A program made the position numbers and the translations under genes. Shown in pieces: positions 1-64,000 of a DNA stretch of 64,000 bases. Location of the stretch: NCBI GenBank assembly GCA_003220535.1, contig QHSU01000070.1, forward strand, positions 62,001-126,000, written 5' to 3'. This stretch comes from Candidatus Rokuibacteriota bacterium (lineage in GTDB: Bacteria > Methylomirabilota > Methylomirabilia > Rokubacteriales > CSP1-6). Each line of letters opens with the position of its first letter. Positions within the stretch are counted from its first letter, which is position 1. Below the pieces are notes generated by a model. The model was not told the DNA's origin. It searched no databases and worked only from the letters and a program-made list of their open reading frames with translations.

Positions 1-409
1 TCCTCGCCAGTAGCTGCGCCACGTCCCAGACCTCCACGATGAGCCCGGGCGCCACCGCTGCCCGCAGTCCGCGCTCGAACTCGGCCCACTGCGGAATCGC
101 GGCCCGGTCGAGCAGGACCGCAAGGCGCTGGGCGCCGTGCCAGGCCGGGCTCGGCTGCCCGTACTTGCGCCGCAGGCGCGCGACGAGGTCGGCGGGCGCG
201 TAGGCGAGCTTGTTCTCGACGAAGAACGGGGGCGCGCCCGGGGCCTCGACCCGGATGTCGGCGGAGACGTCGTTTCCGAGCGCGACCTCGCGCTCGACCG
301 AGACCTGCCCGGGCGCGCAGCCAGCCGTCGCCGCGCACTCGACGCGGCAGAGGTCAGCGCAGATCTCGTCGACAAACGCGCCGAGCTCGCTGTCGAACGG
401 CTGTGGCAT
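1..409 (-). CDS. PD-(D/E)XK-like protein, C-terminus beyond window edge
   Basis: An open frame starts with ATG at 409 (AGGAG about 8 bases upstream) and runs off the left edge, giving 136 visible residues. Around residues 45-70 an acidic residue in a DIRVEA strand is followed about 14 residues later by FFVENK, a hydrophobic strand ending in E-x-K. This is the spacing of the PD-(D/E)XK nuclease fold, and the following segment is helical. In related bacteria such an N-terminal domain can precede other domains, and the missing C-terminus would decide. A nuclease-like fold is an inference from one motif; activity and substrate are unknown. Confidence 0.6.
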   Translation of the reverse strand, partial: MPQPFDSELGAFVDEICADLCRVECAATAGCAPGQVSVEREVALGNDVSADIRVEAPGAPPFFVENKLAYAPADLVARLRRKYGQPSPAWHGAQRLAVLLDRAAIPQWAEFERGLRAAVAPGLIVEVWDVAQLLAR

Positions 410-711
410 CGGTCACGCTCCTGCTGAGGACCGGTTCAGCACAGCGGGGCCTGCCAGAGCGCGTGGCCGACGAACTCGATCACGGAGTCGTTGTCGTGCA
501 CGTCGAGAGGGCGAGAGATCCCAAAGCCCCGTCTCGATCGCCAACCTTGCCCCTCCCCCCGGCGGCGAGCAAGGATTGCTCTTCAGACCGCTTGAGTCAA
601 GGGCCGGACCGGACAACCGTCACCGGGGTTGTGGTGCCCCGAAGGGCTCCTACCCGCAATGTCCCCGCCCGGCCGCGCGAGGCCCGCGGCGAAGCAGACA
701 GACTTTCGCTA
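410..711. other. Intergenic stretch with a possible gene remnant
   Basis: No complete gene is convincing here. On the minus strand a protein-like C-terminal segment (reading VHDNDSVIEFVGHALW) ends in a TGA at 438-436, but it has no good upstream start, and the codon pattern jumps to another frame near 520-545. It may be the end of a small decayed or frameshifted gene preceding the partial gene at the left edge. The neighbouring gene at 712-1472 is also frameshifted. Confidence 0.3.
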
Positions 712-1472
712 TTAGTCGGTGCGTCGCCGGACTCGGTCGTTCGCCGCTGAAGCTTCCCGTTGAGCCGTCCGCCGTCGCCGCCGCGCGTCGGCCAACCGAC
801 GCTCGAGCTCGCGCACTTCCTGCCCGACCCGCTCTGCGGCTGCGGCGCGCTGCAGGGCGTCCTGCCGTTTCACTTCAGCCTGCTTCGCGAGGCGCTCGCG
901 CTCCGCCTGCTCGCGGGCCCGCTGCGCCGCGGCTCGCTCGCTCTGACGCTGTGGCGCGCCGCCACCGCGGACCACTCGGAGGCCAGCGCCTGCCCCGGCG
1001 AGGACTTCGAACCCCGGGGCGGGCAACTCGGCGATGAGCCTGCCGCGGCGGAGATCGTCCGCGAGGCGGCGGTCGACGGCGGCCCCAATCAGAGTATTCG
1101 AGATGCGACCGAGCGCCGCGGGCGAGATGCGATAGCCGGCCTTCGTCATCGCCTCGGCCGCGCGGTCGGTGAGCGCCGCCAACTCGGCCCGCTGTGTCTG
1201 CATTGCCTCAGCGGCTGCCCGGGGGTCGCGGAGCTGGCTACCCCGCACCTGCTCGACCACGTCGATGAAGTGACTCACCCGCTGGGGAACCAGCCGTGCC
1301 AGCTGGTTCACCGCCCACAGGGGGGCTGCGGGCTTGCTGAGTCGCCGAACGGCCCGGGCTTCTGCGGACCGGCTGCCTCGAGCGCGGCCGCCTTCGCGTT
1401 CCTCGCGCTCGTGAACTCCTTCGGCGGCACCGCATACAGCTCTTCGATGTCGCGGTTGGCATCCGCGCTCAT
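712..1472 (-). pseudogene. Coiled-coil hypothetical protein, frameshifted
   Basis: The start ATG at 1472 opens a frame reading MSADANRDIEELYAVPPKEF, which closes within about 100 bases of the shift. The continuing homologous reading (AEARAVRRLSKPAAPLWAVN and onward to 712) is in another minus-strand frame. The switch lies near 1365-1385, where the two frames meet in a GCCGGTCC stretch. The joined product would be about 250 residues. It has a conserved N-terminal block (xELYxxPxxxF, then KPxxPLWAVNQL), a central helical block, and an Arg/Ala/Glu-rich coiled coil over roughly the last 80 residues. I know the family only as a hypothetical protein. A 1- or 4-base deletion fits; a sequencing or assembly error is equally possible. 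Confidence 0.6.
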
Positions 1473-1578
1473 GGGCTCCAGCGTACCGCGTTCGGCCGCG
1501 GATCGCCGACGGCGTCTCGGGATCATCGGGGCGGACGCGCCTCGGGGCAATCCGGCGGAATTCGCTATACTCCCTGCC

Positions 1579-2211
1579 ATGAGCTCGGACGCTGTTGGAG
1601 GCCCCGCGGGTCGCATGCTCGAGGACCGAGTGGTCCCGCCTGGCGAGTGCTGGGCGAAGGTGCTGAGGCGCGGGCAGATGCTGCGGATCGTCGACCTCGA
1701 GGGGCGGCAGGCCGTGGACTTCCTCTGCTACAACGCCGCGGATCCGGAGGATCGCTACAGCGCGGCGGACACGATGAAGTATGCGAAGACGATCTTCCTG
1801 ACCAAGGGCCACGGCATCTACTCGGACATGGGCCGGCGCCTGTTCACGATCGTCGAGGACAGTTGCGGGCGCCACGATACGATCGGAGGCTGCTGCAGCG
1901 CCGAGAGCAACGAGTTCCGATACAGCGTCAAGGACACGCCGAGCTGCCGGGCAAACTTCCTCCGGGCGCTGGCCGGCTTTGGATTGGGCCGGCGGGACAT
2001 CGTGGCCAACATCAACTTCTTCATGAACGTGCCGGTAGCCGCGGACGGCACCATGGGGATCGTGGACGGGCTCTCGAAGCCTGGCGACTACGTAGACTTG
2101 CGCGCGGAGATGGACGTCCTGGCGGTGATTTCGAACTGTCCCCAGATTCATAACCCCTGCAACGGCTTCAACCCGACGCCGATCCGCGTTCTCGTGACCG
2201 AGTCGGGCTGA
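1579..2211 (+). CDS. DUF1989 / urea carboxylase-associated family protein
   Basis: This 210-residue protein has the hallmarks of DUF1989: VPPGECWAKVLRRGQMLRIV at the N-terminus, then QAVDFLCYNAADPEDRYS, a DTMKYAK segment, and late NCPQIHNPCNGFNPTPIRV with conserved Cys and His/Asn residues. Members are often encoded beside urea carboxylase or aminomethyltransferase genes and have been linked to amine or guanidine-derivative metabolism; the exact reaction here is unknown. The ATG at 1579 is chosen because homology begins shortly after it, although the frame stays open further upstream. It lies 53 bases before the flavin reductase gene at 2265 and is probably co-transcribed with it. Confidence 0.85.
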   Translation: MSSDAVGGPAGRMLEDRVVPPGECWAKVLRRGQMLRIVDLEGRQAVDFLCYNAADPEDRYSAADTMKYAKTIFLTKGHGIYSDMGRRLFTIVEDSCGRHDTIGGCCSAESNEFRYSVKDTPSCRANFLRALAGFGLGRRDIVANINFFMNVPVAADGTMGIVDGLSKPGDYVDLRAEMDVLAVISNCPQIHNPCNGFNPTPIRVLVTESG

Positions 2212-2264
2212 GCCGGGCGGTGCCTGCGCTGCCGTCGGCTCCGATTCTCGCGGGAGGAGAGACG

Positions 2265-4232
2265 ATGGCCTACGAGTTTCGCGCCCTGTTCACGCCGATC
2301 CAGGTCGGCCGCCTCACGCTCAAGAACCGGATTTACTCCTCGGGCCACGCCGAGGCGATGGCCGAGGGCGGCCGGCCCACCGAGCGACTGCGGCGGTACC
2401 ACGAGGCCAAGGCGCGCGGCGGCTGCGCGCTCACGATCTTCGGCGGCTCTTCGAGCGTTCACCCATCGTCGCCGGCCGCCGCGTGGAAGCAGATCGCCAA
2501 CCATGACGACTCCATCATCCCTGCGTACCGCGCGATCGCCGACGCCGTGCACGACCACGGCTGTCTTGTCTTCACTCAGCTCACTCACCTCGGACGCCGG
2601 GCCCAGTCCGACGCTGAGGAGTCGAACGTCCTCCTTGCCCCGTCGCAGATCCCGGAGAAGGTTCATCGCGAGGTCCCCCACGAGCTGGAAGGGGAGCAGA
2701 TCGCCGAGCTCGTGCGCGCCTTTGGCGAGGCCGCGCGCCGCTGCCAGGACGGCGGTCTCGACGGGATCGAGATCTCGATGGCCCACAACCATCTGATCGA
2801 TCAGTTCTGGTCGCCCCTTTTCAACGAGCGACTCGACGAGTACGGCGGGAGCCTCGAGAACCGGATGCGCTTCGCCGTTGAAGTCCTGACGGAGATCCGG
2901 CGGCGGGTCGGTCGTGACTTCGTCGTGGGCGCCCGCATCTCGGGGGACGAGCTTACCCGGGGCGGCCTCACCGCGTCCGACATGGCGGCGATCACACGCC
3001 GCCTCGCCGCCTCGGGCCTGGTCGACTTCCTGTCGGTCATCGGCGGCGGCGCCCACACCTACTCCCTCCAGGCCGCAGCCGTGCCGAACATGAGCTTCAC
3101 CACCGGCGTCTATGTCCCTCTGACGGCCGCCATCAAAGAGGCCGCGCCCCAGATGCCGATCCTGCACGCGAGCCGCATCGTCGATCCAGCGCACGCGGAC
3201 CGGATCATCGCCGCCGGGCACGTCGACGTGGTCGGCATGACGCGCGCGTTGATTGCCGACCCTGATCTCCCGCGGAAGGCGCGTGAAGGCCGGTTCGACG
3301 ACATCCGCACGTGCGTGGGGGCGAACGAAGGGTGCATCGACCGGATCTACCAGGGGAGACCGGTGACGTGCGTCCAGAACCCCGCCACCGGCCGTGAGGT
3401 CGAGCTCGCTGGAGTCCAGCCTACGACGACGCCCAAGAAGGTCGTGGTGGTCGGCGGCGGCGTCGCGGGGCTGGAGGCGACCCGGATGGCAGCACTGCGA
3501 GGGCATCGCGTGGTGCTGTTCGAAAAGGCAGCGGAGCTGGGAGGGCAGGTGCTGCTCGCCGCCCGCGCGCCTGCGCGCGCCGAGTACGCGGGCATCGTCC
3601 GCTTTCTCGCCGCCCAGATCCGCAAGCTCGCGGTGGACGTCCGGCTCGCAGTGGAGGCCACGCCGTCCGTGGTGCTGGCAGAGCACCCCGATGCCGTCGT
3701 CGTCGCTACCGGGTCGCGTCCCTATATCCCGCCCGTCCCGGGTATCGACGGCAAGCACGTGGTGACGGATCGCGACGTGCTGGGCGGGGAGGCGACGGTG
3801 GGAGCGAACGTGGTCGTAGTCGATGACGTGCACACGCAGGAGGCGCTCTCGACCGCCGAGCTGATCCTCGATCAGGGCAAGCGCGTCGAGGTGATCTCAC
3901 CGCTCTTCTATGTCGGCCAGGATATCGGGGTCACCTCCATCGCCCCGCTCTACACGCGCCTGTTCACCAAGGGCGTGGTCTTCACCTCGTGCACCGAGCT
4001 CCGCGCCGTCGAAGGCTCAACGGTGGTCGTCGCAAACGTCTATTCCGGCGCGGAGCGCCGCATCGAGTCCGTCGATACGGTCGTGCTGGCGGCGGGGAGC
4101 CGCTCGACGGACGGCCTCTACCGCGCGCTCAAGGGCCACGTCCCCGAGCTCTACGCGGCGGGCGACTGCATCGCTCCGCGTGGCGTCCACCAGGCGATCC
4201 TCGACGGCACCCGGGTGGCGCGGGCGATCTGA
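2265..4232 (+). CDS. Old-yellow-enzyme/FAD-NAD(P) reductase fusion (2,4-dienoyl-CoA reductase / TMADH type)
   Basis: This 655-residue protein is a two-part flavoenzyme. Residues 1-345 are an FMN TIM barrel (FTPIQVGRLTLKNRIYSSGH near the start, DEYGGSLENRMRF near 200). About 395-655 is an FAD/NAD(P) reductase domain with a VVVVGGGVAGLEA dinucleotide motif near 400. A cysteine motif links them, but only C350, C357 and C369 are present; the family's second cysteine (C-x2-C-x3-C-x11-C) is A353. Family members reduce dienoyl-CoAs or demethylate amines using FMN, a 4Fe-4S cluster and FAD. The ATG at 2265 has GGAGGAG 7 bases upstream. The DUF1989 neighbour suggests a nitrogenous substrate; that is inference. 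Confidence 0.9.
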   Translation: MAYEFRALFTPIQVGRLTLKNRIYSSGHAEAMAEGGRPTERLRRYHEAKARGGCALTIFGGSSSVHPSSPAAAWKQIANHDDSIIPAYRAIADAVHDHGCLVFTQLTHLGRRAQSDAEESNVLLAPSQIPEKVHREVPHELEGEQIAELVRAFGEAARRCQDGGLDGIEISMAHNHLIDQFWSPLFNERLDEYGGSLENRMRFAVEVLTEIRRRVGRDFVVGARISGDELTRGGLTASDMAAITRRLAASGLVDFLSVIGGGAHTYSLQAAAVPNMSFTTGVYVPLTAAIKEAAPQMPILHASRIVDPAHADRIIAAGHVDVVGMTRALIADPDLPRKAREGRFDDIRTCVGANEGCIDRIYQGRPVTCVQNPATGREVELAGVQPTTTPKKVVVVGGGVAGLEATRMAALRGHRVVLFEKAAELGGQVLLAARAPARAEYAGIVRFLAAQIRKLAVDVRLAVEATPSVVLAEHPDAVVVATGSRPYIPPVPGIDGKHVVTDRDVLGGEATVGANVVVVDDVHTQEALSTAELILDQGKRVEVISPLFYVGQDIGVTSIAPLYTRLFTKGVVFTSCTELRAVEGSTVVVANVYSGAERRIESVDTVVLAAGSRSTDGLYRALKGHVPELYAAGDCIAPRGVHQAILDGTRVARAI

Positions 4233-4253
4233 CGGCGTAAAAGGGCAACCGCG

Positions 4254-4382
4254 GGTACGGGCGGCGTCAGCGGAGGGGACACTGGCGGTGGTACGAATCC
4301 GGATCACGATGTACATCTGAGCGGGTACTCGCGCGGCGGCACCTACGTCGCTCCTTACACGAGGAGTTCCCCTCGGCGGTAG
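4254..4382 (+). pseudogene. Possible C-terminal remnant of a secreted Gly-rich protein
   Basis: After the reductase stop the same frame stays open to a TAG at 4380-4382 without a start codon. The translated tail (HDVHLSGYSRGGTYVAPYTR) resembles the C-terminal GYxRxxGTYVxPYxRSSP motif of small secreted hypothetical proteins, preceded by a Gly/Thr-rich linker. With no N-terminus it looks like a remnant or a chance match. Confidence 0.3.
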
Positions 4383-5105
4383 AAGCTCCGGTGTCGGAAC
4401 GCCCGTCGGCAATGACTCTTTCGTCCGGCGTGACCACCAAGCCTGCCCTCTGATACCACCAGTACTCCCGGCGAACGGGCGGCTCGGCGATGACAGCGTC
4501 GGGAGCTCCATAACGCGCGCGAAGGCGCGGCCCCGGAGCCGGTGACCGTGGGTGGTGGACCCTTTGATACCGAACGCCTCGATCTTGAAGGGTCTTCCTA
4601 GCGTGTTCGTCACTGCGTCGACGTGATCACCTAAGCGGATGCCCGCGGTTCCCCGTCCATCCGCGATCGGCTCTTGCCGGGCTCGGTCGAGCCCCCGCCC
4701 GATCGCCCGGCAGACCATCACGCGAGCCTTCATAGCAGCACCGGCGCTACCGTCCTTGAAGGCACCCAATTCAGGAATTCTCCGCGTTGCGATTCGGGGA
4801 TTTCCCTGCTTGCCTGCGATCGTTCCTCTTGCTACCTGGCATGTATGGGTCCATGCCGTTTCGTTGAGTGGGAAGCGGTCGACGAGCGCCTTCGTCACGC
4901 GATCACGCCCACGACGGCGTGCGCGGGCGTCTCAGATCTCTCACAGGTCGACCTGTCTGCCTTCCGCCTTTCCGGTCGCGGAGTCTTCTGACCACAGAGT
5001 TTCTCACGCGAGACAGCGCAGCCTAGGTCGCGCCGGGCCGCGCCCGGCGTTGCCAGGGCTTCCATTCTTGAGTGGACCGGATGCTGGAACCTAGCGGAGG
5101 GGAAT
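4383..5105. other. Long non-coding or decayed stretch
   Basis: About 720 bases with no gene I can support. Open frames occur on both strands, but none has a credible ribosome binding site, a recognisable motif or the strong third-position GC bias of neighbouring genes. AT content is slightly higher than in flanking genes. I see no tRNA, clear terminator or transposase remnant. Confidence 0.4.
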
Positions 5106-5342
5106 GTGGCAGACTTGCTCTTCATCGTGTCGCGCACCGAGCCAAAGCGATACATGTATCTCAGGCACGTATACGCCGACGAGAGTCGGGACGTGATCCT
5201 CGACCGTCGAGGAGGCGAACGGCGCCAGAGCTGGCGGCAGCCGCCAGTCGAGAGACGCCACGTGGAGCGGCGCCATCGAGACATCACGCGGGAGCTCGCG
5301 TCGTCGGGCTGGGCCCTGGTCACGCGTCCGGCGGCGAAGTAA
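5106..5342 (+). CDS. Small basic protein with RRxxERR repeats
   Basis: A 78-residue protein starting at GTG 5106, with GGAGGGG directly upstream. The first 30 residues (ADLLFIVSRTEPKRYMYLRH) look like a folded alpha/beta segment. Residues 33-62 carry Arg clusters separated by acidic or Gln residues (RRGGERR, VERRHVERRHRD). The C-terminus is hydrophobic. I recognise it as a conserved hypothetical of this bacterial group. The basic repeat suggests contact with nucleic acid or an acidic partner, without direct evidence. Confidence 0.7.
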   Translation: MADLLFIVSRTEPKRYMYLRHVYADESRDVILDRRGGERRQSWRQPPVERRHVERRHRDITRELASSGWALVTRPAAK

Positions 5343-5399
5343 CGGAGACGCGACCCCGACTCGACGCCGCGCATCGGAGGGGCCCGGCCAGGTCCTCCT

Positions 5400-5765
5400 T
5401 CAGGCCAACGCTTGGCCGTGGTCGTCGATCAACTCCTTCGCCATCTTGACGGCGTAGGCGTCGGCGTCCTGCTTGGTATCGAACATCCGGTCGGGCGTGA
5501 TCTGCATGTGAAGAGTTCCGCGCTCGACGATTCTCACCGACGCCTTGGGACACCAACGAGCGCCGTTCGGCTTGCACGACTGTGGTTGGATCTGCCACCC
5601 TTTGTGCTCAGTCTCGCTCGTCGGGCCGAGGATCGGAGTCTCTCGCATGGCCTCCCGGAGCGCGGCGATGGCGGCGTGGGATTGCGTGATATGCCACTCA
5701 ATATCATTACCGCACGTCTGGCAGATGCCGTAGATTCCAGGCTTTGGACGATAGGTGTGCATCAT
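5400..5765 (-). CDS. Small zinc-ribbon-like hypothetical protein
   Basis: This 121-residue product starts at one of two adjacent ATGs (5765 or 5762), with AAGGAG just upstream. Residues about 10-20 contain ICQTCGND, one CxxC knuckle, and a further cysteine pair (SCKPNGARWCPK) lies near residue 63, so one zinc site is plausible. The C-terminal 45 residues (QITPDRMFDTKQDADAYAVK) resemble a short alpha/beta module found in small hypothetical proteins. No neighbour suggests a role. Confidence 0.6.
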   Translation of the reverse strand: MMHTYRPKPGIYGICQTCGNDIEWHITQSHAAIAALREAMRETPILGPTSETEHKGWQIQPQSCKPNGARWCPKASVRIVERGTLHMQITPDRMFDTKQDADAYAVKMAKELIDDHGQALA

Positions 5766-6094
5766 CTCTCCTTGTCCTTCTGACGCGGAGTGTCGCCGAT
5801 ACGCAGGGTTCGTACCATGCTCCGCTATCCGCAACACTGTCTCTGGCGTCTCCCGCTCGACTGCGAGGTTCAACAGGCGATCCAGTCGCCGAGTTCAAGG
5901 TTACCCGACTCCATCACGGCCTACCAAGGAACGATTGAGGGAACTTCGCGTTAGTGGAGAGCTTGGGGCAGGGTAGACCAACAAACCATCGGGGCCGGGT
6001 CCCACTGCGTCGTGAAAGCCCCGAGTGGGCCCCGAAGAAATTCCCCGGTCAGTGCTTGCGGCGCCCGTTGGACTCAGGTACGTTACGTGGCGAT
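5766..6094. other. Intergenic region between divergent small genes
   Basis: About 330 bases between the start of the zinc-ribbon gene (minus) and the start of the secreted protein gene (plus). It must hold both promoters, but I cannot identify convincing -35/-10 or -24/-12 pairs. No gene seen. Confidence 0.3.
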
Positions 6095-6385
6095 ATGAGG
6101 CGCGGGCTCGTGGCGTTTGTCGTGTTCGGAGCGCTTGCCTGCCTTCAACCGTTGGCCTACGCAGATCCCCCCGATCCCACCTGGATCGCCGGCTTCTGGG
6201 ACGACGCCGACTTCGACGACGTCGTCGTCCGCATCACGTCGACCTCGGGCGTGGCCGAGGCGCACTCGCTTCGTGCGCTCGAACCGCACTGGGCCCCGAT
6301 CTCGACCGCGCCTGTGGCCGACGACCGACTCGCCCCGAGTCCGGCGGTCCCCGAGCGGCAGTCTCGATGTCCCCCTTGCGCCTGA
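6095..6385 (+). CDS. Small secreted hypothetical protein
   Basis: A 96-residue protein whose first 24 residues form a Sec signal peptide (MRRG, then VAFVVFGALACLQPL, then YADP, likely cut after YA). The mature part begins DPPDPTWIAGFWDDADFDDV, an acidic-aromatic segment I have seen in short periplasmic proteins of unknown role. The tail is Pro/Ala-rich. The ATG at 6095 was chosen because it places the signal peptide at the N-terminus. It lies 93 bases upstream of the sigma-54 activator gene. Confidence 0.65.
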   Translation: MRRGLVAFVVFGALACLQPLAYADPPDPTWIAGFWDDADFDDVVVRITSTSGVAEAHSLRALEPHWAPISTAPVADDRLAPSPAVPERQSRCPPCA

Positions 6386-6478
6386 GCCGATTCTAGACTC
6401 GCGCCATTCGACCGCGCGGCATTCTGTCCTCTGCCGAGCGCCGCGCGCCCGTTGAGATCCTTTAGGGGGGAGGGACCA

Positions 6479-7507
6479 ATGACTGATGATCGCATTCCGC
6501 TTTTCGACGGAAGCCCGCAGATGCAGGCGGTATGGAGGGTCATCGAGAATATCGCCGACACCGACGCGACGGTGCTGATCCGTGGGGAAAGCGGCGTGGG
6601 GAAGGACCTCGTGGCTCGGGCCATCCACGCTCGCTCGCCCCGCCGCGGCGACCCGTTCGTCAAGGTGAACTGCGCGGCGATTCCCGCGGAGCTCATCGAG
6701 TCCGAGCTGTTTGGCCACGAGAGGGGCGCCTTTACCGGTGCGTACCGGCGCAAGCCCGGGCAATTCGAGTACGCGAAGAACGGTACGATCTACCTGGACG
6801 AGATCGCAGAGCTGCCGCTCGCCCTTCAGGCCAAGCTCCTCCACGTGCTACAGGATTTCCGCTTCTCCCGGGTAGGCGGCGTCGAGTCGATCGAGGTCGG
6901 CGCGCGTGTGATCGCCGCGACGAATCGTGATCTGGAATACGCGCTGCGACGCGGCGAGTTCCGGGAGGACCTCTACTACCGACTCAATATGGTGGAGCTC
7001 CGGATTCCCCCACTCCGAGAGCGGAGAGAAGAGATCCCGGTCCTGGCGTCGTGGTTCCTCGCCAGGTTCAACGAGCAGTACGGGCGACAGAAGCGGCTCT
7101 CGTCCGAGACGATGACGCGCCTCACGGGCTACTCGTGGTCGGGGAACGTCCGAGAGCTCGAGAACATCATTCGCCGCATGGTGGTGCTCTCCGACGGCGA
7201 GCAGGCGTTCGAGGCGCTCGTCGCTGGTGGGCGCTGCGGGTCCACCGCGACCTCGCCGGGAGCTCCCATCGTCACCGAGAGCTTGAGGGAGATCGCGCGC
7301 CGCAGCGCGCGCGAGGCCGAGCGCAACGCGCTGGCCGAGGTGCTCGAACGCGTGCATTGGAATCGCGCCGAGGCGTCTCGGATTCTCAAGGTCAGCTACA
7401 AGACGCTCCTGAACAAGATCGCCGAGTGCCGTCTCGACCCGCGGAGCCCGCGGAGGCGCGGGACCCCCGCGTCCGGGGGCTGGAGCCCTCCAAACGCGAG
7501 GTCGTAG
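6479..7507 (+). CDS. Sigma-54-interacting AAA+ activator, PspF-like, no receiver domain
   Basis: This 342-residue protein consists of a sigma-54 activation ATPase followed by a DNA-binding helix-turn-helix. Walker A (GESGVGKD) is near residue 40, the GAFTGA loop that contacts sigma-54 at about 83-88, Walker B (TIYLDEIAEL) near 105, and the arginine-finger segment follows. The Fis-type helix-turn-helix (NRAEASRILKVSYKTLLNKI) is near 300. There is no N-terminal sensory domain, as in PspF, so control would come from a partner protein or expression level. GGGGGGAGGG precedes the ATG. No -24/-12 promoter was recognised nearby, so its targets are unknown. Confidence 0.93.
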   Translation: MTDDRIPLFDGSPQMQAVWRVIENIADTDATVLIRGESGVGKDLVARAIHARSPRRGDPFVKVNCAAIPAELIESELFGHERGAFTGAYRRKPGQFEYAKNGTIYLDEIAELPLALQAKLLHVLQDFRFSRVGGVESIEVGARVIAATNRDLEYALRRGEFREDLYYRLNMVELRIPPLRERREEIPVLASWFLARFNEQYGRQKRLSSETMTRLTGYSWSGNVRELENIIRRMVVLSDGEQAFEALVAGGRCGSTATSPGAPIVTESLREIARRSAREAERNALAEVLERVHWNRAEASRILKVSYKTLLNKIAECRLDPRSPRRRGTPASGGWSPPNARS

Positions 7508-7509
7508 CC

Positions 7510-7554
7510 CTACTTCCCGCTGATCTTCCAGATCACTCGGGTGCCCGATGTCCC
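7510..7554 (-). pseudogene. Tail remnant of a duplicated PQQ-type dehydrogenase
   Basis: Fifteen minus-strand codons ending in TAG at 7512-7510 read GTSGTRVIWKISGK. The intact dehydrogenase just upstream ends with the similar PGTGVIWKICG. The DNA is alike as well, with GTGATCTGGAAGATC shared. No start or longer frame accompanies it, so it looks like the leftover end of a tandem copy. Confidence 0.45.
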
Positions 7555-7585
7555 CGCGTGTGCCGAAACCACTGGCCAAAGTTGA

Positions 7586-7611
7586 GGGGGCGGCCGGAGC
7601 CGCCCCCTTTT
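7586..7611 (+). terminator. Rho-independent terminator
   Basis: A perfect 9-bp stem (GGGGGCGGC at 7586-7594, GCCGCCCCC at 7599-7607) with a four-base loop is followed by TTTT at 7608-7611. It ends the plus-strand activator transcript. The T-run is on the plus side only, so it is not an efficient intrinsic terminator for the converging minus-strand gene. Confidence 0.85.
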
Positions 7612-7635
7612 GAGGACCGTCAAGATTGTTGTTTC

Positions 7636-9432
7636 CTAGTCGTCGTCATCATCCTCCCGCTCGCCGTTTCCAGGGGGCCCGCAGATCTTCCAGATCACGC
7701 CGGTGCCGGGGATCTGAACGAGCGGACCATCGGCCGCCACGATGAATTTGGTTCCTGGGTCGGACTGGCCGAAGTCCCGCACCGCTCCGTAGTCGACGAG
7801 ATACGCGCAGTTGTCGGGCCCGAACCGGAGATTCGTGGGTCGGTTGATCCCGCGAAGGCCATCTGGGAACGCCTGCTCGAAGGTGCTGTTCCGTGCAAAC
7901 ACACTCAGCTGGAGCTTGAGCGGCTCGCCCGGCCCACTGAAGTTCACGAGCTGGACGTCGTGCCCTTCCTCCGGCTTGCCGTTGCCGGCCGAGAATCCGA
8001 AATCTCCTTCGCGAGCGGCCAGCGCCGCGCCACGGTTGACCACGCCCTGGGCGAACGACTTCGGCACGAAGTCGACCCCGACGATAGCGACGTTGGCCGG
8101 TTCGATTGCCAGGGGCGCCGTGACCGGCTGAGGCGGATGCGCCAGGACGGTCTTGACGGGGATATTCGCCGCCAAGATCGCGGCCAGGCTCGCCGACGTA
8201 CAGTTGCTGGGAGGGTTGTTGGCCCCCACGCAGAGATCGTCGCCAGGCCCTCCCACCGGATTGAAGAGCGCTTGAGTGGAATCCAGGAAACCGAACCGGT
8301 CCGGCCAGCCATGGAAGTCTGGGCTGCCATCGGGGTTCTGTTTGGCCAATTGCAGACGATCAGGAGCGTTGTTGGTCGGTCGAGCGCCCCGCTCGTCCTC
8401 ACCGTTCTCCGTAACAAACAGATTGCCCTGCAGCGCATGATCCTTCGGCGCGAATCGCAGCCCATACGGGTTGCGATATCCCCACGAGTAGGGCTCGATC
8501 GTCTGATCCGGATTTCTTGCGTCAAGCCTCGCTCTCAAGATTGCTCCGTCGCACACCCCGTGGTGGAGTGCTCCGGTGAAGGCTTTGATCGTTTTCCCCC
8601 TGTTGTCCGTGCCGAAGAGCGAGTACCCACTCGTCTTCACACCACCACCAGAGTCGAACAGATTGTTGCTCAGCACGATGTCCTGGCACGGGATATCAGG
8701 CTGGTTGAGGCCGCCACCGTTATCGCGACCAACGACGCCAGAGTTGGTGGTCGACCCCTGGGACCAGTAGATCCAGTCGCCTTTGATGGCGAGCTGCTCC
8801 GCCGGGTGGTCGCCGGTCGGCAGGCCGACGATGAACGGCGTGACATCCCCGGTTTCGGGGTTCACGAGCACGATGCGTGAACTGTTGTTTTGAGCCCCGG
8901 GCGTGCGGATCGCTTGGTTCGAGTCGGTCGCGAAGAGCCGGCCGCCTTTCAACCCGCGCTCGAAGGCGATGTCAATCGCTGGACCCGCGGCCTGGAAGCC
9001 TCCACCCGCCTGCGTGGGCTTGCCCAGAGGACCCCTGAGCAGCTTTCCGTCCTGATCAAACACCAGGATATCTGGCGTGAAGGGATTAGTTTTCGCGAAG
9101 GTACCTCCAGGCCAGCTGTCTTGCTCGTTGCATCTGCTGGGCAGGCCATGTCCGGACTCGAGAACGAACACTTCGAAGCTGCGGGCATTGCCTCGGAACG
9201 CTATCCCAGTCGGGGCGTTCAGACCCGCCTTGAAGACCGAAACCTTGAACCCCGGCGGGACGACGATGTCCTCGCCATTTGCCGGGTTGAAGTGGACGAC
9301 TTCTACGGGACAGATCGGATTCGCCACGTCGGCACCCACCAGTGGCGGGTCGAGGGGCACGACCAGCACGAACGCAACCACGAACGTGAGTAGCATCGGG
9401 AACAGTGACCGACGAGAGGCACGTAAGCTCAT
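7636..9432 (-). CDS. Secreted PQQ-dependent sugar dehydrogenase-like beta-propeller protein
   Basis: This 598-residue protein carries a Sec signal peptide (basic MSLRASRRS, hydrophobic LLTFVVAFVLVVPL). A propeller domain of the soluble glucose/sorbosone dehydrogenase class follows: VPPGFKVSVFKAGLNAPTGI near 60, YSWGYRNPYGLRF near 330, LFVTENGEDERG near 355, and repeated strand-turn units. Such enzymes oxidise sugars or alcohols in the periplasm with PQQ and pass electrons to cytochromes. The C-terminus is unusual, ending in EREDDDDD. The ATG at 9432 has GGAGAC upstream; an in-frame start 33 bases further up would only lengthen the signal peptide. A cytochrome c'-like gene is divergently oriented beyond 9764. 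Substrate unknown. Confidence 0.85.
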   Translation of the reverse strand: MSLRASRRSLFPMLLTFVVAFVLVVPLDPPLVGADVANPICPVEVVHFNPANGEDIVVPPGFKVSVFKAGLNAPTGIAFRGNARSFEVFVLESGHGLPSRCNEQDSWPGGTFAKTNPFTPDILVFDQDGKLLRGPLGKPTQAGGGFQAAGPAIDIAFERGLKGGRLFATDSNQAIRTPGAQNNSSRIVLVNPETGDVTPFIVGLPTGDHPAEQLAIKGDWIYWSQGSTTNSGVVGRDNGGGLNQPDIPCQDIVLSNNLFDSGGGVKTSGYSLFGTDNRGKTIKAFTGALHHGVCDGAILRARLDARNPDQTIEPYSWGYRNPYGLRFAPKDHALQGNLFVTENGEDERGARPTNNAPDRLQLAKQNPDGSPDFHGWPDRFGFLDSTQALFNPVGGPGDDLCVGANNPPSNCTSASLAAILAANIPVKTVLAHPPQPVTAPLAIEPANVAIVGVDFVPKSFAQGVVNRGAALAAREGDFGFSAGNGKPEEGHDVQLVNFSGPGEPLKLQLSVFARNSTFEQAFPDGLRGINRPTNLRFGPDNCAYLVDYGAVRDFGQSDPGTKFIVAADGPLVQIPGTGVIWKICGPPGNGEREDDDDD

Positions 9433-9763
9433 GGGTAGTCTCCGCTCGCAGCAAGTGGACATCAACCTGCGGGACCAGACCTGGTAGGTCTGGCAGTGTG
9501 TCGCACATGTACGATACGTGGTGTGCCGAACACGGGTGGTCCGCGAACGGACGTTGTCCTATCGGGGGGCCACAACGCACCTGATGTCGTCCGACGACCT
9601 TGATTCACCACAATCCACCCGAAGGCACGGGCATTTTTGTGCTGTGTGCCTCGATTGTCAAGGGAGACTGCGTGACAACGGCAGCATCCGAGTGAAAACC
9701 ATCACACGAGTCTCACAGAAGGGACGAAAGAGGTGATGGCTCGCTCGTCAGGAGGCTACGAAC
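9433..9763. other. Divergent intergenic region with a perfect inverted repeat
   Basis: About 330 bases separate the dehydrogenase start (minus) from the cytochrome gene (plus). The clearest signal is CCAGACCT-GGT-AGGTCTGG at 9475-9493, a perfect 8-bp inverted repeat 43 bases upstream of the dehydrogenase start codon. That suits an operator or a leader hairpin. No coding potential seen. Confidence 0.45.
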
Positions 9764-10249
9764 ATGACAAGGGGGCGATGCGCGAAGCTCGTCGGCGGAT
9801 GCGCCATGTTGTTCGCGAGTGCTCTGTTCTGTTCGGGGACGTCCGATTCCGCGTCTGTCACACCGAACCCTCGGCCCGTGCAGGCCCAGCACTCCACCGA
9901 CGTGCAAGGAGTGCGAGTGGCGCCGCTGGAGCGCGACGCGATTGCCCAGGAAATGCGGACGATGTTGCGTTCGCTGAGTCTCATCCTGCAAGGACTGGCG
10001 GTCGGCGATCTGGAGATGGCCGAGAAGGCCGCGCGGGCATCGGGCAAAGCCACCATGCTTCAATCAGAAATTGCGAGGAACTTTCCCTCGCACTTCGTCG
10101 AGCTCGACACGAAGGTCCACACGCGCTTCGATCAATTAGGCGACGCGCTGAAGACCGGTGGTCGTAGTGATCTCATGAAACGGCTGGCCGCCCTGACAGC
10201 ATATTGTGTAGCCTGCCATGAAATGTACCGGCTTGAGATACCCCGATGA
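9764..10249 (+). CDS. Periplasmic cytochrome c'-like (class II) protein
   Basis: This 161-residue protein has an N-terminal signal sequence (GGCAMLFASALFCSG; a lipobox-like cysteine is present, so it could be a lipoprotein). A four-helix-bundle pattern follows. The haem-binding CVACH lies about 12 residues from the end, as in class II cytochromes c, which place the CxxCH near the C-terminus. The expected product is a soluble or anchored electron carrier. GGAGG at 9751-9755 sets the ATG at 9764. Its divergent neighbour, a PQQ-type dehydrogenase, is a natural electron donor; this link is inference from position. Confidence 0.75.
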   Translation: MTRGRCAKLVGGCAMLFASALFCSGTSDSASVTPNPRPVQAQHSTDVQGVRVAPLERDAIAQEMRTMLRSLSLILQGLAVGDLEMAEKAARASGKATMLQSEIARNFPSHFVELDTKVHTRFDQLGDALKTGGRSDLMKRLAALTAYCVACHEMYRLEIPR

Positions 10250-10694
10250 GGGACAGTAACCTCTAACCCGAGACGGAATCTGCGCCCAGGGGTCTTAGCC
10301 GTTGTCGAGGAGGCGAACGAGGTTTAGATTTGAACGCCGGTGTCTAGCGCCCTCGAGATCACGTGCGGGGTGATCGATGTTCGCCTGGCAGACTTCGCTC
10401 GGTGTTCTGTTGCGGCGTGCGCTGCGAGAGTCGTGGGATCTCCTGTCGTGGCCACCTGGAGCCTCGGCGCGGCGCGCTCGGGCCGGAGCGGTCCGGCGAC
10501 TGCTTATGAGTGGGATCCCGCCAGGAGCGTGGTTGCGACTGCGGACGAGCCTCGCCACCGTTTGGCAGCTCTCGGGACTCCGCGTGATGTCGCCGCGACG
10601 CATGGTGTCGGCACTACGCATTCAGTGGAGAACATCGAGCGCCCTTGGACGCGACTTCGTGGAGGCACTTTCGGACCTACGCACCGGAAGGGCG
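10250..10694. other. Stretch upstream of the GspC-like gene
   Basis: About 445 bases. The GspC-like frame stays open from 10377, which would add 106 Arg-rich residues. However, the added segment lacks family character and a ribosome binding site, so I treat it as non-coding. No RNA gene or repeat recognised. Confidence 0.4.
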
Positions 10695-11306
10695 ATGGCC
10701 AAGCCTCTGCTTGCGCTCAACGTGCTGCTTGGCGCCGTCTCGATCGTGCTTTTCATCTGTGTGGTGCGCGCTATCTTCTTTGCTGCTTATGCTCTTCCAC
10801 CGCCTCCCGCCCCCCGTCCCATGGGAGTCGTGGCCTCGCCTGAGCATGATCGTGGATGGAGCCCACGACCGGCCAGTGTCTACGGACCATCGAGCGTCTA
10901 CGATATGGTGGCCACCCGGAACCTGTTCCATCCCGATCGGTCGGAGCCGACACGCGCAGATCTGGCAACCAAGGGCGTGACTCCGCCGATAAAGCCGATT
11001 CTCTACGGCGTGGTCGTCAGCGACGATGTCGGACTGGCTTACCTCGAGGACCCGGCGACTAAACGAATCCTCGGCTACAGGATCGGCGCCGAGCTGGCCG
11101 GTGGACGGCTCGAGCGAATCGAGAACGATCGGATTGTGATCAGGAGGGCCGACGGCCTGGTGGAGATCCTCCTGAGCGGGTTGAACAAGCCAAGGCAGAT
11201 TGAAAGCACCCCGGCCTCGACAGCGCCCGAAGTACGCCATTCAGACCCCGCGATGACGCCACCGCCAGATATGCGCCGATTCGGATGGGGCGGTGCGTTT
11301 CGGTAG
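10695..11306 (+). CDS. GspC-like type II secretion / pilus-associated protein
   Basis: This 203-residue protein has a short cytoplasmic start, one membrane helix (LLALNVLLGAVSIVLFICVV, residues 5-25), a Pro-rich linker, then SVYDMVATRNLFHPDR near 70. A compact beta domain follows (ILYGVVVSDDVGLAYLEDP, then GYRIGAELAGGRLERI). This is the layout of the GspC HR domain, which connects the inner-membrane platform to the secretin; the YxxIxxRNLF-type signature is the best evidence. The tail is Pro-rich and no PDZ domain follows. The ATG at 10695 has GGAAGG upstream. No other secretion gene adjoins it. Confidence 0.75.
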   Translation: MAKPLLALNVLLGAVSIVLFICVVRAIFFAAYALPPPPAPRPMGVVASPEHDRGWSPRPASVYGPSSVYDMVATRNLFHPDRSEPTRADLATKGVTPPIKPILYGVVVSDDVGLAYLEDPATKRILGYRIGAELAGGRLERIENDRIVIRRADGLVEILLSGLNKPRQIESTPASTAPEVRHSDPAMTPPPDMRRFGWGGAFR

Positions 11307-11405
11307 CTGTCAATTGGAAGAATTTTCCTAGGCCTTCTACCTGAGTGTAAGTTCGTTACGATGGGGCCGAGATAAGAGCGGTTCCGTTTTGCGCTCTCCT
11401 TGTCT

Positions 11406-13133
11406 ATGCTCGCAAGTATGAAGAGGTCGCGACTCTCTCTGGAGAGGCGAGCGTCCGTGCTGTCTGACATGAGCGCGTTGCTCGACTCTCCGCTCGACTA
11501 CGAGAGAGCGCTCCCTCGGCTCGTCCGCCTGGCGGTCCCCGTGCTCGGCGATCTCTGTGCCATCGACCTCATCCTGGAAGATGGCACCACCAGCCGGGTC
11601 GCCTGCGCGCACGTCGATACCACCAAGGAAGCGCTCGTCTACGAGATCCGGGCGAGACACGGCTTCAACCCGGAGTCGCCGAACGGTGTCCCCGCCGCTA
11701 TTCGCTCTCGCCGGCCCGTCCTCGTGTCCGAAGTCACCGAGGCCCATCTCGTGACAGCGGCCCAGAACGCCGGCCAGCTCGATCTCTTCAGGCAGCTCGA
11801 TCCCAAATCCTGGATCATCGTGCCGCTCATTGCACGTGAGCGTGTCCTGGGGGCCGCGACCTTCGCGATCACCGAGTCGACACGCCGCTTTGGCCGCGCC
11901 GACGTCTCGTTGGCCGAGGTGGTCGCGCGTCACACGGCCGCCGCGATCGAGAACGCCCGACTCCATCGTGACGCCCAGGCTGCCCGGAGCGCGGCCGAGT
12001 CGGCGGACCGTGCGAAGGACGAGTTCCTCGCCACGCTGTCGCATGAGCTGCGGAATCCGCTGAACGCGGTGCAGGGATGGGCCGCGCTCCTCGAAGGCGG
12101 TCAGCTCACCGAAGCGCAGTCGCGCCGCGCGGTCCAGATCATCCTCCGGAACGTCACCTTGCAGGTCCGGCTCGTCGACGACTTGCTCGACATGTCGAAG
12201 GTCGTGAGCGGCAGGATGCGGCTCGCGGTTCAGGCCGTCGAGCTACGGGGTGTCATCGAAGAGGCTCTGGATGGCATCCGTCCGCCTGCCGAGGCGAAGG
12301 GCATTCGGCTGCGGTCTGTCCTGGAGTCGCCGGGGGCGCCGGTCAGTGGCGACCCCGGTCGGCTTCGCCAGGTGGTGTGGAACCTGCTAGACAACGCCGT
12401 CAAGTTCACCCCGAAAGAAGGACGGGTCCAGGTCACGCTGCAGCGAGTCACGTCCCACGTGGAGATCATCGTGAGCGATACGGGACAGGGCATCTCCGCG
12501 GGCGCCCTGCCGTACATCTTCGAGCGATTGCGCCAGGGTGACAGCACGAGCACCCGAGCGCATGGGGGACTGGGGATCGGTCTGGCCCTGGTGCGGCACC
12601 TCGTCCAGCTCCACGGGGGTAATGTGTTCGCGGAAAGCCCGGGTGAGGGACAGGGAGCGACCTTCGTGGTGAAGCTGCCGCTGATGATTGCGGAGATCGG
12701 CGAGGAGCCGATCGTCCACACGGAGGGCGCTCGCCTCACGGCGCCCTCGCTTGCCGGTGTCCGCATCCTCGTGGTGGATGACGACCCGACGACGGTGGAG
12801 CTGATCAGGGAAGTGCTGATGCAGGCGGGGGCGGACGTGACGGGATGCACGGCGGTAGACGAGGCGTTGCTTCTGCTCGAGCAGTGGCGGCCGGATGTGC
12901 TCGTCTCCGATATCGAGATGCCCGGACAGGACGGGTACACGCTCATCCGAAAGGCGAGAGCCCTCGGCCCCGAAGCGGGTGGCAAAACGCCCGCGGTCGC
13001 CCTGACGGCATTCAGTCGCCCTGAAGACCGCATCCGAAGTCTCATGGCGGGGTTCAACATCCACGTCTCAAAGCCCGTTGATCCAGCCGAGCTGATCGCC
13101 ATCATCGCAAGCCTCACGGGACGTGCGGGCTAA
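11406..13133 (+). CDS. Hybrid sensor histidine kinase (GAF-HisKA-HATPase-REC)
   Basis: This cytosolic 575-residue kinase has a GAF domain (about 30-185), a HisKA dimerisation helix with FLATLSHELRNPL (phospho-His near 213), and a HATPase domain with NLLDNAVKFTP and the G boxes DTGQGIS and GGLGIGLAL. A C-terminal receiver (about 460-575) has the phosphoacceptor in SDIEMPGQDG near residue 502 and the conserved lysine in VSKPVDP. There is no membrane segment, so it should sense a soluble ligand through GAF. The start is uncertain: ATG 11406 or ATG 11418, neither with a strong ribosome site. A receiver-like gene follows at 13268 and may form its output. Confidence 0.92.
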   Translation: MLASMKRSRLSLERRASVLSDMSALLDSPLDYERALPRLVRLAVPVLGDLCAIDLILEDGTTSRVACAHVDTTKEALVYEIRARHGFNPESPNGVPAAIRSRRPVLVSEVTEAHLVTAAQNAGQLDLFRQLDPKSWIIVPLIARERVLGAATFAITESTRRFGRADVSLAEVVARHTAAAIENARLHRDAQAARSAAESADRAKDEFLATLSHELRNPLNAVQGWAALLEGGQLTEAQSRRAVQIILRNVTLQVRLVDDLLDMSKVVSGRMRLAVQAVELRGVIEEALDGIRPPAEAKGIRLRSVLESPGAPVSGDPGRLRQVVWNLLDNAVKFTPKEGRVQVTLQRVTSHVEIIVSDTGQGISAGALPYIFERLRQGDSTSTRAHGGLGIGLALVRHLVQLHGGNVFAESPGEGQGATFVVKLPLMIAEIGEEPIVHTEGARLTAPSLAGVRILVVDDDPTTVELIREVLMQAGADVTGCTAVDEALLLLEQWRPDVLVSDIEMPGQDGYTLIRKARALGPEAGGKTPAVALTAFSRPEDRIRSLMAGFNIHVSKPVDPAELIAIIASLTGRAG

Positions 13134-13267
13134 CGGCAGCGGGCGTCTCTAGACATCCCCTGGTGGACAAGATAGGCTCTCAGCGGGTTCCACGCTACAC
13201 GTGCGCCGTGGACCAACGGACTGGCCATCGTCGTAGTGACCCACTAGCGGATAGGGGGAGAGATGCG

Positions 13268-13711
13268 ATGGATGGGGCGGTAGCGGGAGGAGGCGATCCC
13301 GGCTCGGGAGCAGGCGGCGCGCGGAAGCCCGTCATCGCGGTGTTCAACTCGAGCGATGACACGGTGGAGTTGTTGCGAACGGCCCTGGAGGCGTACGGGT
13401 TTCAGACTGTCGTGGGGCACATTCCGGACGTGAAGCGGGGCGACCTCGACTTGGTCGACTTCATCGGCCATCACACCCCTGCGGTCATCGTCTATGATAT
13501 CTCCCCGCCGTACGACGCGAACTGGAACTTCCTCCGACTGGTCCGCAGCTCGGAATCCCTGAAGGGTCGTCGCTTCGTCCTGACGACGACCAACAAGCCC
13601 GCGCTCGATAGGCTCGTCGGCGAGACCGAGGCCCTCGAGATCATCGGCAAGCCGTACGATCTTCAACAGGTCATCGACGCGGTGCGGTCGGCGCTTGCTC
13701 ACAATTCGTAG
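13268..13711 (+). CDS. Stand-alone receiver-like protein
   Basis: This 147-residue protein has a Gly-rich N-terminal tail (about 20 residues) and then a CheY-like alpha/beta fold. IAVFNSSDD ends strand 1, the candidate phospho-Asp is in VIVYDISPP, the Thr switch is in FVLTTTN, and the lysine is in IIGKPYD. The first-strand acidic pair is shifted, so metal binding may be altered. No output domain. GGGGGAGAG sits 5 bases before the ATG at 13268. It follows the hybrid kinase by 134 bases and could be part of the same phosphorelay. Confidence 0.75.
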   Translation: MDGAVAGGGDPGSGAGGARKPVIAVFNSSDDTVELLRTALEAYGFQTVVGHIPDVKRGDLDLVDFIGHHTPAVIVYDISPPYDANWNFLRLVRSSESLKGRRFVLTTTNKPALDRLVGETEALEIIGKPYDLQQVIDAVRSALAHNS

Positions 13712-13849
13712 CCCGGCCGCAGCTGATCGCCGGAAGCCCCCCACGCCGTGAAACCGAAATAACCGACATTCGCACCCTCCCGGCTAAGATGAGGCCTTGG
13801 GCGCGTGGCCCGCAGCGGCCGGCGCGCCCGTGGGGAGGGGACGCGACCT

Positions 13850-15106
13850 ATGGCGCGGGGTCTGCTGACTCTGGTGGTCCTCTACACGGTTGCCATCGTG
13901 CTGCTCGGCGCTTGCGATCGCGGGTCGGAGCGGACGGGCGGCGCCGGCGCCGGAAAGTCCATCACCGTCGTGATCGCCGAATACAGCAAGGACCACACGA
14001 AGCCCTTCTGGCAGGGCCTGTCGGAACAGTACGCGAAGCAGGCAGGGGTGAAGGTCGATCTCCGGATCATCGACTGGAACTCGATCGATCAGCAGGTCAG
14101 CACGATGATCCAGAACAACCAGCCGCCGGACGTGTTGAACCTGAACTCGTTCTCGAGCTACGCCAAGGACCGCCTGCTCTACTCGGCCGACGAGGTGTTG
14201 TCGCCGAAGACCAAGGACGACTTCATCGAGGCCTTCGCCCGCGGCGGCGAATACCAGGGCACGCTCTATGGCTTCCCCATCCTGTCGAGCGCGCGGGCGT
14301 TCTTCTACAACAAGGATCTGTTCGCCAAGGCCGGCCTCGCGGGGCCGCCGAAGACCTGGGACGAGTTCGTCCAGGCCGCCCGCAAGATCCAGGGGCTCGG
14401 TGGTGGCGCCATCGGCTATGCGTTGCCGCTGGGACCGGAGGAAGCGCAGGCCGAGTGGGCGATCTGGATGTGGAACAACGGCGGCGACTGGAAGTCGACC
14501 GACGGGTGGGCGATCAACAGCGACAAGAACGTGCAGACGCTCCGGTTCCTGGCCGACCTCGCCAATCGCCACAAGATCACGCAGGTCAACCCCGGCAAGA
14601 CCAATCGCACCGACGGCGCCTTCCAGCTCTTCAAGGACGGCAAGGTCGGCATGGTCATGGGCTTCAGCCCGCTCGCCGCTCAGCTCGACGCCGAGAAGAA
14701 GGTGAACTACGGCGTCGCCGAGATGCCGACCGCCGCCGGCCGGGCGGTGACCCTGGGCGTCGAGGACTACCTGATGGCGTTCAAGAAGAGCGGCAACCAG
14801 GAGGCCGTGAAGCAGTTCCTCGATCTCTATTACCAGCCGGAGAACATCACGCGCTGGATCACGGCCGAGGGGTTCCTGCCGGTGACGAAGTCCGGTCTCC
14901 AGCAGATGAGCGCGAACACGAAGCTCAAGCCGTATCTGGACGCGCTGCCCAACGCCCGGCTGGTGCCGACGACGGATCCGGCCTGGGACCGGGTCAAGCT
15001 CGACGTCCAGCAGAACATCGGTCTCGCGGTCCAGCCCGGCGGCAATCCCAAGCAGGTGCTCGACCGGCTCCAGAAGAACGCCGTGGCCGCGGCAGGCGGC
15101 CGCTGA
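13850..15106 (+). CDS. ABC transporter substrate-binding lipoprotein (sugar family)
   Basis: This 418-residue lipoprotein has a signal helix (LTLVVLYTVAIVLLGAC) ending in the lipobox LGAC, so Cys is acylated and the protein is anchored at the membrane. The mature part is a family 1 extracellular solute-binding fold: YAKQAGVKVDLRIIDWNSID near 75, PPDVLNLNS near 105, GTLYGFPILSSARAFFYNKD near 145, and FKDGKVGMVMGFSP near 270. These proteins usually bind oligosaccharides or glycerol phosphodiesters. GGGGAGGGG precedes the ATG. Two permease genes follow within 15 bases; no ATPase gene is adjacent. Confidence 0.93.
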   Translation: MARGLLTLVVLYTVAIVLLGACDRGSERTGGAGAGKSITVVIAEYSKDHTKPFWQGLSEQYAKQAGVKVDLRIIDWNSIDQQVSTMIQNNQPPDVLNLNSFSSYAKDRLLYSADEVLSPKTKDDFIEAFARGGEYQGTLYGFPILSSARAFFYNKDLFAKAGLAGPPKTWDEFVQAARKIQGLGGGAIGYALPLGPEEAQAEWAIWMWNNGGDWKSTDGWAINSDKNVQTLRFLADLANRHKITQVNPGKTNRTDGAFQLFKDGKVGMVMGFSPLAAQLDAEKKVNYGVAEMPTAAGRAVTLGVEDYLMAFKKSGNQEAVKQFLDLYYQPENITRWITAEGFLPVTKSGLQQMSANTKLKPYLDALPNARLVPTTDPAWDRVKLDVQQNIGLAVQPGGNPKQVLDRLQKNAVAAAGGR

Positions 15107-15119
15107 GAGGCCTCCACCG

Positions 15120-16031
15120 CTGACGCCGGCGGGCCCGCCCGGGCGCCGCCGGAGGACTGGCCAGTGGCAGGCGCTCCTCTGGCTGGGCCCCAGCCTGGTC
15201 TTGATCGCCGCGGTCGTCGGCTACCCCGCCGCGGCGCTCGTGCGCGCTTCGCTCGGCCGCTACTCCATCACCGGCCTCTACCAGGGCTCGGTGGGGGCCG
15301 GCAACTATGCTCGGCTCCTCGAGCAGGAGGCGCTGCCCACCGTCCTGGCCAACACCGTGGTCTGGGTGACGACGGTCGTCGTCGTGGCCATCGTCGTCTC
15401 GCTGGGCACCGCCCAGCTCCTGAACGAGCGATTCCCGGGGCAGCGTCTCGTGCGCTGGGCGCTGATCGTGCCGTGGGCGGCGTCGCTCGTCATGACCGCC
15501 AAGCTCTTCGTCTGGATCTACGACTACTACTTCGGGATCCTGAACCACGCCCTGACCACGCTCCACATCATCGCCGAACCCGTGGACTGGCTCGGCAACG
15601 ATGCGACGGTGATGGGCGCCATGATCGTCGTCGGGGTCTTCGTGTCGCTCCCGTTCACGACGTATGTGGTCCTCGCCGGGCTCGCGGCCATCCCCGGCGA
15701 GGTGTACGAGGCGGCGCGGGTGGACGGCGCCTCGGCCTGGCGCGCGTACCGGTCGGTGACCTTGCCGCTGCTGCGCCCGGCCCTGCTGGTGGCGACCGTC
15801 CTGAACGTGATCTACGTCTTCAACTCGTTCCCGATCGTGTGGACGCTGAACGATCGCAATCCGGGCTTCGCCCACGACACGATGATCACCTACATGTACA
15901 AGATCGCGTTCAAGAGCTCGCTGCGCGATGTCGGCCTGGCCGCCGCCCTCGGCGTCGTGAACGTGCTGGTGATCCTGCTCGCGGTGGCCTTCTATCTGCG
16001 CACGGTGTCCTGGCGGGAGGCGGAGGCTTGA
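15120..16031 (+). CDS. Sugar ABC transporter permease (MalF/UgpA type)
   Basis: An inner-membrane permease with about six helices and the cytoplasmic EAA loop EVYEAARVDGASAWRAY near residue 195, which docks the ATPase. A TTG at 15201 would cut through the first membrane helix (ALLWLGPSLVLIAAVVGYPA), so translation must begin upstream. The only plausible in-frame candidate is CTG 15120, preceded by GAGAGG, giving 303 residues with a Pro/Arg-rich cytoplasmic tail. The exact start is therefore uncertain. It follows the binding-protein gene by 13 bases. Confidence 0.85.
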   Translation: MTPAGPPGRRRRTGQWQALLWLGPSLVLIAAVVGYPAAALVRASLGRYSITGLYQGSVGAGNYARLLEQEALPTVLANTVVWVTTVVVVAIVVSLGTAQLLNERFPGQRLVRWALIVPWAASLVMTAKLFVWIYDYYFGILNHALTTLHIIAEPVDWLGNDATVMGAMIVVGVFVSLPFTTYVVLAGLAAIPGEVYEAARVDGASAWRAYRSVTLPLLRPALLVATVLNVIYVFNSFPIVWTLNDRNPGFAHDTMITYMYKIAFKSSLRDVGLAAALGVVNVLVILLAVAFYLRTVSWREAEA

Positions 16032-16033
16032 GG

Positions 16034-16873
16034 GTGCGCGCGCCCGGGCGACGGCGTGCGGCCCGCCGGGCCGCACTGAGCGCCGTAGGGCTCTTGCTGG
16101 CGCTCGTCGTCCTGTCCCCCTACCTCGTGATGATCTTCACCGCGGCGAAGCCCGAAGGCGAGCTACGCGTTGCACCGCCGCGGCTCACCCCGCTTCACTG
16201 GCGGCCCGGCAACTTCCTCGAGGTCCTCGCCGACCCGGGCTTCCAGGGCTGGCTAGGCGCCTCCCTGGTCGTCGCGCTGGCGTCGACGGTCATCGTCGTG
16301 CTGGCCGCCACGCCGGCGGCCTACTACACCGCGCGCCACCGATTCCCCGGCCGCTCGGCGTTCCTCCTGCTGGTGCTCATCACCCAGATGTTCTCGCCCA
16401 CGGCGCTGGTGGTCGGGCTCTACCGTCAGTTCTTCGAGCTCGACCTGGTCGACACGTACGCGGCGCTCATCCTCACCAACGCGGCCTTCAACCTCGCGTT
16501 CGCCATCTGGATCCTCCGCGCGTTCTTCGCCTCGATCCCCCGCGAGATCGAGGAGGCGGCCGCGGTCGACGGCTGCGACCGGCTGCGGGCGCTGCTCCGG
16601 ATCACGCTGCCACTGTCGCTGCCTGCCATCGTGACCGCGGTGATCTTCGCCTTCATCGCGGCCTGGAACGAGTACATCGTCGCGCTCACCCTGATGACCG
16701 ACCCGACGCGCAAGCCGCTCACGGTCGGCATCACGTCCTACGTGACGGCGTACGTGCAGCACTGGAACCATCTCTTCGCCGCCTCGGTCATCGCGATCGT
16801 CCCCGTCGTCGTGCTCTTCGCGCTGATCGAGCGCCATCTGGTCGGGGGTCTCACCGCTGGCAGCGTGAAATAG
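16034..16873 (+). CDS. Sugar ABC transporter permease (MalG/UgpE type)
   Basis: This 279-residue partner permease begins at GTG 16034, two bases after the upstream permease stop, with GGAGG seven bases before. It has about six membrane helices. The EAA loop EIEEAAAVDGCDRLRAL lies near residue 180, followed by ITLPLSLPAIVTAVIFAF. AWNEYIVALTLM near 215 is typical of MalG/UgpE. With the lipoprotein and MalF-type permease it makes an importer lacking its own ATPase, which must be supplied from elsewhere, as is known for shared MsmK/UgpC-type ATPases. Confidence 0.93.
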   Translation: MRAPGRRRAARRAALSAVGLLLALVVLSPYLVMIFTAAKPEGELRVAPPRLTPLHWRPGNFLEVLADPGFQGWLGASLVVALASTVIVVLAATPAAYYTARHRFPGRSAFLLLVLITQMFSPTALVVGLYRQFFELDLVDTYAALILTNAAFNLAFAIWILRAFFASIPREIEEAAAVDGCDRLRALLRITLPLSLPAIVTAVIFAFIAAWNEYIVALTLMTDPTRKPLTVGITSYVTAYVQHWNHLFAASVIAIVPVVVLFALIERHLVGGLTAGSVK

Positions 16874-16986
16874 GCGTCTCGCCGGGCCCGGCGGCCGACC
16901 TGGACTGGAATTTGTGCAGTGTTGGTCGAGCCGGTCTGGCCGAACGGCTCGGTGAGAGCGGATGCTCCCGTTTTACGCTCGATGCT

Positions 16987-17015
16987 CACGGGAAGGGAGC
17001 CGGGCCCTTCCCGTG
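16987..17015. terminator. Strong hairpin between convergent genes
   Basis: CACGGGAAGGG (16987-16997) and CCCTTCCCGTG (17005-17015) form a perfect 11-bp stem with a seven-base loop, 21 bases beyond the pseudopilin stop and 113 bases beyond the permease stop. Neither side has a T-run, so it may be a transcript-end stabiliser or a weak bidirectional terminator. Confidence 0.5.
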
Positions 17016-17035
17016 CGGCGTGTGCTGTCGATGCC

Positions 17036-17458
17036 CTACGGCAACCGGACGGTCGTGGAGTCGCCCGTCGCGGAGATCACGAAGGTGCCGGACGCCGTGT
17101 CGGAGACGTACACATACGGGCTCGACCAGCCGGCGGGCGGTGTCGGAATCTGCGCCAGGAAGGGACCGGCCGACTGGCTTTGGGCGTTGACTGCGACGGT
17201 CGTGAGCGCGGCGAGGCCGGCGCTGCCGCTGGGCGGCACGACGCCCATGTGGGCGGCGTAGATGGACACCGCCGAGGCGAGCGCGCGCGCGTCGGCCTGG
17301 GCCTTGGCGATTCGCGCCCGCGCCTGAACGTTGGCGTAGAGCGGGATTGCGATGGCCGCCAGGATGCCGATGATCGCGACGACGATCATCAACTCGATGA
17401 GGGTAAAGCCTCGCTGGTTCGCTACCGTGAGCCGCTTCTTCGTCCACCACCGCTGCAT
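17036..17458 (-). CDS. GspG-like major pseudopilin / type IV pilin
   Basis: This 140-residue prepilin starts with a basic leader and the peptidase site RG|FTLIELMIVVAIIGIL at about residues 17-32, with the invariant Glu+5. The hydrophobic N-methylated helix continues through AIAIPLYANVQARARIAKAQ. The globular part has the short, Pro/Gly-rich look of GspG (VPPSGSAGLAAL, GWSSPYVYVSDT). GGGGGAG precedes the ATG at 17458. No assembly ATPase, secretin or prepilin peptidase is adjacent, so partners must be encoded elsewhere; a GspC-like gene lies 6 kb away. Confidence 0.88.
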   Translation of the reverse strand: MQRWWTKKRLTVANQRGFTLIELMIVVAIIGILAAIAIPLYANVQARARIAKAQADARALASAVSIYAAHMGVVPPSGSAGLAALTTVAVNAQSQSAGPFLAQIPTPPAGWSSPYVYVSDTASGTFVISATGDSTTVRLP

Positions 17459-17696
17459 GGAACTCCCCCTGTCTGAGAGCGTACTACGTTTGACCGTTGA
17501 CCCTCGCCCGAATGGCCGTAGCAGCTTCGATGCCACGCGTCGACCAGAAGGCAGCGTCGACTTCGCGGGCACTTACGTACGACCAACCTCCAGATTTCGG
17601 CCGGGCTCGACCAGTTCTGTCTGCACAAGCATCGAAATCGTGACACCCATGGTTTTCGGGATCCTTCGAGATCACGAGACGTGTAGAGTCAGGGCA

Positions 17697-18974
17697 ATGC
17701 CCGGGGGATCGGAAGCCACCGAGGGAGTCGGGGGGCTCTTACCGGCGCCGAAGCAGGCGCGCCTCGGCGCTCTCCGGCACCGGGACTTCCGGCTCTTCTG
17801 GGTTGGCCAGCTCGTCTCGCAGATCGGCACCTGGATGCAGAGCGTGGGACAGGCGTGGCTCGTGCTGGAGCTGACGGGCTCACCGCTCCAGCTCGGGATC
17901 GTGAGCGCGCTCCAGTTCACCCCGATCCTCTTCCTGTCACCGATCGGCGGCGCGATGAGCGACCGTTTCGCCAAGCGCCGAGTGCTGCTCGTGAGCCAGA
18001 CCGCGATGATGGTGCAGGCTCTGGTGCTCGCCCTCCTCGTATGGAGCGGGTCCGTGCGGTACTGGCACGTGGCTGTGCTGGCCGCGGTCTACGGGCTGGG
18101 TCGTGCGATCGACATTCCGGCTCGCCAGGCGTACATCACGGATCTTGTCGGCCGGCCCGACCTGCCGAACGCGGTCGCGCTCAACTCGGTCGTCATGAAC
18201 GGGGCGCGCATCGTGGGGCCTGCCGTCGCCGGTCTGCTCATCGCCGCGTTCGGGGTGGCGCCAGCATTTCTCCTGAACGGTGTGAGCTTCGTCGCTGTCC
18301 TGGCCGCGCTGGCGGCGGTTCGGACCGAAGGGCATCCCGACCCCGCCGGGCGGCTCGGGATCAGGGAAGGGCTTCTCGGCGCGGTGGCCTACGCGGCGGG
18401 GACCCCGCCGATCGCGTTCACGCTCGGGCTCATGGTCGTCGTGAGCCTGCTGGTCCTCAACTTCAACGTCGTGGTGCCCCTGGTCGCTCGCGACGTGCTG
18501 AGCCAGGGGGCGCACGGGTTCGGGCTCCTGATGTCCTCGGTGGGCGGCGGCGCCGTCGCGGGGGCGATCGGGCTTGCGCTGCTTCGCCGCGGTCGCCCCC
18601 CGCTGTCGTTCCTGGCAGGCTCGGCCTTCGCGCTCTGCGCCGGCCTCGTCGCGCTGGCGCTGGTCGACCGCTTCGGTGTCGCCGCCGCCGTGCTCGCGGT
18701 GCTGGGTTGCTGTCAGATCCTCTTCACGACGAGCTGCAACACGACACTGCAACTCGTCACGCCCGACGCGCTACGGGGGCGGGTGATGGGGTTGTACGCG
18801 CTGACGTTCGCCGGGATGACGCCCTTCGGATCGCTCCTGGTCGGCACCATCGCTGAGCATCAGGGCGTACGCGTCGCCTGCGCCGCGGGCGGCGTCAGCG
18901 GCCTGCTGGGCGTGGCCGTGCTCGTGCTCGTTGCCCACCGCGCGGGCATCGGCTGGAGGCACGGGGCGGCGTAG
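17697..18974 (+). CDS. MFS transporter (EntS/DUF894-like)
   Basis: This 425-residue membrane protein has about 12 helices. A cytoplasmic start with LRHRDFRLFWVGQLVSQIGT is typical of the enterobactin-exporter-like MFS group. The loop 2-3 signature SDRFAKRRVLLVSQ is near residue 85, DIPARQAYITDLVG near 140, and LRGRVMGLYAL near 360 mirrors the first signature. It probably exports a small hydrophobic compound by proton antiport; the substrate is unknown. AGGG lies 5 bases before the ATG. It converges with the HpaB gene, ending 10 bases from its stop. Confidence 0.9.
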   Translation: MPGGSEATEGVGGLLPAPKQARLGALRHRDFRLFWVGQLVSQIGTWMQSVGQAWLVLELTGSPLQLGIVSALQFTPILFLSPIGGAMSDRFAKRRVLLVSQTAMMVQALVLALLVWSGSVRYWHVAVLAAVYGLGRAIDIPARQAYITDLVGRPDLPNAVALNSVVMNGARIVGPAVAGLLIAAFGVAPAFLLNGVSFVAVLAALAAVRTEGHPDPAGRLGIREGLLGAVAYAAGTPPIAFTLGLMVVVSLLVLNFNVVVPLVARDVLSQGAHGFGLLMSSVGGGAVAGAIGLALLRRGRPPLSFLAGSAFALCAGLVALALVDRFGVAAAVLAVLGCCQILFTTSCNTTLQLVTPDALRGRVMGLYALTFAGMTPFGSLLVGTIAEHQGVRVACAAGGVSGLLGVAVLVLVAHRAGIGWRHGAA

Positions 18975-18984
18975 CCTTCTGGGG

Positions 18985-20433
18985 CTATTCCTCGTCCAGG
19001 AACGCCTGCACGCGCTCCATCATCTCGTCCTTGGGATACATGGCGCCCAGCGCACGAGCGCGGGTCAGAGGGTCGCTGGCGAAGAAACGCTCGTAGAGCA
19101 CCTGCCGGCTGCCGAAGGCGCTGCCGGCGACGTCCCAGGCCAGACGGAAGAGCTTCACGCGATCGCGGGCCGTGGCGGTGTCGGTGGCCAGGTATTGCTC
19201 GATCTCCGGCGCCAGCGGGCCGCTGAAGTCCGCCTCGGTCGGGGTGATCATGAAGCTGCTCGACCCGAGGAGCTGCAGGATCTCGACCATTCTGGGATAG
19301 GCCGTCATGAAGAGGTTGCGGGTGCTCTCGACCGGCAACGGGGCGGGGCACATGACCCCCCATTCGTCGAGCTCCGCGTCGGCCTCCGCCGCCCGCATGC
19401 AGGCCTTCATGAGCTCGGTGTAGAGCATCAGCTCGGCCAGGCGCTCCTCGGAGTGGGGCAGGTGGGCGTTCCCGAGCGTCTTCGTCATGAGGAGCGCCAG
19501 ACCGAGGACGAACTCGCACTTGGCGATGTTCTTGGCGGCGCCCTGATGCGCCGTGTGCGTCATCGAGTGCGTGCTGGTGGCGGTGCCGTTGAGCAGATCG
19601 ACGTCCCCCAGGAGGAACACGCGCTCCCATGGCACCAGCACGTTGTCGAAGAAGACGACGCAATCCATCTCCTCGAAGCGCGAGCCGAGGGGATGCTCGA
19701 AGTGCGAGCGCCCGAGGTCGAAGCTCTCCCGACACAGGAACTTCAGGCCCGGCGCGGCGCAGGGGATGGCGAAGTTGAGCGCGAACGGGCTGTGGGTCTC
19801 GGTGTGCCGCGCGACGCGCGGTGAGTACACGGCGATCTCGTCGGCCAGGGGGCCGAGCGTCGCCAGGATGCGCGCCCCGTGCACGACGACGCCGGCATCG
19901 GTCTCGCGCACCACTTGCAGCGCCGTGCCCGCTTCCAGGTTGAAGACGCCGCTGACGGTGCGGCTCCGCTGCAGGTTGATCAGCGAGTGCGTCAGGGTCA
20001 GGTCGTGCTCGCTGATGTAGTCGTAGTAGCGCCGGATGTTCTCGCCGAACTCGGGCCGGCCCCGCCCAAAGTAGCTCGCCGCGGCGGCCCAGGCGGCGAA
20101 GGTGACGTTCATGAAGTCGGGCGAGCGCCCCATCATGCCGCACGTCGTCCGCGCCCAGCGCAGCATCATCGCGCCCCGCCGCTCGAGCTCCAGCCGGGTG
20201 CGCGGGATGACGAAGGACAGGCCGACGCGCTCGCCGCTGGTGGGCGACACGTACGTCATCTCGTCGCGCACCGCCGGATCGTGCTGCAGGTCGTACAGCG
20301 CCGCGATGGCCCGGACGCCGTTGGCGAGGCCTACGTGGGTGGTCACGTCCTTGACGCGTTCTCCGCGCAGCCAGATCTCGCGCTCTTGGTCCTGCAGGCC
20401 CTTGATGTACTCGGTGCCCGTCCGCGCTGGCAT
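18985..20433 (-). CDS. 4-hydroxyphenylacetate 3-hydroxylase family monooxygenase (HpaB-like)
   Basis: This 482-residue protein matches the reduced-flavin-dependent hydroxylase family (HpaB/HsaA-like, acyl-CoA dehydrogenase fold). TGTEYIKGLQDQEREIWLRG opens the protein. The central flavin region has VVVHGARILATLGPLADEI near 180 and FFDNVLVPWERVFL near 260, followed by a late helical bundle. It needs FADH2 from a separate reductase and hydroxylates phenolic rings. AAGGAG lies 5 bases upstream of the ATG. It is the last gene of a minus-strand set with a hydrolase, a luciferase-type monooxygenase and a binding protein. Confidence 0.92.
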   Translation of the reverse strand: MPARTGTEYIKGLQDQEREIWLRGERVKDVTTHVGLANGVRAIAALYDLQHDPAVRDEMTYVSPTSGERVGLSFVIPRTRLELERRGAMMLRWARTTCGMMGRSPDFMNVTFAAWAAAASYFGRGRPEFGENIRRYYDYISEHDLTLTHSLINLQRSRTVSGVFNLEAGTALQVVRETDAGVVVHGARILATLGPLADEIAVYSPRVARHTETHSPFALNFAIPCAAPGLKFLCRESFDLGRSHFEHPLGSRFEEMDCVVFFDNVLVPWERVFLLGDVDLLNGTATSTHSMTHTAHQGAAKNIAKCEFVLGLALLMTKTLGNAHLPHSEERLAELMLYTELMKACMRAAEADAELDEWGVMCPAPLPVESTRNLFMTAYPRMVEILQLLGSSSFMITPTEADFSGPLAPEIEQYLATDTATARDRVKLFRLAWDVAGSAFGSRQVLYERFFASDPLTRARALGAMYPKDEMMERVQAFLDEE

Positions 20434-20460
20434 GGTGACTCCTTACGCGAGAGGATCGCG

Positions 20461-21993
20461 CTACTTGAGCTTCAGGTCCTCACCGGGAGCGGCGTACGGG
20501 TAGCCCTGGATGAGCCCCGCGCCGGAAACCTCGACGCGCGATCCTATCCCCCAGATGAAGCCCTGCTGGAAGATGGGCGCGACGAGCACCTGGTCGGCGA
20601 CGATCTTCTGGATCTGGCGGAGCAGGGCCTCGCGCTGCTTCCGGTCGAGCTCCTTGGCCTGGCGCTGGAAGAGATCGTCGATCTCCGGAAGCGAGCCGTA
20701 CGCGTAGAGGCCGCCCTTGGTGACGAACGGCTCGAGCCGAGCCGCCGCGTTGCCCGCGGCGCCGGTCGCGCCGATGAGGAGCCCCTTCAACTTCTTCTCG
20801 TGCCACGAGGTCATATAGGTCGCGCGCTCCATCGTCCGCACTCGGTTGCGGATCCCGAGGCCCTGGAGATAGCCTCCCACCGTCTCGCCCAGCGAAGTGT
20901 AGGGCGGAAGCGGCGTGAGGTCGCCCGCATCGAAGCCGTTCGGGTAGCCGGCTTCGGCCAGGAGCTGCTTGGCGCGCTTGGGATCGAGCGGCGGCGGGTC
21001 GATGCGCAGCGCGAAGTCGAACTCCGGCGGCACGAACCCGCCCGTCGCCTTCCCGAGGCCCAGCATCTCGGCCTGATTGATCGCCGCCCGATCGATGGCG
21101 AGGCTCGCGGCCTGGCGCACGCGGCGGTCGTGCCACGGCGATTTCGGATCCCACTGGTCGAGGAAGTCGAGCCAGTAGATGCCGTAGAGCAGGGGAGCGG
21201 TGATCTTGACGCCGGGCGAGCGGCGCAGCTCCTCGGCCACCGCTCCGCCGAAGAGGTAGGCGATGTCGACCTCGCCCGTCTTCACAGCGGCGGCGCGCGT
21301 GCTCTCGTCGGGAATGCTCCGCATGACCACGCGCTTGACCTGGGGCGGCTTGCGCCAGTAGTCCGGGAAGGCTTCCAGCACCAGCTCGACGCCCGGATTG
21401 AAGGACACGAACTTGAAGGGCCCGGCGCCCACCGGGGCCTTCTTGAACCCCTCCTCGCCGACCTTCTCGACATATTTCTTGGGCACGATCCAGGCGGCAC
21501 CGGTGGCCGAGGTGCCGTAGAACGCCATGAAGTCCGGCCAGGGCTCCTTGAGCACGAAGCGCACGCGGTTCGGGGCCGCGACCTGGATTTCTTTCACCTT
21601 GTCCTTGAGGACACGCGCGGCGGCGCCCTTGTAGCGCTCGAAGGTGAACTTCACGTCCTCGGCCGTCACCGGGTCGCCGTTGTGGAACTTGGCGCCCTTC
21701 CGGAGGACGAAGTCGTACGTGAGCCCGTCCTTCGACACGGACCACGACTCGGCGAGGCTCGGCGTGCTGATCCCGGCCGGCATCGGCTTCACGAGCGCGT
21801 CGTGCAGCATGTAGAGCACCATGAACGGCGTGATGAGCGCCTCCGTCTCGCCCGGATCGAGCCAGCGCGAGACGAGCGTCACGTGGACGCCCCAGGTCAT
21901 GGTGCCTTCCGGCGACGCCGCGAGCGCCAGCGGAGCGGATGAGAGGGCCACGAGGACCACGAGAAGCAGGACGAGCCAGGAGCGGACGAGCAT
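20461..21993 (-). CDS. ABC transporter substrate-binding protein (peptide/opine type, SBP_bac_5)
   Basis: This 510-residue secreted protein has a signal peptide (MLVRSW, hydrophobic core LLLVVLVALSSAPLALA). An SBP_bac_5 fold follows, with LAESWSVSKDGLTYDFVLRK near 80, FHNGDPVTAEDVKFTFERY near 102, and the paired-domain motif near 290 (RVRQAASLAIDRAAINQ). Such proteins bind peptides or small organic molecules. Its ATG overlaps the monooxygenase stop as TGATG, so the two are translationally coupled. No permease or ATPase is adjacent. The downstream HpaB gene begins 27 bases later. Confidence 0.93.
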   Translation of the reverse strand: MLVRSWLVLLLVVLVALSSAPLALAASPEGTMTWGVHVTLVSRWLDPGETEALITPFMVLYMLHDALVKPMPAGISTPSLAESWSVSKDGLTYDFVLRKGAKFHNGDPVTAEDVKFTFERYKGAAARVLKDKVKEIQVAAPNRVRFVLKEPWPDFMAFYGTSATGAAWIVPKKYVEKVGEEGFKKAPVGAGPFKFVSFNPGVELVLEAFPDYWRKPPQVKRVVMRSIPDESTRAAAVKTGEVDIAYLFGGAVAEELRRSPGVKITAPLLYGIYWLDFLDQWDPKSPWHDRRVRQAASLAIDRAAINQAEMLGLGKATGGFVPPEFDFALRIDPPPLDPKRAKQLLAEAGYPNGFDAGDLTPLPPYTSLGETVGGYLQGLGIRNRVRTMERATYMTSWHEKKLKGLLIGATGAAGNAAARLEPFVTKGGLYAYGSLPEIDDLFQRQAKELDRKQREALLRQIQKIVADQVLVAPIFQQGFIWGIGSRVEVSGAGLIQGYPYAAPGEDLKLK

Positions 21994-23261
21994 CAGGACA
22001 CCTCGAGGGGCGCGGCGTGACGGGCGGCGGCTCGCTCGTGGGCGGGCGCCGCCGGCTCGCGGAACGCCATGCTGACGGGCGCGTTGGCTTCGAAGGGACT
22101 CCAGAGCCCGAGCTCTTTGCCGATCTCTCGCAGGGCGGGTAGCACTTCCTCGCCCATGAGCCGGATGCAGGTCTTCGTGTCCTCGCTCGAAACGAACCCG
22201 TCGGCCCCCCAGAACCCGAGGATGGACGGACGCGTTTCCTCCATCAGCCGCCGGAGCTTCGGGATCACGGTCTTCGGCGTCCCGGCGACGATCATCTGGT
22301 TCTTGATCTGGTCCTCGAAGGCCGAGCCGCGCGGGTTGGACCGCCGCCCCACCGCGTACTCGACGAATGCCGTGCGGACCGACGGCGAGAAGTAGCCGGA
22401 CGGCGTCGACCAGACCGGGTGCGCGAGGCCGGTGAACTCGCCCTGCATCCACATGAACTGCCGGGCGTTCTCCATGGCCTTCTCCTCGGTCTCGGCGACG
22501 TGGCAGCGCTGGAGATAGCCGCGATACTCGGGCCCGCCCGCGTAGCCGGTCTCCGCCGCCACCTGGTCGTAGAGCTCCCAGATCTTCTTGGTCGCCTCGA
22601 TCGCGGTGCTGAGCGCGATGTACGGGTAGCGTTTCTTCGCCGCCCACACGATCGTCTCCTTGCTGAGCACGCCCGGGATCCAGACGCGCGGGTGGGGTTT
22701 CTGCAGGGGAACCGCCCACGGGTTCACCACGCGATGCTGGTAGTGCGTGCCCTCCCAGCGGAACGGCCCCGGCTGGGTCCACGCCTTGACGATCAGCTCG
22801 TGCGCCTCCTCGAAGCGCTCGCGGTTGAAGGCGGGGTTGACGCCGGTGGCGAGCTGCTCCTGACCGCCGCCGCGCACGAACCCGGACACCAGCCGCCCGC
22901 GCGAGACCATGTCGATCATCGCGAGCTCTTCCGCCAGCCGCACGGGGTTGTCGGCGAGCGGCAGCGGGTTGCCCAGGAGCACGATCTTCACGCGCTTCGT
23001 CGTCGCCGCCAGGATCGACGCGAAGATGTTGCACTTGGCCTGCATGCAGAACGGCGCGTTGTGGTGCTCGTTCAGCATGATGCCGTCGAAGCCGACGGCC
23101 TCGGCAAGCCGGTAGTGCTCGAGGTACTCGTTGTAGAGACGGCTGCCCGCGGCCGGGTCGAAGAACCGGTTGGAGAACATCAGCGCCGTGGCCCCGAACG
23201 TGCGGCCCTCTTCTTCGGGGTACGCCGACATCGGCTGCTCGGTGAAGTACATGAGATGCAT
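21993..23261 (-). CDS. Luciferase-like flavin-dependent monooxygenase
   Basis: This 422-residue TIM-barrel protein belongs to the bacterial luciferase-like monooxygenases: EHYRLAEAVGFDGIMLNEHH near residues 48-68, ILAATTKRVKIVLLGNPLPL near 85-105, and RGRLVSGFVRGGGQEQ near 125. These enzymes use FMNH2 or F420 to oxidise organic substrates. The ATG at 23261 overlaps the preceding hydrolase stop (TGATG), and the stop overlaps the next ATG in the same way. The last 25 residues are an Ala/Arg-rich tail outside the barrel. Substrate unknown; the HpaB neighbour suggests an aromatic pathway. Confidence 0.92.
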   Translation of the reverse strand: MHLMYFTEQPMSAYPEEEGRTFGATALMFSNRFFDPAAGSRLYNEYLEHYRLAEAVGFDGIMLNEHHNAPFCMQAKCNIFASILAATTKRVKIVLLGNPLPLADNPVRLAEELAMIDMVSRGRLVSGFVRGGGQEQLATGVNPAFNRERFEEAHELIVKAWTQPGPFRWEGTHYQHRVVNPWAVPLQKPHPRVWIPGVLSKETIVWAAKKRYPYIALSTAIEATKKIWELYDQVAAETGYAGGPEYRGYLQRCHVAETEEKAMENARQFMWMQGEFTGLAHPVWSTPSGYFSPSVRTAFVEYAVGRRSNPRGSAFEDQIKNQMIVAGTPKTVIPKLRRLMEETRPSILGFWGADGFVSSEDTKTCIRLMGEEVLPALREIGKELGLWSPFEANAPVSMAFREPAAPAHERAAARHAAPLEVS

Positions 23262-24070
23262 CAGGCCTCTCCTTGCCTTACGAAATCGGTGACGAGCTGT
23301 GCCAGCGCATCCGGCTTTTCCATCTCGACGAAGTGTCCAGCGCCCTCGACGACCTCGAGCCGCGCCCTCGGCAGCGCCTTCGCGAAGCGCTCGCCGCACT
23401 CGAGGGGGACGATACGGTCGTCGCGGCCCCAGACGACCAGGGTGGGCGCGGCGACACCCCCGAGCAGGTGCGGGAGCGCGGGATTGTACATGTACGGCTT
23501 CCAGGCGATCCGAAACGTCATCTCGCGATTCAGATCCCAGTGCTCCAGCTGGCCGGTCGTCGGGTCGGCTCCGTAGAGGCGGTCGAAGGCCCGCTGGTCC
23601 GCGAAGCCGAGCCGCACGTAGTCGATGTAGGACACGAGCGCCTGGTCGGCGATCTCGCCGCGGTCGGGCTTGAGGCCCATCGCGCCGACGAGCACGATTC
23701 TCCGGAATGCGCGCGGCGCCAGCGTGGCCATCTCCGCCGCGATCCAGCCGCCGAAGCCGAGCCCGACGACCGACACCGTACCCGGGGCGCGGGCGATCGC
23801 GAGCTCGCCGAGCAGCCACTGATGCACGGCCGCGACGTCCCGGACGTTGCGGATCCAGTCGGGCCGTTGAGATCCGTCGTACCCGGGATGCGACGGCACC
23901 AGCACCGTGAAGCGGCGGGCCAGGGCGTCGTAGAAGGGCAGGCGGTCGAGCGTCCCGATGTCGTGGTGCAGCACGAGCAGGGGCGGGCCGTCGCCGGACC
24001 GGGCGACGGGCATCGCGACCCCCGCAATTGGAATGGTCTCGGAGATCCAGCCGGCGGCAATCGTGCTCAC
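23261..24070 (-). CDS. Alpha/beta-hydrolase-fold protein lacking the nucleophile serine
   Basis: This 269-residue protein follows the alpha/beta hydrolase plan: [20 protein letters not shown] near 30-50 (oxyanion region), acid residue in [11 protein letters not shown] near 220, and His in [12 protein letters not shown] near 248. The nucleophile elbow, normally G-x-S-x-G, reads VVGLGFGGW near 103, so glycine replaces the catalytic serine. The fold is secure but ordinary hydrolase chemistry is doubtful; a lyase, cofactor-free or scaffold role is possible. It is the first gene of the coupled set and its stop overlaps the monooxygenase start. Confidence 0.85.
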
Positions 24071-24163
24071 GGTGACGAAGGCTCCTCCCCGTCACCCGGG
24101 CTCGTAGCCGGGCGACGTTTGACCAGACTACCCGCTTGGCGCAGGGGCTGGCAAGGCTACAGG

Positions 24164-24201
24164 GCGTCGCGGGGCTGGGGCCCAGCTGGCCGAGGCGCGG
24201 C
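24164..24201 (+). repeat. Palindromic leader element, partial copy A1
   Basis: This copy reads GCGTCGCGGGGCTGGGGCCC and ends TGGCCGAGGCGCGGC, matching the inner and 3' parts of the complete copies near 27402 and 36168. It lies upstream of the minus-strand hydrolase gene but points away from it, unlike the leader copies. Confidence 0.6.
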
Positions 24202-24216
24202 TATGAGCTGGTAGTC

Positions 24217-24256
24217 CGCGCCGCAGGCCGTCGCGGGGCCGGGCCCCGCCGCCGCT
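24217..24256 (+). repeat. Palindromic leader element, partial copy A2
   Basis: A second, tandem partial copy 15 bases after A1, beginning GTCCGCGCCGCAGGCCGTCGC and ending GGGCCCCGCCGCCGC. It keeps the 5' arm and loses the GAGGCGCGGC end. Its right edge coincides with the stop codon of the truncated lactonase-like frame. Confidence 0.6.
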
Positions 24257-24431
24257 AGGCGAAGACGATGCTGGACGGGCTCCCGACCTTCACGACCTGA
24301 CCGGTCGGCGTCGGCTTCCCCGAAGCCGGGTCGTCCATCCGGTAGACCCTGATTCCGTCTCCACGCCCGTTGCGCTGCGTGCTGGTGTAGGACCCGACGT
24401 AGGCGAACCGGGCCGCGCCGAGCGCCGTCAT
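24255..24431 (-). pseudogene. Truncated lactonase-family (6-phosphogluconolactonase-like) N-terminus
   Basis: Fifty-eight codons from ATG 24431 read ARFAYVGSYTSTQRNGRGDG and onward through IRVYRMDDPASGKPTPTGQ. This is the first blade of the beta-propeller lactonase family, whose members run 330-400 residues. The frame stops with TAG at 24257-24255, exactly where a repeat copy begins, so the rest of the gene is missing. The ATG overlaps the stop of the gene upstream by 4 bases (ATGA), suggesting it was once an operon partner. Confidence 0.6.
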
Positions 24432-24718
24432 CCGCGCATCCCGGCCGGCGGCGGCTCCGGTCCTTGCGACGTCCGCGCTGGCGGGGAGGTCACGGTGCTC
24501 GACCGCGGTCGCAGCACCATGATCGTGACTCCCCGAGAGAGCAGCCACGCTTGCACCGACGCCCACCGGTGCGGGTCGTCCCGCTCCCATCGCGCGACGG
24601 CTTCGGATTCGATCGTGATCGAGCTACGGTCTCGCCACAGAGCGCTCACGACGAGCTTTCTGAGGTCGGTCGGGCTCGCCTCGAGGTCACGGAGCAACGT
24701 TTCGGTCGCACTGTCCAT
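24428..24718 (-). CDS. Small hypothetical protein
   Basis: A 96-residue product with a helical N-terminal half (ETLLRDLEASPTDLRKLVVS) and a Pro/Ser-rich tail. I do not recognise it. Support comes from its regular composition and from the ATGA overlap with the lactonase-like fragment downstream. The ribosome binding site is weak. It may be decaying with its neighbour. Confidence 0.4.
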   Translation of the reverse strand: MDSATETLLRDLEASPTDLRKLVVSALWRDRSSITIESEAVARWERDDPHRWASVQAWLLSRGVTIMVLRPRSSTVTSPPARTSQGPEPPPAGMRG

Positions 24719-24809
24719 ATGGAGAGAGCTTAGCCTAATCCTCGTGTCGATGACCTCGAGGTTAAGAATTGACTACAGCAGCGAGGTGTGACCGGAGGAG
24801 CAAGCGCGA

Positions 24810-26078
24810 TCAGTCGCGACCTCGCCAGGGTCCGGTGATGAGCCGCGCCCCACGCTGCCACGAGACGTAGGCCCACGCCCACTCGAACAGCACGAGAAAG
24901 CGATTGCGAAAGCCGATCAGGAACGCGATGTGCACGAGGAGCCAGGCGAGCCACGCCACCGCCCCCGACAGCTGGAAGCGGCCGACGACGGCGACCGCTG
25001 CGGCGCGTCCGATCGTCGCCATGCTGCCGCGGTCCCGATAGCGGAACGGCCGCGTCGGCTGGCCGCTCAGGCGGCGCAGCGCGTTGTCCGCCACCGCGCG
25101 CCCCTGCTGGATGGCGACCGGCGCCACGCCGGGCAGCGCGGCTCCGCTCTGATCGCGGAAGACACACATATCGCCGATGACGAAGGCCTCGGGGAATCCG
25201 GGGATCGAAAGATCCGGCGCGACGGCCACCCGGCCGGAGCGATCGAGGGGCACCCCGAGCGTCCGGGCGAGCGGTGCCGCGGCCACCCCCGCGGCCCACA
25301 GCACCGTGCGCGCGCGGATCTGCTCGCCGCCGAGCCAGACCGCGTCGGCGGTCACGCGCGTGACGACGGCGCTGGTGCGAACCTCCACGCCGATGCGCCG
25401 GAGTGCCTCTTCCGCGCGGTGTGAGAGCGATTCGGGAAACGCGCTGAGGATGCGCGCGCCACCTTCGAGCAGGACGATGCGCGCCTTCGTCGGGTCGATC
25501 ACGCGGAAGTCGCGGGCGATGGTCTGGCGCGAGATCTCGCCGAGGGCGCCCGCCAGCTCGACACCGGTCGGCCCACCGCCGACGACCACGAACGTGAGGA
25601 GCGCCCGCTGCTCGGCGCTGTCCGGCTCGCGCTCGGCGGCTTCGTAGGCGAGCAGCACGCGGCGGCGGATCTCCAGGGCGTCCTCGAGGGTTTTGAGACC
25701 GGGGGCGAACACTTCCCAGTCCTCGTGGCCGAAGTACGAGTGACTGGCGCCGGCCGCCAGCACGAGCGCGTCGTAGCCGATCTCTCCCCGATCGAGAACG
25801 AGGCGACGGGCGGCGAGGTCCGCGCGCTCGACTTCCGCGAGAAGGACCGTGACATTGGCGGCTCGGCGCAGGACGGACCTGAGCGGGGCGGCGATGTCGG
25901 ACGGGTTCAGCGCAGCGGTCGCCACCTGGTAGAGCAGGGGTTGGAAGAGATGGTGGTTTCGCCGGTCGAGCAGGGTGACCCGCACGGGCCGGCCGGCGAG
26001 CGCGCGAGCCGCGTAGAGCCCACCGAAGCCGCCGCCCACGATCACCACGTGCGGCCGGTCCGCCACGTCAGGGGCCAA
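24810..26078 (-). CDS. ndh: Type II NADH dehydrogenase (NDH-2-like FAD oxidoreductase)
   Basis: This 422-residue flavoprotein has two dinucleotide folds: FAD-binding HVVIVGGGFGGLYAARAL at about 9-26 and NAD-binding FVVVGGGPTGVELAGALGE near 165. NHHLFQPLLYQVATAALNP near 42 and the late GVAPVAIQQGRAVADN are typical of NDH-2. The hydrophobic C-terminus (AWLAWLLVHIAFLIGF) anchors it to the membrane, where it passes electrons from NADH to quinone without pumping protons. Its start overlaps the truncated hydrolase frame by 11 bases, so it is co-translated with the dienelactone hydrolase genes. Confidence 0.9.
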   Translation of the reverse strand: MAPDVADRPHVVIVGGGFGGLYAARALAGRPVRVTLLDRRNHHLFQPLLYQVATAALNPSDIAAPLRSVLRRAANVTVLLAEVERADLAARRLVLDRGEIGYDALVLAAGASHSYFGHEDWEVFAPGLKTLEDALEIRRRVLLAYEAAEREPDSAEQRALLTFVVVGGGPTGVELAGALGEISRQTIARDFRVIDPTKARIVLLEGGARILSAFPESLSHRAEEALRRIGVEVRTSAVVTRVTADAVWLGGEQIRARTVLWAAGVAAAPLARTLGVPLDRSGRVAVAPDLSIPGFPEAFVIGDMCVFRDQSGAALPGVAPVAIQQGRAVADNALRRLSGQPTRPFRYRDRGSMATIGRAAAVAVVGRFQLSGAVAWLAWLLVHIAFLIGFRNRFLVLFEWAWAYVSWQRGARLITGPWRGRD

Positions 26079-26331
26079 GGTAGCCGTGGAAGAAACGCTC
26101 GGCGCGAGCCCGGTATGGTCCGCTCCGTCCGTGCAGCAAGACCACGGCGGGATGCGATCCGGAGCTCGCGAGCGCGACGAGATAGCCGACCAGCGAGGTC
26201 TTGCCGTCGGCGCTCGGAAGGCGGACAGTCTCGGGCGTCTCCGCGCCGGCGGCCGTCGTCACGTGACCGCCGGCGCGGAAGAGCAGGAAGAGCAGCCCGA
26301 GCCCGGCGGCCCAGGCCGTCTCCACGCGCAC
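26068..26331 (-). pseudogene. Truncated dienelactone hydrolase-like N-terminus with signal peptide
   Basis: Starting at GTG 26331, two bases after the complete hydrolase stop, 87 codons encode a hydrophobic leader (GLGLLFLLFRAGGHVTTAAG) and the first strands of a dienelactone hydrolase (VRLPSADGKTSLVGYL, HPAVVLLHGRSGPY). The frame ends before the nucleophile, acid and histidine of the triad, so it cannot be an active hydrolase. The TGA is followed by the NDH-2 frame rather than more hydrolase sequence, which points to deletion rather than recoding. Confidence 0.55.
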
Positions 26332-26333
26332 TG

Positions 26334-27107
26334 CTAGGCCTTGGTATTTTGGCGCACGAACGCCTGTACGCGTCGCCAGGCGTCGGACGAAGCCTCCGCG
26401 AACTCGGTCTGTTTCCGGTCGAAGAAGCTATGCGGTGCTCCGGGGTAGACGGTCGACTCGTGCTTGATGCCGGCCTTGCGGCACGCGGTGTCGAACTCGT
26501 CGACGGCACTCTGCGGGATTCCCTGATCGGCCCCGCCGAAGAGCGAGAGCACGCCGCACTTGTAGCGCGGGACCCCGTCGATGGGCCTGGGCCGATCCGG
26601 CCAGCGGCTGAGACCGAGCGGCCAGCCGTAGAACCCGATCACGCCGGCGTATCCGAGCCCGCTCGCCGCCTGCAGGTACGAGAGGGCTCCACCGAAGCAG
26701 AAGCCCACCGAGAAGACCGACCGGACTTCGCCTCCATCCTTGCCGCGCAGGTAGGCCACCGCGGCCACGATGTCGGCCTGGAGAGAGTCGGGCTTCGTCT
26801 GCGGGACATGAGCCATGAAGTCGAAGCTGTCTCCGCGGTCGTCGGATGGCGCCGTCCGCGCGAAGAAGTCGATGGCCACGGCGTCGACACCCACTTCGGC
26901 GAAGCGGTCGGCCAGCTCCTTGTAGTACGGGTGTAGCCCGCGTACGTCGGGGATGACGACCATTCCGGCACCCGTCGGCGTGCTCGCGCGGGCCGCATGG
27001 GCCCCGAAGCGAGTGCCATCCGCCGAGGTGAGGCGCAGGTCGCGGGAGCCGGCGGAGCCGCCGGCGATCGGGAAAATCGGGGGTCGAGACTCGTTGTCAA
27101 CGCACAT
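26334..27107 (-). CDS. Dienelactone hydrolase family protein
   Basis: This 257-residue cytosolic alpha/beta hydrolase has the dienelactone hydrolase nucleophile Cys in SVGFCFGGALSY near 135, acid in LFGGADQGIP near 195, and His in GAPHSFFDRKQ near 228. GMVVIPDVRGLHPYYKELAD near 50 and VAIDFFARTAP near 78 also fit. Family members hydrolyse dienelactones in chloroaromatic breakdown, or other esters. The ATG at 27107 has AAAGGA 7 bases upstream. The leader carries a variant of the palindromic element. It heads the operon with the truncated paralogue and NDH-2. Confidence 0.9.
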   Translation of the reverse strand: MCVDNESRPPIFPIAGGSAGSRDLRLTSADGTRFGAHAARASTPTGAGMVVIPDVRGLHPYYKELADRFAEVGVDAVAIDFFARTAPSDDRGDSFDFMAHVPQTKPDSLQADIVAAVAYLRGKDGGEVRSVFSVGFCFGGALSYLQAASGLGYAGVIGFYGWPLGLSRWPDRPRPIDGVPRYKCGVLSLFGGADQGIPQSAVDEFDTACRKAGIKHESTVYPGAPHSFFDRKQTEFAEASSDAWRRVQAFVRQNTKA

Positions 27108-27126
27108 GTGACGTCCTTTCTTGATA

Positions 27127-27210
27127 GCCACGCCTCGGGCGGCGGGGCGATATCCACCTCGCTCGCCTCGCACGCGGGGGCCCACCCCCGAACCGTGCTC
27201 CAGCTCGCAC
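27127..27210 (-). repeat. Palindromic leader element, variant copy F
   Basis: Read toward the hydrolase gene, this holds a GTGCGAGCTGGAGCACGG arm and its GCCCCCGCGTGCGAGGCGAG partner (27210-27158). The standard 3' arm CCCCGCCGCCCGAGGCGTGG (27127-27149) follows, 20 bases before the start codon. The first half is nearly identical to the element at 38189-38241; the second half matches the other leader copies. Confidence 0.6.
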
Positions 27211-27401
27211 GGCCATCCCGCGACGGCCAGCGGCGCGCACGAGGTTTGGACGCAGCACGCTCTATCAAGTATGAGCGCGCCGTCAACTCGACCAACACTC
27301 GACCGGCCGCTCGCGCGCTTGACTCCCACCCCGGGCACGATATAGTCGCGCCAGTCCGGGTGGATGGACGCGGTGCGAGCGCTCAGTGGCGATCAAGAGG
27401 T

Positions 27402-27453
27402 AGTGCGCGGCGCAGGCCGTCGCGGGCTGGGGTCCCGCCGGCCGAGGCGCGGC
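27402..27453 (+). repeat. Palindromic leader element, copy B
   Basis: Starts AGTGCGCGGCGCAGGCCGTC and ends CGCCGGCCGAGGCGCGGC, with CGGG-loop-CCCG at the centre. It ends 17 bases before the amidohydrolase ATG, leaving just room for the GAGAGGGGA ribosome binding site. It is almost identical to copy C at 36168-36220. Confidence 0.75.
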
Positions 27454-27470
27454 GATAGAGAGGGGACGTC

Positions 27471-28685
27471 ATGAAAGACGGGCTTCGGTTCGTCGACTGC
27501 GACATGCACATCATGGAGCCGGTGGATCTCTTCGACCGCTACCTGGATCCGCGATTCAAGGATCGCGTGACGACCACCGTGGGCGGTGACGGACAGCCGC
27601 GGCGGGGCACGATCGTGATCGACGGCTTGCCCACGACGATGGACGCCGAGTTGCAGCAATACCGGAAGCGGAGTCGCCCCGGCGTCACGCACAGCTCACA
27701 GCCCTTGTCGGGATCTCGCCTGGCCGACACCGGCCGGCTGGATTTCGCGATCGAGCGCAAGTACAACGCCGAGGCGCAGGTGATGGGCATGGCGATGGAA
27801 GGCGTCGACATCGCGGTGCTCTATCCGACGACCGGCCTGTCTTTGATCGCCCGCGACAATCTCGATCCGCGGCTCTCCCTGGCGCTCTGCCAGGCGTACA
27901 ACAACTGGATCCACGAGTTCTGCCAGTACAGCCCGCAGCGGTTGAAGTTCGTGGCGATGCTGCCCGTGCACGATGTGCACCTGGCCTGCCGCGAGCTCGT
28001 GCGTTGCGTGCGCGAACTCGGAGCGGTGGGGTCGTTCGTGCGCCCGAATCTCGTGAACGGGCACTTCTGGCACTCGAACTACTGGGACCCGCTCTATAGC
28101 CTGCACGAAGAGTTGAACGTCACCTGGGGATTCCACGAGGGCACCGGCGCCTGGTACTCACACATGAACGTGCTCTACGGTGAGAACCGCTTCTACCGTC
28201 ACGTCGCCAGCCACTGGATCGAGATGCAGCAGGCCCTGATCGCGATGATCATCGGCGGCGTCTTCGAGTTCCATCCCAAGCTCCGGGTGGGCTTCCTCGA
28301 GGCGCAGAACTCATGGGCGCCGGGCGTCCTGTCGCGCATCGAATGGGACTATCCCCAGTACCGTGACTCCCACGCCCCGTATCTTTCGATGACGCCGCGC
28401 GAATACTTCCGACGCAACTGCTGGGCCGCGGTGGAGGGGAGCGAGCCGGAGATCGAGGCGACGGCCGGGCTCATCGGCGCGGACCGGATGTGCATCTCGA
28501 CCGACTATCCGCACTTCGACTCCAACTTCCCGCACGTCTCGACGAATCTCCTGAAGAACGTGCCGCGTGAGATCGCGGCGCAGATCTTCATGGGCGGCGC
28601 TCAGCTCTACGCCTTCACGGAGAACGATTTCCGGAAGGCCGCCGAGGCGGCCGAGACGCACGGCGCGGTGCCCGCGCCCCGCTGA
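27471..28685 (+). CDS. Amidohydrolase family protein (amidohydrolase_2 TIM barrel)
   Basis: This 404-residue metal-dependent hydrolase or decarboxylase opens with FVDCDMHIMEPVDLFDRYLD, whose D-x-D-x-H replaces the D-x-H of classic amidohydrolases. A catalytic His follows near 225 (VTWGFHEGTG) and a metal-type Asp in RMCISTDYPHFDSNFP near 340. The ACMSD/gamma-resorcylate decarboxylase branch shows this same layout, so aromatic acid decarboxylation is as likely as hydrolysis. The ATG at 27471 has GAGAGGGGA upstream, preceded by the palindromic leader element. Confidence 0.9.
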   Translation: MKDGLRFVDCDMHIMEPVDLFDRYLDPRFKDRVTTTVGGDGQPRRGTIVIDGLPTTMDAELQQYRKRSRPGVTHSSQPLSGSRLADTGRLDFAIERKYNAEAQVMGMAMEGVDIAVLYPTTGLSLIARDNLDPRLSLALCQAYNNWIHEFCQYSPQRLKFVAMLPVHDVHLACRELVRCVRELGAVGSFVRPNLVNGHFWHSNYWDPLYSLHEELNVTWGFHEGTGAWYSHMNVLYGENRFYRHVASHWIEMQQALIAMIIGGVFEFHPKLRVGFLEAQNSWAPGVLSRIEWDYPQYRDSHAPYLSMTPREYFRRNCWAAVEGSEPEIEATAGLIGADRMCISTDYPHFDSNFPHVSTNLLKNVPREIAAQIFMGGAQLYAFTENDFRKAAEAAETHGAVPAPR

Positions 28686-28727
28686 GCCTCTGGCGCGCGC
28701 GCGTCCGGCGGGGTACGCTGGCAAGCT

Positions 28728-29195
28728 GTGACCTCGACCCGGTACGCGGCGGCGTTGCTCTGGCTCGCGCTCGTGCTCTTTCTGGGCTCCGCGTACTTCG
28801 CGGCCCAGACGACCGGGCCGTTCATCGTGCCGATCCTGCAAATGCTGGCGCCCGGCGCGTCCAGCGCCGAGCTCCACGCGGCGCACCTGGCGCTGCGCAA
28901 GCTCGCGCACCTCACCGAGTACGCCGTGCTCGCCCTGCTCTGGTTCAGGGCGCTCCGGCACGGGGGGCCGCGGACGTCGCGTGCCGCGGCCTGGATCGCG
29001 CTGTCCATCTGTCTGACCTGCGCGCTCATCGACGAGGCGCACCAGTCGATGATCCCCACGCGCACGGGCAGCGCGCGTGATCTCGTCATCGACGCCTCCG
29101 GCGCGGCCGGCATGCTCGCTCTCACGCGGGGACGCCGGACGACGAGAGACCGCGCGACGCAACCGGGTCCGGTGGCAGCCGAGCCGGGTGACTGA
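28728..29195 (+). CDS. VanZ-like family membrane protein
   Basis: This 155-residue protein has about four membrane helices and the VanZ signature: ALRKLAHLTEYAVLALLWFR near residues 55-75 and LIDEAHQSMIPTRTGSARDL near 102-122, then DASGAAGMLAL. VanZ-like proteins are inner-membrane proteins of poorly defined role; VanZ itself gives low teicoplanin resistance. The start is GTG 28728. The C-terminal 20 residues are a basic tail. It lies 42 bases beyond the amidohydrolase gene. Confidence 0.85.
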   Translation: MTSTRYAAALLWLALVLFLGSAYFAAQTTGPFIVPILQMLAPGASSAELHAAHLALRKLAHLTEYAVLALLWFRALRHGGPRTSRAAAWIALSICLTCALIDEAHQSMIPTRTGSARDLVIDASGAAGMLALTRGRRTTRDRATQPGPVAAEPGD

Positions 29196-29327
29196 GTGGG
29201 TCCCCGGTAGGCCCCGACACCCCCGAGTGCTCGAGAGCGCCATGGCTTCGCCGGGGGGCGCTCCGCGACCCCTCGACTCCTTCCGGGGTTCTGACCGGGT
29301 CGCGGCGTCAGGATTCGGCGACCGCGC

Positions 29328-29921
29328 TCAGGCGAGCAGGCCCGCCAGGATGCCCGTCAGGAACACCCCGTCGAACGTGCCGGCGCCGCCGATCGAGACG
29401 ACCGGTGCGCCGAGGCGCGCGACCAACCCGAGGTTGAGGAGATCGGCCCCGATCAGCGTGCCCATCGATCCCGACACGTAGGCGACCGGCGGCGCCCGGC
29501 GGAAGGCCAGGAGCAAGGCGACGCCCGCCGCGACGAGCGGCGGCACGAGCATCGGCACCGCGATGCCGACGCCGGGAACGACGTATGCGAGGCTGTGCAC
29601 GACCGCCGCGACCACCGCCGTGCCGATCAGCATCCGCCCGAACATCCGCGTGTGAACCAGCAGGTACAGGGACACGAGAATCGGGATCAGTGCGCCCCCG
29701 ACGTTCAGCGCCACGACGGTGCGCGTCGACACCTGGTAGAGGGGGATGTTCACGTAGCTGCCGAAGAGTGAGAGCAGCATCACGGCGAACGCGTAGCGCG
29801 GATGGACACCTACCTTGCGATAGGCGTAGGTCAGGATGCGTACTTCGACCAGGAAGATCAGCAGCCCCAGGAGGACGAGGAGCAGGAGCACCAGGGGAAC
29901 GGTGGCCGGCCAGTCGGTCAT
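29328..29921 (-). CDS. DUF1614 domain membrane protein
   Basis: This 197-residue protein has about six hydrophobic helices. The DUF1614 pattern is seen in SLFGSYVNIPLYQ near 53, NVGGALIPILVSLYLL near 75, YVSGSMGTLIGADLLNL near 150, and SIGGAGTFDGVFLTGILAG near the end. Function unknown; the conserved polar residues within helices suggest a channel or transporter-like role. It is the last gene of a minus-strand group behind the BNR-repeat and small secreted proteins. Confidence 0.85.
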   Translation of the reverse strand: MTDWPATVPLVLLLLVLLGLLIFLVEVRILTYAYRKVGVHPRYAFAVMLLSLFGSYVNIPLYQVSTRTVVALNVGGALIPILVSLYLLVHTRMFGRMLIGTAVVAAVVHSLAYVVPGVGIAVPMLVPPLVAAGVALLLAFRRAPPVAYVSGSMGTLIGADLLNLGLVARLGAPVVSIGGAGTFDGVFLTGILAGLLA

Positions 29922-29961
29922 TGTTTAGATCGGCGGACGAGTTTGATCGCGCGACGCTCGG

Positions 29962-30354
29962 CTACATCCCGCCGCCACCACCCTGGCACGACCAGTCGAA
30001 CGAGAGGACCTGCACTCGGTAGCTCGCCGCCTCGGGGACGGACGCGCTGAAATACCCCCGATCCGACATGGAGACGTCGCCCGGAAGCCACACGGTCGAC
30101 GTCCCGACGACGCTGCCCGACGCGTCGACGCGCTCGATCTGAAGACGGATTCGCTGGGCCACCTGGTTGGCCTTGTTGTAGACGTACCCATCGATCGTGG
30201 GCCCCTTCCGGTTGCGCGTGACCTGCCATTCGATCCGAAAGTAGCGCTCGAGACTCTCGGGGGCGAACATCATTTGGGCCGATGCCGAGACGGAGCCCAT
30301 GAGCAGGAGCGCCACGGTGAGCCCCGCGATCGCTCTCGAGCTCGCAGTCAGCAC
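29962..30354 (-). CDS. Small secreted hypothetical protein with beta-sandwich look
   Basis: This 130-residue protein begins at GTG 30354, overlapping the upstream gene by 7 bases. It has a signal peptide (AIAGLTVALLLMGSVSASAQ). The mature region alternates polar and hydrophobic residues (RIEWQVTRNRKGPTIDGYVY, RIRLQIERVDASGSV, YRVQVLSFDWSCQ), like the FxLYD/DUF3426 class of beta-sandwich domains, and ends in Cys and a glycine run. A periplasmic role is likely; no function is known. Confidence 0.7.
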   Translation of the reverse strand: MLTASSRAIAGLTVALLLMGSVSASAQMMFAPESLERYFRIEWQVTRNRKGPTIDGYVYNKANQVAQRIRLQIERVDASGSVVGTSTVWLPGDVSMSDRGYFSASVPEAASYRVQVLSFDWSCQGGGGGM

Positions 30355-31268
30355 AGCGTGACGCAGGTGACGGGGGGCAAGCCCTTGACCAGGAGCTGCC
30401 AGCGCTCGCCGCCGTCGAGCGATCGGAAGACGCGACCGTCCTCGGTCCCGAAGACGACGACCGAGTCGATCGCGGCCAGACGTGCGGTGTCGACGTTGTC
30501 GCCGAGCCAGGTGGGCAGGCCCTCACGGCACCGTTCGAACGGCGCATCGCCATCGAGGCGCTTGCGATAGAGCGCGGCCCGGCGCCCGCCGGGCCCCGTC
30601 GACGCCGACACCAGAACCGTCTCGCCCGCGACCGCCACCGCGCGGAGATAGTGCGCGTGCAGGCCGGCCGTGATGAACTGCCAGGTATCGCCGCCGTCGC
30701 GGCTCAGGCCGAAGCCGGCGGCCGCCGCGGCGAGCACGACCTCGGCCCGGGTGGGGTGCGTCAGGATCTGGTGCACGTCGCTCTCGATGTCGACCGTCGG
30801 CGCCCAGGACCGGCCGCCGTCGCGCGAGCGCGCGACCCCACCGACGTGGACGTTGACGTAGATCGTACCGTCGAGCGCGGCCGCGATCGATCGAACGTCG
30901 GCCGGATCGCCCCACGGGGTGTACCAGGCTGCCCGTCCCTCGATGCGCTCGAAGGATTCAACCGGCGCGAGCCCGGCGTTGGTGAGCCGGAGGAGGTGAG
31001 CGTGCTCCGTGCCGACCAGCAACCCGCCGGCAGTCGGCGCGAGGCACGTGGCGGAGGATTCCTCGATCGCCGCGCGCTCGGTCCAGCCATCGACAGTCGA
31101 GTCGACGTATTCCCAGAGCCTCCGACCATCCGCGATCGCCCAGGTGCGGGGCCCGTCCACCGCGAGCGCGGTGAGGGATTTGCCGGTCAGCGGCTCTACG
31201 TGAAACACCTGATCCCCGTCGAGCTCCCAGAGCCCGCCCCCGGTGCCCACGCGGATCCGCAGCGTCAT
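30348..31268 (-). CDS. BNR/Asp-box repeat beta-propeller protein
   Basis: This 306-residue protein has no signal peptide and at least three Asp boxes: SRDGGRSW near 145, SRDGGDTW near 190 and SLDGGERW near 285, each at a propeller blade turn. Proteins of this kind occur as sialidase-fold or WD40/YVTN repeat proteins, usually without sialidase active-site residues when this short. It probably serves as a binding scaffold. The ATG at 31268 gives the first blade in full. The following gene's start overlaps its stop. Confidence 0.8.
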   Translation of the reverse strand: MTLRIRVGTGGGLWELDGDQVFHVEPLTGKSLTALAVDGPRTWAIADGRRLWEYVDSTVDGWTERAAIEESSATCLAPTAGGLLVGTEHAHLLRLTNAGLAPVESFERIEGRAAWYTPWGDPADVRSIAAALDGTIYVNVHVGGVARSRDGGRSWAPTVDIESDVHQILTHPTRAEVVLAAAAAGFGLSRDGGDTWQFITAGLHAHYLRAVAVAGETVLVSASTGPGGRRAALYRKRLDGDAPFERCREGLPTWLGDNVDTARLAAIDSVVVFGTEDGRVFRSLDGGERWQLLVKGLPPVTCVTLC

Positions 31269-31430
31269 GGGTCGGATGATACTCGCTCGTGCTCCGGGAT
31301 GCGAGCGGTTGAAGACAGGTCTACACTAGAAGTCATTCGGCGATGAGCGCGTTGCGCCCGCGCCGCGGCGAAAAACTCAAAGACCTCGACGACGAAACCA
31401 ATACGGACGAACGACCAAGGGGGTCACTGA

Positions 31431-31649
31431 ATGATTGCGCGACAGCTGATCTCGAGTGTGCTCGGGCTCTCGTTGCTAGGCCTCGCGGCCGCCGGGTGTG
31501 GCACCGCGACGGGCGCGGCGGTCGGTGCGGGTAGTGGCGCCGCCATCGGCGCCGGAACCGGGTACGGAGCAGGGAAGGGCGCGTTGATCGGCGTGGGTGT
31601 CGGTGCCGCTGCCGGCGCGATCTACGACATCACCAAGCACAACAAATAA
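31431..31649 (+). CDS. Glycine-zipper lipoprotein
   Basis: This 72-residue lipoprotein has a hydrophobic leader ending in LAAAGC, where Cys would be acylated. A glycine-zipper region follows (ATGAAVGAGSGAAIGAGTGY, then GALIGVGVGAAAGAIYDI) that can pack as a membrane hairpin, as in YMGG/OsmB-like proteins. A short basic tail ends it. AAGGGGG lies 7 bases upstream of the ATG. It is followed after 12 bases by another small exported protein. Confidence 0.85.
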   Translation: MIARQLISSVLGLSLLGLAAAGCGTATGAAVGAGSGAAIGAGTGYGAGKGALIGVGVGAAAGAIYDITKHNK

Positions 31650-31661
31650 GGGGTGAATGCG

Positions 31662-31943
31662 ATGAAGCGCTGGCTGATGCTTTCTGGAATGCTCGCGACG
31701 GCGGCCGTCTTCTCGACGGGGCTCGCCTTCGGGCAGTCGAAGCCCGCCGACTGCAAGAACCGCGCGCAGGCGCCGGAGCGGGTCGAGGGACAAGTCGTGA
31801 GCGTCGATCCCGCGGCGGGCAAGGTCACGGTCCGTGAGAAGAACGGCACCACGCACGAGTTCCAGGCGAACCGCGAGACGTTGCAGGACATGAAACCCGG
31901 CGATCAGATCGAGGCGAAGCTTCGAGAAGTGCCGAAGTGCTGA
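31662..31943 (+). CDS. Small periplasmic OB-like hypothetical protein
   Basis: A 93-residue exported protein: a signal peptide (KRWLMLSGMLATAAVFSTGL) and then a domain with RVEGQVVSVDPAAGKVTVRE, GTTHEFQANR and a late DQIEAKLREVPKC. That pattern resembles small DUF5666/OB-type beta-barrels. Two cysteines, near the mature N-terminus and at the C-terminus, could form a disulphide. ATG 31662 is preferred over the in-frame GTG at 31653 because AAGGGG is eight bases from the former. Confidence 0.75.
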   Translation: MKRWLMLSGMLATAAVFSTGLAFGQSKPADCKNRAQAPERVEGQVVSVDPAAGKVTVREKNGTTHEFQANRETLQDMKPGDQIEAKLREVPKC

Positions 31944-31984
31944 CGACGCCGGCTATCGAGTAGTCGTGCGATAGAATCGCTCGC

Positions 31985-33448
31985 GTGACAGCGGCGCCTG
32001 ACGGCGACCCGTGCGGGGCGACGATCGCAGAGCTTCAGTCGGCCATGCAGGCCGGTCGCCTGACCTCGGCTCGCCTGACCGAACGGTTCCTACAGCGCGT
32101 CGCGACGTGCGACCGCAGCGGCCTGCGGCTCAACGCCGTGCTCGAGGTGAACCCCCAGGCGGGCGAGATTGCCGAATCGCTCGACCGAGAGCGTGCCTCG
32201 GGCGCTATCCGCGGGCCGCTGCACGGCATCCCCGTTCTGCTCAAGGACAACATCGCGACCGCCGACCGTCTGCACACGAGCGCAGGCTCGCTCGCTCTTC
32301 GCGACTGCATCGCCCCGCACGACGCGTTTCTCGTGATGCGACTGCGTGAGGCGGGTGGGGTGATTCTGGGCAAGGCGAACATGACGGAATGGGCGAATTT
32401 CATGACGACCGGCATGCCTGCCGGCTACAGCTCGAGGGGCGGCCAGGTGAAGAACCCGTACGGGAACGGCCTGAGCCCCGGCGGATCCAGCAGCGGCTCG
32501 GCGGTCGCCGTGGCCGCCCATCTGTGCACGGTGGCGGTGGGCACCGAGACCTCGGGCTCGATCCTGAGCCCGGCCAATCAGAACTCGGTCGTCGGCATCA
32601 AGCCGACGCTCGGACTCGTCTCCCGATCCGGCATCGTGCCGATCGCTGGCAGTCAGGACACGGCGGGGCCGTTCGCGCGCACGGTGGCCGACGCCGCGGT
32701 TCTGCTCGGCGCGATGACGGGCGTCGACGCCGGCGACCGCGCCACACGCGCGAGCCGTCGCCACGCCCGCCCCGACTACGGGAAGTTTCTGGACGCACGC
32801 GGGCTCGAGGGCGTCCGGCTGGGCGTGCCGCGCGCGACGTTCTTCGATCGCCTCGGCGCCGCCGAGACGCCTCTGATCGAAGCCGCCCTCCGGACACTGA
32901 GCAGCCTGGGTGCGACCCTGGTCGATCCCGCCGACATCCCGACAGCTCGCGAGGCAGCGGACTTCCGCTCCGACGTCATGCTCTACGAGTTCAAGCGCGA
33001 TCTGAACCGGTACCTCGCTGGGCTTGGTGAGACCTCACCGATTCGGTCTCTGCGAGAGCTCATCCGCTTCAACGAGGCCCGCCCTCGGGAGATGCTGCGC
33101 TTCGGGCAGGTGCTCCTCCTGGCCGCCCAGTCGACGGGTGGACTCCGGACGTCGACCTACAGCCTGAGCCGCGCCGAGGACATCCGGCTCGCGAGGACCG
33201 AGGGCATCGATCAGACGATGGAGCGCGAGCGCCTCGATGCCCTGGTCTTTCCCGGCTGGACCGGGGCCGCCATTGGCGCCAGGGCCGGCTACCCGAGCGT
33301 CATCGTGCCGGCCGGCTACACCGCCGAGGGCGCGCCCATCGGGCTCACGTTCCTCGGCCGCGCGTGGAGCGAGCCGACATTGCTTCGCCTCGCCCACGCG
33401 TTCGAGTCGGCCACCCGTCACCGCCGTCCGCCGGAGAGCATCGCCTGA
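31985..33448 (+). CDS. Amidase signature family hydrolase
   Basis: This 487-residue amidase has the Ser-cisSer-Lys triad in view: Lys in GIPVLLKDNIAT near 90, the Gly/Ser-rich GLSPGGSSSGSAVAVAAH near 160-178 with the cis-Ser, and the nucleophile region AVGTETSGSILSPA near 184-198. The late motif SVIVPAGYTAEGAPIGLTFL near 440 is typical of the family. It hydrolyses an unidentified amide. The start at GTG 31985 has no strong ribosome site. No signal peptide, so the enzyme is cytosolic. Confidence 0.92.
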   Translation: MTAAPDGDPCGATIAELQSAMQAGRLTSARLTERFLQRVATCDRSGLRLNAVLEVNPQAGEIAESLDRERASGAIRGPLHGIPVLLKDNIATADRLHTSAGSLALRDCIAPHDAFLVMRLREAGGVILGKANMTEWANFMTTGMPAGYSSRGGQVKNPYGNGLSPGGSSSGSAVAVAAHLCTVAVGTETSGSILSPANQNSVVGIKPTLGLVSRSGIVPIAGSQDTAGPFARTVADAAVLLGAMTGVDAGDRATRASRRHARPDYGKFLDARGLEGVRLGVPRATFFDRLGAAETPLIEAALRTLSSLGATLVDPADIPTAREAADFRSDVMLYEFKRDLNRYLAGLGETSPIRSLRELIRFNEARPREMLRFGQVLLLAAQSTGGLRTSTYSLSRAEDIRLARTEGIDQTMERERLDALVFPGWTGAAIGARAGYPSVIVPAGYTAEGAPIGLTFLGRAWSEPTLLRLAHAFESATRHRRPPESIA

Positions 33449-33490
33449 GCGTCCCGACGCCCGCGCCGACGCTTCGCTATAATCCGAACC

Positions 33491-34192
33491 ATGACGACGG
33501 CGGAGTGGTTCGATGCGTTGACGGCGGAATTGCTGGCGCAGAGCCCCTTCCGCCGCTCGGTGTACTTCAAGCGCTTCGCCTCGGGCGCGCTCACCCGCGA
33601 GCAGGTCTGGAGCCACATCGCCCAGCACTACCTGCTGATCGCCTGGTTCCCCCGGATCTTCAGCGGTATCCACACCCGTTGTAACGACTTCGAGGTTCGC
33701 AAGGACTGCGCGCGCCACCTGCTGGTCGAAGACCTCGGCTACTTGAACGGTCGGGTAGGGGCCACCCCGGACCACGACGAGCTCTTCCGGCGGATCGGCG
33801 ACGACCTCGGTTACCCGCGCGACGCGTACGACCGCATTCTTCCCCTTCCCGAGATGGCGGCGATCGTCGCGTTCTTCCAGGAGCTCGCGCATGAGCGGCC
33901 GTGGAGCGCCGCCCTCTGCGCGACGGCCCTGCTGGAGGAGGAAGTGGTCGAGATCGCCCGCACCGTCGGTCGCGCCCTCGTCGAGCACTACGGGGTACGT
34001 CCCGAGTGGGGCGGCCAGAACTACACGGTGCACGAGGCAGTCGAGCAGGAGGAGTCGGGCGAGACGAAGAACGCCATCCTCAAGCACTTGCGCACCCCGG
34101 ACGACCGACGAGCGGCCGAGGAAGCGATGCGCGAGATGCATCGTCTGCTCCACGCCTACGCCGAAGGGCTCACCCGCCGACATCTGTCCTGA
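33491..34192 (+). CDS. TenA/PqqC-like haem-oxygenase-fold protein
   Basis: This 233-residue all-helical protein matches the TenA/THI-4/PqqC superfamily, probably the iron-containing redox enzyme branch. HIAQHYLLIAWFPRIFSGIH near 42-61, LLVEDLGYLNGRV near 77 and TALLEEEVVEIARTVGRAL near 145 provide the Glu/His positions used for metal binding in that branch. The C-terminus has HEAVEQEESGETKNAI. It could act in cofactor synthesis or as a diiron oxidase; the sequence does not decide. It lies 42 bases after the amidase and 13 bases before the next small gene. Confidence 0.8.
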   Translation: MTTAEWFDALTAELLAQSPFRRSVYFKRFASGALTREQVWSHIAQHYLLIAWFPRIFSGIHTRCNDFEVRKDCARHLLVEDLGYLNGRVGATPDHDELFRRIGDDLGYPRDAYDRILPLPEMAAIVAFFQELAHERPWSAALCATALLEEEVVEIARTVGRALVEHYGVRPEWGGQNYTVHEAVEQEESGETKNAILKHLRTPDDRRAAEEAMREMHRLLHAYAEGLTRRHLS

Positions 34193-34205
34193 CCCGCCGG
34201 GTCGG

Positions 34206-34559
34206 ATGGCCGGCGGCCGCGCTCTCACGTTTTCGTTGCGCGACGGTAGTTCCGAAGAACCCCTCGAGCGCGTCATCGACAAGCTCACGCGCCGGGGTTA
34301 CACGGAGCACTTCCGTGCGGTCGACGGCGGGCTCGAGGCGCTCGGGACAGGGGAGCGGTTCGCCCCGAGCGACCTGGTGATCCGCGGCTACTACCGCTTC
34401 GAGGGCACGTCGGATCCGGACGACATGGCGATCGTCTACGCGATCGAGACCACGCGAGGCGTGCGCGGCATTCTCGTGGACGCCTTCGGCGTGTACTCGG
34501 ACCCGACGATCAGCGCCGTGTTGAGGAACGTCCCGATCCTCGGCAAGACCGCCGCCTAG
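34206..34559 (+). CDS. Conserved hypothetical, formerly mislabelled phosphoribosylpyrophosphate synthetase-like
   Basis: This 117-residue protein has RVIDKLTRRGYTEHFRAVDG near residues 22-41, then VIRGYYRFEGTSDPDDMAIV near 60-80, and GILVDAFGVYSDP near 92. That series is the signature of a short family often mislabelled as phosphoribosylpyrophosphate synthetase; it lacks the PRPP-binding loop, so that activity is not supported. The ATG at 34206 starts 13 bases after the TenA-like gene stop, so the two are probably co-expressed. Confidence 0.75.
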   Translation: MAGGRALTFSLRDGSSEEPLERVIDKLTRRGYTEHFRAVDGGLEALGTGERFAPSDLVIRGYYRFEGTSDPDDMAIVYAIETTRGVRGILVDAFGVYSDPTISAVLRNVPILGKTAA

Positions 34560-34643
34560 AGAGATCGAGGAGCGCCGCCGGTCCCCCGGAGCGCTCCTGC
34601 GGATCCCTGCCGCTCGCGCCTCAGCCCTGCGCGTCCGCGAAGG

Positions 34644-35627
34644 TCAGGACTTCAGCGCGAACTTCTGGAACGTGTGGCAGCTGGCCGGGACATGGCCGCG
34701 GCTCCCCGCGAACGTCCACGTCACCTCGCTCACGTACACGTCGCCGTGCGAGTCGACCCCGATGCCGTGCGGCGCAGCGAAGCTGCCGGCCGCGACGGGG
34801 TCCGGCCCGCCCCACCGGGCGAGCACGCGGCCGTCCCGATCGTAGACGCTGACGCGCCCCGACCGGATCTCGCCGGCGGGTCCATAGCGGCGCGACGTCT
34901 GGCCCGGCTGCCACCAGAGCTCGGAGACGAAGGCGCGCCCCTGGGCGTCGAACACCAGGTGGGTCGGGCGGCGCGTGTCGGTCCACTCGGCCAGGTACTC
35001 GCCGTCGGGGCTGAAGATCTGGATGCGATCGTTCTCGCGGTCGCAGACGAAGACACGACCGTCCGCCGCGACGGCGATGCCGTGCGGCAGAAAGAACTCG
35101 CCCGGGCCCTGGCCGGGCACGCCCCACGATCGCTTCAGCTCGCCGGTCGGGGAGAAGAGATGGACGCGGCAGTTGCCGTAGCCGTCCGAGATATAGAGGT
35201 CTCCCCGGGGGCCGACCGCGAGGTTCGTCGGGCGGTTGAAGGGCCCGCCGGCCCGGGCGACGGTCGCGGTGTTCTTGCCGTCGTAGCCCGTGTCCGACGG
35301 CGTGTTCATGGTCCCGAGGGTCATCAAGAGCTTGCCCTGCGGGGTAAACCTCCGCACCGTGTGATTGCCGTCGTCGCTGCAGTAGAGCGTGCCGTCCGGC
35401 CCGACGGTGATCCCGTGCGTCCGCAAGGTGAACTGGCCTTCGCCCCACGAGCCCACGAAGTTGCCCTTGCGGTCGTACATGATGATTGGATGATCGCCGC
35501 GGCAGATCAGGAAGACGCGGTCCTCACCGTCGACCGCGACGCCCGCGACGTCACGGTGCTCCCATCCGGCCGGCAGCTGCTCCCACCCCTCGACGACCCC
35601 GTAGCTCAGTGCACTCGCTTGCGCCAT
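34644..35627 (-). CDS. NHL-repeat beta-propeller protein
   Basis: This 327-residue protein has five to six NHL repeats, for example RTHGITVGPDGTLYCSDDGN, FNRPTNLAVGPRGDLYISDG and FLPHGIAVAADGRVFVCDRE. The arrangement resembles peptidyl-alpha-hydroxyglycine amidating lyases, but catalytic assignment is not possible from the repeats. No signal peptide. GGAGG seven bases upstream selects ATG 35627 over an in-frame GTG at 35648 that overlaps the upstream stop. It is co-transcribed with the cupin gene. Confidence 0.85.
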   Translation of the reverse strand: MAQASALSYGVVEGWEQLPAGWEHRDVAGVAVDGEDRVFLICRGDHPIIMYDRKGNFVGSWGEGQFTLRTHGITVGPDGTLYCSDDGNHTVRRFTPQGKLLMTLGTMNTPSDTGYDGKNTATVARAGGPFNRPTNLAVGPRGDLYISDGYGNCRVHLFSPTGELKRSWGVPGQGPGEFFLPHGIAVAADGRVFVCDRENDRIQIFSPDGEYLAEWTDTRRPTHLVFDAQGRAFVSELWWQPGQTSRRYGPAGEIRSGRVSVYDRDGRVLARWGGPDPVAAGSFAAPHGIGVDSHGDVYVSEVTWTFAGSRGHVPASCHTFQKFALKS

Positions 35628-35644
35628 CGGATTGCCTCCGGTGC

Positions 35645-36145
35645 TCACACGCGCTCGTAGGAGAGCCGGCGCACCTTGTCCATGTTCGTGCCTTCGATGC
35701 GGATCAGCCGGGTCGGTCCCTCGCGCCGCGGCGAGTGGAGATCGCCCTCGTTGTACACGTGCGCCATGCCGGGCTTCAGCGCGTAGCTCCTGACGTGCCG
35801 CACCTTGCCTGGCTTGTCGAGGGCGGCCGGCTCGACGAGCGCCCAGTCGTTCATCACGGTCTCACCGCGCGCCTGGCCGTAGATCGCCCATGACGGGCCG
35901 TGATCGTGCGGCTGGCTCTCCTTGACGCCGTGGTACACGTGGGCGAGGATGCAGAAGCCGAGCGTCGGGTCCTCGTAGAGGATCTTGCGCTCGGGGCCGT
36001 CGTCGCCGACGTAGGTGGCGATGAACGTGTCGTCCTTCAGGACCTCCTGGACGATCTCGCACACCTTCTTCCGACCCCCGGGGCCTGGCTCCTCCGTGAG
36101 CGCGCGCTGACAGGCGGCCGAGAATGCTTCCAGCGTCCAGCTCAT
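35645..36145 (-). CDS. Cupin-fold dioxygenase-like protein
   Basis: This 166-residue single-domain cupin has motif 1 near residues 78-98 (SQPHDHGPSWAIYGQARGET), with two His and a downstream Glu, and motif 2 with GMAHVYNEGDLHSPRREGPT near 125, giving a third His. The helical N-terminus and the motif spacing resemble cysteine-dioxygenase-type proteins, so oxidation of a small thiol or similar acid is plausible. AGGAGGA precedes the ATG at 36145, and the palindromic leader copy C lies 22 bases upstream. Confidence 0.8.
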   Translation of the reverse strand: MSWTLEAFSAACQRALTEEPGPGGRKKVCEIVQEVLKDDTFIATYVGDDGPERKILYEDPTLGFCILAHVYHGVKESQPHDHGPSWAIYGQARGETVMNDWALVEPAALDKPGKVRHVRSYALKPGMAHVYNEGDLHSPRREGPTRLIRIEGTNMDKVRRLSYERV

Positions 36146-36167
36146 GATCTGTCCTCCTCAGTTTAGA

Positions 36168-36220
36168 GCCGCGCCTCGGCCGGCGGGGCCCCAGCCCGCC
36201 ACGGCCTGCGGCGCGCACTA
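36168..36220 (-). repeat. Palindromic leader element, copy C
   Basis: Read toward the cupin gene it starts TAGTGCGCGCCGCAGGCCGT and ends CCGCCGGCCGAGGCGCGGC. Pairing is CGCGCC with GGCGCG, GGCC with GGCC, and GGCGGG with CCCGCC around a short loop. It ends 22 bases before the ATG, just ahead of the ribosome binding site. It is the most regular copy in the window. Confidence 0.8.
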
Positions 36221-36295
36221 CGGTCTGTCGTGGACTTCCCATCGAGTCGAGCAACGCTGCGCGCCACGCCAGTGCGCGGAGGTGCCGCAGCCGGG

Positions 36296-38002
36296 TCACG
36301 ATCTCCAGGGGCGGGGGCCGCGCAGGAGTCGCCCCGGGAGCGCCCCGGTGGGTTTGCCGTTGCGCAGCACGACCTCCCCGTTGACGACGGTCGCCGCGAT
36401 CCCGTGGGCCTTCTGCACGAGGCGCCGTGCTCCCGCGGGCAGATCGTGCATCACCTCCGGCATCTCCGGGGCGACCGTGTCGGGGTCGAAGACGAGGAGA
36501 TCGGCGGCCATGCCGTCGAGGATCAGGCCGCGGTCGGTGAACCCCCAGTGCGTGGCCGGCTCGAAGCTCAGCATCCGCACGGCCTGCTCGAGCGTCAGCG
36601 CCTGCCGGGCGCGCACCCAGTGACTGAGCAGGTGCGTCTGCAGGGACGCATCCATGATCTGCGAGACGTGGGCACCCGAGTCCGAGAAGGTGACCACCGT
36701 GCGGGGATGCTGCATCAGCTCGAGGGCGTGGTCCTGGTTCTCGTTGGCGATCGGCTGCAGAAAGAACCGCTCGAGATCCTTCTCGAGGGCGAGGTCGATC
36801 ATCGCCTCGACCGGGTCGACGCCGCGCTGGCGGGCGACCTCCGCCACCGAGCGGTGCGGCCCCTCGGCGGTGTCCATCACGAAGATCCATTCGTAGGAGG
36901 CCGGACGCGCCTCGGCGCCGATCGCGCGCCGCTCGTCGCGCTCACGCGCGGCCTCGACGAGCCGGCGACGCAGCTCCGGGTCACGCAGCCGGAGCTTCTG
37001 CTGCTCGAGCGGCAGCGCCCGCAGCTCGCGCCACACCGGGAGCCGATCGAACGGCAGGTTGGTCTGGAACGAGAGCACGACGGCGAGCGCGCGGCTGTGG
37101 ACCTGCGCGAACATCCGGCCGCCCTGGGCCGCCGTCTCGTCGAGCAAAGCCAGGTAGGTCCGCCAGAGGTCGGGCTCTTCTCGCCGGCTGAACAATCCCC
37201 ACGTCACCGGCCGTCCGGTCTCCACCGCCAGGTCACGGAGCCGCACGTGGTAGTCGCGGAGCCGCGCCGGGTCGGCCCCCGCGCGCTCGCCGGCAAGCTC
37301 GAAGATCCCCGCATTCATCTCGCCCATGACTCCCACCAGTCGCCGGATCTCCTGCCAGGAGGCGAGACGGCTCGCCACCGGGCGCCGATCGGGAGTCTCG
37401 TGGCTCGGTGAGCGCGAGGTGGTGAAGCCGACGGCGCCGGCTCGAATGGCATCGCGAAGCTCGCGCTCCATGGCGCGCAGATCGTCTTCGCTCGATTCCT
37501 TCTCGAAGGCGCGCTCGCCCATGACGTAGGTGCGCAGCGCGGAGTGTCCGATGTAGCCCGCGTAGTTGATGCCCTTGGGAAGGGCCTCCACGCGATCGAG
37601 GAACTCGGGGAACGTCGTCCAGGTCCAGTCGATCCCCGCATCCATGGCAGCGCCGGCGATATCTTCGGCGCGCTCGAGGTTGCGCACGACCAGGTGGCGC
37701 TCGGCCTTGCCGCACGGGGCAAGCGTAAATCCACAGTTGCCCATCACGACACTGGTGACTCCGTGCCAGCAGGAGCACGTGCCGAGCGGATCCCAGAAGA
37801 CCTGGGCGTCCATGTGGGTGTGGCCGTCGACGAATCCCGGGGTGACCACCTGGCCGTCGGCGTCGATGACCTCCCGCGCGCCCTCGCGGATGCGGCCGAC
37901 CGCGGTGATGCGGCCATGGCGGACCGCGACGTCGGCGCGAAAGCGGGGCAGGCCGGATCCGTCGACTACCGTGCCGTTCTTGATCAGCAGGTCATACGGC
38001 AT
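36296..38002 (-). CDS. N-acyl-D-amino-acid deacylase-like amidohydrolase
   Basis: This 568-residue protein is a D-aminoacylase-type amidohydrolase: LLIKNGTVVDGSGLPRFRAD at the start, metal-binding TPGFVDGHTHMDAQ near 55-68, GVTSVVMGNCGFTLAP near 82-97 with the metal-bridging Cys, and late SDSGAHVSQIMDA near 440. The C-terminal ADLLVFDPDTVAPEMPEVMH closes the small beta domain. It should hydrolyse N-acyl-D-amino acids or a related amide. The ATG at 38002 has AGGAG upstream, and palindromic copy D lies in the leader. It lies 150 bases upstream of the cupin gene, separated by copy C. Confidence 0.9.
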   Translation of the reverse strand: MPYDLLIKNGTVVDGSGLPRFRADVAVRHGRITAVGRIREGAREVIDADGQVVTPGFVDGHTHMDAQVFWDPLGTCSCWHGVTSVVMGNCGFTLAPCGKAERHLVVRNLERAEDIAGAAMDAGIDWTWTTFPEFLDRVEALPKGINYAGYIGHSALRTYVMGERAFEKESSEDDLRAMERELRDAIRAGAVGFTTSRSPSHETPDRRPVASRLASWQEIRRLVGVMGEMNAGIFELAGERAGADPARLRDYHVRLRDLAVETGRPVTWGLFSRREEPDLWRTYLALLDETAAQGGRMFAQVHSRALAVVLSFQTNLPFDRLPVWRELRALPLEQQKLRLRDPELRRRLVEAARERDERRAIGAEARPASYEWIFVMDTAEGPHRSVAEVARQRGVDPVEAMIDLALEKDLERFFLQPIANENQDHALELMQHPRTVVTFSDSGAHVSQIMDASLQTHLLSHWVRARQALTLEQAVRMLSFEPATHWGFTDRGLILDGMAADLLVFDPDTVAPEMPEVMHDLPAGARRLVQKAHGIAATVVNGEVVLRNGKPTGALPGRLLRGPRPWRS

Positions 38003-38024
38003 CGCGCGCTCCTCACTTTGACGG

Positions 38025-38092
38025 TCGCGCCTCGGCCGGCGGGACGATCTGCATTCTCTGCCGTCCCACGACGGCCTTCGGCGCGCACTCCT
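38025..38092 (-). repeat. Palindromic leader element, copy D with enlarged loop
   Basis: Read toward the deacylase gene: GAGTGCGCGCCGAAGGCCGT, GGGACG, a 15-base loop, CGTCCC, then GCCGGCCGAGGCGCGAC. The arms match copies B and C, but the inner stem is GGGACG/CGTCCC in place of GGCGGG/CCCGCC. Base pairing is thus kept while sequence and loop differ. It ends 22 bases before the start codon. Confidence 0.75.
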
Positions 38093-38188
38093 TGGACTCG
38101 CCCGTTAGCGGGGCTCGAGGCACGGCACTCGCGAACGTGGCGGTATCGTACGTCAGGTCGGGCGGGCTGGCCAGGCGAAGATCGACAG

Positions 38189-38241
38189 TGTGCGCCGGAG
38201 CACGGCCGGGGCTGGGCCCCCCGGCGTGCGAGGCGAGCGAG
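38189..38241 (+). repeat. Second palindromic element type, copy E
   Basis: It begins GTGTGCGCCGGAGCACGG and ends GGCGTGCGAGGCGAGCGAG, with GCACG/CGTGC and GCCGGGG/CCCCGGC arms around TGGGC. Its reverse complement matches 27158-27210 over almost the whole length. Here it is not followed by a recognised plus-strand gene. Confidence 0.6.
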
Positions 38242-38251
38242 ATGGGAGAAC

Positions 38252-38956
38252 CTACGCGGCGTCGATTCCGGAAAGCCGGCTGTAGCTGACGGCGACCTGT
38301 CCGACGCCGTCCTGCTCGATCAAGAGCCCGTCGTGCGTCAGGTCGACGAGCGTCCCCGTGATGGGCACGCGGGAGTTCATGACCGAGAGCGCCACGCGAC
38401 GGCCCTTATGGCCGATCGCTTCGCCCATCCAGAGCTTGGCCATGGCGTGGCTCAGATCGTCGACCTCACGGATCATTCCCAGACCGGGGATGGCGCGAGC
38501 GCTCGGCGCGGGCGCGGCGGCTTCCACGGCGTGCGGGGCGGCCGCCGGTGTTGGGGCCGAGGCGGCGGTCGCGACGCGACCCGACGCTGGCCGTACAACC
38601 TGCGCGGCGTGCGGCGGGGATCCCGCGATAGGGGGCTGGTACTCGGTGATCAACCCGGCGGGCGGATGCCCGGTCGCGTGCGGTTGCCTCTCGGCGATCG
38701 GGCGCGCGCTCCGCTCGACGGCCCGACCGAGGCCCTGGATGAGCTCGGACATCCGGCCCATCAGCCGGCGGAAGAAGTAGAAACCCAGGAGCGCGACCGC
38801 CAGGGCCAGGCCGAGACCGAGCTGAGAGTGGAGCCGCGAGAGGGTGCCGAGGCGGTAAAGGGTCCAGACGAAGATGAGGAGTGGCAGGACGGTCGTCACG
38901 GCAAACACGGCCGACGCCGCCTGCTGCAGGGAGTTGGGCCTGGACGCTGCCGCCAT
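38252..38956 (-). CDS. Membrane protein with Pro/Ala linker and Sm-like C-terminal domain
   Basis: This 234-residue protein has two N-terminal membrane helices (AVFAVTTVLPLLIFVWTLY, then LGLGLALAVALLGFYFF) followed by an amphipathic helix. A 75-residue Pro/Ala-rich linker leads to a C-terminal cytosolic domain (RRVALSVMNSRVPITGTLVD, then DGLLIEQDGVGQVAVSYSRL). That last part has the strand order and GTLVDLTHDGLLIE look of LSm/Hfq-type barrels, which is suggestive only. ATG 38956 is preferred over the TTG just before it. Function unknown. Confidence 0.65.
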   Translation of the reverse strand: MAAASRPNSLQQAASAVFAVTTVLPLLIFVWTLYRLGTLSRLHSQLGLGLALAVALLGFYFFRRLMGRMSELIQGLGRAVERSARPIAERQPHATGHPPAGLITEYQPPIAGSPPHAAQVVRPASGRVATAASAPTPAAAPHAVEAAAPAPSARAIPGLGMIREVDDLSHAMAKLWMGEAIGHKGRRVALSVMNSRVPITGTLVDLTHDGLLIEQDGVGQVAVSYSRLSGIDAA

Positions 38957-39079
38957 CAAAATCCATCGTAGGCGAGGAGGGGTCCAGGCCCTCCAGGAAA
39001 AAAGGGCCTCTCAGCGCCTGGGGCCCAACGTGTGATATATCGCGAGGTAGGTCGCCAAGACCTGAGAGGAGATATCAAG

Positions 39080-39496
39080 GTGAGCGACATGAAGATCGAC
39101 ACGGTGCGATCGTCGAACAGCGGGGTCGTTGGCCGGGCCCTGAGCGAGGCCCGCGGCCACCGACTCGTCCTCGACTCGTCGTCACGGCCCCAGCCGGACG
39201 CCTTTACCAACAGCGAGGCGTTCCTGGCGGGCGTTTCGTCCTGCGGCGTCACCCTGATCGAGATGCACGCCAGGGAAACCGGCGTTCCCCTGAAGAGGAT
39301 CGATGTGACGATCGAGGGCGCGCGGAGCGCCGTCGAGCCGAATCGATTTTCCAGCGTCACCATGACGTTCGAGATCGGCGGCGTGAGCCAGTCCCAGGCC
39401 GACGAGCTCGTCGCGACGTATCGCGGGCGCTGACCGCTCTATCGCACGGTCGCAGGTGCGACCGACGTGAAGGTCCAGGTCGTGGCGGTGAAGTGA
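39080..39496 (+). CDS. OsmC-family peroxidase, probable selenoprotein (in-frame TGA as Sec118)
   Basis: The gene starts at GTG 39080 (AGGAG about 9 bases upstream; ATG 39089 is an alternative). It encodes an OsmC-like thiol peroxidase: NSEAFLAGVSSCGVTLIEMH with the first cysteine near residue 55, then KRIDVTIEGAR. At 39431-39433 a TGA stands where the family has its second cysteine. The same frame goes on as PLYRTVAGATDVKVQVVAVK to a TGA at 39494-39496, exactly completing the family's CPLYxTVA ending. Read through, the protein has 138 residues. A 7-bp hairpin with an AGGT loop follows the TGA at SECIS-like distance. OsmC-like selenoproteins are reported from marine metagenomes. A nonsense mutation or base error is the alternative. 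Confidence 0.75.
39434..39464 (+). promoter_or_regulatory. Candidate bacterial SECIS element
   Basis: Thirteen bases after the TGA, CGGTCGC (39447-39453) and GCGACCG (39458-39464) form a perfect stem with loop AGGT. The loop guanines lie 22-23 bases past the TGA, inside the range of bacterial SECIS hairpins that recruit SelB. A CAC/GTG pair with a bulge may extend the stem. The hairpin lies within the coding region, as required in bacteria. Confidence 0.65.
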
Positions 39497-39570
39497 CTGG
39501 TGGCCTACCGACCGATTCCCGCGCCGTCGTGGGGCGGAACCAGTAGTACCATCGACTCCCGGGTGATTCG

Positions 39571-40179
39571 GTGGACAAGCGGCGCTGCGCCTGGGCCAGG
39601 GGAGTGCTCGAGATCGCGTACCACGACCGGGAGTGGGGCGTGCCGCTCCACCGGGACCGGCGCCTCTTCGAGCTCTTGATCCTCGAAGGGGCCCAAGCCG
39701 GGCTCAGCTGGTCGACGATCCTGAAGAAACGCCCGGCGTACCGAAAGGCGTTCGATCGCTTCGACCCGAGCAAGATCGAGCGCTACACCGAGGCCCGCGT
39801 CCGGCGACTCATGAACGACGCCGGCATCGTGCGCAACCGGGCCAAGATCGAGGCGACGATCGCCAATGCGCGCGCGTTTCTGGCGGTGCGGCGCGAGCAC
39901 GGGAGCTTCGACGCCTACATCTGGCAGTTCGTCGGTGGCCAACCCGTGCAGAACGCCTGGCGCCGCTCGGGCCAGTGTCCGGCCGAGACCGACGCCTCGC
40001 GCGCGATGAGCCGCGATCTGGTCCGGCGCGGCTTCCGATTCGTCGGCCCCACGATCTGTTACGCTTTCATGCAGGCCACCGGCATGGTGAACGACCATAC
40101 CCGCGACTGCTTCCGGTGGCGCCAGGTCCGGGCGGCGCGCCGCCCATCGACGGTGAACGGGAGACTCGACAATGGCTGA
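39571..40179 (+). CDS. tag: DNA-3-methyladenine glycosylase I
   Basis: This 202-residue repair enzyme removes 3-methyladenine from DNA. The family's zinc site is visible: Cys in KRRCAWA near residue 6, His in YHDREWGVPLHRDR near 18, and the late pair in NDHTRDCF near 179-183. LILEGAQAGLSWSTILKKR near 37-55 is the signature helix, and FVGPTICYAFMQATGMVNDH is near 163. The start is GTG 39571. The frame overlaps the Rieske ferredoxin gene by 8 bases. About 75 bases separate it from the OsmC stop. Confidence 0.93.
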   Translation: MDKRRCAWARGVLEIAYHDREWGVPLHRDRRLFELLILEGAQAGLSWSTILKKRPAYRKAFDRFDPSKIERYTEARVRRLMNDAGIVRNRAKIEATIANARAFLAVRREHGSFDAYIWQFVGGQPVQNAWRRSGQCPAETDASRAMSRDLVRRGFRFVGPTICYAFMQATGMVNDHTRDCFRWRQVRAARRPSTVNGRLDNG

Positions 40180-40486
40180 GAGGCGCCGGGTCCGGCTGGC
40201 AGCGGTGGGCGACGTCCCCGCGGGCGAAGGTCGCGTGATCGAGGCGCAGGGCAAAGTGCTCGCGCTCTTCAACGTCGACGGCACCTACTACGCGATCGAC
40301 AACACGTGCGCCCATCGCGGCGGGCCGCTCGGCGAGGGCGACCTCGAGGGTCGGATCGTTGTGTGCCCCTGGCACGCCTGGCGCTGGGACGTCACGACCG
40401 GCGCCAATGCCAACAACCCCGCCGTGAAGGTGGCCTGTTTCCCGGTCGCTGTCGAGGACGGCGCCATCTTCGTCGAGCTCCTCTGA
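40172..40486 (+). CDS. Rieske [2Fe-2S] ferredoxin-type protein
   Basis: This 104-residue Rieske protein has cluster ligands in NTCAHRGGPL near residue 46 (C-x-H) and VVCPWHAWRWD near 65 (C-x2-H). The 17-residue spacing is typical of ferredoxin subunits of ring-hydroxylating dioxygenases and NirD-like proteins. No signal peptide or membrane helix, so it is a soluble electron carrier. Its start lies inside the tag gene, so the two are co-translated. No oxygenase alpha subunit is nearby. Confidence 0.9.
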   Translation: MAERRRVRLAAVGDVPAGEGRVIEAQGKVLALFNVDGTYYAIDNTCAHRGGPLGEGDLEGRIVVCPWHAWRWDVTTGANANNPAVKVACFPVAVEDGAIFVELL

Positions 40487-40498
40487 GGCTCGCGTCCC

Positions 40499-40675
40499 GT
40501 GGACCTTACGTTGATGGTGGGCGTGGCGCTCGCGGCCGGGCTCGGGCTCGTCCTCGGCTGGCTCACGTACCAGCGCTGTCCGCACTGTGGGCACCTCGTG
40601 CGTCGCGCCTCCCAGGGCTGGCGACGCTGCGGGTCCTGCGGCCGTCAATATCGGCGCGGGCTCCGCGTGCGATGA
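40499..40675 (+). CDS. Small membrane-anchored zinc-ribbon protein
   Basis: A 58-codon gene from GTG 40499 to TGA 40673-40675, 12 bases after the Rieske stop. The N-terminus is one membrane helix (LMVGVALAAGLGLVLGWLTY). It is followed by two CxxC knuckles, CPHC and CGSC, 14 residues apart and separated by a basic stretch, ending in a basic tail. This is the layout of short zinc-ribbon membrane proteins. No ribosome binding site is clear; the frame, motif pair and operon position support it. Confidence 0.65.
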   Translation: MDLTLMVGVALAAGLGLVLGWLTYQRCPHCGHLVRRASQGWRRCGSCGRQYRRGLRVR

Positions 40676-40724
40676 CGGGGGTGCGCTCCTTCATGCGCCC
40701 GACGCACGCGGGCGAGGGCTCGGC

Positions 40725-41348
40725 ATGATCTTTCCCTTGCCGACACCGCGGGCACTGCTGATCGGCGCTGGCGCCGTGGTGGTCGCGGGCCTGCTGGGCG
40801 CCGGGGGCTGGTACTGGCACACGGTCGCGGCACGGCACGCGATGGCCGCGTACGCCGACGCCATGACCCGCGCCCAGCCCGCGCTGGGCCCGCAGGCGAC
40901 CGCCGAGACGAGAGCCGCCGGGATTCGCGAGCTCGAGACGGCGCTCACGCAGTATCCCTCCGGGCCCGGCGCCGCCCAGGTGGCCTACCAGCTCGGCAAT
41001 TTGCGCTATGAGGCGCAGCAGTATGCGCAGGCGCGCGGCGCCTGGGAGCTGGCCGTGGCTCAGGGCGCCCCGCAGACGCTGCGGGTGCTGAGTCTGAGCG
41101 GCGTCGCCTACGCGTGGGAAGCCGATCGCAATTACGCGAAGGCGATCGACGCTTTCAAGGTTGCGCTGACGGGTCTGGGTCCGAAGGACTTCTACTACGA
41201 AGAGTTGCTCCTCGGTCTTGGACGCGCCCAGGAGCTCGCCGGGCAGAAGGCCGACGCGACGGCGACCTATCGCCGGGCACTCAGCGAGCTCACGCACAGC
41301 CGGCGCCTCGAGGAGATCCGAGCGCGCCTGGCCGCGCTGGGCGCATAG
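40725..41348 (+). CDS. TPR-repeat membrane-anchored protein
   Basis: This 207-residue protein has one N-terminal membrane helix (ALLIGAGAVVVAGLLGAGGW) and then helical hairpin repeats. GPGAAQVAYQLGNLRYEAQQ, VLSLSGVAYAWEADRNYAKA and EELLLGLGRAQELAGQKADA are three TPR units at about 85-195. It resembles YfgM/tol-pal-like TPR anchors that hold partner proteins at the inner membrane. It follows the zinc-ribbon gene by 49 bases. Confidence 0.8.
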   Translation: MIFPLPTPRALLIGAGAVVVAGLLGAGGWYWHTVAARHAMAAYADAMTRAQPALGPQATAETRAAGIRELETALTQYPSGPGAAQVAYQLGNLRYEAQQYAQARGAWELAVAQGAPQTLRVLSLSGVAYAWEADRNYAKAIDAFKVALTGLGPKDFYYEELLLGLGRAQELAGQKADATATYRRALSELTHSRRLEEIRARLAALGA

Positions 41349-41384
41349 CGCTGCCGCCGGCTCGTACTTCCGATAAGGAGGATT

Positions 41385-41396
41385 ATGTCAAGTTAG
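41385..41396 (+). other. Perfect ribosome binding site with a three-codon frame
   Basis: TAAGGAGGATT directly precedes ATG TCA AGT TAG. The ribosome site is among the strongest in the window, yet the frame stops after three codons. It may be a leftover gene start or a minimal upstream frame; no plus-strand gene follows, since the next gene converges from the right. Confidence 0.4.
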
Positions 41397-41460
41397 CCGA
41401 TCGGATATCGCCCCCGACTCGGGCCAATTCGAGCGAGTGGATGACAGGCCCATTGTTCTT

Positions 41461-42912
41461 TTACGGCAAGGGCCGGCTGCGCTGAAACAGCTGGTCCAGC
41501 AGGTCGGCATACAGGCCTTTCTGCCCCATCACGACCAGCAGAGTCCAGGCGTAGATCCCGAGCGAGAGCGCCAGCCCGCAGCTCAACACCATGATCGGCG
41601 GCAGCGTATTCTCGCAAGCGAGCTTGAAGAGCCATCCAGCCGCGCCGGCCGTTGCGCCGGAGACCAGCGGCCGCTTGAGGGCATTCCAGTAGTCCCGGGC
41701 CGTTATTCCCGTGCCGCGCTTGGCCCAGGCGACGATCGGCGCGACGAGGAGCACCATCGCGGTCGAAAATCCCAGCGCGACTCCGCTCGGTCCATGGCGG
41801 AGCCCCAGCACGACCCCGAGAACCACGACGGGCGCGATCACGAGCGCGATGCCGAGGTTGCGGGCGGCCCGGCCGGTCGCCATCAGAAACCAGCCGAACG
41901 GGTCGATGAGCGCCACGACCAGAAACGTCGGCGCCAGCAGACGAAGCACCACGGCGGCTTCCGTCCACTTCGGTCCGAGCACGATGCCGACGATCTCCTC
42001 GGCAAAGAGCGCAAAGCCAATCGTGAGCGGGATCGTCACGGAGACGACGACGGAGTAGCTCTTCAGGAACGATCGGCGGACGCGCTCGGCGTCGCCCTGG
42101 GCGCGAGACAAAGCCGGAAAGGCCACATTTCCGAGTGATGAGTGCAGCTGATGCACCGGCAGATCGGCGAGCTGGTATGCGCGGCCGTAGAGCCCGAGCG
42201 CCTCGGCGCCCCAGACACGACCCAGCAGAACCTTTTCCATGTTGTACGCGAGATAGACCACCAGGCTGTGGAGGGTCACGGTGCCGCCGAACCGGAGCAG
42301 CGAACGAACTCCCGTGCCGCGCCTCGGCCTCCCTGGCAGCCACGGCATCGCGGTCCAGAAGCCCGCCGCGGCAACCATGGGACTGCTGATGGCCATACCG
42401 ACGAGCGCCCAGTAGCCGCACCCGAGTGCGGCCATGCTGACGCCGATGCCGGCGCTGAGCGCGAGCGCCAGGAGGTCGACCTTCGCGACGGTGACGAACC
42501 GCATCGAGCGATTCAGCAGCGCGCGGTGTTGGACCGCCAGGCCATTGAACAGGAACGCCGCGGCGGAGACGAGGGTGACGGAGAGCAGACGAGGTTCCTT
42601 GAAAAAGACCGCGAGCGCCGGGGCCGCCGCCGCGGCCGCCGTCGCCAGGAGGACTCCCATGGCCACGTTGATCCAGAACAACGTTGAGGTCTGCTCGTGG
42701 GTGAGGCCTTGTCGTTGGACCGAGGCGACGCCCAGCCCCCCTTCCCTGAACAGACCGAGAAACCCGGTCATGGCGAAGACCATCCCCTGCAGGCCGAAGT
42801 CTTCCGGCGACAAGAGGCGAGCCAGCACCATCGCCGTACACATCTGAAGCACCAGCGTCAGCCCCTGGCCGATCACCGCGACGACACCACCGCGAACCGA
42901 TCTCCGTTTCAG
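41461..42912 (-). CDS. Polysaccharide flippase (Wzx/WzxC-like, MOP superfamily)
   Basis: This roughly 483-residue membrane protein has 12-14 helices and the WzxC-like pattern: GLTLVLQMCTAMVLARLLSP followed by EDFGLQGMVFAMTG near the start, LFREGGLGVASVQRQ near 65, and NMEKVLLGRVWGAEALGLYG near 230. It should move lipid-linked oligosaccharide across the inner membrane. The start is unclear: no ATG, GTG or TTG precedes the first helix in the space after the glycosyltransferase stop. CTG 42912 is the nearest candidate; otherwise the gene overlaps its neighbour by about 200 bases. Confidence 0.85.
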   Translation of the reverse strand: MKRRSVRGGVVAVIGQGLTLVLQMCTAMVLARLLSPEDFGLQGMVFAMTGFLGLFREGGLGVASVQRQGLTHEQTSTLFWINVAMGVLLATAAAAAAPALAVFFKEPRLLSVTLVSAAAFLFNGLAVQHRALLNRSMRFVTVAKVDLLALALSAGIGVSMAALGCGYWALVGMAISSPMVAAAGFWTAMPWLPGRPRRGTGVRSLLRFGGTVTLHSLVVYLAYNMEKVLLGRVWGAEALGLYGRAYQLADLPVHQLHSSLGNVAFPALSRAQGDAERVRRSFLKSYSVVVSVTIPLTIGFALFAEEIVGIVLGPKWTEAAVVLRLLAPTFLVVALIDPFGWFLMATGRAARNLGIALVIAPVVVLGVVLGLRHGPSGVALGFSTAMVLLVAPIVAWAKRGTGITARDYWNALKRPLVSGATAGAAGWLFKLACENTLPPIMVLSCGLALSLGIYAWTLLVVMGQKGLYADLLDQLFQRSRPLP

Positions 42913-42955
42913 TTCCGCGGTGGTCGTCGTGCCGAAGGGGCCGTCGACCGCTGGG

Positions 42956-44257
42956 TCACTCGTGCGGGAGATGACCGTCTCGATACGGGCCTCCGGGGTC
43001 GACGAGGGTCGCGTAGAGCTCGGAATAACGCCGCCCTTGCAGCTCGAGCGAGTACTCTTCGACCGCAATGCGCCGGGCGTTGGCGCCCATCTCCGCGCAG
43101 CGCGCCGTGTCGCGGAGTACATCCTCGATCGCGGCGCCGAGGGCTTCGACATCGGCCACCGGGACCGTGAGGCCATTCACGCCGTTTCTGATCATGTCGG
43201 GGATGCCGCCGACCGCATGCCCGACGACGGGGATCCCGCACGCGATCGCCTCGAGCACGGTATTGGGGAGGTTGTCCTGGAGCGAGCTCATGACGAACAG
43301 ATCCGCGGCGCTGTACACCATCGACAGGAAGCGATCGTTGTCGACCGATCCGACGTGCACCCACGGCACGTCGATCTGGACGGTGGGTCGATTCCGGCCG
43401 ACCGACAACAGCATGAGATTCGGGATTCGGCCGGCGCACTGGGCCAACGCTTTGACCAGGCACGCAAATCCCTTCCGCTCGTTACCGACTTCCTCCGCCG
43501 CGAAGAGCAGCACCGGCGCGTGCCGCGGGATGCCCAGCAAGTCCCGCACGCTCCCTCGATGCCGCGGCGTGAACTCGTCGACGTCCAGGCCGTAGGGAAT
43601 GACCTCGACGGGAAATCTCGCGAGGATCGGGCTCCGCTGCACCTCGGCGCGGAGCCACCGGCTCGGCGTGACGAAGTGCAGCCTTGCGGGTGGCACCTTC
43701 GCGAAGAGCCGCCGCTTCCGTTCCCAGATCTCGTGCGCGAGGTCCTCGGGCTCTTCGCTCCCGAGCTGGGGGCACCGGCCGCAGCGCCCGAGGTATCCGT
43801 CGCACCCCAGGTTGTAGTGACAGCCCCCGGTCAAGGGGTTGAGGTCGTGCAGGGTCCAGACGATCGGCGTCGAGCTCGGTATGCGCGTGAAGAACGTCCG
43901 ATAGTCGACGAAGCCCGGGATCCAGTGCAGATTGATGACCTGGCACGCGGGGAGCTGATCGAGCACGGTCGACCCGTACACGCTGCGATCGTCGCTGAAC
44001 AGCTCGTAGCCTTCCGGTCTCGACCTGCGATAGCGATAGGCGTCCCCGGCGATCCGCACTTGCCGCAAGCCTCGACGGACCAGCTCGAGACCATCCATGG
44101 GCTTCTCGAACATCACGACGCTGGGATCGTCGCTGGTTCGGGACTCCACGACCATCACGGAGTGTTGACCGACGAGCCGCAGGCTTTGATGCAGCCGATA
44201 CGCGGCCCGTGCGGCGCCCCCCGACCGATCGTTCTTGCTCAGCTGAACGATCTTCAT
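42956..44257 (-). CDS. Glycosyltransferase family 4-like
   Basis: This 433-residue GT-B glycosyltransferase has an N-terminal acceptor domain (MKIVQLSKNDRSGGAARAAY, INLHWIPGFVDY near 120, TLHDLNPLTGGCHYN near 148). The C-terminal donor domain has VLLFAAEEVGNERKG near 258 and the GT4 signature near 330 (LPNTVLEAIACGIPVVGH). The cysteine-rich segment GCDGYLGRCGRCPQ near 165 is seen in a subset of exopolysaccharide GTs and may bind zinc. With the flippase downstream it belongs to a surface-polysaccharide locus. Confidence 0.92.
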   Translation of the reverse strand: MKIVQLSKNDRSGGAARAAYRLHQSLRLVGQHSVMVVESRTSDDPSVVMFEKPMDGLELVRRGLRQVRIAGDAYRYRRSRPEGYELFSDDRSVYGSTVLDQLPACQVINLHWIPGFVDYRTFFTRIPSSTPIVWTLHDLNPLTGGCHYNLGCDGYLGRCGRCPQLGSEEPEDLAHEIWERKRRLFAKVPPARLHFVTPSRWLRAEVQRSPILARFPVEVIPYGLDVDEFTPRHRGSVRDLLGIPRHAPVLLFAAEEVGNERKGFACLVKALAQCAGRIPNLMLLSVGRNRPTVQIDVPWVHVGSVDNDRFLSMVYSAADLFVMSSLQDNLPNTVLEAIACGIPVVGHAVGGIPDMIRNGVNGLTVPVADVEALGAAIEDVLRDTARCAEMGANARRIAVEEYSLELQGRRYSELYATLVDPGGPYRDGHLPHE

Positions 44258-44839
44258 GTCCGCACTCGTGGGCGACGAATCGGCTGAGCGGCGCGACCTG
44301 TGCGCCGACCGAGTCCCCGAAGCGTCAGAATCGACATGAGCGGAAGCGTACGGTATCGGACATTACGGGAACGGTATGTTGTCGTTACCGGTACCGAGGG
44401 GAGGTCCGCGAGCCACCTTTAGGTTTCGAGCACTGCTCGAGCGTGTTCGCTCGCTTGTCAATCATCGCGTTCCGCAATTCCGCCCTTCAGGCCTGCGAGA
44501 ACAATCTGGCGCGGAGCCGAACGCTGAGGCTCTCGGCATCGGAGTCCCCGTTCGAGTCCCGAAGCTCTGCGGCCGTTTGTCCGAACATTAACCGACACGC
44601 TACGGACCGGTCAACGAGCGAACAATCCGGGTAATCCCTGCATCACCCCGCGGGGAACCCCGGAGACAGCGAGGGCCTCCGGAAGAGCGGTGGGCTCAGT
44701 CGCGGGCGCGCCGGCGACTGCCGGCAAAGCCGATCGCGATGGCGACGAGGATCACGACTCGACGGTCCGGCCCGGCCTGCTAGAGCCAGGCGAATGCGAG
44801 TCCCGGGACCCGCCGTCGAGGCCGACCGGGACGGATGCT
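44258..44839. other. Intergenic region, no gene supported
   Basis: About 580 bases between the glycosyltransferase start and the PaaA-like gene stop, with lower GC than the flanks (for example ACGGTATCGGACATTACGGG and ATTAACCGACA). That makes promoters and possible regulator sites likely. CCCCGCGGGG near 44646 is a short palindrome. No ORF with a ribosome site or recognised domain, no tRNA. Confidence 0.4.
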
Positions 44840-45661
44840 CTAGCCCGGGATGTGGGCTTCTTCGGGGAGCTTCTCCCAGACGGGCTTCCACTCCGGCACG
44901 GTCAGGCCGAACTTCTCGCAGAGGTCCTTCACTTCCGCGGCGAAGGCCTGGCGGACTTCGTCGTTGTCACGGAGCTTGAGCTTCAGCCTTCGATAGACCT
45001 GATTCTTCGGCGATTCCGGTCGCCCGAAGATGTTCATCGTCCGGATGTACCACTTGGCGAAGGTCGTCTGGGCTTCGGCGTGCGTCTCGGAGTCTTCCGC
45101 GAGCTTCTTCACCCAGAATTCGCCGTGCCGGATGTGGAACTTCTCTTCCTTGAAGATGCCGTCGATTGCGCGGACCCACGGGCCGTAGGAGCAGCCGCGC
45201 ACGTCCTCGAGCTGGTGGCCGGCGCCTCGGTCCATGCAGAAGTTGAAGAAGATGAAGTCCGCCCACGTGTCGATCGGGTAGTAGAAGATGTTGACCCGCT
45301 TGTCGCTCGTGATGCGCGCCGTGCCGATGTCGCGGTTGGCGTCGATCCGCATCGTGAAGATCTCATCGTGCTGGCGCACGTGGTTCTCGACGTCGAAGCC
45401 CAGGTCAGCCAGGAGGCCATACATCACGGTGGCGTGGCGGAGCTCGTCCTTCACGATCTGGGCGACGACGTGCTTTTCCTCCACCGTCGGGGCGCGGGTG
45501 ATCCACGGCACGTAGCCATAGCCGCCCGCCAGCTCGGAGTCCGCCTGCATCGTCAGGAGGTGGACGAGGTTGTCGCGGTACTCCGCGGTCATCTCGTCGA
45601 CCGATTCGAGCCGCACGCCGCGGTCGATTTTCGCCATCATGTCCCGGGCCAGGTCGATCAT
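44840..45661 (-). CDS. PaaA-like phenylacetic acid catabolic diiron protein
   Basis: This 273-residue helical protein belongs to the PaaA/PaaC ferritin-like group. Two E-x2-H type elements are visible: QIVKDELRHATVMYGLLADL near 65-84 and GIFKEEKFHIRHGEFWVKKL near 170-190, matching the diiron ligands of phenylacetyl-CoA epoxidase. It is shorter than PaaA (about 310). None of the other paaBCDE subunits is adjacent, so it may act on a different aromatic or acyl-CoA. It follows the CoA ligase gene by 24 bases. Confidence 0.85.
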   Translation of the reverse strand: MIDLARDMMAKIDRGVRLESVDEMTAEYRDNLVHLLTMQADSELAGGYGYVPWITRAPTVEEKHVVAQIVKDELRHATVMYGLLADLGFDVENHVRQHDEIFTMRIDANRDIGTARITSDKRVNIFYYPIDTWADFIFFNFCMDRGAGHQLEDVRGCSYGPWVRAIDGIFKEEKFHIRHGEFWVKKLAEDSETHAEAQTTFAKWYIRTMNIFGRPESPKNQVYRRLKLKLRDNDEVRQAFAAEVKDLCEKFGLTVPEWKPVWEKLPEEAHIPG

Positions 45662-45685
45662 CGGATCCTCCCCTCTCAGGATACC

Positions 45686-46981
45686 CTACCGGCGCTCGAT
45701 CACACGCACGGCCTTGCCCTCCGAGCGCGGAATCGTGCGGGGCGCCACGATCGTCAGCTCGACGCTGAGGCCGGTCGCCTGCCGCAACTGATCGGCGGCG
45801 CGGCGTCGCAGCGCCGCGATCTCGGGATGATCGGGGGAGAAGCCGCCGCACCGCGCGATCAACGCGGGCCCCGGCTCGACCTGTACCTCGAGCCGCGCGA
45901 GCGTCGTCCCGCGGTCGACCACCAGCTGGTAGTGGGGCGCCAGCTCGTCCAGGGCGAGCAGCGTGCGCTCAACCTCGGAGGGATAGACGTTCACGCCCTT
46001 GACGACCAGCATATCGTCCGACCGGCCCTTGATCCGTGCCATCCTCGCCGAGGTGCGGCCGCAGCGGCAGGGCTCCACGGTCAGGGTCGTGATGTCGCCG
46101 GTCCGGTACCGAATGAGCGGCATCGCGCGCTTGGTCAGCGTGGTCAGCACGAGCTCCCCTTCCCGCCCGGACGGCAGGCTGGCGCCCGAGACGGGATCGA
46201 CGATCTCCGGCAAGAAGTGGTCGTCGGCGATGTGGAGCCCCTCGCGCGTCTCGCACTCGCCAGCGACGCCGGGTCCGACGATCTCGGAGAGCCCGTAGAT
46301 GTCGAACGCGCGCAGGCCGAACGTGCGCTCGAGCGCCGTCCGGATGCCGTCTGTCCAGGGCTCGGCGCCGAAGAGCCCGAGGCGCAGGCCGAGCTCGCGG
46401 GGCTTGCCGCCATGCTCGGCCAGCGTCTCGGCCAGGTGGAGCGCGAAGGACGGCGTCGCGGCGATCGCGTCCGGCTGGAAGTCCTGTAACAGAAGATGAT
46501 GGCGCGTGGTGTTCCCCGAAGAGACCGGCACCACGGTCATGCCGACGCGCTCGGCTCCGTCGTGAAAGCCGAGCCCGCCCGTGAAGAGGCCGTAGCCGAA
46601 GGCGATGTGGAGCAGGTCACCGCGGCGCGCGCCCGCGGCCGTCAGCGCGCGTGCCATCACCTCGCGCCAGACGTCGAGGTCGCCGGCGGTGTACGCCGCG
46701 ACGGTCGGCTTGCCCCTGGTGCCCGAGGAGGCGTGGATCCTGACGACCTCGCCGCGAGGCACGGCCAGGAGACCGAAGGGATAGTGGTCCCGAAGGTCCG
46801 CCTTGTGGACGAACGGCAGGCGCGCGAGATCCGCGAGCTCGCCGATCGTGACCGCGCCCAGCCGCTCGCGGTGGAACGGGACACGCGCGACCGCCCAGCG
46901 CAGGGTCTCTTGCACCCGCTCGAGCTGCAGGCGCTCGCGTGCCCGGCCCGCCATGGTCTCGGCCTCGACGTTCCAGATCAC
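45686..46981 (-). CDS. paaK: Phenylacetate-CoA ligase (PaaK-like)
   Basis: This 431-residue adenylate-forming ligase activates phenylacetate or a related aromatic acid to its CoA thioester. LQETLRWAV-type helices lead to RIHASSGTRGKPTVAAYTAG near 90 (AMP loop), FGAEPWTDGIRTALE near 215, YGLSEIVGPGVAGEC near 240, LTKRAMPLIRYRTGDI near 300, and the hinge GRSDDMLVVKGVNVYPSEVE near 335. The GTG start at 46981 overlaps the upstream stop by a few bases. A PaaA-like diiron gene follows, supporting an aromatic-CoA pathway. Confidence 0.92.
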   Translation of the reverse strand: MIWNVEAETMAGRARERLQLERVQETLRWAVARVPFHRERLGAVTIGELADLARLPFVHKADLRDHYPFGLLAVPRGEVVRIHASSGTRGKPTVAAYTAGDLDVWREVMARALTAAGARRGDLLHIAFGYGLFTGGLGFHDGAERVGMTVVPVSSGNTTRHHLLLQDFQPDAIAATPSFALHLAETLAEHGGKPRELGLRLGLFGAEPWTDGIRTALERTFGLRAFDIYGLSEIVGPGVAGECETREGLHIADDHFLPEIVDPVSGASLPSGREGELVLTTLTKRAMPLIRYRTGDITTLTVEPCRCGRTSARMARIKGRSDDMLVVKGVNVYPSEVERTLLALDELAPHYQLVVDRGTTLARLEVQVEPGPALIARCGGFSPDHPEIAALRRRAADQLRQATGLSVELTIVAPRTIPRSEGKAVRVIERR

Positions 46982-47562
46982 TCGCGAGGCTCCTCGAACC
47001 CGTGCTCGCGGCGAAGCCGCCCGATCTCCTCGCGGATCAACCGTTCGGCGACCTGGGGAACCAGCTCGCGCGCGATCTCGCGGACGATCCGCTCGACCGC
47101 ATCCCGGACCTCGTCGGCGCCGTACCGGGCCAGCATCGCCTCGACGGCCTCGCGCGTCGCGCCGTCGAGCGTGTCGTCGCGTGGGGGCGCCAGCGCCAGC
47201 ACGCCGCGGATCGCTTCGAGCAGCGCGTCGGCGCCCTGCGGGTCGAGCTCGAATGCGCCATCCACCGTGATGCCCGCGGGCGGTCCCTGCCCGCGGCGCA
47301 AGAGGAAGAACACCGGCAGCTGGTGGAAGCGGGGCGCGCTCTTGAGGGTGCGCACGACGTCGACCCCGGAGACCCCGACCCCGGGCAGCTCCGGATCGAT
47401 CAGGATCACCCCCACGTCGTGGTCGCGGACCGCGCGGAGGACGCCGAAGCTCGAGGTGACGGTGATGACGTCCCAGCCGGCCCGGCGCAGCGACGGCTCG
47501 AGCAGCGCTCGGCTCGCCGGCGCCCCATCGGCGATGAGGACGCACGGCGGGCGCGAGCTCAC
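46978..47562 (-). CDS. Receiver-domain protein with helical C-terminus
   Basis: This 194-residue protein has a CheY-like receiver at residues 5-115: VLIADGAPASRALLEPSLRR at the start, the likely phospho-Asp in VGVILIDPELPG, and FELDPQGADALL in place of the usual K-P loop. The last 70 residues form amphipathic helices (AVEAMLARYGADEVRDAVER, PQVAERLIREEIGRLRREHG). It starts at GTG 47562 overlapping the previous stop by 4 bases, and its stop overlaps paaK. A partner kinase is not in sight. Confidence 0.75.
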   Translation of the reverse strand: MSSRPPCVLIADGAPASRALLEPSLRRAGWDVITVTSSFGVLRAVRDHDVGVILIDPELPGVGVSGVDVVRTLKSAPRFHQLPVFFLLRRGQGPPAGITVDGAFELDPQGADALLEAIRGVLALAPPRDDTLDGATREAVEAMLARYGADEVRDAVERIVREIARELVPQVAERLIREEIGRLRREHGFEEPRE

Positions 47563-47885
47563 GTCCGCGGGGGCCGCCAGCCGGCGGGGCGTCGGGGCGG
47601 CTCGGGAAACTCCTGGTCCACGATCCGGTGGTGGCGGAACCCGACCGCCTCCCGCTGGATCAGGAGCGCCACGCGCGCGTGGACCGCGCGGGCCCGCGCG
47701 CTCTCGTACTCGCCGAGGAGCCGAGCCTGCTCCGCGGGATCGGTGGCGGCGTCGAGCCGCCGACCGATGGTCACGACGTGGGCCAGCGCCGCCTCGAGCC
47801 GCTCGCCGGCCCGTCCGAGGGCCACGGCCTTTTCCTGCGCGATCTCGGCGTTGATCCGCCGATGCGTCTCGTGCACGCGGGTCAT
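47559..47885 (-). CDS. Small helical hypothetical protein
   Basis: This 108-residue protein is almost all helix for its first 80 residues (EIAQEKAVALGRAGERLEAA, DPAEQARLLGEYESARARAV) and ends in a Pro/Arg-rich tail. It starts at ATG 47885, overlapping the mannosyltransferase stop by 4 bases, and its own stop overlaps the receiver gene start, so it is firmly embedded in the operon. Not recognised. Confidence 0.65.
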   Translation of the reverse strand: MTRVHETHRRINAEIAQEKAVALGRAGERLEAALAHVVTIGRRLDAATDPAEQARLLGEYESARARAVHARVALLIQREAVGFRHHRIVDQEFPEPPRRPAGWRPPRT

Positions 47886-49030
47886 CGGAGGCGCGCGACG
47901 GTGTCGGCGTAGACCGCCAGCGTTCGGTCGATCTGCAGGCGCACATCGAACAAACCCTCGGCCACCTCGCGGGCACGGCGGCCCATCCCCCGCCGGCGCT
48001 CGGGGTCCAGCAAGAGACCGATCACGGCCTCGGCGAGCGCGGCCGGGTCGCCCTTCGCGAGGACACCCGTCTCGCCGTCGCGCACGACCTCGTCACAGCC
48101 GGGGGCGCTGACGGCGACGGCGGGGAGCCCACACGCCGCGGCCTCGGCGAGCACCAGCCCCTGCGTCTCGGTCTCCGAGGCGAACAGGAACACGTCGGCG
48201 GCCTGGTAGCACTCCGTCAGCGCGTCGTGGGGCCACAGACCGAGAAAGCGGATCCGCCCGGCAACCGGCAGGGCGCACGCCAGACGTCGCAGACGTTCGG
48301 CCTCGGTGCCGTGGCCGACCAGGACGAGACGTGCGGCCGGCAGGGTCGAGGCGACGCGCTCGAAGGCGAGCAGGACCCGGTCGACGCTCTTTTCCCGGTC
48401 GAGCCGTCCGACGTAGAGCACCAGCGGCTCGGCGTCGCCGAGGTCGAGGCGCCGTCGAGCCGCCGCCCGGTCGCCCGGGCGGAACCGGTCGAGGTCCACG
48501 CCGGTTGGCACCACCGCGATCGGCGTGCGCACACCGCGCGCGTGCAGCTCGTCGCGGATCACCGCCGAAGGCGCCAGGACCGCGTCGGCCTGGGCGGCGA
48601 AGCCGGCGGAGAGCCGGAGCGCAGCCGCCTCCACGAGGCCAAGCGGCAGCGGGACGTAGTGCGCGTACTTCTCGTATCGCGTGTGATACGTGAAGATCAG
48701 CGGCCGCCCGGTGCGGCGGGCGAGCCGGCGCGCGGCCGGCCCGAGCAGAAAAGGGTGGTGCGCGTGGATGACGTCGAAGTCGAGCGCGGCGACGAGCCGA
48801 TCGATCCGGCGCGAGTACGGCACGGCCAGCGAGAACTCCGGGTAGGTCGTGACGGGAATCGAGGGGTAGCGCACGATGCGGGCCAGAGCATCGTCGGAGC
48901 CGGCCAGGCGCGGTCCGAAGACCCACGCCTCGTGGCCGGCGGCCTCGAGGCCTCGTCGCAGCGTCTCGACCGAGATCGTGACGCCGCCGCAGAACGGCAG
49001 GTAGTTGTTGGTGAAGAGCGCGATCCGCAC
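47882..49030 (-). CDS. Glycosyltransferase family 4, MgtA/PimB-like mannosyltransferase type
   Basis: This 382-residue GT-B enzyme begins RIALFTNNYLPFCGGVTISV and has VIHAHHPFLLGPAARRLARR near 87-106, LIFTYHTRYEKYAHYVPLP near 110, and PTGVDLDRFRPGD near 175. The donor site near 285 reads ETETQGLVLAEAAACGLPAV. These features match alpha-mannosyltransferases acting on diacylglycerol or phosphatidylinositol. The start is GTG 49030. The operon continues with overlapping genes to paaK. The true acceptor cannot be told from sequence. Confidence 0.92.
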   Translation of the reverse strand: MRIALFTNNYLPFCGGVTISVETLRRGLEAAGHEAWVFGPRLAGSDDALARIVRYPSIPVTTYPEFSLAVPYSRRIDRLVAALDFDVIHAHHPFLLGPAARRLARRTGRPLIFTYHTRYEKYAHYVPLPLGLVEAAALRLSAGFAAQADAVLAPSAVIRDELHARGVRTPIAVVPTGVDLDRFRPGDRAAARRRLDLGDAEPLVLYVGRLDREKSVDRVLLAFERVASTLPAARLVLVGHGTEAERLRRLACALPVAGRIRFLGLWPHDALTECYQAADVFLFASETETQGLVLAEAAACGLPAVAVSAPGCDEVVRDGETGVLAKGDPAALAEAVIGLLLDPERRRGMGRRAREVAEGLFDVRLQIDRTLAVYADTVARLR

Positions 49031-49043
49031 GAGCAGACGTCCG

Positions 49044-49547
49044 TCAAGCCTTGTTGAACTTCTCGAAATCCTCCGGCTTGATGTTCTGCAGCCACTCGCG
49101 AAGCTGTTCCGGATCGTCGGCCTTGACGGGCTCCGCCTCCTTGGTCACCTCGAGGCTCTTCGCCTTGCGGACGACTTCCTCGTCGACGTAGATCGGGGCC
49201 GCCACGCGGAGGGCGAGCGCGATGGCGTCCGAGGGGCGCGAGTCCACCGTGTACTCGGTCTCGCCGAACTGGAGGTGCAGCACGGCGAAGAAGGTGTTTT
49301 CCTTAAGGTCGGTCACGACCACCTTGAGCACGCGGGCGTCGAGCGTCTCGAGGATGTTCTTGATGAGGTCGTGGGTCATCGGACGCGCCGGCGCGACCTT
49401 TTCGAGCTCGAGGGCGATGGCGTTCGCCTCGAAGATGCCGACCCAGATCTGCAGCGACCGCTTGTCCTCCTCGTCGCGGAGGATGATGATCGGCATGTTC
49501 GAGACAGCGTCCAGGGCCAGTCCGCGCACCTTCATTTCGACAAACAT
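49044..49547 (-). CDS. Bifunctional nuclease family protein (BFN, DUF151)
   Basis: This 167-residue protein is a DUF151 member: LALDAVSNMPIIILRDEEDK, then RSLQIWVGIFEANAIALELE near 30-50, RPMTHDLIKNILETLDARVL near 55-75, and SRPSDAIALALRVAAPIYVD near 104-123. The C-terminal part (ADDPEQLREWLQNIKPEDFE) is the usual helical end. Family members are reported to have DNase/RNase activity in plants. Its start lies inside miaB (16-base overlap, GGAGGAGG ribosome site), so it is translated with miaB. Confidence 0.93.
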   Translation of the reverse strand: MFVEMKVRGLALDAVSNMPIIILRDEEDKRSLQIWVGIFEANAIALELEKVAPARPMTHDLIKNILETLDARVLKVVVTDLKENTFFAVLHLQFGETEYTVDSRPSDAIALALRVAAPIYVDEEVVRKAKSLEVTKEAEPVKADDPEQLREWLQNIKPEDFEKFNKA

Positions 49548-50875
49548 GCGGCCTCCTCCGGTCGGGAAGCGAGCGTCCCGCGCAGGCTGTGCGGCAGCAC
49601 CTGGTCGATGTGGACTTGCGCCAGGTCACCGACGGACGCGCTCCCCTGCCCGTCGAAGTTGACGACACGATTGCAGCGGGTCCGGCCCGACAGTTCCCCC
49701 GCATTTTTCTTCGAGGTTCCGTCCACCAGCACCTCCATCGTCCGGCCGGTGAGTCGGCCGCTCCGCTCGGCGCCCACCCGGGTGGCCGCCTCCAGGAGCC
49801 GCGTGTTGCGGCTGGCCTTCACGTCCTCGGCGACCTGGTCGGCCATCGTGGCGGCGGGCGTGCCCGGCCGCCGCGAGTAACGGAACACGAACACGTTGTC
49901 GTACCCGACGGCCTCGATCATGGCGAGCGTCTGGGCGAAGTCCGCCTCGGTCTCGCCCGGGAAGCCCACGATCAGATCCGTCGAGAACGCCATCGCCGGG
50001 ACGGCGTCGCGGATCTCCGCCACCAGCTCGAGGTAGCGCTCGCGCGTGTAGCCGCGATTCATGCGCTCGAGGACGCGGTTCGAGCCTGACTGTAACGGTA
50101 GGTGGAAGTATTCGCACACCTTGGGCACGTCCCGCAGGGCGCGGATCAGCCTGGGCGTGAGGTTGTAAGGGTTGGACGTGGTGAAGCGGATCCGCGCGAG
50201 GCCCTCGACGTCGTTGACCCGCGCGAACAGCTCGCCGAGATCGGTCGGCGGCGTGAGATCGCGCCCGTAGGCGTTCACCGTCTGGCCGAGGAGCGTCACC
50301 TCCCGGCAGCCCTGGGCCGCCAGGCGCTGGACCTCGTCGACGATGACCTCCGGCGGATGGCTGCGTTCGCGCCCGCGCGTCTGCGGCACGACGCAGAAGG
50401 TGCAGTACTTCTCGCACCCCTCCATCACGGTCACGAACGCCTTGAGCCGCCCCGCGGCCGGCGGTCGCGCGGTGATCTTGACGAGCGGGCCCTCGCCGGT
50501 CTCGAGCACCGGCTGCCGCTCGCGCAGGACGCGATCGACCAGCTCGCCGACGCGGGCGATGGCGGGTGAGCCGAAAACGAGGTCGACCGCCGGCGCCCGG
50601 CGCTGGATCGCGCTCTGGTGGAGCTGCGCCATGCAGCCCATCACGCCGATGACGAGATCCGGCCGCTGCGTCTTGAGCAGGCGCAGCTCGCCGAGCTTCG
50701 AGAAGACCTTGTCCTCGGCCTTCTCGCGGATCGCACAGGTGTTGACGAGGATGAGGTCAGCCTCGGTCTCGTCGGAGGTCAGCTCCCAGCGGCGCTCGCG
50801 CAGCAGGCCCGCGACACGCTCCGAGTCGTACTCGTTCATCTGGCAGCCGTATGTGATCAGATGGAGCTTGGCCAT
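49532..50875 (-). CDS. miaB: tRNA-2-methylthio-N6-dimethylallyladenosine synthase
   Basis: This 447-residue radical-SAM methylthiotransferase modifies A37 of tRNAs. The N-terminal UPF0004 domain has YGCQMNEYDSERVAGLLRE with the first auxiliary-cluster Cys, and NTCAIREKAEDKVFSKLG and MGCMAQ supply the other two. The radical-SAM cluster is CEKYCTFCVVPQTRGRE near 150 (C-x3-C-x2-C). The TRAM domain covers the last 65 residues. ATG 50875 is chosen over an in-frame upstream start because family homology begins there. It starts the operon that includes the BFN gene. Confidence 0.95.
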   Translation of the reverse strand: MAKLHLITYGCQMNEYDSERVAGLLRERRWELTSDETEADLILVNTCAIREKAEDKVFSKLGELRLLKTQRPDLVIGVMGCMAQLHQSAIQRRAPAVDLVFGSPAIARVGELVDRVLRERQPVLETGEGPLVKITARPPAAGRLKAFVTVMEGCEKYCTFCVVPQTRGRERSHPPEVIVDEVQRLAAQGCREVTLLGQTVNAYGRDLTPPTDLGELFARVNDVEGLARIRFTTSNPYNLTPRLIRALRDVPKVCEYFHLPLQSGSNRVLERMNRGYTRERYLELVAEIRDAVPAMAFSTDLIVGFPGETEADFAQTLAMIEAVGYDNVFVFRYSRRPGTPAATMADQVAEDVKASRNTRLLEAATRVGAERSGRLTGRTMEVLVDGTSKKNAGELSGRTRCNRVVNFDGQGSASVGDLAQVHIDQVLPHSLRGTLASRPEEAACLSK

Positions 50876-50990
50876 TCGTGTCTGGAAAATCCCGCGTTTG
50901 CGTTGAACCGACCGTAGCACCCACCGTCGGGCAAGTCAAACCAACCTCGCGGAAAGCCTCGCGTGTACCCGCCTCACCGCCCTTTGAACA

Positions 50991-51019
50991 TTGGGGGGAG
51001 CGAACGCCGCTCCCCCCAA
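50991..51019 (-). terminator. Long perfect hairpin in the miaB upstream region
   Basis: TTGGGGGGAGC (50991-51001) and GCTCCCCCCAA (51009-51019) form an 11-bp perfect stem with a seven-base loop, about 115 bases upstream of miaB and 115 bases past the aldolase/phosphatase stop. It probably ends the upstream transcript, though a long T-run is missing. Confidence 0.55.
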
Positions 51020-51098
51020 TTGCCCCCCACCGATTACCCGTCGCGAGCTGGCTAGGGCTGTCGTGCGCCGGCAAAGCCGGCACTCTCACGGGGAGGAT

Positions 51099-51127
51099 AT
51101 GGAGGGGGCGTCGCGCCCCCCCTCCAT
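51099..51127 (-). terminator. Hairpin at the aldolase/phosphatase gene end
   Basis: ATGGAGGGGGCG (51099-51110) pairs with CGCCCCCCCTCCAT (51114-51127) with a bulge of two C. It lies 7 bases after the FBP aldolase/phosphatase stop and fits a terminator or 3'-end stabiliser. A small GCCGGC-AAA-GCCGGC hairpin lies between it and the 50991 hairpin. Confidence 0.55.
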
Positions 51128-51133
51128 TGATGG

Positions 51134-52642
51134 TCAGTCGATCTCTTCGGGGCGGCCGCCCGGCCGCGCGGACACGGGCTTCTTGCCGCCGTCGGCGCCA
51201 TGCCCGTTGCCGTTGCCGAAGGTGAGCGGGGGCTTGACCTCGAACCGGCGCTCGAGGCGGTTGCGCCGCTCCTTCCAGCCTTCCTGGTACTCGAGCTCGT
51301 CCTCGTGCAAGGTCGCCGGCTGCTTGACGCCGTGGGCGTGACGGAACTGGATGGCCAGCTTCGAGGCGGTGCGACGCACCTCGTCCCAGGGGGTGCCCAG
51401 CGCGAACTGATCCGAGATGGCGCCGATCCGCCCTGTGTGGATGTTGCAGGACAGCGTGATGGCCGACAGGATCGGGCCAGACCAGTACGAGGTCTGCGAG
51501 TTGATCGGCATCGGCAGGATGTGCAGGTTGTGGCTGCCGCGGCAATCACCGGCCACCATGGGGGCGGTGGCCCACGGTGAGGTGATCTCGCCGGGCGCCG
51601 GCCAGTCGCCCTGGGCGAAGGCCAGGAGCACCGGGTCGTCCTTGCCGCCGTAGGTGAAGCCTTTCTTGCTCTTGATGTTGTGCAGCCGCTCAGCCGAGCA
51701 GATATAGCCGAGCTGGTCTTTTCCACCCTTCTCGTTCCGGCTCCAGATGCGGGCGATCACGAAGCGCGAGGAGCGCGTCAGCCCCTCGATGTCGTAGAGG
51801 TCCTCCGGCGCGCCCAGGGTGATCACCTTCTCCTGCAACCCCTTGGCGACCTCCTCCATCTTGCCGTCGAGTGCCTGCTGGTCGCGCGGGTGGGCGCCGG
51901 CCTCGATCGCCTGGGCCTTGGTGTCGAGGTCGACGATCTCGAAGAGGTAGCCGCGCTTCATCTTGGAGGCCGCGATGATCAGGCCGGTGTTGAAGCGGGG
52001 CAGCATATAGGCGCCGGTGGCGTAGTGGTTGAACGCCATCGGCTCCGTCTTGTCGGCGAAGGAGACCAGGACGGTCTGCGAGGCATTGTCCTTGCGCACC
52101 GGGAACGGCAGCGCCACCGTGGCCGGGCCCGTGCCCCGGAGATTCCCGGTGAACGCGTCGGCCACCAGGTCCTGGCCCGGGCCGTAGAGACCGAGCTCGG
52201 CCGCCTTGGTGGCGCCTTCCTGCAGCGCGTCCCACATGAGCTCGTCGGCCACTGACATGTCCACCGTCTCGGCCATGATGCCGGTGACGGCGCAGTCGTC
52301 GCCGGTGTGGGTCACGATGAGCGAGGTGAAGATCGGCTCGCCGCGGTAGCTGTTGTTGTCGAGGACGTACTTGGCGATGATCGACTTCACCTCGTCGGCC
52401 GCGACGACGTGACCGCCGACGCCACCGACGTCGGCCTTGGTGGCCTTGATGTACCGCTGCACGAGGGCCGGGTTCTTCGCGAAGATGTAGGACTTGTACG
52501 AGAAGATGTTCGGCGTGTTGGTGACCGGGATCTTCTCGGCGACGGTCACCGGCAGCCCGGCGAGCTCGTCCTTCGACTGGTGATACTCGGTCAGCTTGAT
52601 CGGCGGCTGGCCGTCCTGAGAGCCATAGCGACGCGCAGACAT
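51134..52642 (-). CDS. Fructose-1,6-bisphosphate aldolase/phosphatase (class V FBPase type)
   Basis: This 502-residue protein resembles the bifunctional gluconeogenic FBP aldolase/phosphatase of archaea and deep-branching bacteria. YIKATKADVGGVGGHVVAAD near 64-83 corresponds to the family's N-terminus, and TSLIVTHTGDDCAVTGIMAE near 110 has the metal Asp residues. LYGPGQDLVADAFTGNLRG near 150 and NLHILPMPINSQTSYW near 370 also fit. The first 60 residues and the Gly/Lys-rich tail (from about 470) are extra to the archaeal form. It would turn triose phosphates into fructose 6-phosphate. A SorC-type regulator is divergent. Confidence 0.85.
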   Translation of the reverse strand: MSARRYGSQDGQPPIKLTEYHQSKDELAGLPVTVAEKIPVTNTPNIFSYKSYIFAKNPALVQRYIKATKADVGGVGGHVVAADEVKSIIAKYVLDNNSYRGEPIFTSLIVTHTGDDCAVTGIMAETVDMSVADELMWDALQEGATKAAELGLYGPGQDLVADAFTGNLRGTGPATVALPFPVRKDNASQTVLVSFADKTEPMAFNHYATGAYMLPRFNTGLIIAASKMKRGYLFEIVDLDTKAQAIEAGAHPRDQQALDGKMEEVAKGLQEKVITLGAPEDLYDIEGLTRSSRFVIARIWSRNEKGGKDQLGYICSAERLHNIKSKKGFTYGGKDDPVLLAFAQGDWPAPGEITSPWATAPMVAGDCRGSHNLHILPMPINSQTSYWSGPILSAITLSCNIHTGRIGAISDQFALGTPWDEVRRTASKLAIQFRHAHGVKQPATLHEDELEYQEGWKERRNRLERRFEVKPPLTFGNGNGHGADGGKKPVSARPGGRPEEID

Positions 52643-52722
52643 GCACGCCTCCTTGCGTGGTGAGGGTGAAGATTGGGAGCTTGCGTCCGAGGATAACGAG
52701 GTAGACTGGTCGCGTCAAGCAA

Positions 52723-52746
52723 GAAATTTATGGAAATGAAATTTAT
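52723..52746. promoter_or_regulatory. Direct-repeat operator candidate
   Basis: GAAATTTAT occurs twice (52723-52731 and 52738-52746), 15 bases apart and separated by GGAAAT, in a short AT-rich island within GC-rich DNA. It lies 18 bases ahead of the SorC regulator ATG and 80 bases upstream of the aldolase/phosphatase start. This position suits an autoregulatory operator also controlling the divergent gene. Confidence 0.6.
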
Positions 52747-52764
52747 TTCTGGAACGACGCCCGC

Positions 52765-53763
52765 ATGAAGTCGTCGGTCTCCCTCAGCCCACGCGAGCTC
52801 CGGCAGACGGTCCACTGTCTCGAGCTGTACTACCGCCGGGGCCGGAGCCAGAAGGACATCGCGCGGGCGCTCGGCGTCTCGGCGGCGACGGTCTCGCGCC
52901 TGCTCAAGCGCGCGTTCGACGAGGGCCTCGTCCGCGTCGAGCTCGACCTCCCCCGCCGGGAGCAGCTCGAAGCGGGGCTGGTGGAGCAGTTCGGGCTCCG
53001 TGACGCGGTCGTGGTCGCGGCGGGCGGCCGGGGCGACGTCAAGGAAGAGCTGGGCACCGCCGCCGCGACCTACTTCGAGAAGATCGCCGCCAACGGCCTC
53101 CGGGTGGGCCTCTCGTGCGGGTTCACGCTCTACCAGACGATCCGTCAGCTTCACGAGCGTCGCTTCCGCGACCTGGCCCTCTACCCGCTGTCCGGCGAGA
53201 GCACCCTCGAGCTCGTCGACCTGTTCCCGAACACGCTGGTGGGGATGATGGCCGCGAAGTATCGACCCCACGTGCACGCCTGGGCCCTGCCGGTACAGCA
53301 CCTCCTGTCCCTGCGGGAGATCGAGCGGGAGCGTCGGCGCCTCCTGCGCGATCCGGCCATCCGCCGCATCTACGAGGCGGCCCAGGATGTGGACATCGCT
53401 CTGGTGGGCATCGGGCTCATCGACGAGGAGACGCCGGGCTTCTGCTCTCTGGCCGCATCCTACGGCGTGAGCGTCAAGCGCCTGCGCCAGCTCGGGGTGG
53501 TCGGCGAGATCAACTACCAGCCCTTCGACCACGAGGGCCGGATCGTGGACCGCCCGGAGCTCAGGGCGCTCATGCGGCGGGTGCTCTCGGTGGAAGGCGA
53601 GCGGCTCCAGGCCCTCTCACGGCGCGAGGGCCGTTACGTCGTGGCGATCGCCGGGGGAAAGGCCAAGCTCGAGGCGGTGCGGGGCGCGGTCGCCGGACGC
53701 TTCATGAATGTCCTGGTGACCGACGAGGACGTGGCCGCCGCGCTCCTGCGGCAGGCGGGCTGA
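52765..53763 (+). CDS. SorC/CggR-like sugar-binding transcriptional regulator
   Basis: This 332-residue regulator has an N-terminal helix-turn-helix (RRGRSQKDIARALGVSAATV, then SRLLKRAFDEGLVRV at 28-62). A SorC-type effector domain follows with GLRVGLSCGFTLYQTIRQLH near 112, LYPLSGESTLELVDL near 140, VDIALVGIGLIDEETPGFC near 210 and YVVAIAGGKAKLEAVRGAV near 290. Members such as CggR and DeoR/SorC sense phosphosugars. Being divergent from the FBP aldolase/phosphatase gene, it probably regulates it in response to a glycolytic intermediate; the effector is unproven. Confidence 0.9.
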   Translation: MKSSVSLSPRELRQTVHCLELYYRRGRSQKDIARALGVSAATVSRLLKRAFDEGLVRVELDLPRREQLEAGLVEQFGLRDAVVVAAGGRGDVKEELGTAAATYFEKIAANGLRVGLSCGFTLYQTIRQLHERRFRDLALYPLSGESTLELVDLFPNTLVGMMAAKYRPHVHAWALPVQHLLSLREIERERRRLLRDPAIRRIYEAAQDVDIALVGIGLIDEETPGFCSLAASYGVSVKRLRQLGVVGEINYQPFDHEGRIVDRPELRALMRRVLSVEGERLQALSRREGRYVVAIAGGKAKLEAVRGAVAGRFMNVLVTDEDVAAALLRQAG

Positions 53764-53771
53764 GCGCGGCG

Positions 53772-54743
53772 TTACCCTCCGGCGCCCGGCATCGACGCCT
53801 CTTCGAACGCCCCCATCTTCCTGAACTTCTCGTAGCGCCCGGTGACGAGATCCTCGTGCGACTGGGACACGAGCTGACGCAGATGCTCGCGTAGCGCTTC
53901 GCGCAGCAGACCCGCGGCGCCGTCCCAGTCACGATGGGCGCCGCCGGCGGGCTCGGGCACGATTGCGTCGATCACGCCGAGTCGCAGGAGGTCGGGCGCG
54001 GTGATGCGCATCGACTCGGCCGCCTCGGGCGCCTTGCCGGCGTCGCCCCACAGAATCGCGGCGCATCCTTCCGGCGAGATCACCGAGTAGATCGCGTACT
54101 CGAGCATCAGCACGCGGTTGCCCATGCCGATCGCGAGGGCGCCGCCGCTGCCGCCCTCGCCGGTCACGACCGAGAGGATCGGCGTGCGCAGCGCGGCCAT
54201 CTCTCTGAGGTTTCGCGCGATCGCCTCGGCTTGCCCGCGCTCCTCGGCGCCGAGCCCGGGGTAAGCCCCGGGAGTGTCGATGAACGTGATGACGGGCTTG
54301 CCGAACTTCTGGGCAAGATGCATGAGGCGCAGCGCCTTGCGGTAGCCTTCGGGGTGCGGCATTCCGAAGTTGCGGGCGATCTTCTCCCGCGTGTCCCGGC
54401 CCTTCTGGTGGCCGATCACCACGACCCCCTGCCCTTCGAACCGGGCCAGGCCGCCGACGATCGCCGCGTCGTCGCCGTAGAGCCGGTCCCCGTGCAGCTC
54501 GACCAAGTCCTCGAAGAGGAGCTTGAAGAAGTCGCGTGTATGGGGGCGCTTCGGGTGGCGCGCCAGCTGCGTACGCTGCCAGGCCGTCAGGCTGGCGTAG
54601 GTCCGCTGGCGCAGGCGCGCGAGCCGCTCCTCGAGACGCGCGATCTCGTCGCGCGTCTTCGGCAAGCGCTCCTCGGCCTGGAGCGCGGCGATCCGGTTCT
54701 CGAGGTCGAGCAGCGGCTGCTCGAAATCAAGCGCGTCCGGCAT
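53772..54743 (-). CDS. accA: Acetyl-CoA carboxylase carboxyltransferase subunit alpha
   Basis: This 323-residue AccA transfers the carboxyl group from carboxybiotin to acetyl-CoA in fatty-acid synthesis, with Acc[19 protein letters not shown] opens it, [20 protein letters not shown] near 83, [19 protein letters not shown] near 127, [20 protein letters not shown] near 155, [19 protein letters not shown] near 195 and [14 protein letters not shown] near 220. The ATG at 54743 lies inside the dnaE end (17-base overlap), so the genes are co-translated. accD is elsewhere. It converges with the SorC regulator. Confidence 0.95.
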
Positions 54744-57700
54744 AGTCCACGCTGATCGTGCCGGCGCCGAGGACTGTCTCGCCGTCGGCGACGAGCTCCG
54801 GGCTGCCGTCGACGGAGAGGCCCCGGGCGCGGACGACCACTTCCTGGGCGTCCAGCACGAGGTGGAGGAAGACGGGCACGCCGCCCGGATGCGCGCCGCA
54901 GAGCTGTCGGACGGCGGCGAGCGCCACGCTGGGGTCGTCGCCCGGTGTCACGCGAATCCGGCAGGCGCTCGGCTCGACGACGCCGGGGCGCGGCCGTCCG
55001 CTCGACTCGGCCAGCGCCTGCTCGAGCAGGCGGACGTCCTCGGCGAGCACCACCCGGCCTTTCTCACCGTCGTCCACGCGGCCCCGAACGAGCACGGCGT
55101 CGCGCGAGCGCAGGTGGGCGGCCGCCGTCCTGAACGGCTCCGGGAACACCGTGACGTCGACGGTGCCGTCCATGTCCTCGAGGGTGAAGAACGCCATCCG
55201 ATTGCCACCCTTCGTCGACGTCTCCTTGAGCCCGACGGCGTGGCCGAAGAGGACGACGCGCGCGCCGTGGCCTTTGGCGGCGAGGTCGGCGGTGGTCGTG
55301 ATGCCCAGCGGCTCGACCACGCCGCGGAACCGGGCCAGCGGATGGCCGGAGATGTAGAAGCCGAGCACGTCCTTTTCGAACGCGAGCCGCTGGTCCGTGT
55401 CCCACTCGGGCGTCACCTCGGCGGGCGCGCTCGTCCGGACCGGCGCCCCCGGCAAGACCTCGAAGAAGGAGGCCTGGCCCTCGGCCCGGTCGCGCTGCTG
55501 GCGCTGTCCGCTCTCGAGCGCCGGGTCGGTGGTCGCCAGGAGATGGGCGCGGGTGAGGCCGAGCGAGTCGAATGCGCCCGCCTTGATGAGGCTCTCCACC
55601 ACCCGCCGGTTCACGAGCCGGAGATCGACCCGCGCGCAGAAGTCCTCGAGCGTCCGGAACGGGCCGTCGGCGCTCCGCGCCTTCAAGATCGACTGCATCG
55701 CCGCCTCGCCGACGTTCTTGATCGCGGCCAGCCCGAACCGGACCGTGTCGCCGGCGACGCTGAACTGAACGGCCGACACGTTCACGTCGGGCGGCTCGAC
55801 GCGGATGCCCATCGCCCGACACTCTTCGATGTACTTCACGATCTTGTCGGTGTCGCCCATCTCGGAGGTCAGCAGCGCGGCCATGAACTCGACGGGGTAG
55901 TTCGCCTTGAAGTACGCCGTCTGGTAGGCGACGAGCCCGTACGCCGCGGCGTGCGAGTTGTGGACGGCGATGCCGTTGGCAATGAAGCTGCGGGCGCCGG
56001 GGACCTCGATGTCGTACGTCGGTTCAACGCCCTCGAGGACGAACGATGCGAAACTCGACCATTCGATCGACGTCTCAAGGGTGGCCGCGCTACTGGAGGC
56101 GCCGCCATCGTAGCGACGCCGGAGGTCCCGGCGGCGCTCATTGCCGGCGTTCCCACCGGCCAAGACGACCACCGCGTCACTTCCGGTCAGGTCCTCTGCG
56201 TTCATCCACCCTCGTTGGGTGAAGATCGGATGGTCGGGCGTGCACCGAAGAGTCATCCCATTGGCCAGCGTCAGGCGCCCAACCCGCCGAGGACCGCTCG
56301 GGCGGACTCCGAGCGCTCTGGACGAGCCGTCCTTGGTGAGGACAAGGTCGTCAGTCCGGATCTCGGTGATCGGCTTGCAGCTGCCGTCGGCCATCTCGAC
56401 CAGCGTGTCGCCGGTCAGACACTTGTTGAACCCATAGCCCGCGAACTTCTCCATCAGCTCCCAGACGCGCTCGGCCTTCGCGGCGGCCGTGCCGCGCTCG
56501 CGGCAGCCGGTGACGAACTTCTCGCGCTGCTTGGCCATCAGCTCGCGGTCCTTCTTGCCCATGGCGCGGCGCAAGATGTCGGCCTCACCCATGGTGAAGC
56601 CCGCCATCTCGGAGGCGATCTGCATGATCTGCTCCTGGTACACCATGATCCCGTACGTCTCCCGCGTGAACTTCTCCATCGCGGGGTGCTCGTACGTGAT
56701 CTTGGACCGCCCGTGCTTGCGCTGGATGAAGTCGGGGATGAGCTCCATCGGGCCGGGGCGGTAGAGCGAGACCATGGCGATGAGGTCCTCGAGCCGCTCG
56801 GGCCGCAGGCCACGCAGCGCGTCCCGCATCCCCGAGGACTCGAGCTGGAACACCCCGAACGTCTTCGCCTCGGAGAGCATCTCGTACGTCTTCCCGTCCT
56901 CGAGCGGGAGGGTGTCGAGATCGATGTCGACGCCGCGAGACTCCTTGACCAGCGCGACCGTGTTGGCGAGGACCGTGAGCGTCCGCAGGCCGAGGAAATC
57001 CATCTTGAGGAGGCCGAGCTTCTCGATCGGCCCCATCGCGTACCCGGTGATCAGCTCCGGCCGCTTCGGGTCCTTGTAGAGCGGGATGTACTCCTCGAGG
57101 GGCTCGTCGGAGATCACGACGGCGGAGGCGTGCACCGAGGCGTGGCGGGTGCACCCCTCGAGGGTGCGGGCGATGTCCCAGAGCTCGCGCACGGCCGCCT
57201 GGCTCCGCACGATCTCGGCCAACGGCAGCGACTTCTGGTGGGCGTCGTCGAGCGTGATGTTCAGCGGGAAGTTCGGCACCAGCTTTGCGATGCGGTCCAC
57301 GTCGGCGTAGGGCATGCCGAGGACGCGCCCGACGTCGCGGATCGCCGCCTTCGCGCCGAGCGTCCCGAACGTGATGATGTGGGCGACGCGATCACGGCCG
57401 TAGCGCTCGGCCACGTAGCGGATGACTTCGTCGCGGCGGTCGTCCGAGAAATCGATGTCCATGTCCGGCATGGAGATTCGTTCCGGGTTCAGGAATCGCT
57501 CGAAGAGGAGCCCGTACCGGATCGGATCGATGTTCGTGATGCCCAGGCAGTAGGCGGTCAGCGACCCGGCGGAGGACCCACGCCCTGGTCCGACTGCGAT
57601 CCCCTGCTCCCGCGCGTAGCGGATGAAGTCCCAGACGACGAGGAAGTAGCCCGCGAAGCCCATCTTCTCGATGACCGCCAGCTCGTGGGCCAGTCGCGCC

Positions 57701-58668
57701 TCGATCGCATCGTCGGGATTCGGCCCGTAGCGACGCCGGAGCCCGTCATGGGCCAGCTCGTGAAAGTAGCTGTCGAGCGTGTGCCCTTCGGGGGCGAGGT
57801 AGCGCGGCAGGTGGAACTCGTTGAAGTCGAGGGTCAGGTTGCATCGCTCGGCCACCGCCAGGGTGTTGCGGCACGCCTCGGGGAGGTCGGCGAAGACGCG
57901 CGCCATCTCCTCGGCCGACTTGATGTAGAACTCCTGCGTCGAGAACCGGAAGCGGCTCGAGTCTTGAAGGTTCGTCCCGGTCTGGATGCACAGGAGCGCC
58001 TCGTGGGCCCGGGCGTGGCCCGCCTCGAGATAGTGCGAGTCGTTCGTGCCCACCACCGGCGCGCCGATGGCCGTGGCGATCCGGAGCGTCTCAGCCAGGA
58101 CGCGCGCCTGCTCGTCGAGCCCGTGCGCCTGGACCTCCATGAAGTAGTGATCCTTGCCGAAGACCTCCTGGTACCACCCGGCGGTCTCCCGGGCGCGCAC
58201 GGCGTCGCCGGCGGACAGGAGCCGCGAGACCTCGGAGTTCAGGCACCCGGAGAGGACGAGCAGCCCATCCGCGTGTCGGGCGAGGAGTTCCCGATCCACG
58301 CGCGGCTTGTAATAGAACCCCTCCAGAAACGCCCTGGACACGAGCTTGACGAGGTTCCGGTATCCCGTGCGATTGCGCACGAGGACCGTGAGGTGGTTGG
58401 CGCCCTCGTAGCCGCCGTCCTGCGAGCCGCGCTCGCGGCGGCCGCCCGGCGCCACGTAGAGCTCGCAGCCGAGGATCGGCTTGACGCCGGCCTTCTGGGC
58501 GGCGAGGTAGAAATCGATCGCGCCGAACAGATTGCCGTGGTCCGTGAGCGCGATGGCCGGGAAGCGCAGCTCCTTCGCCTTCGCGACGAGCTTCTCCAGC
58601 TGAGCGGCGCCGTCGAGCAGGCTGTACTCGGAGTGGACGTGGAGATGGACGAATTCGCTATGCTGCAT
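54727..58668 (-). CDS. dnaE: DNA polymerase III subunit alpha, with mini-intein
   Basis: This 1313-codon gene encodes the replicative polymerase. It shows the PHP domain ([20 protein letters not shown] at the start), the palm with [20 protein letters not shown] near 400 (catalytic Asp), [20 protein letters not shown] near 510, a finger domain and tandem HhH, then an OB-fold near 1040-1110. Residues 750-904 are an intein, leaving a spliced product of 1158 residues, normal for DnaE. The insertion is in the conserved [20 protein letters not shown] motif. Upstream is guaA; downstream accA overlaps it by 17 bases. Confidence 0.95.
55957..56421 (-). mobile_element. DnaE mini-intein (155 residues, no endonuclease)
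   Basis: The insert begins [20 protein letters not shown] (Cys1) and contains block [21 protein letters not shown] with Thr-x2-His. It ends with blocks F and G ([21 protein letters not shown]), having the penultimate His and terminal Asn; the +1 residue is Ser of SHAAAYG. All residues needed for protein splicing are present. At 155 residues it lacks a homing endonuclease, so it is a fixed mini-intein. The C-terminal half before block F is an ordinary linker ([13 protein letters not shown]). Confidence 0.9.
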
Positions 58669-58744
58669 AGCTCACTTTCGAGCCCATTTCCGAGCTTTTG
58701 AAGTGTCGGCTCGGCCGTCGAACGGCCTCACCTCCTACTGCCAC

Positions 58745-60298
58745 CTACTCCCATTCGATCGTCGCCGGCGGCTTGGACGAGATGTCGAAGACCACCCGAT
58801 TGATGCCCTTCACCTCGTTGATGATCCGGTTGCTGATCGTGCCCAGGAGATCGTATGGCAGTCGCGCCCAGTCCGCGGTCATCGCGTCCTGGCTCATGAC
58901 CGCCCGCAGCGCGATGACGTGGGCATAGGTGCGGAAGTCGCCCATGACGCCGACGGTCCGGATCGGCAAGAGGACCGCGAAGGCTTGCCACACCGTCCGC
59001 TCGAAGCCGGCCGCGCGCACTTCCTCTTGCACGACGGCGTCAGCCTCGCGCAGCAGGTCGAGCCGCTCCGTGGTCACCTCGCCGAGCACGCGGATCGCGA
59101 GCCCGGGTCCCGGGAACGGCTGGCGCCAGACGATCTCGGGCGGAAGCCCCAGGAGCTCTCCCAGCCTCCGGACCTCGTCCTTGAAGAGCTCCCGGAGCGG
59201 CTCGACGAGCTTGAACTGCATCTTCAGCGGGAGGCCGCCCACGTTGTGGTGGGTCTTGATCGTGGCCGACGGCCCGCGGAAGGACACCGACTCGATGACG
59301 TCGGGGTAGAGGGTGCCCTGGGCGAGCCACGGGATGTCGCCGAGCTTCCGAGCCTCGTCTTCGAATACGGCGATGAACTCGGCCCCGATGCGCTTGCGCT
59401 TGAGCTCGGGATCGGTCACCCCGCGTATCGAATCGAGAAATCGCCGAGATGCGTCCACATGGATGAGGTTCATCTTGAAAGCGTCGCGGAACGTGTGGAC
59501 GACCGACTGGGCCTCTCCTTTGCGCAGGAGCCCGTTGTCCACGAAGACGCACGTGAGCTGGTCGCCGATGGCGCGGTGGACGAGCACCGCGACGACCGCC
59601 GAGTCCACGCCCCCAGACAGGGCGCAGAGCACGCGCTGCCCGTTCACCTCGGCGCGGATGGCCTCCACCGTGGTGTCGATGAAGCCGGCCATCGACCACG
59701 TCCGGCTCACACCGCAGACGGTGAGAAAGTTGTCGAGGATCTTTCGCCCTTGCGGCGTGTGGACGACCTCCGGATGGAACTGCACCGCGTAGAGGCGGCG
59801 CTGCTCGTCCTCCATCGCCGCGACCGGGCAGTTCGCGGTCTGGGCGAGCGCCGTGAAGCCCTTGGGCGGACGGAGCACGGTATCACCGTGGCTCATCCAG
59901 ACGGTGACGCGGCCCGTCTCTTCCGGCTCGACGCCTCGGAGCAGGCGGCTTGGCTCCTGGAGCGTGATCTCGGCCTTGCCGTACTCCCGACGCTCGGCAG
60001 GGATCACATGGCCGCCCAGGAGATAGCCCATCACCTGCATGCCGTAGCAGATCCCGAGGACGGGGACGCCCGACTCGAAGAGCGCCTTCGACGGCAGCGG
60101 CGCGCCGTCCTCATAGACACTCGACGGGCCCCCGGAGAGGATGATCCCCTGGTAGCCGGCTGACAGGATCTGCTCGACCGGGTGGGTGCAGGAGAAGATC
60201 TCGGAATGCACGGACAACTCACGGACCCGCCGGGCGATCAGCTGCGTGTACTGACCGCCGAAATCGAGGACCGCGATCTTGCCAGTTCCGACCGACAT
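58745..60298 (-). CDS. guaA: GMP synthase (glutamine-hydrolysing)
   Basis: This 517-residue enzyme converts XMP to GMP. The glutamine amidotransferase domain (1-195) has [17 protein letters not shown] with the nucleophile Cys near 83 and FHPEVVHTP with the His. The ATP pyrophosphatase domain has [19 protein letters not shown] near 225 (SGGxDS P-loop), and the C-terminal dimerisation domain ends [11 protein letters not shown]. The start at 60298 lies 10 bases after the GuaB3-like gene stop. About 76 bases separate it from dnaE. Confidence 0.96.
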
Positions 60299-60308
60299 GG
60301 GCGCCCCG

Positions 60309-61469
60309 CTACCGCGGGCGCCCCAACTTCTGAGCCTGCTGGAACACCTTGCCTTCGGTCTTGATCGTCGGAGCGATGATCAACTCCGTCTGCTGGAGCT
60401 CCCGGATCGTTCGCGCGCCGACCGAGCCCATGCACGTGCGGATCGCGCCCACGAGGTTGAGGGTCCCGTCCTCCGTGAACGCCGGCCCGAAGAGAATCTG
60501 CTCCAGCGAGCCTGCGATGCCGACGCGGATCCGCGTGCCGCGCGGCAGGTTGGCGTGGGGCGTCGCCATGCCCCAGTGGTAGCCGCGGCCCGGCGCCTCG
60601 ATGGCGCGCGCGAACGCGGAGCCGATCATGACCGCGTCCGCGCCCGAGGCGAACGCTTTGCACACGTCGCCACCCGTGGTCATGCCGCCGTCGGTGATGA
60701 TCGGCACGTAGCGACCCGTCTGCTTCCAGTGGAAGTCGCGCGCGGCCGCCGCGTCGGCGGTGGCGGTCACTTGCGGCACACCCAACCCCAGCACCTCGCG
60801 GCTGGTGCAGGCGGCACCCGGGCCCACCCCGATCAGCAGCGCGTCGGCCCCGACGTCCATCAGCTCGAGGCACGCCTCGTAGGTCACGACGTTGCCGATG
60901 ACAAGCGGGATGGCGAGCTGCTTTTTCAGCTTTCGGAGATCGACCGGGGTGTACTCGGTGGCGATGTGGCGAGCCGTGGTGACCGTCGACTGGACCACGA
61001 AGATGTCCGCACCGGCCTCCTGCGCGATCTGCGCGAACCGCTCGGCGCGCTGCGGGATCGAGGAGACGACGGCCGGCCCCCCGCCCTTCTTGATCTCGCT
61101 GATCCGCTGGTGGATCAGCTCTTCCTTGATCGGCTCCCCGTAGATCGACTGGATGATCTTGGTCGCTTCTTCTTGGTTGGCCGAGACGATCCGCTCGAGG
61201 ACCTCGTTGGGGTTCGCGTATCGGGAGAAGATGCCTTCGAGGTTGAGCACCGCGAGACCGCCGTGCCGCCCCATCTCGGCGGCGAGCCGGGGACCGACGA
61301 CGCCGTCCATGGCCGCCGCGATGATCGGCAGGTCGAAGCGATGGCCACAGAGCTCCCAGGAGATGTCGACTTCGCTCGGGTTGACGGTCACGGTTCCGGG
61401 AACGAGCGCGATGTCGTCGAAGCCGTACGCGACCCTGGCCTTGCGCCCTCGCCCGACCCACATCCCCAT
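60309..61469 (-). CDS. guaB3: GuaB3-family IMP dehydrogenase-related protein
   Basis: This 386-residue TIM-barrel protein is the CBS-less GuaB3 branch of the IMP dehydrogenase family: [20 protein letters not shown] near 12, [20 protein letters not shown] near 42-62, and the catalytic loop [17 protein letters not shown] near 195 with Cys. Later [20 protein letters not shown] near 240 matches the phosphate site. GuaB3 proteins in actinobacteria and related groups are less well characterised, but its position directly before guaA supports XMP/GMP synthesis. GGGAGGGGAGCG precedes ATG 61469. Confidence 0.9.
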
Positions 61470-61583
61470 CGCTCCCCTCCCGTCCCACCTACCCCTGGTT
61501 TTCGCCCCACATCCCGTATATAGGGATGTCCCCGGCACCGACCTACTAGATTTCGTGCAGTATAACCACCGGGCCACTCCGTG

Positions 61584-62366
61584 TCAACGGTGCGAGCCGG
61601 CCGGATGCGCCTCCTCGTAGAGCATCTGGAGACCCTCGAGCCGCAGGTGCTCGTCGACCCGCTCGATGCCGCGGGCGACCTCCGTCAGGAGCCCGGCGTT
61701 GCCGCCGGTGGCGATCACTTTCGCCCCGCCGCCCATCTCCGCCTGCATCCGCTCCACGAGGCCGTCCACCAGGCCGGCGTAGCCGTAGATCGCCCCTGAC
61801 TGGAGGTTCGTCGCCGTATTCCGGCCGATCGCCTCCTTCGGCCGCACCAGCTCGACCCGAGACAGCCGAGCCGCCCGATTCACGAGCGCGTCCACCGAGG
61901 TCACGATTCCGGGCGCGATGGCGCCGCCGATGAACTCGCCCCGGCCGTTGACGCAGTTGAAGGTCGTGGCGGTGCCGAAGTCGATGACGATCAGCGGCGG
62001 GCCGTATTTCGCGGTCGCCGCGAAGGCGTCCACGTACCGGTCGGCGCCCACCTCGCGCGGCGCATCGACGGCGAGCGGCAGCCGCGTGTTCACGCCCGGC
62101 TCGATGAAGAACGGCGGCCGACTGAAGTACTTCTCGCACATCCACTCCAGCGTCTGGTGGACCGGCGGCACCACGTTCGAGATGGAGACGCCGTGGATGG
62201 TGGCGGCTCGGATTCCGCGCGACTGCAACAGGGTCTCGATGAAGAGGCCGTACTCGTCGGCCGTCTGCTCCCGCCGGCTCGTCAGACGCCACGAGACGAG
62301 CAGGCGTTGATCGTCGAACACGCCGATCTTCGTGTTGGTGTTGCCGACGTCAGCGACGAGCAGCAT
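61584..62366 (-). CDS. coaX: Type III pantothenate kinase
   Basis: This 260-residue CoaX performs the first step of CoA synthesis, phosphorylating pantothenate. ASKHA-fold motifs are LLVADVGNTNTKIGVFDDQR (phosphate 1, residues 2-21), GADRYVDAFAATAKYGPPL near 108, IDFGTATTFNCVNGRGEFIG near 128-147 (with the catalytic Asp) and IATGGNAGLL near 220. It needs K+ and is not inhibited by CoA in known members. Its start lies inside birA (17-base overlap), so it is co-translated. Confidence 0.95.
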   Translation of the reverse strand: MLLVADVGNTNTKIGVFDDQRLLVSWRLTSRREQTADEYGLFIETLLQSRGIRAATIHGVSISNVVPPVHQTLEWMCEKYFSRPPFFIEPGVNTRLPLAVDAPREVGADRYVDAFAATAKYGPPLIVIDFGTATTFNCVNGRGEFIGGAIAPGIVTSVDALVNRAARLSRVELVRPKEAIGRNTATNLQSGAIYGYAGLVDGLVERMQAEMGGGAKVIATGGNAGLLTEVARGIERVDEHLRLEGLQMLYEEAHPAGSHR

Positions 62367-63168
62367 CGGCTTTCTCCTCTCCCAGGCTGATCTCTCCCGC
62401 GATCACCCGTGCGGTCCCGTCGCCGACGTCGATGAGGAGCGCGCCGTCGGTGTCGAGGTCGGTCGCGACACCGGAGACCGCGTCCACCGTGACTCGCCGT
62501 CCGAGGGTGTCGCTGAGCGCCCGCCAGCGTTCGCGGACGGGACCGAAGCCATCGCCCTCGAGCCGGGCGCGCCAGGCGTCGAAGGCCTCGAGCAGAGCCT
62601 CCAGCATCGTCTCCCGGTCGGGCGCGTGTCCGGTCTCGAGCGCGATCGAGGTCGCGCCGGCCGCCAGGTCGGGCGGAAATTCTCGCTGGCCGAGGTTGAT
62701 CCCGATCCCGATGACCGTTGTAGCGGGGACCGTGAGCACGCCGTCGACCGAGGGTGGCCCGAGACAGGCGCGGCGTGGCTCCGATACGCCCGTTCCCGTG
62801 CTCATGCGGGCCTCGAGCAATATTCCCGCGATCTTCTTGCCGCCGACGAGGACGTCGTTCGGCCACTTGACGCGGGCCGCCACCGGCGCGACGCGCCGGA
62901 GCGCTTCGGCCGTGGCGACCGCGGTCGTCAGCGACAACGTCGCCAGGAGCGCCTGGGGCAGCCGCGGGCGGACGAGAATGGAGGCCAGCAGGCTCGCGCC
63001 CGCCGGGGCGCGCCAGGTCCGCCCGCGGCGGCCCCGGCCCGCCGACTGCTGGTCGGCGACCACGACCGTGCGATCCGGCGCGCCGCGCTCGGCCAGCGCG
63101 AAGGCGACCGACTGGGTGGAGTCGACGGTGTCGAGGCGAACTATCGAGGCCGCGCCGCTAGTGCCCAC
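62350..63168 (-). CDS. birA: Biotin-[acetyl-CoA carboxylase] ligase
   Basis: This 272-residue enzyme attaches biotin to the carboxyl carrier protein. VRLDTVDSTQSVAFALAERG starts the catalytic core, and VVVADQQSAGRGRRGRTWRA near 35-54 is the GRGRxGR biotin/AMP loop. ARVKWPNDVLVGGKKIAGIL near 99-118 has the KWPND motif with catalytic Lys, and IGIGINLGQREFPPDL near 150 follows. It has no N-terminal helix-turn-helix, so it is a group I ligase without repressor function. It starts at GTG 63168, overlapping valS by 11 bases. Confidence 0.94.
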   Translation of the reverse strand: MGTSGAASIVRLDTVDSTQSVAFALAERGAPDRTVVVADQQSAGRGRRGRTWRAPAGASLLASILVRPRLPQALLATLSLTTAVATAEALRRVAPVAARVKWPNDVLVGGKKIAGILLEARMSTGTGVSEPRRACLGPPSVDGVLTVPATTVIGIGINLGQREFPPDLAAGATSIALETGHAPDRETMLEALLEAFDAWRARLEGDGFGPVRERWRALSDTLGRRVTVDAVSGVATDLDTDGALLIDVGDGTARVIAGEISLGEEKADAARR

Positions 63169-64000
63169 CGTCGTCGACCCAGGAGAGACTCGCGACGAGC
63201 CTGGCGCTTAGCGCTTCTTGCTCGGTGAGCCGCTCCCGCTCGCGGGCCACGATCTCCGCGGGCGCCCGCTCGGCGAACTCCGTCCGGGCCAGCTTGCTCC
63301 GGAGGAACTCGACGCTCTCGGCGGCGCGCCTGATCTCCTTCTCGATCCGCTGGCGCTCGGCGGCGAGATCCACGACGCCCGCCAGGTCCACGTAGAGCTC
63401 GGACGTGCCGACGACGGCCATCGCCGAGCTCCTGGGCCGCGTCGCGCCGGGGTCGACCGTCAGCCGGACGCGCGCCAGCGTGTCGATGAGCGCCTTGTTC
63501 GCGGTGAAGAGCTCGCCCGCCTCTCGGCCCGCGCGGAGCGTCGCCGCGAGTGTGACGCCGGGCGCGATCCGCATCTCGCCGCGGATGTTGCGCACCGCGG
63601 CGACGAGATCCATGACCGCGGTCATCTCGCGCTCGGCCTCGGCGTGGCGCTGTTTCCTCCCCGGCCGCGGATAGGGCGCGACCATGATCGACTCGCCCGT
63701 GTGCGGCAGACGCTGCCAGAGCTCCTCGGTGATGAACGGCATGAACGGGTGCAGGAGCCGGAGGGTCGTCTCGAGCACCCGGACGAGCGTCGCCTGGGTG
63801 CGGGCGCGCTGGCCGGGGCTCTCGGCGCGGTAGAGCGCGATCTTGGCGATCTCCAGGTACCAGTCGCAGAACTCGTGCCAGAGGAACTGGTAGACGCTCG
63901 ACGCCGCGTCGTTGAACCGATAGCGCTGGAGCGCCGTGCGCACCTCCGCGATGGTGGCGGCCAGCCGGCTCTCGATCCACACGTCGGCGAGCGCCGGCGG
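63158..64000 (-). CDS. valS: Valyl-tRNA synthetase, C-terminal part
   Basis: The right edge cuts this gene; the visible 280 residues are its C-terminal part. ADVWIESRLAATIAEVRTAL begins the anticodon-binding helical domain. FLWHEFCDWYLEIAKIALYR near 45, LHPFMPFITEELWQRLPHTG near 85-104 and VAAVRNIRGEMRIAPGV near 135 are characteristic. The final 70 residues form the Arg/Glu-rich coiled coil of ValRS that contacts tRNA. Its stop overlaps the birA start, making valS-birA-coaX a coupled group. Confidence 0.95.
   Translation of the reverse strand, partial: PPALADVWIESRLAATIAEVRTALQRYRFNDAASSVYQFLWHEFCDWYLEIAKIALYRAESPGQRARTQATLVRVLETTLRLLHPFMPFITEELWQRLPHTGESIMVAPYPRPGRKQRHAEAEREMTAVMDLVAAVRNIRGEMRIAPGVTLAATLRAGREAGELFTANKALIDTLARVRLTVDPGATRPRSSAMAVVGTSELYVDLAGVVDLAAERQRIEKEIRRAAESVEFLRSKLARTEFAERAPAEIVARERERLTEQEALSARLVASLSWVDDGGH

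Follow-up and report, generated by a model that had tools for sequence, protein, structure and literature searches.

The locus and its reading frame

The window, i.e. the whole stretch of DNA analysed here, comprises 64,000 nucleotides (C157:62001-126000) of a genome of 7.18 Mb in 162 contigs, for which a completeness of 93.77% and a contamination of 8.15% are listed; the contamination was counted against the selenoprotein reading developed below. At 39080-39496 of the forward strand, the window carries a gene of the OsmC family, which starts with GTG and is preceded, 8 bases 5' of this codon, by a sequence that reads as a likely ribosome-binding site (AGGAG, 39067-39071). Its translation proceeds through 117 codons to a TGA at 39431-39433, continues for another 20 codons and ends at a second TGA at 39494-39496, just as the original prediction had described it. 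When 39080-39493 is read with TGA as selenocysteine (Sec, U), codon 118 is the one in-frame TGA, the product has 138 residues and the reading from the TGA onwards is UPLYRTVAGATDVKVQVVAVK. The match to the OsmC family of Pfam (PF02566; residues 39-132, E-value 2.5e-12, 47.5 bits with a cut-off of 27.5) spans the TGA.

Directly 3' of the OsmC gene, at 39571-40179, lies a methyladenine glycosylase gene (PF03352). We found this pairing in 14 of 67 loci, several of which are duplicates of one genome and many of which have flanks of about 1.5 kb or less, and all 14 belong to one genus. As the PF03352 neighbor is limited to the same genus, we rejected the operon context as an indication of function. 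Elsewhere in the window, 18 further frames of coding-like composition are interrupted by TGA, which makes 19 with the OsmC gene; examples begin at 28683 (+), 33446 (+) and 61586 (-). These 18 are probably for the most part ordinary stops or shadow frames.

Conservation of the in-frame TGA

An initial survey with a single-sequence search of 59 genomes yielded 27 matches in 26 genomes, each with one TGA. When a profile built from 29 sequences was subsequently run against 95 genomes of the phylum, 39 of them yielded a total of 40 matches. The matched sequences are all distinct, and each has TGA at the identical codon; cysteine was found in none. The carriers span 18 genera, but within the 95 genomes the matches are confined to one family and to one genome of another family in the same order; the remaining 56 genomes gave no match to the profile at an E-value of 1e-4. 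The genome from the other family holds two diverged copies (G037:C148:4322-4732 and G037:C285:680-1075). A pattern scan of genome contigs, whose reach is limited to close relatives, returned 12 loci, all titled Candidatus Rokuibacteriota; their coding sequences are identical to those of genomes already counted, so that they add names, but no counts.

The terminal stop of these genes behaves differently. Among the 39 unbroken genes, it is TGA in 23, TAG in 11 and TAA in five, which means that stops drift in these genes, unlike the first TGA. The remaining gene (L049, identical to L143; G082:C333) is the only one of the 40 that is closed by TAA two codons past the in-frame TGA (L049:3352-3363). 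Its DNA departs from the other sequences just past the TGA, which suggests that the gene is broken or that the DNA has been rearranged locally. We therefore excluded it from the synonymous-codon, dN/dS and recoding tests and from the two alignments A2 (with 29 of the 30 distinct sequences available at that stage) and A3 (39 of 40).

If the TGA were an ordinary stop, the protein would have 117 residues, and the downstream reading would be due to chance or represent the decayed end of a gene. The early closure of L049/L143 counts in favor of such a scenario, but the other evidence speaks against it. Besides the fixation of the first TGA next to varying terminal stops and the Pfam match that extends across it, the residues PLYRTVA that follow it are nearly invariant among relatives, and selection on the encoded protein is similar on both sides: the pooled dN/dS of the 39 sequences amounts to 0.364 in front of the TGA and to 0.504 past it, or to 0.412 past it when the hairpin codons described below are omitted. 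The same codons lower the synonymous change per site after the TGA from 0.458 without them to 0.331 with them. We thus consider an ordinary stop highly improbable. A sequencing or assembly error or a general reassignment of TGA appears more improbable still. It is true that the searched genomes are mostly multi-contig drafts and that the named relatives are titled as MAGs; however, a base-calling error is very unlikely given that the same TGA recurs in the genomes of 39 species from 18 genera, and a general reassignment is at odds with the 23 of 39 genes that use TGA as their terminal stop as well. On these grounds, we rejected all three explanations.

A constrained hairpin downstream of the TGA

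Thirteen bases past the TGA, at 39447-39464, the gene contains a SECIS-like hairpin with a stem of 7 bp (39447-39453 paired with 39458-39464) and the loop AGGT, in agreement with the original prediction of a 7-bp hairpin with a GG-containing tetraloop at this position. Counting from the T of the TGA, the loop begins at base 24. In the window gene alone, this hairpin is weak evidence, since a stem of at least 7 bp arose in 21% of the recoding trials, in which synonymous codons were drawn at random for this peptide; the 45-base stretch folds with a z-score of -1.96. We therefore rejected the single-sequence hairpin as proof and relied on constraint across species instead. With the broken gene omitted, a stem of at least 6 bp is present in 39 of 39 sequences and one of at least 7 bp in 35 of 39, compared to recoding means of 26% and 19%, respectively, although these sequences are related.

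This constraint is visible at the level of individual codons. Codons 123, 124, 127 and 128 (ACG GTC .. GCG ACC) show zero synonymous variation in 38-39 sequences, and codon 125 alternates only between GCA and GCG (entropy 0.48), a change that falls on the first loop base. By contrast, all of the 31 conserved degenerate codons 5' of the TGA vary, with a minimum entropy of 0.79 and a mean of 1.16. If codons were exchangeable, the chance that all five hairpin codons rank below all 31 would be 1 in 376,992, a value that is indicative given that the sequences are related. Codons 119 and 122, located past the TGA but off the hairpin, vary normally (1.14 and 1.15); codons 120 and 130 are low in entropy (0.34 and 0.65) and may belong to a longer element. 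The hairpin 3' of the TGA is hence under constraint at the RNA level.

The loop of the hairpin has the consensus RGNN across relatives, and its invariant G follows from residue 126, which is Gly, Ala, Asp or Val, all encoded by GNN codons. The core of the stem is invariant, so there is no covariation to count. Bacterial SECIS elements are described as having a small apical loop with a G (PMC1088965), and such a loop is present just 3' of the UGA in the window gene. Its position is also a common one: among 22 sampled TGA-bearing genes, consisting of OsmC paralogs and selD, the loop of the MFE hairpin starts 23-26 bases from the TGA in 20 (L094 and L099 are the exceptions), including all three sampled TGA genes from the source genome. 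A search of Rfam gave no match to the hairpin of the window gene.

Selenocysteine machinery

The source genome encodes selA, selB, selD and tRNA-Sec, and thereby bears out the expectation that the organism possesses the Sec machinery. The tRNA-Sec (C107:50131-50224) scores 69.8 bits with a cut-off of 47 and is confirmed by ARAGORN with the anticodon tca. On the same contig, selA (C107:47409-48764; 592.7 bits) adjoins selB (354.8 bits; cut-off 242.25), while selD is located at C1:110596-111537 (L089; 334.9 bits; cut-off 125). The selD gene holds an in-frame TGA of its own in the motif CAGUASK and corresponds to a Sec-containing SelD.

Among the relatives, selA exceeds the cut-off in 57 of the 59 genomes of the initial survey. 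At an E-value of 1e-7, tRNA-Sec was found in 80 of the 95 phylum genomes, among them 31 of the 39 carriers of the OsmC gene; the eight carriers in which it was not seen (G001, G005, G008, G029, G074, G078, G080 and G092) are all multi-contig drafts. In two of these, the selA search yielded no match (G029) or only a fragment (G005). Four genomes that already hold a stronger match contain a second one to the tRNA-Sec model, above the cut-off at 52-58 bits (G041:C49:3626-3723, G042:C18:9326-9423, G043:C3:50105-50202 and G037:C127:4890-4983); these may be either variants of tRNA-Sec or tRNAs of an unusual type.

Taken together, a TGA conserved in all 40 matches, a hairpin constrained at synonymous sites and the Sec machinery in the same genome uphold the proposal of a selenoprotein, and we regard it as almost certain that the UGA at codon 118 is read as Sec.

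Active site and fold

In alignments with Ohr/OsmC chains from the PDB, Cys55 (TGC, 39242-39244; motif CGVT) falls on the first and residue 118 on the second cysteine, and the same two columns are obtained with three plasmid-borne Ohr/OsmC-type genes and with E. coli OsmC. The TGA thus occupies the column of the second catalytic cysteine, as originally proposed: this column is TGA in all 40 matches from the phylum and cysteine in the distant Ohr/OsmC relatives, be they PDB chains or named genes. In Ohr, the peroxidatic Cys61 acts together with Arg19 and Glu51, with a catalytic role for the arginine, and the resolving residue is Cys125 (PMC5962072). In the 29 aligned sequences, Cys55 is invariant and Arg19 (39134-39136), aligned with the conserved arginine of two Ohr genes, is nearly so. 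Glu46 (39215-39217) is invariant as well, but it is offset by one column from the glutamate of the Ohr genes.

The structure predicted for the window protein (pLDDT 87.3) most closely resembles OsmC/Ohr structures. The best 50 Foldseek matches are, as far as they are titled, of the OsmC/Ohr type; the best of these has an E-value of 5.8e-10 and a TM-score of 0.66, with a high rmsd of 8 Å over the full chain. In this model, Sec118 directly precedes a helix formed by residues 119-127.

We also searched for close orthologs with cysteine in place of Sec. The profile search revealed none in the 95 genomes of the phylum, and neither did two queries against plasmids (E-values of 1e-5 and 1e-2). A third plasmid query returned 13 records of distant Ohr/OsmC-type proteins, of which four were examined, including the three aligned above. 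One scan of viral contigs found no relative.

Proposed mechanism

Based on these observations, we propose the following scheme. SelB and Sec-tRNA would read the UGA at 39431 as selenocysteine, aided by the hairpin at 39447-39464, to yield a product of 138 residues that contains both Cys55 and Sec118. If the chemistry parallels that of Ohr, Cys55 would attack an organic peroxide and be converted to a sulfenic acid. The latter would next be attacked by Sec118, which occupies the resolving position, to form an S-Se bond (selenenylsulfide), and a dithiol, possibly a lipoylated protein or a similar compound, would reduce this bond again. The roles of the two residues, the peroxidase activity and the reductant in this scheme are assigned by homology. 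It appears very likely that the protein is a selenoprotein that carries Sec at the second position and works in Cys/Sec redox chemistry; we are less sure about the division of labor between Cys55 and Sec118.

In thiol oxidoreductases, Sec usually resides at the attacking residue. It is hence conceivable that the roles are swapped, with Sec118 attacking and Cys55 resolving, or that the substrate is something other than a peroxide. The location of Sec118 just before a helix in the model is compatible with an attacking role, Sec occupies the first position in sister OsmC proteins, and the replacement of a catalytic cysteine by Sec is described in a recent review (PMC13188914). On the other hand, the invariance of an Ohr-type Cys55 and the near-invariance of Arg19 are what one would expect if the attack remains with Cys55. 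We consider such a swap, or a different substrate, rather unlikely and prefer the assignment of Cys55 as the peroxidatic and Sec118 as the resolving residue.

Evolutionary relationships and previous descriptions

The window gene is not the only candidate of its kind in its genome. Two further OsmC-fold paralogs have TGA at the first cysteine, L088:5617-6048 (-) (G000:C121:115617-116048) and L087:757-1131 (G000:C1:246757-247131), so that the source genome contains at least three candidate selenoproteins of the OsmC type. More OsmC-fold groups with TGA at the first cysteine occur in the phylum (L101, L104 and L155; L099 and L100). Since L099 and L100 are devoid of a cysteine at the usual second position (LSPVYD), they represent a Sec-only form.

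In a tree of 43 proteins, which included 12 of the 40 Sec-second sequences, the latter form one clade (support 93/86; recovered in 94% of the bootstrap trees) that is separate from the Sec-first groups. This topology indicates an independent origin of the two arrangements; in view of the long-branch warnings for this tree, we go no further than this indication. On balance, we lean towards the view that the Sec-second proteins constitute a separate lineage of OsmC-fold selenoenzymes, so far known only from the order of Rokubacteria, with Sec at the resolving position where their sisters have it at the peroxidatic one. Both positions would then have been selenated independently, with no close Cys ortholog left where we searched.

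We recognized no description of Sec at the second cysteine of an OsmC protein or of selenoproteins from Rokubacteria in a literature search that was conducted mostly at the level of titles. The papers retrieved for the pairing of Rokubacteria with selenocysteine or selenoprotein contain both words just once to a few times. The words OsmC, Ohr and Rokubacter are absent from the main text of the deep-Sep paper, and OsmC is absent from PMC1794560. A groundwater study, however, predicts 63 selenoprotein genes in a single Methylomirabilota genome, as cited in a 2026 review (ref. 66 in PMC13188914). This set could include the Sec-second OsmC family, so that its novelty in print is not proven. One current predictor may, according to its authors, miss selenoproteins without Cys homologs (PMC12013277).

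Comparison with known OsmC-type proteins

Among the known relatives, Ohr (TIGR03561; XfOhr) shares the fold, the two catalytic positions and the arginine column with the window protein. It differs in having cysteine at both positions, and the window protein scores 25.3 bits against the TIGR03561 model, below its curated cut-off of 88.85. E. coli OsmC (NP_415999.1) likewise aligns with the window protein at both cysteine columns, but has Cys instead of Sec there and is only 15% identical.

The closest known parallel with respect to selenium is the OsmC-like selenoprotein family from the Sargasso Sea/GOS metagenomes (NCBIfam NF041052, OsmC_like_Se). Like the window gene, it belongs to the OsmC superfamily, has one active-site cysteine replaced by a TGA-coded Sec and shows a hairpin past the TGA. 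The original prediction had invoked this marine family as a precedent. It has indeed been described, with the motif UxxT (tables in PMC1088965, PMC2398784, PMC9312934 and PMC13188914), but this motif fits Sec at the first cysteine. In the NF041052 members that we found, Sec is located at the first position, in a motif (AFULMT) that leads us to equate NF041052 with the published UxxT family, and the second cysteine is kept. All 22 matches over the cut-off in the 95 genomes of the phylum, one of them partial, have TGA at this first position. The window gene, by contrast, has cysteine at the first position (CGVT) and Sec at the second (UPLYRT), and is thus set apart from the marine family by where its Sec is placed, instead of being one more copy of that family. 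It scores 19.8 bits against the NF041052 model, whose cut-off is 95, so the Sec-second family is out of reach of the existing model for OsmC selenoproteins. The NF041052 member of the source genome is 13% identical to the window protein.

The paralog at C1:246757-247131, which we take to be YhfA-like, the label being our own, stems from the same genome and superfamily as the window gene and has its hairpin loop at base 23. It is 20% identical to the window protein and shows the reverse arrangement, with Sec at the first and Cys at the second position. The source genome thus offers a natural pair of proteins that share a fold but carry selenium at different active-site positions, one at the first and one at the second, by which the contribution of selenium to each half of thiol-peroxidase chemistry becomes measurable.
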